The notes under the pieces: model-generated
Told to the model about the DNA's origin: nothing
Databases searched by the model: none
The model's input: only the letters and a program-made list of their open reading frames with translations
Made by a program: the position numbers and the translations under genes
Origin: a virus
Strand: one strand, 5' to 3'
Length of the DNA stretch: 21,160 nucleotides
Virus record (IMG/VR): IMGVR_UViG_3300023708_000965
Coordinates: 1-21,160 of that record
In this document: one piece after another, positions 1 through 21,160 of the stretch
Position numbering within the stretch: the first letter of the stretch is position 1
How the letters are laid out: every line of letters begins with the position of its first letter

Positions 1-2
1 AT

Positions 3-41
3 AGCGAATTTAGAGGAAAGATAGAAAATTACTACAAATAA
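3..41 (+). CDS. Possible C-terminal remnant of an upstream gene (partial)
   Basis: Frame 3 is open from the window edge and reads SEFRGKIENYYK before a TAA stop at 39-41, three bases ahead of a strong terminator. A gene ending directly before a terminator is the expected layout. The competing frame 1 ends in TAG at 22-24, a stop used by none of the 19 complete genes here, so frame 3 is preferred. By T4 gene order a baseplate gene would be expected to end near here, but twelve residues are too few to identify a family. Confidence 0.35.
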   Translation, partial: SEFRGKIENYYK

Positions 42-43
42 TC

Positions 44-63
44 AGCGCCTTCGGGCGCTTTTT
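44..63 (+). terminator. Rho-independent terminator with UUCG tetraloop
   Basis: AGCGCC (44-49) pairs with GGCGCT (54-59) around a TTCG loop (50-53), and a T run follows (59-63). A GC-rich stem capped by UUCG and followed by U's is the classic intrinsic terminator seen in T4-type phages. It separates the upstream gene from the late promoter at 78-85. Confidence 0.9.
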
Positions 64-77
64 GCATTCTCCAAGAT

Positions 78-85
78 TATAAATA
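78..85 (+). promoter_or_regulatory. T4-type late promoter (TATAAATA)
   Basis: The octamer TATAAATA is an exact match to the T4 late-promoter consensus recognised by the gp55 late sigma factor. It lies 30 bases upstream of the ATG at 116 and just after a terminator, so it probably starts the transcript of the tail-fibre block. Related TAAATA boxes recur in other long gaps of this window. Confidence 0.8.
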
Positions 86-115
86 AGAAGATAAGAATCG
101 TTTTAGGATTAAGAC

Positions 116-451
116 ATGGCGACAATCAGTAACCTTTTCGTGGACGCTGGAGCAAACTACAGTAATATCATCACTGTGGCTGCAACTAACGGACAGGCTC
201 TAAATTTAACAGGATATACAGTGGCTTCTCAGATGAGAAAGTCATACACATCCTCAACTGCTTATAATTTCACAGCTTCTATCTACGATGCTGTAAATGG
301 CAAAGTACGCCTACAGCTTGACTCAACTCAATCGTCTACCATTCCAGCTGGACGATGGTTATATGACGTAGAAATCACTTCTCCTTCTGGTTTTAAAACT
401 AGAGTCGTAGAAGGAATCGTGACAGTCTCTCAGCAAATTACACAGATTTAA
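116..451 (+). CDS. Small beta-sandwich tail protein, BppU-N-like
   Basis: The 111-residue product has no signal peptide or membrane segment. Its layout resembles small phage tail-fibre or baseplate proteins of the BppU N-terminal (DUF2479-like) type. There is an N-terminal strand after 'DAGANYS', a central LNLTGYTVASQMR motif (about residues 29-41), and a C-terminal half where IPAGRWLYDVEITSP (about 76-90) leads to a final strand ending in VTVSQQITQI. In that family the domain is a virion attachment module. AGGA at 105-108 gives a 7-base spacing to the ATG. It is the first gene after the late promoter and lies six bases from the next gene. Role in the virion is inferred from the fold-like pattern and location. 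Confidence 0.6.
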   Translation: MATISNLFVDAGANYSNIITVAATNGQALNLTGYTVASQMRKSYTSSTAYNFTASIYDAVNGKVRLQLDSTQSSTIPAGRWLYDVEITSPSGFKTRVVEGIVTVSQQITQI

Positions 452-457
452 AACATA

Positions 458-703
458 ATGTCAGATACAATCGCTATTGTACAACCCGATGAAGCACTTC
501 AGGTAGCAGTCTCTGAGGGTGTTCTTACACTTTCTTCATCAAATGTGGCTAACCCTGCTGTTGTTGAATCAATGTCTGATATCGCAGACGTTGATGCCAC
601 AATTAAGGTTAATGGGTCTATTTTGGTATACAAAACAACAACAAACAAGTGGACATCCACAACCACCCTCGATGCTCAGAACATGGAAGGTGGAGAATTT
701 TAA
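458..703 (+). CDS. Short fibre-associated structural protein
   Basis: This 81-residue protein sits between the BppU-like gene and the large fibre gene. Residues about 39-68 (MSDIADVDATIKVNGSILVY then a KW-containing strand) follow the 'DVD...dGsvLvYn..t.kW' pattern common as a linker element in phage tail fibres. A similar element is in the 211-residue protein at 2781-3416. Its last residues, NMEGGEF, resemble the NIDGGTY end of the 665-residue fibre downstream. No clear Shine-Dalgarno precedes the ATG, so translation may be coupled to the gene ending at 451. It is probably a small virion component, but no specific function is recognised. Confidence 0.6.
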   Translation: MSDTIAIVQPDEALQVAVSEGVLTLSSSNVANPAVVESMSDIADVDATIKVNGSILVYKTTTNKWTSTTTLDAQNMEGGEF

Positions 704-717
704 TGGAGAAATAAAAG

Positions 718-2715
718 ATGGCATCAATTATTAGAATTAAACGCTCATCAGTATCTGGGAACCCTAGTACCCTTGGAGCTGGTGAATTAGCCTATTCTGC
801 TTTAGCAGACAACGGATCCAACGGTGGTGACAGATTATACATCGGTATGGGTTCAGAAACTGCAGGTAATGCTGCAAGTCACGTAGTCATCGGTGGTAAG
901 TTCTTCACCGATATGGTTACTGCTGCGACCAACCTAAACACAGCTTCTACTTTAGTTAAGCGTGATGCTTCAGGTAACTTTACTGCTGGTACAATTACTG
1001 CATCATTGACAGGTAATGCTGATACTGCAACTAAGCTAGCAACTGCCCGTACTATTGCCTTTACTGGTGACGCTACTGCTTCTGGTTCTTTCGATGGCTC
1101 TGCTAACTACAGCCAAGCAATCACATTAGCGACTGTTAACAGTAACACTGGTCAATTTGGTTCTGCTACTGCGATTCCTATTATTACAGTAAACGGTAAG
1201 GGTCTAATCACTGCTGTCTCTACAGCAAATATTGCCACAACTCTAAACATTACTGGTGATACTGGATCTGATGGAATCTCTCTTCTAAGTGAGACACTAG
1301 GTTTCGTTGGTGGTACTGGTATTACATCTAGCGTCACAGCAAATACAGTAACATTCGATATCGATTCAACTGTAGCTACGCTAACTGGATCTCAGACTTT
1401 AACAAACAAGACTATTAGTGGTGCTTCTAATACGCTAACTAATATCGGAAATTCTTCTCTTGTTAATAGTTCTGTAACATTCGGTACTACAACTATTGCT
1501 CTTGGTGGTTCTTCAACTACTATTGCAGGTCTTACTCAAGTAGATGTTGGAAATATTCGTGTTACTGGTAACGCTATTTCTTCTACTGATACTAATGGTA
1601 ACATTGTTCTAGACCCTAATGGCACAGGTACTGTTGATGTTTCTTCTTCTCGTATCACTAACTTAGCAGAACCTGTAGCAGACTCTGATGCTGCTACAAA
1701 GTACTACGTTGACGCTGCTCGTTCTGGTTTAGATATCAAAGGTTCTGTTAAAGTTGCTACAACTGCTAACATCACTCTTTCTAATACACAAACTATTGAT
1801 GGTGTAGCTCTTTCTGTTGGTGACCGTGTTCTTGTTAAAGACCAAAACACAGCATCTCAGAATGGTATCTACGTAGTCGCTTCTGGTGCGTGGGTTCGTT
1901 CTGCTGATGCAGATAACAATCCAGGTGGTGAAGTCACTTCTGGTATGTTCTGTTTCGTTGAACAAGGTACTGCAAATAGCGACACTGGTTTCGTTCTAAC
2001 TACTAATGACCCAATTGTTCTTGGTACCACAGACTTAGCATTCACTCTATTCTCTAGCTCTGGTACTCTGATTGCAGGTAACGGTCTTTCTAAGAACGGT
2101 TATACTCTAGAAGTAAACGTTGCTTCTACTGGTGGTTTAGAGATCTCTGCAGATAATCTACAGTTAAAGTCTACTGTTGCTGGCGACGGTCTAACACTAA
2201 CATCTGGTGTGTTGGCTGTTGTTGGAACTTCTAACCGAATCACTGTTAACGCTGATAGTATCGATATCGCATCAACTTATGTTGGTCAAACATCTATCAC
2301 TACTCTTGGTACAATCGGTACTGGTACTTGGCAAGGTGATTTAGTATCTCCAACTTATGGTGGTACTGGTGTTAACAACGGCACTAAGACTATTACTCTT
2401 GGCGGTAACCTTACTACTGCTGGTGCTTACGCAAGTACATTGACAATGACTGGCGCAACCAGCGTTACATTGCCAACAACTGGTACATTAGCTACACTTG
2501 CTGGTGATGAGACTCTCACAAACAAGACTATCACTGGCGCTACTGTTAGCGGTGGATCTGTCAATAACACTCCAATCGGAGCTTCTACTGCTTCTTCTGG
2601 TGCGTTTACAACATTGAGTGCTACTGGTACTATTACTGCTTATGGTAATATCACTGGTGCTGGTGCTGGAACATCTACTCTAGATGGTTTCAACATTGAC
2701 GGCGGCACTTATTAA
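718..2715 (+). CDS. Large tail-fibre protein with repeats
   Basis: The 665-residue product is rich in Thr, Ser, Gly and Ala, as expected of trimeric beta-structured fibres. The N-terminus (residues 1-50, IIRIKRSSVSGNPSTLGAGE) has the same K/R-R/K-S/G pattern and GE(L/I) motif as the genes at 2781 and 6317, suggesting a common docking segment. TLTNKTI motifs occur near residues 227 and 600. Residues about 329-447 form a domain common in phage fibres: YYVDAA, then GLDIKGSVKVATTANI, then GDRVLVKDQ, NGIYVV, and a final GTTDLAFTLFS. The protein ends NIDGGTY. GGAG at 705-708 precedes the ATG by 9 bases. In T4 this place holds gp9-12/wac, so a short fibre or baseplate-attached fibre is likely. The receptor cannot be read from the sequence. 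Confidence 0.8.
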   Translation: MASIIRIKRSSVSGNPSTLGAGELAYSALADNGSNGGDRLYIGMGSETAGNAASHVVIGGKFFTDMVTAATNLNTASTLVKRDASGNFTAGTITASLTGNADTATKLATARTIAFTGDATASGSFDGSANYSQAITLATVNSNTGQFGSATAIPIITVNGKGLITAVSTANIATTLNITGDTGSDGISLLSETLGFVGGTGITSSVTANTVTFDIDSTVATLTGSQTLTNKTISGASNTLTNIGNSSLVNSSVTFGTTTIALGGSSTTIAGLTQVDVGNIRVTGNAISSTDTNGNIVLDPNGTGTVDVSSSRITNLAEPVADSDAATKYYVDAARSGLDIKGSVKVATTANITLSNTQTIDGVALSVGDRVLVKDQNTASQNGIYVVASGAWVRSADADNNPGGEVTSGMFCFVEQGTANSDTGFVLTTNDPIVLGTTDLAFTLFSSSGTLIAGNGLSKNGYTLEVNVASTGGLEISADNLQLKSTVAGDGLTLTSGVLAVVGTSNRITVNADSIDIASTYVGQTSITTLGTIGTGTWQGDLVSPTYGGTGVNNGTKTITLGGNLTTAGAYASTLTMTGATSVTLPTTGTLATLAGDETLTNKTITGATVSGGSVNNTPIGASTASSGAFTTLSATGTITAYGNITGAGAGTSTLDGFNIDGGTY

Positions 2716-2720
2716 TACTG

Positions 2721-2728
2721 ACTAAATA
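2721..2728 (+). promoter_or_regulatory. Putative late promoter (ACTAAATA)
   Basis: ACTAAATA matches six of eight positions of the T4 late consensus TATAAATA. The identical octamer occurs at 12121-12128 before gp18. It lies 52 bases upstream of the ATG at 2781. A terminator-like hairpin (2739-2758) falls just where the transcript would begin, so it is either a leader hairpin or the terminator of the preceding gene. Confidence 0.5.
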
Positions 2729-2738
2729 CAATTAGTTC

Positions 2739-2770
2739 GCTGGGGTTTTTACCCCAGCTTTAACCTTTTT
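2739..2770 (+). terminator. Intrinsic terminator after the 665-residue fibre gene
   Basis: GCTGGGGT (2739-2746) pairs perfectly with ACCCCAGC (2751-2758) around a TTTT loop. The sequence then runs TTTAACCTTTTT. The strong 8-bp stem with a following T-rich stretch looks like a rho-independent terminator, though the T run directly after the stem is interrupted. It could also be a 5' leader hairpin of a transcript from the box at 2721-2728. Confidence 0.7.
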
Positions 2771-2780
2771 AGGAAGATGG

Positions 2781-3416
2781 ATGAGTAATACTATCATACT
2801 CAAAAAGTCATCAGTTGGCGCAAAAGTTCCACTGACGACTGATTTGGCTTACGGTGAATTGGCATTAAACTATGCTGATGGTAAACTGTATTTCAAGAAT
2901 TCTTCTAATCAAATAAGTTATCTCGGTTCTTCTTCAGCTACTGAGACTCTAACTAATAAAACTCTCACATCCCCTTCTCTTAATAGTGCTACTGCCGACA
3001 ACTTAACGTTGACTGGCACATTAACAGCAAACTCCACGACTGGCACTATTGGCCAACATTTAACTTCTACAGGTACTGGGGTTAAGTGGGAATCAAATAC
3101 AATTGTTAACCTAGACGATGTCGCTCTGGTTAACCCACAACCACAACAAGTATTAACTTACACTGGCTCTAATTGGATTAACGCCGATTCAAATGCTGTT
3201 GTGGCATCTGCTGTTTTCGCTACATCTCAATCAGACTTGGGTTCTGTTGCAGATTCAAACGTCACAGTATCAGAAAATCTTGGTTTATTGACTGAGGTTT
3301 CTAGTAACATCTACGACTTAGGTGTATTGAGCTTTACGGGTATTATCTCGTTAAACAACATTGACCAATCAGTCAAATCAGACTATCTTGGTTATTCTAT
3401 TATTTTTGGTTTCTAA
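2781..3416 (+). CDS. Tail-fibre-like structural protein, 211 aa
   Basis: The N-terminus (about 1-50: IILKKSSVGAKVP, then LAYGELALNY, KLYFKN, ISYLG) matches the start of the two fibre genes at 718 and 6317, so it probably docks to the same virion site. An ETLTNKTLTSP motif follows at about 55-65. A 'LDDVALV...QVLTYTGSNW' element at about 111-132 corresponds to the linker motif of the 81-residue protein at 458. The C-terminal 60 residues (from SQSDLGSVADS) are not recognised and lack the GGTY-type ending of the large fibre. AGGA at 2771-2774 supports this start; an out-of-frame ATG at 2777 is ignored. It is likely a short fibre or fibre accessory. Confidence 0.7.
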   Translation: MSNTIILKKSSVGAKVPLTTDLAYGELALNYADGKLYFKNSSNQISYLGSSSATETLTNKTLTSPSLNSATADNLTLTGTLTANSTTGTIGQHLTSTGTGVKWESNTIVNLDDVALVNPQPQQVLTYTGSNWINADSNAVVASAVFATSQSDLGSVADSNVTVSENLGLLTEVSSNIYDLGVLSFTGIISLNNIDQSVKSDYLGYSIIFGF

Positions 3417-3425
3417 GGATATAAC

Positions 3426-6293
3426 ATGGCACGTCAGTTAATTGAAAAATACATATTCTCCCCTAACGCAGCAGGACAAGGTACACTCAAGTTTCCTGGA
3501 AAAGTTGATCTGACTCAACTATTGATTATTGCGAACAAGACACAACAAACAAACATCTATGCGATTGGTGACCCTACTAAGAATGGTTCAATCGTATACG
3601 ATCCAAGCGACATCACTACGTTCTACTCAGAACAGCCTGGAGTTTCAACTGTAACATTCGCAGCTGATACTTCTACTATGCTTAGCACAGATAAGATTGC
3701 GATCTATACTGATGCTCCAAAACAAGTCGGTAACATTATTCGTCCTTATGCATTCGGCGTCGATGCTATTGAACGTATGCGCGTTGCTCAACCACAGTCA
3801 TTGATTGACGCTGACTTTGAATATGGTCTACAGCCAACTAAGTGGCAGAACTACTCTGACATCCGCGGAATTCCAGGTATTTACGAAAAACCAGGTCTTG
3901 ACTTGTTCGTATCTAACATCACATCAGACGGTGGTAACCCATCTGTTATGACTGTGACTTGTTCACAACCTCATGGTCTTGCCGTAGCGCAGCCAGTTAT
4001 TATCTTCGGTACTGCTGGTGTTTCTAATGCTGCTCGTGCTGAAGGTGCTTTCGTTGTAGCTACTGTTCCAGATACAGTCACATTTACATTCTTCGCCAAG
4101 GGTATCGTTGGTGTAAACGGCACTTCTGTTTACAACCAATCAACATATGCTCGTCGTGGTGGTTTCTATGCTGGAGCTGAACTTCCAATTACTGGATATG
4201 TTTCTGATGCTAACTCTCCATCTAAAATTACAGTGACTTGTTCCGCACCCCATGGTTTAGTTCCAGGTGCTCCTATCGTTAACGTTGTAACATCTGTTGG
4301 CACTAACCACACACTAATGGGTGGTAACTTCTTTATCGAAACTGTTCCATCTCCAACGACATTTACATTTACTGCTCGAGTTGGTGGAGCAGTCGCTAAC
4401 TCTGCTATTGTAGCTAAAACTTATACTCGTTCAGACGCTTACGTTCAACATCGTCCATTTGACGGGGGTGTTAACATTGGCACATTCCTACCATCACATG
4501 GTGCTTCTGTCTCTCGTCAGACTAAGAAGTATATGCGTTACCAGTCTGGTAAAGGTATTCTCTGGACTTCTGGTGTTTTGTTTAACCCAGTTCTAAACCT
4601 AGACCAGATCTCTGCATCAGGTACAACTGTTGGTTCTGTTATTACAGTATCTACTGAAATTGACCATGGTCTTCAGGTTGGTGCTACTGTTCAGATTGCT
4701 GGTGTTGTAACTTCTGGTTATAATGGTACATACGGTGTTACTGGTATCACAAACGAATCTACATTTACTGTTGCTGCGACTACTACACTTGGTGGAACTG
4801 CAGCTGTTATTACTAACTTACCACGTGTAACTGTTAAAAACTGGATTGGAGCAACTACTCGTTGCGGTCCATTCGATGATCAAAACGGATTATTCTGGGA
4901 ATTCGACGGACAAGAACTTGCTGTTGTTAAACGTTCTGCAACATACCAGTTGTCTGGCTTTATTACTGCAACTGCTGGTTCTCAAGCTATTACTGGTACT
5001 TCTACACGATTCACGCAACAGCTAAAGGTTGGAGATTCTATCGTTATTCGTGGTATGACTTATCGCGTTGGTTCTATCACTGATGATACTACTATGACAG
5101 TTAATCCAGAATATCGTGGTGTTAACAACGCATCTGGTATTAAAATTGCTCAAGTTCTAGACCAACGTATTCCACAGTCTCAGTTTAACATCGATAAGAT
5201 TGATGGTACTGGTATTTCTGGTTACAACATTAACCTAAACAAGATGCAGATGCTTGGTATCTCATTCTCTTGGTATGGTGCTGGTTTCATCGACTTTATG
5301 TGTCGTGGTGGTGACGGTAATATGATTCTTGTTCATCGTATGAAACAAAACAACGTGAACGATGAAGCGTATATGCGTTCAGGTAACTCTGCTGTGCGTT
5401 ACCAAGCTATCAATGAATCTGCTCGTGATCGTCTAGCTAACTCAATGACTAATACTGCTACAAGTATGGATCTGGTAGATGCTACACGTTTCCCTTCTAC
5501 TGGTGGTGTAGTTATGGTAGAAAACGAGTGTATTGCGTATACAGGTAAGTCTGGCAATACACTAACAGGTCTTACACGTGGCGCGTCATTTACGATGTTC
5601 GTTGGTGGTTCTAATAAGACATTTACTGCTGGTTCTGCTGCAGTCCATGCTGTTGGTAACGGATACAACGCTGTAACTTTAATCAGCTGTACTTGCTCTC
5701 CCGTTGTTAACCACTGGGGTTCTTCTTATATTATGGACGGTAACTTTGACTCAGATCGTGGTTACTACTTCAACTACGCTGCAACAGGTATTACACTTGC
5801 TGGTGGACAGTCTAAAACTGCATTCTTCTTGCGTTTAGCTCCATCTGTATCAAACTCAATTGCTGGCGCGTTCGGAGACCGTGACTTAATTAACCGTTCG
5901 CAGTTACTGCTACAAAACTTACAGATTCAATCAGACGTGCCTGTTCAGGTATATGGTATCTTGAATCCAGGTAACATTGACGCATCAACACTAACTTGGC
6001 AAGCTGTTAACACAGCAGCACTTGGTTCTCAACCATCATTTGCTCAGATTTCTACGAGTACTACTACTGCAGCAACTCCAGGTGAGCAAAACTTCTCAAC
6101 ACTTGGTCAGCCAGCTGGTTTCGCTGAGATTGACTTGAAGAACTTGAAGGAATTAACAAACTCTGCCATCGGTGGTTACTCAAACTATCCAGATGGTCCA
6201 GACGTTTTAGCTGTTGTTGTTAAGAACATCGCTTCGAGTGGTAGTGCTTCGAACGTTAACGTAAACTTGTTCTGGTCTGAAGCACAAGCCTAA
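3426..6293 (+). CDS. Large repeat-containing virion structural protein
   Basis: The 955-residue protein is the longest here. The N-terminal 160 residues (MARQLIEKYIFSP to YEKPG) include RMRVAQPQSLIDADFEYGLQ (118-137), a stretch I associate with large virion proteins of aquatic T4-like phages. Three HGL-containing beta modules follow at about 162-226, 256-317 and 395-452, each reading roughly ITV..(x)HGL..G..V.I.....F.V..V...TFTF. This resembles E1_FCCH-type domains often annotated in phage tail proteins. A GSQAITGTSTRF module lies at 518-565, and residues 671-720 (TSMDLVDATRFP, VENECIAYTGKS, TLTGLTRGA) form another common phage beta module. The rest, to 955, is unassigned. AGGA at 3416-3419 overlaps the preceding stop. 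Position suggests a baseplate/appendage component occupying the gp9-gp12 region, but no one-to-one T4 equivalent is claimed. Confidence 0.75.
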   Translation: MARQLIEKYIFSPNAAGQGTLKFPGKVDLTQLLIIANKTQQTNIYAIGDPTKNGSIVYDPSDITTFYSEQPGVSTVTFAADTSTMLSTDKIAIYTDAPKQVGNIIRPYAFGVDAIERMRVAQPQSLIDADFEYGLQPTKWQNYSDIRGIPGIYEKPGLDLFVSNITSDGGNPSVMTVTCSQPHGLAVAQPVIIFGTAGVSNAARAEGAFVVATVPDTVTFTFFAKGIVGVNGTSVYNQSTYARRGGFYAGAELPITGYVSDANSPSKITVTCSAPHGLVPGAPIVNVVTSVGTNHTLMGGNFFIETVPSPTTFTFTARVGGAVANSAIVAKTYTRSDAYVQHRPFDGGVNIGTFLPSHGASVSRQTKKYMRYQSGKGILWTSGVLFNPVLNLDQISASGTTVGSVITVSTEIDHGLQVGATVQIAGVVTSGYNGTYGVTGITNESTFTVAATTTLGGTAAVITNLPRVTVKNWIGATTRCGPFDDQNGLFWEFDGQELAVVKRSATYQLSGFITATAGSQAITGTSTRFTQQLKVGDSIVIRGMTYRVGSITDDTTMTVNPEYRGVNNASGIKIAQVLDQRIPQSQFNIDKIDGTGISGYNINLNKMQMLGISFSWYGAGFIDFMCRGGDGNMILVHRMKQNNVNDEAYMRSGNSAVRYQAINESARDRLANSMTNTATSMDLVDATRFPSTGGVVMVENECIAYTGKSGNTLTGLTRGASFTMFVGGSNKTFTAGSAAVHAVGNGYNAVTLISCTCSPVVNHWGSSYIMDGNFDSDRGYYFNYAATGITLAGGQSKTAFFLRLAPSVSNSIAGAFGDRDLINRSQLLLQNLQIQSDVPVQVYGILNPGNIDASTLTWQAVNTAALGSQPSFAQISTSTTTAATPGEQNFSTLGQPAGFAEIDLKNLKELTNSAIGGYSNYPDGPDVLAVVVKNIASSGSASNVNVNLFWSEAQA

Positions 6294-6296
6294 ATA
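6289..6296 (+). promoter_or_regulatory. Possible late promoter (CCTAAATA)
   Basis: CCTAAATA overlaps the TAA stop at 6291-6293 and is 20 bases upstream of the ATG at 6317, just before an AGAGG ribosome-binding site (6306-6310). It shares the TAAATA core of the other late boxes. Overlap with a stop codon makes chance more likely than for the other sites. Confidence 0.3.
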
Positions 6297-6316
6297 TATC
6301 GAATTAGAGGAAAACT

Positions 6317-7924
6317 ATGTCAACACAAGTACAATTTAGACGAGGTACAACAACACAGAACAATGCGTTCACTGGCGCAGCTGGTGAAATTTCTGTTGAT
6401 ACCGATCTTAAAACCATCCGTCTACACGACGGTACTACAGCTGGTGGCGGTGCTACCATGCTTAACAACATCTCTGCGCAAACAGCACTGAATAAAACAT
6501 TCAGTACAGGTTCTGTTTGGCAGGGTTCTGCTGTTGGTTTAGGGTACGGTGGTACTGGTTCTGCTCTTTCTGCAGTAGCTGGTGCTGTTGCATACTCTGG
6601 TGCTTCTGGTTTGGCATTAACTGCAGCTGGTACTTCTGGTCAGATTCTAGTATCTGGTGGTACTAACTCTCCAACTTGGGTGTCAGCTTCTTCTATCTCT
6701 GCTGGTACATCTGCTCTTGCTGCTACTGCTACTAACATTGCTGGTGGTTCTGCTGGACAGTTAGTTATTCAATCAGATACATCCCTAACTACGTTCATTA
6801 CTGCTGGTGCTGCTGGCACATTCTTGAAGTCGGCTGGTGCTGGTTATGCTCCTACTTGGGCAGCTGGTGCAGTTACTATTGGTTCTACTACAGTCGCACT
6901 TGGTGCTACTGCTACTTCTATTGGTGGTCTAGATATTTTAACTGCAACTGGCAATAGTAACTGGACACTCCCAGTAGGTACTACTGCTCAGCGCCCAGCG
7001 ACTCCAGCTGTTGGTATGGTTCGTTACAATACTGATACTGTTGGTTTTGAAGGTTATGCGTCAGGTGCGTGGTCTTCTCTTGGCGGTGTTTCTTCTGTAG
7101 ACAAATTTACATATATTCGTGCAGAAACATCTGCTGGTGCATCTAACGGCGAATTGGAATTCTTTGCCGAAAATGCAGCAGGCACTGCAGCAGCTAAACA
7201 AGGTGGTTGGAACTATACACGTCTATTAACTAACACTCCAATCGACTTTGCAGGTTCTACTTCTGGTACTACTCGTTTGATTGCAACAGCTGCTGCTTCT
7301 GGTACTCTGACTTTACCAGCAGCAACTGATACATTAGTTGGTAAAGCTACCACTGATACATTAACAAACAAAACATTAACTAGCCCAGTACTCACAACTC
7401 CTGTTCTTGGCACACCATCTTCTGGTACGTTGACTAGCTGTACTGGTCTTCCACTAACTACTGGTGTTACTGGTACATTACCTGTTGCTAACGGCGGCAC
7501 TGGTACAACTACATCTACTGGTAGCGGTAGCGTAGTTTTGTCTGCTTCTCCAACTATTACTGGTACACTAACAGTTACTGGTAACATTACAGCAACAACT
7601 ACTATTGCTGCTTACTTCTCAGATGATCGTCTAAAGACCCGTACTGGTTTGATCGAAAACGCTCTAGAGAAAGTTCTTTCTCTAGATGGTTTCCATTACC
7701 ACGCGAACGAAACTGCTGTTGCTTTAGGATATGATGCTTCTATCCAGCAAGTCGGGGTTTCAGCGCAACAAGTTAAAGCAGTATTACCTGAAGTTATTGC
7801 TCCAGCTCCTATCGACCCACAGTATATGACAGTTCAGTACGATCGTATTGTACCATTGTTGATTGAAGCTATCAAAGAACAACAAAAACAAATCGAAGAA
7901 TTAAAAGCTAAGCTAGGAAACTAA
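6317..7924 (+). CDS. Tail fibre with Mtd-like N-terminus and S74 chaperone
   Basis: The 535-residue fibre begins MSTQVQFRRGTTTQNNAFTG and continues with GEISVDTDLKTIRLHDGTTAGG. This closely follows the N-terminal domain of the major tropism determinant (Mtd) of Bordetella phage BPP-1, a trimeric attachment module. The middle is Thr/Gly/Ala-rich with LGYGGTG, TLTNKTLTSPVLTTPVLGTP and LPVANGGTG repeats. The C-terminus (about 424-535) is an S74 intramolecular chaperone domain: SDDRLK at 435-440 is the conserved self-cleavage motif, followed by VGVSAQQVKAVLPE, the VQYDRIVPLLIEAIKE helix and a coiled-coil end. In that family the chaperone drives trimerisation and cleaves itself off before the Ser. 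One base separates the stop from gp13. A receptor-contact role is likely; the target is unknown. Confidence 0.85.
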   Translation: MSTQVQFRRGTTTQNNAFTGAAGEISVDTDLKTIRLHDGTTAGGGATMLNNISAQTALNKTFSTGSVWQGSAVGLGYGGTGSALSAVAGAVAYSGASGLALTAAGTSGQILVSGGTNSPTWVSASSISAGTSALAATATNIAGGSAGQLVIQSDTSLTTFITAGAAGTFLKSAGAGYAPTWAAGAVTIGSTTVALGATATSIGGLDILTATGNSNWTLPVGTTAQRPATPAVGMVRYNTDTVGFEGYASGAWSSLGGVSSVDKFTYIRAETSAGASNGELEFFAENAAGTAAAKQGGWNYTRLLTNTPIDFAGSTSGTTRLIATAAASGTLTLPAATDTLVGKATTDTLTNKTLTSPVLTTPVLGTPSSGTLTSCTGLPLTTGVTGTLPVANGGTGTTTSTGSGSVVLSASPTITGTLTVTGNITATTTIAAYFSDDRLKTRTGLIENALEKVLSLDGFHYHANETAVALGYDASIQQVGVSAQQVKAVLPEVIAPAPIDPQYMTVQYDRIVPLLIEAIKEQQKQIEELKAKLGN

Positions 7925-7925
7925 T

Positions 7926-8882
7926 ATGGCAATTCCAACATCACGAGAATCACTAAAGCAGTATGCTTTGAGAGCACTCGGTGCTCCTGTTCTCGAAATC
8001 AACGTGGACGATGACCAGATCGAAGATCGTATTGACGAAGCTCTGGATTACTGGCGTCTGTACCATTACGAAGGTGTTGAAGAGATTTATCTAAAGCAGC
8101 AGATTCGTGCTTCTGAGATCGTTCTAACTGACCCAGTCGCAAGTCAGTTTAAATTAGAAGAACATATCACTGGCGCTACTTCTGGAGCTAAAGCTACCGT
8201 AACTCGCGAATCACAACGTATGTCTGCTGGCACTCTATTGCTAGTTAAGAACATCGTTGGTACATTTATTCCAGGTGAAGCTATCCACGGCACAACAGTG
8301 ACTGCAACTACAGTTTCTATCACTCCACGTGAATATGATAATCGTTACATCAATATCCCAGACTATGTCTATGGTATTACTGATGTACTTTCTATCGGAC
8401 AAGCATCATCTTCTAAGAACATTTTCGACTTACAGTACCAGTTGCGTTTGAATGACTTGTATGATTTAACATCTACATCTATCATTTACTACACAACAGT
8501 TATGCAACACTTGGACTTGCTAGACTGGACTCTAAACGGTAAGAACAATTTCCGATTCAACCGTCTACAAGACCGTATGTATCTCGATATTAACTGGCAG
8601 TCTGATGTACAGTTTGGAGATTACATCATTATCAAATGCTACCGAGCAATGGATCCCGCCCAATGGTCTAAGATCTGGAATGAGGCTTGGTTAAAGCGTT
8701 ATGTTATTGCTTTGATTAAGAAACAGTGGGCTGTAAACATTAAGAAGTTTTCTGGTATCCAACTTCCAGGTGGTGTTACATTGGATGGCGATAAACTATA
8801 TCTTGAAGCTACAACTGAGATCGCTCAACTAGAAGACGAATTGCAAAACAAGTCTGCGCCATTAAACTTTATGATGGGCTAA
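7926..8882 (+). CDS. 13: Neck protein gp13 (head completion)
   Basis: The 318 residues fit T4 gp13 (309). It forms a head-completion ring with gp14 that closes the filled head and joins the tail. The N-terminus SRESLKQYALRALGAPVLEINVDDDQIEDRIDEALDYW is a strong gp13 signature, as are YINIPDYVYGITDVLSI (about 141-157) and the C-terminal segment from FGDYIIIKCYRAMDP through LKRYVIALIKKQW to GGVTLDGDKLYLEA. Residues about 74-133 look like an insertion: EHITGATSGAKATV and GTFIPGEAIHGTT are a small beta module frequent in phage structural proteins. It is the first gene of a coupled neck operon, with gp14 starting one base after its stop. Confidence 0.9.
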   Translation: MAIPTSRESLKQYALRALGAPVLEINVDDDQIEDRIDEALDYWRLYHYEGVEEIYLKQQIRASEIVLTDPVASQFKLEEHITGATSGAKATVTRESQRMSAGTLLLVKNIVGTFIPGEAIHGTTVTATTVSITPREYDNRYINIPDYVYGITDVLSIGQASSSKNIFDLQYQLRLNDLYDLTSTSIIYYTTVMQHLDLLDWTLNGKNNFRFNRLQDRMYLDINWQSDVQFGDYIIIKCYRAMDPAQWSKIWNEAWLKRYVIALIKKQWAVNIKKFSGIQLPGGVTLDGDKLYLEATTEIAQLEDELQNKSAPLNFMMG

Positions 8883-8883
8883 G

Positions 8884-9783
8884 ATGTCAACAACTAATGT
8901 TTATTTCACACAGGGCACTAGAGGCGAACAGTCTCTAGTCGAAGACCTGATTATTGAATCGTTACGTATATACGGCAACGAGGTTATGTACATTCCAAGA
9001 ACATTAGTTTCAAAAGACGAGATTCTTGGTGAAGACCGCCTATCAGAATTCAAGTCTGCATTCCCTATTGAGATGTATTTCGAGAACGTCGACTCTTTCG
9101 GTGGACAAGGTGCATTCATCCAGAAGTTTGGTTTAATGGTCGAACAGTCTGCCACGTTGGTTGTTGCTCGTCGTCGTTGGGAACAATTTGTTGGTCGCTA
9201 CGGTGTAACAACTGTACCTTCTCGTCCGAACGAAGGTGACTTAATCTATTTCCCACTATCAAAAGGTTTGTTCGAAATCAAATTCGTACAACACCAAGAC
9301 CCATTCTATCAGTTGGGTAAGCTGTATGTTTACAAGCTACAAATTGAATTGTTCCAGTATGCTTCTGAAGCTATTGATACTGGTATCCCTGCTATTGACA
9401 CGTTCGAGTCACTAAAGACATTCAACACAAATACAACAAGAAACCCTAATGGTCAGATTACTCAGATTGTTATGACTTCAAATGGGTCTGGTTATACCAA
9501 TGCAACTGTTAATACAACAAGTAGTTCTGGATATGGAGCAGTATTAACACCAGTTATTAGCAATGGGCAGATAACAAGTATCACTATTCAGAATGTAGGC
9601 AATCATTACCAGACACCTCCTGTATTAGACATTGTTGGTGATGGTATTGGAGCAGCAGCTACTGCTATTATCCAAGCTAACATCGATGTACCTAGCTCAT
9701 ATGGAGATAACAACAGCTTTAAAGAAGAAGCTGCTTCGGTAATAAACTTCGATGAAACCAATCCATTCGGTGAGATTAAATAA
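8884..9783 (+). CDS. 14: Neck protein gp14 with inserted repeats
   Basis: The N-terminal part (VYFTQGTRGEQSLVEDLIIESLRIYG, then YIPRT and EMYFENVDSFGG) and the end (FKEEAASVINFDETNPFGEI) are characteristic of T4-superfamily gp14, the head-completion partner of gp13. Length is 299 against 256 in T4. The excess is explained by residues about 189-268, two GxGYT-type repeats (GQITQIVMTSNGSGYT and GQITSITIQNVGNHYQTPP) of the same family found four times in gp18 of this phage. The insert lies just after the conserved LYVYKLQIELFQY segment and before the C-terminal tail. Its stop overlaps the gp15 start as TAATG. Confidence 0.9.
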   Translation: MSTTNVYFTQGTRGEQSLVEDLIIESLRIYGNEVMYIPRTLVSKDEILGEDRLSEFKSAFPIEMYFENVDSFGGQGAFIQKFGLMVEQSATLVVARRRWEQFVGRYGVTTVPSRPNEGDLIYFPLSKGLFEIKFVQHQDPFYQLGKLYVYKLQIELFQYASEAIDTGIPAIDTFESLKTFNTNTTRNPNGQITQIVMTSNGSGYTNATVNTTSSSGYGAVLTPVISNGQITSITIQNVGNHYQTPPVLDIVGDGIGAAATAIIQANIDVPSSYGDNNSFKEEAASVINFDETNPFGEIK

Positions 9784-10526
9784 TGCTTAACGGAAATATC
9801 TACTATCACGGCATCATTCGTAAAAGCATTGTCGCTTTCGGACGACTATTCAGTGACATCTATATCGATCGCAAACAAGGTGATTCTGTTACTGGTCAGA
9901 CTGCACAGCGTTTACAGATTCCATTAGCATACGCTCCAAAAGAAAAATGGATTGTTCGTTTAGATGGGGATCCGAACCTAGAGAATAATACTTACACGAC
10001 TCTACCAAGAATGTCGTTCGAGATTACTGGCTATAACTACGACCCTTCTCGTAAGACTAATCGTATGCAGCAAGTTAAATCTGGCACTGGCACATCTCAA
10101 CCGACTGTGTATACTCCAGTACCTTACAATCTTGATATGTCTTTGTATATCTTAACCAAGACTCAAGAAGATGGTCTACAGATTTTGGAACAAATTCTTC
10201 CAACGTTCACACCTGAGTATACTCTAACAATCAATTCTATCCCAGAGATGGGCATTCAATCTGATGTGCCTATCGTTTTACAGAGCGTTCAAGTTGAAGA
10301 TAACTATGATGGATCTTTTCAAGATCGTCGTTTTGTCATACACACTTTGAATTTCCAATTGAAGATGAACCTATATGGTCCAATCTCTGATAAAAACGTC
10401 ATCACTCAGGTTAATGCTAACATTGGTCAGAACGAGAACTTTAATGCTCCGAATAGAGTATATACCGCACAGGGTGACGCAACTACAGTAACAGTATCCA
10501 ACGAGAGCTGGATGAACAATTTCTAA
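9783..10526 (+). CDS. 15: Tail terminator / sheath stabiliser gp15
   Basis: At 247 residues this is near T4 gp15 (272), which caps the finished tube and sheath and connects the tail to the neck. The family signature is clear: NIYYHGIIRKSIVAFGRLFSDIYIDR at the N-terminus, then QRLQIPLAYAPKEKWIVRLDGDP (about 42-65), LPRMSFEI, and the C-terminal FQDRRFVIHTLNFQLKMNLYGP. It overlaps gp14 by one base and gp17 by one base. In T4 gene 16 lies between 15 and 17; here there is no room for it. Confidence 0.9.
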   Translation: MLNGNIYYHGIIRKSIVAFGRLFSDIYIDRKQGDSVTGQTAQRLQIPLAYAPKEKWIVRLDGDPNLENNTYTTLPRMSFEITGYNYDPSRKTNRMQQVKSGTGTSQPTVYTPVPYNLDMSLYILTKTQEDGLQILEQILPTFTPEYTLTINSIPEMGIQSDVPIVLQSVQVEDNYDGSFQDRRFVIHTLNFQLKMNLYGPISDKNVITQVNANIGQNENFNAPNRVYTAQGDATTVTVSNESWMNNF

Positions 10527-12103
10527 TGGCAGAAAATTATAATTCAAACGCGAACTTAAAGGCAGCTGGTGTTCAGGTACAATTTACTCCTGAACAGGTT
10601 CAAGAGTATATCAAGTGTTCTCAAGACCCGATCTACTTTATTGAGAACTACTGCTATATCGTTTCTCTTGACCATGGTCTTATTAAGTTTGCATTATATG
10701 ATTGTCAGAAAAACAAAATCAATGTCATCCATAATAACCGTCGTGTTATTCTTATGGAAGGGCGTCAACAGGGTAAGACTACTACTTCTGCCGCCTACAT
10801 TCTCTGGTACACTCTATTCCAATCAAACAAAAATGTAGCGATTTTGGCTAACAAAGCCACTGCTGCACGTGAAGTATTGGATCGTTATCAGACTATGTAC
10901 GAGGCTCTTCCAATGTGGTTGCAACAAGGTGTTACAACTTGGAACAAAGGTGACATCGAATTAGAGAACGGCTCTAAGGTATTCACTGCAGCGACGTCTG
11001 CTTCTGGTATTCGTGGTAAGTCTGTAAACTTATTGTACGTTGACGAAGCTGCGATTATTCCAAACACTGTTGCTGAACAGTTCTTTACTTCTGTTTACCC
11101 TACTATTTCTGCGGGTCAAACAACAAAGATTCTTTTATCTTCTACGCCACTTGGTTACAATCACTTCTGGAAATTCTGGAATGATGCTGAGAATGGACGT
11201 AACGGATTCGTACCACTATTCATTCCTTACTGGGAAATTCCAGGTCGTGATGAGAAGTGGGCAGCTGAACAAAAGGCTATGCTCGGTGAACTCAAGTACA
11301 ATCAAGAGGTTGTATGTAAGTTCTTGGGTTCTAGCTTAACACTGGTTAACGCCGATGTTATCGCTAAAATGTCTGTAGACCCAATCATCTATCAGAAAGA
11401 TGGTCTAGATATTTACGTTCGTCCATCTGCTGGACACGTATACTGTATTATTGCTGACGTTGCTAAGGGTGTTGGTGGAGACCACTCTGCCTTCCAGATT
11501 ATCGACATCACAGAAGTACCTTACCGAATTGTTGGTAAGTATAGAAATAACGAGATTAGTCCCCTATTGTATCCTAACGTTTTATACAAGATTGGTAAGG
11601 AATACAATGAGGCATATATCTTAATTGAAACGAACATTAGTGAACAGGTTGCTCACATCCTTTATAGTGAACTCGAATACGAGAACATTCTAATGGTCAA
11701 CCGTCAAACAAATGGTCAATATATCGGTGGTGGCTTCGGTGGAGGTAAAACTCAACTGGGTGTGAACACTGACAAAAAGGTCAAACGCATTGGATGTCAC
11801 AACTTCAAAGCGATGGTCGAAGAAAATAAGCTGATTGTCAACGATGCTGATACAATCTCTGAGATCTCCACGTTTATTGAGGTTAAGGGGTCATATGCAG
11901 CAGACGAAGGTTATCACGATGACTTGGTAATGCCCTTGGTTCTCTTTGGTTGGCTCACAACTAACCCATATTTCAAAGAGCTAAATAATGTAAACCTCCG
12001 CGAAATTATGTATAAGAAACAAATGCAAGCTATCGAAGAGGAACTGACGCCATTCGGATTCTATGATAATGGAGACGGCGATGCCGAGCCATTGAATTTC
12101 TGA
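10526..12103 (+). CDS. 17: Large terminase subunit gp17 (ATPase-nuclease)
   Basis: This 525-residue motor packages DNA through the portal and cuts the concatemer. The ATPase half has Walker A GRQQGKTT (79-86), Walker B LLYVDE (169-174, catalytic E174) and a coupling motif LSSTPLG (204-210). The RNase H-like nuclease half has acidic residues D311 (IADVAKG), E368 (ILIETN) and D465/D466 (GYHDDLVMP), matching the T4 triad pattern. The protein is shorter than T4 gp17 (610), mainly at the ends, but all key motifs are present, so it should be active. It begins on the last base of the gp15 stop (TAATG). It is one of three genes here that end with TGA. The following 81-base gap contains a late promoter. 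Confidence 0.95.
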   Translation: MAENYNSNANLKAAGVQVQFTPEQVQEYIKCSQDPIYFIENYCYIVSLDHGLIKFALYDCQKNKINVIHNNRRVILMEGRQQGKTTTSAAYILWYTLFQSNKNVAILANKATAAREVLDRYQTMYEALPMWLQQGVTTWNKGDIELENGSKVFTAATSASGIRGKSVNLLYVDEAAIIPNTVAEQFFTSVYPTISAGQTTKILLSSTPLGYNHFWKFWNDAENGRNGFVPLFIPYWEIPGRDEKWAAEQKAMLGELKYNQEVVCKFLGSSLTLVNADVIAKMSVDPIIYQKDGLDIYVRPSAGHVYCIIADVAKGVGGDHSAFQIIDITEVPYRIVGKYRNNEISPLLYPNVLYKIGKEYNEAYILIETNISEQVAHILYSELEYENILMVNRQTNGQYIGGGFGGGKTQLGVNTDKKVKRIGCHNFKAMVEENKLIVNDADTISEISTFIEVKGSYAADEGYHDDLVMPLVLFGWLTTNPYFKELNNVNLREIMYKKQMQAIEEELTPFGFYDNGDGDAEPLNF

Positions 12104-12120
12104 GTTGAAAACTTGTAAAA

Positions 12121-12128
12121 ACTAAATA
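12121..12128 (+). promoter_or_regulatory. Putative late promoter of gp18 (ACTAAATA)
   Basis: ACTAAATA is identical to the box at 2721-2728 and shares the TAAATA core of the T4 late consensus. It sits in the 81-base gap after gp17, 56 bases before the gp18 ATG. High output is expected for sheath and tube, which need many copies per virion. Confidence 0.6.
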
Positions 12129-12133
12129 AAATG

Positions 12134-12153
12134 TAGACACGATTTTCTGTCTA
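12134..12153 (+). other. Hairpin in the gp18 leader
   Basis: TAGACA (12134-12139) pairs with TGTCTA (12148-12153) across an 8-base loop. No T run follows, so it is not an intrinsic terminator. It begins 6 bases after the late box, so it would lie near the 5' end of the gp18 transcript and might protect it. A 6-bp stem can arise by chance. Confidence 0.4.
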
Positions 12154-12184
12154 AAGTAAAAACTTATTAACAAGGAGAATTACA

Positions 12185-14362
12185 ATGCCTTTCCAATTAT
12201 CTCCAGGCGTTGCAGTCGTAGAAAAAGATTTTTCATCAATCGTTCCAGCCGTGTCTAGCTCACGTGGAGCTTTTGCTGGTGCGTTTGCTTGGGGTCCAGT
12301 TTTGGCTCCTACATCTGTCACTTCCGAGAACGAATTAGTTCGTCTATTCGGTAAGCCACAAGACGCCAATGCCCAATCTTTCTTTACTGCAGCAAACTTC
12401 CTGTCTTATACAAATAGCCTATTAGTTAGCCGTGCTGACACTGCTACACAACGTAACGCTGTTGCAACTCAAACTGGTACTGTTACTGGTGTCTCTGTAG
12501 GCAACCAAGGTTCTGGTTATACTTCTATTCCAGAAGTAGCATTCTCTGCTCCAGACATTGCTGGTGGCATTCAAGCTACTGGTACTGCTCGTCTTTCTGG
12601 TGGTGGCGTTACTGGTATCGCTGTTTCTGGTGGTGGCGCTAACTATGCTTCAGCTACAGTAAACATCTCTGCTCCACAAGTTGCTGGTGGTACTACTGCT
12701 ACTGCTCACGCAACTATCTCTGGTGGCGCTATTACTGCTATCGTTATCGATACAGCTGGTTCTGGTTACACTTCTGCTCCAACAGTTCAGATCGTTTCTG
12801 CTACTGGTGCAGGTGCTACTGTAGGATCTGTTTCTATCTCTGCTTCTACTGTTACTGGTATCGTTATCAACGAATCTGGTACTGGTTACACTTCTGCTCC
12901 AACAGTTACTGTGGCTGATCCAGATTCTGGAACAACTGCTACTGCTACTGCTGAAATTACAGTCGGTGGTGTTAAGATTAACAACTCTGACGTTTACCTA
13001 CAATCTTTCTCTAATGGTGAAGGTGTTGTTGGTGAATTTGCTGCTCGTTTCCCAGGAACTTTAGGTAACTCTATTGCAGTTTCTATCGTTGACTCAGCTA
13101 CTTGGACTGCATGGAATGTTGCTTATAAATCTAACTTCGATGCTGCTCCAAGCACATCTACATACGCTGCTAATGTTAATGGTACTAATGATGAAGTTCA
13201 CGTTATCGTTGTTGACGAAGGTGGCGCATGGACTGGTATTCCAGGAACTGTTCTAGAAAAATTTGCGTTTGCTTCTAAGGCATCTGATGCTAAGAAGTCT
13301 GACGGTACAAATAACTACTACAAGAACGTTATCAACACAAACTCTGAATACATCTACTGGATGGATCACCCTGTTGGTGGCACTAACTGGGGTGCTGCTG
13401 CTCAGTCTACAACTTTTGCTACTCTTGGCTCTGCTGTTACTCGTTCACTATCTGGTGGTGTAGATAACCTTACTGCTACTGATGGCCAATTGATGACTGC
13501 TTACTCTTTGTTTGCTGATGATGCTCAATATGACGTATCATTGATTCCAATGGGTAAGGCTTCTGCTGCTGTTGTTGACTACGTTATCAGTAACGTTGCT
13601 GAAGTTCGTTTGGACTGCGTTGTATTTGCTTCTGCAGAAAACGTTTCTACTGGTGAACCAATCATCGGTACAGGTTCTAACGCTACTGACAAGATTGTTG
13701 CATACCGTAATGCTCTACCAAGCACTTCTTATGCTGTTCTTGACTCTGGCTTCAAGTACCAATATGACCGTTACAACGATAAGTATCGTTGGATCCCATT
13801 GAACGGTGACACTGCTGGTCTATGTGCACGCACTGATTACACTAACGACCCATGGTTCTCTCCATCTGGTCTAAACCGTGGTCAAATCAAGAACGTTGTT
13901 AAGTTGGCTCACAATCCAACTAAAGCAGATCGCGATATCCTGTACAAAGCTGGTGTAAACCCAATCGTTACATTCCCAGGAGAAGGTACTGTTCTATTCG
14001 GTGACAAGACATTGTTGGCTAAGCCATCTGCTTTCGATCGTATCAACGTTCGTCGCTTGTTCATTGTTATGGAAAAAGCTATCGCTACTGCTGCTAAGTA
14101 TCAATTGTTCGAATTCAACGATCCATTCACTCGCGCTCAGTTCAAGAACTTGATCGAGCCATTCCTACGTGACATTCAAGGTCGTCGTGGTATTACAGAT
14201 TTCGCTGTTAAGTGCGATGAGTCTAACAACACTGGTCAAGTAATTGACTCTAACAACTTTGTTGCTGACATCTTCGTTAAGCCAAACCGTTCTATCAACT
14301 TTATTACTCTAAACTTCGTGGCTGCTCGTTCTAGCATTAGCTTCAGCGAATTAGGTGCTTAA
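12185..14362 (+). CDS. 18: Tail sheath protein gp18
   Basis: The 725-residue contractile sheath subunit (T4 gp18 is 659) polymerises around the gp19 tube and drives it through the envelope. The N-terminus [14 protein letters not shown] with FAWGPVL (about 35-40) and LFGKP is typical. The C-terminal half carries the conserved core: [23 protein letters not shown] (516-538), then [22 protein letters not shown] (586-601), [20 protein letters not shown] (621-633) and FNDPF. Residues about 98-258 are four tandem repeats of roughly 40 residues with GxGYTSAPxV cores (98, 140, 181, 221), presumably a surface insertion in the variable outer region of the sheath. AAGGAG at 12172-12177 is a strong ribosome-binding site. 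Confidence 0.95.
12476..12958 (+). repeat. Four tandem GxGYT repeats within gp18
   Basis: The segment encodes four units of about 40-42 residues with cores [39 protein letters not shown] and [13 protein letters not shown]. Units 3 and 4 share an exact 26-base stretch (12762-12787 and 12882-12907) at an offset of 120 bases, so a duplication has been in frame and fairly recent. Two related units occur in gp14 (about residues 189-268). Confidence 0.85.
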
Positions 14363-14368
14363 TTAGAG

Positions 14369-14376
14369 AATAAATA
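14369..14376 (+). promoter_or_regulatory. Putative late promoter of gp19 (AATAAATA)
   Basis: AATAAATA differs at one position from the T4 late consensus TATAAATA. It lies in the 36-base gap between gp18 and gp19, 22 bases before the gp19 ATG. It could boost tube protein over sheath, or be a chance match in an AT-rich gap. Confidence 0.5.
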
Positions 14377-14398
14377 AGAAAGAATAAGGAGAATTTAA

Positions 14399-14986
14399 AT
14401 GGCAAATATTGCTGATTTTAAGTCACAGATGATTGGCGGGGGCGCTCGCCCTAACCAATTCCGTGCCGAACTAACATTCCCATCCTTCGTTACATTGGGT
14501 GCGGTAGCTGGACAACGTGCACAGTTCTTGTGTAAGGCTGCTCAACTACCTGCGTCAACTATCGAGACTATTCCAGTCTTGTTTAAGGGACGCCCAGTTA
14601 ACTTTGCTGGTGAACGTACATTCCAACCATGGACTGTAACAATCTATAACGATACTACTTTTGGTATTCGTAACGCATTAGAACAATGGCAATCTGGTAT
14701 CCAGAACTATGACACTACTAACGGTCGTGTTAATCCTTCTGACTATCAAGTTGACTTGCAAATCCACCAACTAGATCGTAACGGTGGCATCATTAAGACT
14801 TACAAGTTCGTTGATGCTTTCCCTACAGCTATCGGTGCTATCGGTTTAGACTACGAGCAACAAAACGCAATTGAACAGTTTGATGTGGAATTCACATACA
14901 ACTTCTTCACTTCTGCTACTGGTGCTTCTTCTGGATTCGGTGTTAACGTTAGCGTTGATACTCCAGTTGGCTCTATCCCTCTATAA
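14399..14986 (+). CDS. 19: Tail tube protein gp19
   Basis: The 195-residue protein (T4 gp19 is 163) forms stacked hexamers of the inner tube through which DNA and tape-measure protein pass. Family features are the N-terminal MANIADFKSQMIGGGARPNQF, LCKAAQLPASTIETIPVLFKGRPVNFAGERTF (about 44-75), WTVTIYND and a late FDVEFTYNFF strand. The C-terminal 25 residues after that strand (TSATGASSGFGV to PVGSIPL) account for part of the extra length. AAGGAG (14386-14391) is the ribosome-binding site. Two consecutive TAA stops close the gene. Confidence 0.95.
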   Translation: MANIADFKSQMIGGGARPNQFRAELTFPSFVTLGAVAGQRAQFLCKAAQLPASTIETIPVLFKGRPVNFAGERTFQPWTVTIYNDTTFGIRNALEQWQSGIQNYDTTNGRVNPSDYQVDLQIHQLDRNGGIIKTYKFVDAFPTAIGAIGLDYEQQNAIEQFDVEFTYNFFTSATGASSGFGVNVSVDTPVGSIPL

Positions 14987-15004
14987 TAAACTGAAGGTTA
15001 TATA

Positions 15005-16597
15005 ATGCAATTTTTTGGGTTTGAAATAAGCCGTAAAAAAGAACTGCCGATCGGGAGCGTTGTCTCTCCTTCGGCAGGAGATGGCTCAACTGTAGTAAAC
15101 ACTGGTGTTAATGCTGGTGGTTACTATGGTATGGTTATGGACTTGGATGGGGTCATTAAGAATGAAAATGACCTCATTCGTCGTTATCGTGAAGTTGCTC
15201 AGTACAGCGATTGTGATTCAGCTATTGAAGACATCGTAAACGAAGCAATTATCGTTGATGAAAAAGGTAAGTCTGTAAACATCAATTTAGACGATGTAGA
15301 AGTATCTGAATCTATCAAGAAGAAGATGCGTGATGAGTTCGAAACTGTGTTGAAACTTATCAAACTAGATTTCCGTGGACACGATCTATTCCGTACTTGG
15401 TACGTTGATGGTCGCCTCTACTATCAGATCCTTTTGGATGAAAAGAATCCAAAGAACGGTATCGCAGAATTACGTTACATTGATCCACGCAAGATTCGTC
15501 GCATCAAGAACGTTATTAAAGAACGCTCTCCTAAGGGTGTTGAAATCATTAAGCAGATCGAAGAGTACTATCTGTTCAATGACAAAGGAATTACAGAGCA
15601 AACTACACAGGGTGTTAAGTTATCCCTCGACTCAGTAGTTTATGCTCCTTCTGGTTACCTAGATGCTAACACTGGTATGATGTTGTCATACCTACACAAA
15701 GCAATCAAGCCAGTAAACCAACTAAAGATGATCGAAGACTCTATGGTCATCTATCGTATTAGTCGTGCCCCTGAACGTAGAATTTTCTACATTGACGTTG
15801 GTAACTTACCTAAGGTTAAAGCCGAACAGTATGTAACTGACATTATGAACAAGTTCCGTAATAAGATAGTTTACGATGCTACTACTGGTGAAGTTCGTGA
15901 TGACCGTAAGCATATGTCAATGATGGAAGACTTCTGGATGCCACGTCGTGAAGGTGGTAAGGGTACTGAGATTACTACACTTCCAGGTGGTCAGAATCTC
16001 GGCGACATTCAAGACATCGAATACTTCCAGAACAAATTGTTCCACGCATTGAACGTACCTGTTGGTCGTATGCAAGAACAACAAGGGTTCTCAATCGGTC
16101 GTGCAACTGAAATCTCTCGTGATGAGATTAAGTTCCATAAGTTCGTTGCTCGTCTACGTAAACACTTTGCTAATCTGTTCACAGATGCATTACGTGTTCA
16201 GATGATTGCAAAGAATATTATTCGCGCCGATGAATGGGAAGACATCAAACAAGACATCCGTTATGACTTCGTTGAAGATAACCATTATGCTGAACTAAAG
16301 GATAATGAAATCCTTATGGCTCGTCTTGGTGCTCTACAACAAGTAGAACCATACATTGGTAAGTTCTACTCTATGCAATGGATCAAAGAAAACATTCTGT
16401 TCCAAGATGAAGAACTCATCGCTGAGATGCAGAAACAAATGGACGCTGAAGAAGATTACCATATGGCTAATGCTCAGTTCGATGGCACATTGGCTGCTGT
16501 TGGACAAGCTGCTAGCGATAATTATATGGCTTACAATGCTCCACAGATGGATGATAATCAACCACCTGAACCAGAAGATAAACCGAAAGGAAAATGA
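15005..16597 (+). CDS. 20: Portal vertex protein gp20
   Basis: At 530 residues it is almost exactly the T4 gp20 length (524). It forms the dodecameric portal that nucleates prohead assembly and is the docking ring for gp17 and later the neck. Signatures include QFFGFEISRKKE at the start, LIRRYREVAQYSDCDSAIEDIVNEAI (about 57-82), LELRYIDPRKIRRIK-like segment (IAELRYIDPRKIRRIKNV, about 153-170), RISRAPERRIFYIDVGNLPKVKAEQYV (about 251-277) and MPRREGGKGTEITTLPGGQNL (about 312-332). This is the region commonly used in g20 diversity surveys. AAGG lies upstream of the ATG at spacing of about 7 bases. The gp67-like gene starts two bases after its TGA stop region. Confidence 0.95.
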   Translation: MQFFGFEISRKKELPIGSVVSPSAGDGSTVVNTGVNAGGYYGMVMDLDGVIKNENDLIRRYREVAQYSDCDSAIEDIVNEAIIVDEKGKSVNINLDDVEVSESIKKKMRDEFETVLKLIKLDFRGHDLFRTWYVDGRLYYQILLDEKNPKNGIAELRYIDPRKIRRIKNVIKERSPKGVEIIKQIEEYYLFNDKGITEQTTQGVKLSLDSVVYAPSGYLDANTGMMLSYLHKAIKPVNQLKMIEDSMVIYRISRAPERRIFYIDVGNLPKVKAEQYVTDIMNKFRNKIVYDATTGEVRDDRKHMSMMEDFWMPRREGGKGTEITTLPGGQNLGDIQDIEYFQNKLFHALNVPVGRMQEQQGFSIGRATEISRDEIKFHKFVARLRKHFANLFTDALRVQMIAKNIIRADEWEDIKQDIRYDFVEDNHYAELKDNEILMARLGALQQVEPYIGKFYSMQWIKENILFQDEELIAEMQKQMDAEEDYHMANAQFDGTLAAVGQAASDNYMAYNAPQMDDNQPPEPEDKPKGK

Positions 16598-16598
16598 A

Positions 16599-16973
16599 AT
16601 GAGTGAAACTACACAACAATTAGTAACAGCAATGCTTCAGAAAGATGCAGTTGCTTTAGAGGGTGCATTCCAAGCTGCAATGGCAGAAAAGATTTCTGCT
16701 AAGCTAGACGATATGCGTGTTACAGTGGCACAGAATATGTTCGTATCTGTTCCAACTGAAGTATCAGATCCAATGATCACTGCTGAGTCTGTTGAAACAA
16801 TGACTGAAGAACAGTTGGATGAAGTTATTACTGCTAAGACTCCAACTAGCGCAGTTATCAAAGACTTCGTTCATAGCGATGACCCTCGCTTCGAAGGTAA
16901 GTCTAAGAAAGAACGTATCAAGATGGCTCTTGGTGCATACTACGCTAAACACCCAGAACAATCTAAAAAATGA
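16599..16973 (+). CDS. 67: Prohead core protein, gp67-like
   Basis: The true start is taken as the ATG at 16599, giving 124 residues from MSETTQQLVTAMLQ. The same frame is open much further upstream inside the portal gene, but that part reads as an out-of-frame shadow, and AAAGGAAA just upstream is a fitting ribosome-binding site. The N-terminal half (AVALEGAFQAAMAEKISAKLDDMRV, about residues 18-42) is helical and charged, like small prohead core proteins of aquatic T4-like phages. The end (VHSDDPRFEGKSKKERIKMALGAYYAKHP, about 91-119) is a motif I recognise from small internal-head proteins of marine phages. L73-D-E75 fits the gp21 cleavage consensus. Location directly after gp20 is the T4 gene 67 position. 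It overlaps the next gene by four bases (ATGA). Confidence 0.65.
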   Translation: MSETTQQLVTAMLQKDAVALEGAFQAAMAEKISAKLDDMRVTVAQNMFVSVPTEVSDPMITAESVETMTEEQLDEVITAKTPTSAVIKDFVHSDDPRFEGKSKKERIKMALGAYYAKHPEQSKK

Positions 16974-17503
16974 ATTACAACGAGTTCACCAGTAAACTAC
17001 ACAGCGGAGAAGTTCTCCGCTCATATGGTCGCCTAATTGAAATGGTTGACGGTACTGTAACAATTGATGGTGAACCAACAAAGTTCAAGTCTTTGGAAGA
17101 AGCAAGGCTCGACGTTAAACAAGAATACACTGCGCAAAAGATAGAAGAACAAGTCTCAAAAGAACTATACGAAGAAATATCAGACGCTAAAGTCGCTAGT
17201 ATCATTAAAGAATACCACGATGTTAAAGTCACAGATACGTTAATCGAAACATATATCCAACTTGCTTCTTCCAATATGTTCAGTGTTGACCCAGTTGTTC
17301 AAGACATTCGTGCTCTGAATAAACTTGATAGAATTGTTGAAGGTAAACTGCATTATGTGCTTGCTGATGATAGCATTGTAGCAATTAGCGAGCAAACGCA
17401 AGAACGCCTAAATAAGTTATTAGGTAATCAAACAGAGATTATTGAGTACATGAGAGAGTCCAAAGAGAACTTTCTATCTGTGCTTGAACAAATAGAGGAA
17501 TAA
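16970..17503 (+). CDS. Unrecognised protein in the gene 68 position
   Basis: This 177-residue product starts at ATG in an ATGA overlap with the gp67-like gene, so translation is probably coupled. The first 45 residues look like a small beta unit (SYGRLIEMVDGTVTIDGEPTKFKSLEEA). The middle (ARLDVKQEYTAQKIEEQVSKELYEEI) is acidic and helical. The end (LNKLLGNQTEIIEYMRESKENFLSVLEQIEE) is predicted coiled-coil or helical. T4 encodes prohead core gp68 here, and the charged helical character suits an internal head protein, but no family motif ties it to gp68. No membrane segment or signal peptide is seen. Confidence 0.6.
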   Translation: MNYNEFTSKLHSGEVLRSYGRLIEMVDGTVTIDGEPTKFKSLEEARLDVKQEYTAQKIEEQVSKELYEEISDAKVASIIKEYHDVKVTDTLIETYIQLASSNMFSVDPVVQDIRALNKLDRIVEGKLHYVLADDSIVAISEQTQERLNKLLGNQTEIIEYMRESKENFLSVLEQIEE

Positions 17504-17505
17504 AG

Positions 17506-17970
17506 ATGGCTGTAATTTTCACAACAGTTAAAAATACAAACCAAGAAGTTATCGTACACTTCGACACAGTCGCGGCTGAGTCTGGTACGTTGGCTCTTAA
17601 CACATTGGGTGCTGCTACTCAAGCGTTGACAGTTGGTGGTACTCCGAAGGTTAATATCGTTAAGTTTGTTTCTACAGGCGAACTTGGAGCTGGTCTCCGT
17701 ATTGTTCGTGACGGTAAAAACATTATCGCATGTGCTCCAGAAAACGCTCCAATGTTAGACCTAAACTCCATCGGCATTTCTGATAATACTAACAACACAG
17801 CAGACATTGTTGTAACAAATGATGTAGCTAAAGCCGTCACTGGTTATTTGGTTCTACGTAAAGTCGCTGGATGGGACACTAAAGTTGAGACTGTTACATA
17901 CGGTGCTTACGACGACGAAAGCCGTGTTGGTGCTTCTACCACACTAAATGGTTCTCCAGATAAGGTTTAA
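17506..17970 (+). CDS. Unknown 154-residue protein before gp21
   Basis: The product is beta-rich, with few long helices: IFTTVKNTNQEVIVHFDTV, then VNIVKFVSTGELGAGLRIVRDGKNIIACAPENAP (about 49-82), and a run TADIVVTNDVAKAVTGYLVLRKVAGW (about 97-123). It ends with DDESRVGASTTLNGSPDKV. AGAGGA at 17494-17499 supports the start, and only two bases separate it from each neighbour. I do not recognise a family. Lying inside the head operon between core and protease genes, it may be a head decoration, shell-surface or core-associated protein. That is inference from context only. Confidence 0.6.
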   Translation: MAVIFTTVKNTNQEVIVHFDTVAAESGTLALNTLGAATQALTVGGTPKVNIVKFVSTGELGAGLRIVRDGKNIIACAPENAPMLDLNSIGISDNTNNTADIVVTNDVAKAVTGYLVLRKVAGWDTKVETVTYGAYDDESRVGASTTLNGSPDKV

Positions 17971-17972
17971 AT

Positions 17973-18626
17973 ATGAAGCTGATTAGAGAAACAGTCGAAG
18001 AGACTAAACTTATTGTTGAAGAGAAATTAGGTAAAGGTAAACAATACTTTATTGAAGGTGTTTTTCTACAATCAAATATTGTTAACCGCAACAAGCGCAT
18101 GTACCAAGAAGGTATCATGGATCGTGAAGTTGGTCGTTACCTTAAAGAATCTGTTCAATCTAACCGTGCATACGGTGAACTAGGACACCCAGATACTCCA
18201 TCCATCAATTTGGATCGTGTGTCTCACCTGATCGTTGATCTTCGTAAAGAAGGTACTAACTGGATCGGTAAAGCAAAGATTTTAGAAACTCCAATGGGAC
18301 AAATTGCTCGTGGTCTATTAGACGGTGGTGCAAATCTTGGTGTTTCTTCAAGAGCCATGGGTTCTCTCAAAATGAATAATGAGGGAATCAACGTTGTTCA
18401 AGATGACTTTATGTTATCTACTGCTGCTGATATTGTAGCAGACCCATCTGCCCCTGACGCATTCGTTCGTGGTATTATGGAGGGCAAAGAGTGGATTTTT
18501 GTTGATGGAAAGTTTGTGGAACAAAATATCGAAGAGGTAAGATCTTTCGTTAAGAGAACTTCTTCTAGAAACCTAGAGGAAGCAAAGATTCAGGCTTTCC
18601 AACACTTTCTGAGTAAAATCAGATAA
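17973..18626 (+). CDS. 21: Prohead maturation protease gp21
   Basis: At 217 residues this matches T4 gp21 (212), a serine protease packed in the prohead that degrades the core and trims gp23. Visible family features: QSNIVNRNKRMYQ (about 33-45), AYGELGHPDTPSINLDRVSH (67-86) with catalytic His72, and NLGVSSRAMGSL (121-132) with the Ser nucleophile at 125 or 126. STAADIVADPSAPDAFV (149-165) carries the likely third acid, Asp153. Spacing matches the His-Ser-Asp arrangement of T4 (85, 140, 168). AAGG at 17962-17965 lies inside the end of the preceding gene. Confidence 0.95.
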   Translation: MKLIRETVEETKLIVEEKLGKGKQYFIEGVFLQSNIVNRNKRMYQEGIMDREVGRYLKESVQSNRAYGELGHPDTPSINLDRVSHLIVDLRKEGTNWIGKAKILETPMGQIARGLLDGGANLGVSSRAMGSLKMNNEGINVVQDDFMLSTAADIVADPSAPDAFVRGIMEGKEWIFVDGKFVEQNIEEVRSFVKRTSSRNLEEAKIQAFQHFLSKIR

Positions 18627-18636
18627 ATAATAAATA
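18622..18636 (+). promoter_or_regulatory. Overlapping late promoter boxes before gp22
   Basis: GATAAATA (18622-18629, overlapping the gp21 stop) and AATAAATA (18629-18636) each differ at one position from the T4 late consensus. They lie within the 43-base gap between gp21 and gp22 and are followed by AGGAG (18659-18663). The next gap (19681-19701) has no TAAATA box, so gp23 may depend on transcripts starting here. Confidence 0.55.
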
Positions 18637-18669
18637 AATAACAGAACTATCCAGTTACAGGAGAAAACG

Positions 18670-19680
18670 ATGTCAATCGAACAAAAAATTGCCGAAATTT
18701 TGGCAGAATCTAAAAAGTTAAATGAAGCTAAGTTTGCAGGCAAAGAAGGTGGTAGTGATTCTACTACTGGTAATGCACATGCTGGCGATCAATCAGTTAT
18801 TCGTCAAGGTGATGCTGTTCCAGCACAATCACCTGCTGCTAACCCAGACAGCGCACGCAATAACGTAGAAGATGAAAAAGATGCTGAGAAGGCACCAGAG
18901 GGTTCTGCGAATCCAAAGAATGGTGACCAATCTCCAGTACGTAAAGGTAATGCCGTTAAAGGCGTTAAAGAAGATATCGACGCACTTATGAATGGTGAAG
19001 AACTCTCTGAAGAGTTCCGCGAAAAAGCGACTACCATTTTCGAAGCTGCTGTCACTACACGTGTTGCTGAAGAGCTAGCACGTATCGAAGAAGAATTCGA
19101 AGCTCAACTTGCTGAGCAAGTTGAGCAGAATACACAGGGAATTGTTGAACAAGTTGATGGATACCTTGGCTATATTGCCGAGCAGTGGATTGCACAGAAT
19201 GAAATCGCCCTTGAGCGTGGTATGAAGTCTGAAATCATGGAGAGTTTTATCCTTGGTATGAAAGACCTATTCGAAGAACACTATGTTGAAATTCCAGAAG
19301 AGCGTTACGACGTTCTTGGTGAAATGGAAAACACAGTTGCTGAACTCGAAGCAAAACTAAACGAGCAACTAGAAGCTAACATCGCTCTTTCTAAGAGCCT
19401 GTCTGAGTCTAAGCAAGCTCAGTTGGTAAAGTCTATCTCTGAAGGTTTGACTGATACTGAACAAGAGAAATTCTTAGGTTTGGTTGAAGAACTATCTTTC
19501 GAAGATGAAGCGTCTTTCGAACAAAAGTTGAAGACTATTCGTGAAAATTACTTCACAACAAAAACAATCGCAGAGCAATCTGTGGTTACTGATGCACCAG
19601 TAGAGATGTTGGCTGAAGGTACTACTGTGAAAACAGTTGACCCTAAGATGTCTGCATACCTATCAGTTCTCAACAAATAA
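18670..19680 (+). CDS. 22: Prohead core scaffold gp22
   Basis: The 336-residue acidic, Glu/Gln/Ala-rich protein has the composition and position of the T4 major scaffold gp22 (269), which fills the prohead before gp21 degrades it. The N-terminal 100 residues are low-complexity and contain a duplicated motif GDQSVIRQGDAV (39-50) / GDQSPVRKGNAV (85-96) absent from T4. Residues about 128-160 and 215-300 are strongly helical and coiled-coil-like (VAEELARIEEEFEAQLAEQVEQ; ELEAKLNEQLEANIALSKSL). Several L/I-x-E sites suitable for gp21 are present (LAE 11-13, LAE 147-149, IPE 208-210, LAE 314-316). AGGAG lies 7 bases upstream of the ATG. Confidence 0.85.
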   Translation: MSIEQKIAEILAESKKLNEAKFAGKEGGSDSTTGNAHAGDQSVIRQGDAVPAQSPAANPDSARNNVEDEKDAEKAPEGSANPKNGDQSPVRKGNAVKGVKEDIDALMNGEELSEEFREKATTIFEAAVTTRVAEELARIEEEFEAQLAEQVEQNTQGIVEQVDGYLGYIAEQWIAQNEIALERGMKSEIMESFILGMKDLFEEHYVEIPEERYDVLGEMENTVAELEAKLNEQLEANIALSKSLSESKQAQLVKSISEGLTDTEQEKFLGLVEELSFEDEASFEQKLKTIRENYFTTKTIAEQSVVTDAPVEMLAEGTTVKTVDPKMSAYLSVLNK

Positions 19681-19701
19681 AAATTTTAAAGGAAATATAA
19701 A

Positions 19702-21021
19702 ATGACAACACGTCAACAATTAATGGAAAAGTGGGCACCAGTTCTGAACCACGAAGGTTCTGCCCCAATTAAAGATAACTACCGTAAGGAAGTTACTGCT
19801 GTTCTTTTGGAAAACCAAGAACGCGAAATGGCTAAGCAAGCCGAAGCATTGTTTGAAGGTTCTCCTACAAACGGTACTGGCGGTCAAATCGGTACTGTTG
19901 GTGGCGGTGCTACTGGTGGTGTTGCTGGTTTCGATCCAGTATTGATCTCTTTGGTTCGCCGTGCGATGCCACAATTGATCGCTTATGATGTTGCTGGTGT
20001 TCAACCAATGACTCAACCAACTGGCTTGATCTTCGCTATGAAGTCTCGCTACACTACTCAAAACGGTACTGAAGCATTGTTCAACGAAGTTAACTCTGGT
20101 TTCTCTGGTGACGGTACTGACGCTTCTGCTGGTTCTGCTCTAGGCGGTTCTGATGCAGTTGGTCGTGGTATCTCTACTGTAGCTGCTGAGCGTTTAGGTC
20201 AAGGCGGTTCTGGTGACGGTTCTTTCGCTCAAATGGCATTCTCTATCGAGAAGGCATCTGTTGTTGCTAAGACTCGTGCTTTGAAGGCTGAATACTCTAT
20301 CGAGTTGGCACAAGACTTGAAGTCTGTGCATGGTTTGGATGCTGAAGGCGAGTTGTCTAACATCTTGTCTACAGAAATCTTGGCTGAAATCAACCGTGAA
20401 GTTATCCGTACAATCTACAACACTGCTAAAGTTGGTGCTGCAGTTGGTACTGCTACTCAAGGTACTTTCGACTTGGACGTTGACTCTAACGGTCGCTGGT
20501 CTGTTGAAAAGTTCAAAGGTCTAATGTTCCAAATCGAACGTGAAGCCAACGCTATCGGTCAACAAACACGTCGTGGACGTGGTAACATCATCATCACTTC
20601 TGCTGACGTTGCGTCTGCATTGGCGATGGCTGGTGTTCTTGATTACCAATCTGGTATCACTGGTAAGAACGCATTGACTGTAGATGACACTTCTACTACT
20701 TTCGCTGGTGTTCTAAACGGTAAGTACAAAGTTTATGTTGACCCATACACTTCTAACGTTTCTAACAGCCAATTCTTCGTAGTTGGTTACAAGGGTGCTT
20801 CTGCATTCGACGCTGGTTTGTTCTACTGCCCATACGTTCCATTGCAAATGGTTCGTGCTGTTGATCCAAACAGCTTCCAACCAAAGATTGGTTTCAAGAC
20901 TCGTTACGGTCTAGTTGCTAACCCATTCGTTAACTTGGATGATGGCACTTCTGGTCAAGACAATTTGACTGCGAACGCAAACTACTACTACCGTAAAGTT
21001 AAAGTTACTAACTTGCTGTAA
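19702..21021 (+). CDS. 23: Major capsid protein gp23
   Basis: At 439 residues it is shorter than T4 gp23 (521), as in many aquatic relatives, but clearly homologous: FDPVLISLVRRAMPQLIAYDVAGVQPMTQPTGLIFAMKSRY is the signature of the HK97-fold shell protein. Later segments are KALKAEYSIELAQDLKSVHGLDAEGELSNILSTEILAEINREVIR and GASAFDAGLFYCPYVPLQMVRAVDPNSFQPKIGFKTRYGL. An L50-F-E52 site followed by Gly fits gp21 cleavage and would remove about 52 N-terminal residues. Leucine codons are mostly TTG here, which differs from the portal and terminase genes and fits strong expression. AAAGGA is the ribosome-binding site. No late box lies directly upstream. Confidence 0.97.
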   Translation: MTTRQQLMEKWAPVLNHEGSAPIKDNYRKEVTAVLLENQEREMAKQAEALFEGSPTNGTGGQIGTVGGGATGGVAGFDPVLISLVRRAMPQLIAYDVAGVQPMTQPTGLIFAMKSRYTTQNGTEALFNEVNSGFSGDGTDASAGSALGGSDAVGRGISTVAAERLGQGGSGDGSFAQMAFSIEKASVVAKTRALKAEYSIELAQDLKSVHGLDAEGELSNILSTEILAEINREVIRTIYNTAKVGAAVGTATQGTFDLDVDSNGRWSVEKFKGLMFQIEREANAIGQQTRRGRGNIIITSADVASALAMAGVLDYQSGITGKNALTVDDTSTTFAGVLNGKYKVYVDPYTSNVSNSQFFVVGYKGASAFDAGLFYCPYVPLQMVRAVDPNSFQPKIGFKTRYGLVANPFVNLDDGTSGQDNLTANANYYYRKVKVTNLL

Positions 21022-21028
21022 TCGGTTA

Positions 21029-21053
21029 GACTCCTATCGTAAGATAGGTAGTC
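21029..21053 (+). other. Hairpin after gp23, possible truncated terminator
   Basis: GACT plus CCTATC (21029-21038) pair with GATAGG plus AGTC (21043-21048 and 21050-21053), giving a 10-bp stem with one bulged T (21049) and a GTAA (GNRA) loop. It begins eight bases after the gp23 stop, where T4-type phages have a terminator. No T run follows; the sequence passes instead into the copied gp23 segment. The stem may therefore be the genuine terminator stem with its U tract replaced at an artefactual or recombinant junction. Confidence 0.5.
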
Positions 21054-21160
21054 GCTGGTGTTCTAAACGGTAAGTACAAAGTTTATGTTGACCCATACAC
21101 TTCTAACGTTTCTAACAGCCAATTCTTCGTAGTTGGTTACAAGGGTGCTTCTGCATTCGA
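21052..21160 (+). repeat. Exact 109-base copy of internal gp23 sequence
   Basis: Positions 21052-21160 are identical to 20702-20810 (offset 350 bases) and run to the window edge. The copy would encode the gp23 stretch beginning AGVLNGKYKVYVDPY, in the frame starting at 21051, but has no start codon and an in-frame TAG at 21045-21047. As a gene it would be a fragment. Exact identity at a sequence end is more like an assembly or circularisation artefact than an old paralogue such as gp24. Confidence 0.9.

Follow-up and report, generated by a model that had tools for sequence, protein, structure and literature searches.

Ig-like accessory domains of phages are said to have been described by Fraser and colleagues in 2006. 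For phage tail sheath proteins, Evseev et al. (2022, PMC9230969) report extra beta domains in a conserved core, which are more numerous in larger phages. In T4, domain I of the sheath protein gp18 comprises residues 98-188 (PDB 3FOA), protrudes without sheath-sheath contact and holds the baseplate as well as the long tail fibres in their retracted state (PMC3004832), a fibre-holding function known for T4 only. Furthermore, domain mosaicism of phage proteins includes neck passage proteins, in which the C-terminus is exchanged (Smug et al., 2023, PMC10684548).

Both add-on domains of the sheath and mosaicism of phage domains are already known, and the modules analyzed here resemble both. Like the sheath domains of Evseev et al. 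(PMC9230969), they are add-on beta domains within a conserved sheath core; in contrast to that survey of sheath folds, one repeat family is followed here across several virion proteins together with pair counts and allele replacement. The exchange of a domain inside a structural protein whose neighbours stay similar corresponds to the mosaicism of Smug et al. (PMC10684548), but instead of a C-terminal exchange we observe, in T4-like phages, an internal loop domain of the Ad2, Hc2 and sheath proteins.

Neck and Sheath Genes of the Window

The window, i.e., the whole stretch of 21,160 nucleotides that was analyzed, shows a T4-like gene order (gp13-gp14-gp15-(no gp16)-gp17-gp18-gp19-gp20) and contains the following features:

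7926..8882, + strand: gp13, head-tail adaptor (Ad2), 318 aa, bears module B (phrog_211, E 3.2e-41; AF2 model)
8112..8333, + strand: module B of gp13, residues 63-136, six predicted strands (anchored segment; AF2)
8884..9783, + strand: gp14, neck / head closure (Hc2), 299 aa, bears one module A pair (Pfam T4_neck-protein, 3.3e-33)
9451..9681, + strand: module A pair of gp14, residues ~190-266, units ~190-228 and ~228-266 (unit HMM)
12185..14362, + strand: gp18, tail sheath, 725 aa, bears two module A pairs (Pfam sheath domains; Foldseek; VIA-align)
12476..12727, + strand: module A pair 1 of gp18, units 98-140 and 140-181 (unit HMM; predicted strands)
12725..12967, + strand: module A pair 2 of gp18, units 181-220 and 222-261 (unit HMM; predicted strands)

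A sequence-only reading of this DNA had proposed that gp13, gp14 and gp18 retain the T4 core, and the core profiles of all three indeed match T4-type neck and sheath proteins (phrog_211, T4_neck-protein and the sheath domains, respectively). gp15 matches Pfam T4-gp15_tss (E 1.4e-74), and the AF2 model of gp13 matches T4 gp13 (9lu4, Z 15.4). The gp18 model matches T4 gp18 in Foldseek (9mkb, E 3e-38) and in VIA-align (3foa, Z 33.8), a comparison that is dominated by the sheath core and does not address the array.

Module A is a Paired Repeat

Module A consists of units of ~40 residues with a GxGYT motif. Starting from the six units of the window, we built and iterated a profile that identified the gp18 units 98-140, 140-181, 181-220 and 222-261 with i-E values of 1.5e-15 to 1.8e-10, and the gp14 units were located via L172, a locus with exactly the same gp14 segment as the window. 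The earlier claim of one common repeat with two copies in gp14 and four in gp18 is thereby confirmed. With composition-shuffled segments there were 0 matches among 1765 sequences, and a search with gp18 against the window record revealed gp14 as the only other match (E 9.3e-8). Strands of gp18 are predicted at residues 97-107, 117-120, 132-137, 142-152, 158-161 and 173-179 for pair 1 and at 182-190, 201-204, 209-218, 223-230, 240-243 and 253-261 for pair 2.

Distinct gp18 segments contain 0, 2, 4, 6 or 8 units in 20, 5, 78, 3 and 1 cases. Among distinct gp14 segments, 57 have no unit, 83 have two and one (L222) was scored with three, although a degenerate fourth unit is visible by eye; two module A units were also found in one distinct gp13 segment, with none in the other 104. 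Segments that were not anchored are left out (7 of 192 for gp13, 5 of 197 for gp14 and 27 of 175 for gp18, the latter including T4, Melnitz-3, HTVC008M, Mosig, S-RIM8 and S-CAM3). Long inserts in the four-unit gp18 arrays (n = 78) are located between units 2 and 3 in 13 cases and never between units 1 and 2 or 3 and 4. The even counts and this exclusive position of the inserts indicate that two units together form the true domain. This module A pair comprises ~80 residues with six predicted strands and is present once in gp14 and twice in tandem in gp18; what moves is the pair and not the single GxGYT repeat.

As neither a Pfam nor an NCBIfam model matches module A, annotators only obtain composite and uninformative PHROG matches for the proteins that carry it. 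Among the sequences of solved structures, only the Dpo31/Dpo36 tailspike matched, and marginally so (E 0.0011), and no paper describing such a repeat was found in the open-licence literature, including searches by motif strings. Module A shares with the phage Ig-like domains that a small beta domain is common to unrelated virion proteins, but it differs from them as a two-unit GxGYT repeat, and no Pfam Ig family profile matched gp13, gp14 or gp18 at E values up to 1.

Module B of gp13

The gp13 insertion is of another kind, which had also been recognized from the letters alone, and its extent of residues 63-136 is slightly wider than the 74-133 given at that time. Modules A and B are unrelated according to hhalign (probability 0.2%). 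In the AF2 model, module B forms a separate small six-stranded domain with a pLDDT of about 90 and strands spanning 63-133. Its sequence matched nothing with E below 0.2 among solved structures. When module B was compared by fold on its own, the best matches were residues 766-844 of 5iv5 (Z 6.8, rmsd 2.1, 68 residues) and the KP1-variant counterpart 9f4a (Z 7.2, rmsd 3.3, 72 residues), chains which we take to be gp7 of T4 and of the KP1-variant; sequence identity to both is just 13-18%, and Z values below 8 may mean a mere common barrel.

Variation Among Relatives

The assumption that the segments are insertions is in line with the alignment of relatives, in which their length varies in all three proteins; a uniform length among close relatives, which would have spoken against insertion, was not observed. 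The gp13 site ranges from a 2-residue linker up to a module B of 72-89 residues, the gp14 site carries 0, 2 or 4 module A units, and gp18 carries 0, 2, 4, 6 or 8. In S-SSM5, gp14 contains module B (E 6e-11) at the position of module A in the window. Altogether, 8 combinations of module states occur among 91 loci, which are related and not independent. The core tree implies at least 4 changes for module B in gp13, at least 5 for module A in gp14 and at least 6 for module A in gp18; one of the gp18 changes is a contig-end artefact, as gp18 is interrupted by contig ends in L145 and L074 and L145 was wrongly entered with 0 units in the state and tree counts. Because the core tree cannot separate gain from loss, an “insertion” may also be a “loss elsewhere”.

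Comparison of near-identical phages revealed DNA that is mostly 92-100% identical over gp13, the gp14 flanks and gp15, and 62-65% identical within the gp14 module. For L174 versus L126, identity is 0.94-1.00 in gp13, the gp14 flanks and gp15 and 0.64-0.65 in the module, with shoulders of 0.80-0.82. The gp14 core of this pair is 100% identical at the amino acid level, and divergence at four-fold sites is 9% in the core (n = 88) versus 41% in the module (n = 39; Fisher p 1e-4). Module swapping is real at the allele level, and at least one replacement is directly visible in the DNA. Judged from substitution ratios, the modules evolve faster than the core, yet under purifying selection, with dN/dS values for core versus module of 0.037 versus 0.140 in gp13, 0.065 versus 0.347 in gp14 and 0.142 versus 0.378 in gp18, calculated from related and not independent sequences.

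Relation to T4 Domain I

In the alignment, the gp18 array begins at residue 98, which is the start of T4 domain I (boundaries from PMC3004832). The array thus takes the place of domain I within the sheath chain; domain I has six strands, as predicted here for each pair, both would be peripheral and are dispensable in some relatives, and a short profile link via S-CAM3-type arrays may connect them. On the other hand, T4 has one domain plus a helix, whereas gp18 of the window has two tandem pairs, and the direct comparison of module A with domain I is weak (probability 3-9%). The S-CAM3-type array matches module A with E 7.5e-13, a single comparison picked after the likeness had been noticed, and T4 domain I with E 4.7e-6 and a probability of 86% over just 23 columns, which is also a single comparison picked post hoc; 0 of 200 column shuffles scored as high. 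For this bridge profile, homologues of the S-CAM3 array were gathered without a VGD-containing motif. An earlier bridge from motif-picked windows was set aside, as its motif contains VGD and is biased towards T4. In S-CAM3 itself, the gp18 array is located at another place, after a PGTWANGL-type strand. These profile comparisons suggest that T4 domain I is likely a diverged relative of the gp18 array, which occupies the domain I position, and by analogy with the T4 positions the array would be exposed. In T4, the fibre-retraction mutation site G106 coincides with the G of “GSNY”.

Alternative Explanations

A low-complexity or neutral spacer without a defined fold would fit the G/T/A/S-rich composition and a module dN/dS that is three to five times that of the core, but regular strands in the predicted models with a pLDDT of about 90, dN/dS far below 1, the pairing of units and the invariance of some motif residues make this hardly credible. 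Ongoing copying between gp14 and gp18 of one phage, for which the presence of one module family in both genes could speak, is very improbable as well, since the nearest match of 269 of the 288 units is the same position in another phage, and the gp14-gp18 unit identity within a phage (0.329) shows no excess over permutation (0.328, fraction 0.36). For the same grouping by position, a recent spread from gp14 to gp18 was rejected. Of the initial idea that related modules spread as swappable domains, the swappable part is supported by presence and absence, the alternation of A and B at the gp14 site and the module-confined allele replacement, whereas a recent spread between both genes is not. Hints of phase variation, for instance simple-sequence tracts or an invertible cassette, were not noticed in passing.

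It is also conceivable, although rather doubtful, that the segments belonged to the ancestral core and that some lineages have lost them, with an old gp18 domain I that disappeared in L195-type phages. The profile link to T4 domain I, the conservation of units by position across phages and the missing direction of the tree changes are compatible with such losses, but gains are required too for copy numbers of 2, 4, 6 and 8, for the A/B alternation in gp14 and for the second gp18 position that module A takes in S-CAM3. Similarly uncertain, and in our opinion somewhat unlikely, is weak binding of the modules to cell-surface glycans (host or particle adhesion), which would raise encounter rates as proposed for phage Ig-like domains. 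Adhesion or stability is suggested for sheath add-on domains by Evseev et al. (PMC9230969), a CBM_5_12-like stretch lies amid the module A units of gp8 in L281 (E 3.7e-5, under the cut-off), resembling segments occur in some gp14 and gp18 arrays, and module A is common in the genomes of bacteria and archaea (79 of the 80 loci fetched, a sample selected by short patterns as the best 80 of 217 confirmed). Against adhesion, no Pfam carbohydrate-binding family matches the window modules, none of the window proteins has a PF02839 (carbohydrate-binding module 5/12) match up to E 1, and gp53 carries module A, too.

Proposed Role

We return to accessory, paired and exchangeable domains, which we consider the probable nature of the segments. 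They would be beta domains that sit in loops at the periphery of conserved neck and sheath proteins. Across relatives they are absent, multiplied or exchanged at one site for another module, or a divergent allele has taken their place amid nearly identical flanking DNA. As the likeliest role, such domains might offer fibres, whiskers or adjacent virion parts an exchangeable surface for docking, with assembly and contraction performed by the conserved core; this docking role follows the analogy with T4 domain I and is put forward tentatively, with less than even confidence. With copy states, absences, a rival module and allele replacement, modular evolution becomes countable on the exterior of a contractile virion that is otherwise conserved, and T4 domain I becomes readable as a member of a larger family, which is testable. 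A far-reaching version, which we regard as quite unlikely, is that the module A pairs represent one ancient and widely shared docking domain with T4 domain I as a diverged member, mounted on gp18, gp14, gp8, gp53 and occasionally gp13, where it would serve all of them as a latch for fibres or whiskers and be retuned via allele swaps; the invariant GxGY turn would then be the site damaged by T4 G106S.

Accessory modules in neck and sheath proteins

The modules inserted into gp13, gp14 and gp18 are accessory, paired and replaceable, and they evolve faster than the cores, i.e. the proteins without the insert. They are located in a T4-type structural cassette on the 21,160-base virus record, and the three genes were identified using Pfam and PHROG profiles:

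7926-8882, gp13 (head-tail adaptor)
8884-9783, gp14 (neck, head closure)
12185-14362, gp18 (tail sheath)

A gp18 sequence identical to that of the window was found on a 42.9 kb contig (L009), and a 166.5 kb contig (L094, L172) encodes gp13 and gp14 identical to the window's. In the region 9783-12103 gp17 directly follows gp15 with one base shared and, unlike in T4, the two are not separated by a gp16 (small terminase) frame.

The sequence-only reading had reported one GxGYT-type repeat in gp14 and gp18 and another insert in gp13. A unit profile that started from the six units in the window and was refined iteratively on relatives recovered two units of this module A in gp14 (about residues 190-228 and 228-266) and four in gp18 (98-140, 140-181, 181-220 and 222-261), with 0 matches in 1765 shuffled segments. 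The insert of gp13 (residues 63-136) is indeed a different module, termed B.

The domain of module A is the pair of units. By unit profile, distinct gp18 segments contained 0, 2, 4, 6 or 8 units in 20, 5, 78, 3 and 1 cases and gp14 segments 0, 2 or 3 in 57, 83 and 1; in gp13 there were 0 or 2 module A units in 104 and 1 segments. In the single three-unit gp14 (L222) a degenerate fourth unit is visible by eye. Of the 78 four-unit gp18 arrays, 13 have a long extra segment (52-93 residues) between the second and third unit, and none has one between units 1 and 2 or 3 and 4. A further module of 92-93 residues lies between pairs 1 and 2 of gp18 in L055, L056, L059, L064, L068, L159, L166, L170, L175 and L177. 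Exceptions to the pair rule are gp14 of L181 and gp18 of L081 and L082 (only two units detected in the latter two): here an extra segment lies between the units that were detected. AlphaFold predicts the modules to be structured, with about three strands per unit and six per pair in the gp18 array (pLDDT mostly above 90) and six strands in module B. The segment in gp14 of L181 (L181:7536-8705) has 86 residues, is probably helical and was seen in no other gp14.

Presence and absence among relatives

Segment lengths were taken from one core anchor to the next, in IMG/VR loci and named phages. The gp13 segment (185 of 192 measured) comprises 2 residues in 25 cases, 24-29 in 28, 72-89 in 125 and 98-174 in 7, and the gp14 segment (192 of 197) ranges from 53 residues without module up to 259. 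For gp18 (148 of 175), segments without array have 47-51 residues (L195, L199, L206-L209 and others), about 121-134 residues correspond to one pair or another insert and 207-230 mostly to two pairs; the longest has 385. Across 91 loci in which gp13, gp14 and gp18 were all scored, eight state combinations occur, one gp18 zero (L145) being a contig-end artefact. On a core tree of 126 distinct rows the fewest changes were 4 for module B in gp13, 5 for module A in gp14 and, on 51 rows, 6 for module A in gp18. Moreover, gp13 of L079 has a module A pair nested within module B, and gp14 of phage S-SSM5 carries module B (E 6e-11) at the site where the window has module A.

Allele replacement and evolutionary rates

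The proposal that the modules are swappable held for allele replacement and failed for present copying from gp14 to gp18. Of the 288 units in 48 distinct phages (two in gp14 and four in gp18 each), 269 have their nearest match at the same position of another phage, and gp14 and gp18 units of one phage are just as alike (identity 0.329) as on average after permutation (0.328). Current copying from gp14 to gp18 was therefore rejected, and the arrays are old and positional.

One gp14 allele has visibly been replaced by another. The DNA of L174 is mostly 92-100% identical to that of L126 and L127 across gp13, gp14 and gp15 and drops to 62-65% in the gp14 module, whereas L126 and L127 are 94-100% identical throughout, module included. 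Between L174 and L126, four-fold sites of gp14 differ at 9% of 88 in the core versus 41% of 39 in the module (Fisher p 1e-4). L126-type modules share 0.76-0.80 identity with those of phages whose gp14 core is just 78-86% identical, which is higher than with the L174 module (0.71-0.73). Similar discrepancies between module and core were found for gp14 of L136 and L164 (38% versus 92%) and gp13 of L186 and L190 (36% versus 90%).

Module dN/dS exceeded that of the core in 118 of 123 (gp13), 236 of 236 (gp14) and 99 of 101 (gp18) pairs, which come from related rows and are not independent trials, and the medians were 0.140 versus 0.037, 0.347 versus 0.065 and 0.378 versus 0.142. The respective correlations of module with core identity (0.735, 0.478, 0.606) are lower than those between two core parts (0.900, 0.585, 0.801).

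Relation to T4 and possible role

According to PMC3004832, T4 gp18 domain I (residues 98-188) is a protruding six-stranded barrel with a helix and lacks sheath-sheath contacts; it attaches to the baseplate and to the long tail fibres in their retracted state, and G106S, S175F and A178V inhibit fibre retraction. When aligned, the window array begins at this very place (residue 98). Numbered without the initiator Met, which is consistent with S175 and A178, G106 falls on the glycine of T4 'GSNY' and corresponds to the invariant glycine of the GxGY motif in module A. Compared directly with a 13-sequence T4-type domain I alignment, module A scored weakly (probability 3-9%), yet above 100 of 100 column shuffles. 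An earlier, motif-picked cyanophage bridge was biased and set aside. Cyanophage arrays of the S-CAM3 type gathered by homology, without the motif, matched module A (E 7.5e-13, 63 columns) and T4 domain I (E 4.7e-6, probability 86%, 23 columns only; score 35.9, maximum in 200 shuffles 16.8). The gp18 arrays probably occupy the domain I position and are related to domain I, and these alignments make homology of module A, at least in the first hairpin, probable but unproven. The S-CAM3 array sits at a second place in gp18, and therefore module A has either got into the sheath repeatedly or changed its place.

A preprint (PMC12270204) describes a swing domain in T4 gp13 (residues 52-192), which flips and thereby contacts portal and capsid. 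Fibritin binds to gp13 residues 190-239, and gp15 to gp14 residues 178-256. By alignment, the window gp13 lacks the fibritin-binding stretch of T4 and has module B in the loop after the first strand; the gp14 pair lies in the C-terminal arm, ahead of the conserved tail.

We infer that fibres, whiskers or neighbouring parts of the virion could dock on the modules, which would serve as an exchangeable surface. The main alternative is adhesion to cells, for which a CBM_5_12 match below threshold, located among the module A units of one gp8-type protein (L281:1096-3669, residues 463-492), gives mild support. Virion stability is a further possible role. Sheath proteins with add-on beta domains have been described (PMC9230969), as has domain mosaicism, neck passage proteins included (PMC10684548), and in the open-licence literature we did not find the module A family, the pair rule or allele replacement in gp13, gp14 and gp18 in print.

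Spread of modules A and B

Nine large viral contigs (110-174 kb) contain 6-14 module A matches each. In addition to gp14 and gp18, wedge proteins carry the module: a baseplate one is gp8-type (phrog_438 at 1.2e-86; its Pfam Phage-Gp8 match, 0.0001, is below cut-off), one belongs to phrog_232 (3.8e-35) and is presumably gp53-type, and another, wedge-like, has 704 residues (phrog_17744, 3.7e-43). A further carrier is a 'MALWGNKD' protein (331-424 residues), for which the PHROG matches give no family of its own. Module A is also common in cellular genomes: the profile detected it in 79 of 80 loci fetched from bacterial and archaeal contigs (L299-L378), with up to 23 units per frame, and the count was even in 67 of the 82 open frames matched. 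No Pfam or NCBIfam model matches the phage copies, and among solved-structure sequences the Dpo31/Dpo36 tailspike alone fell below 0.01 (E 0.0011, marginal).

Module B occurs in gp13-length frames on seven of the nine contigs and also in frames of 2027-2300 residues on four of them. Its model resembles residues 766-844 of T4 baseplate chain 5iv5, which we take to be gp7 (Z 6.8, rmsd 2.1, 68 residues), the KP1-variant counterpart (Z 7.2) and translation-factor or pyruvate-kinase barrels (Z about 5); these values may just reflect a common barrel.

Segments resembling the CBM_5_12 stretch (YTVTxAGTTG...PTHTTG) were seen in gp14 of L194 and L079 and gp18 of L120. The window also encodes a tail-fibre-like protein (6317-7924), which starts with the N-terminal domain of Major tropism determinant and has an S74 intramolecular chaperone at its C-terminus, and a 955-residue virion protein (3426-6293; phrog_5838, E 5.9e-249) with its own repeated 'ITVTCSxPHGLxxG' segments, possibly another mobile beta module; similar 'HGL' segments occur in the MALWGNKD proteins of L282 and L283.
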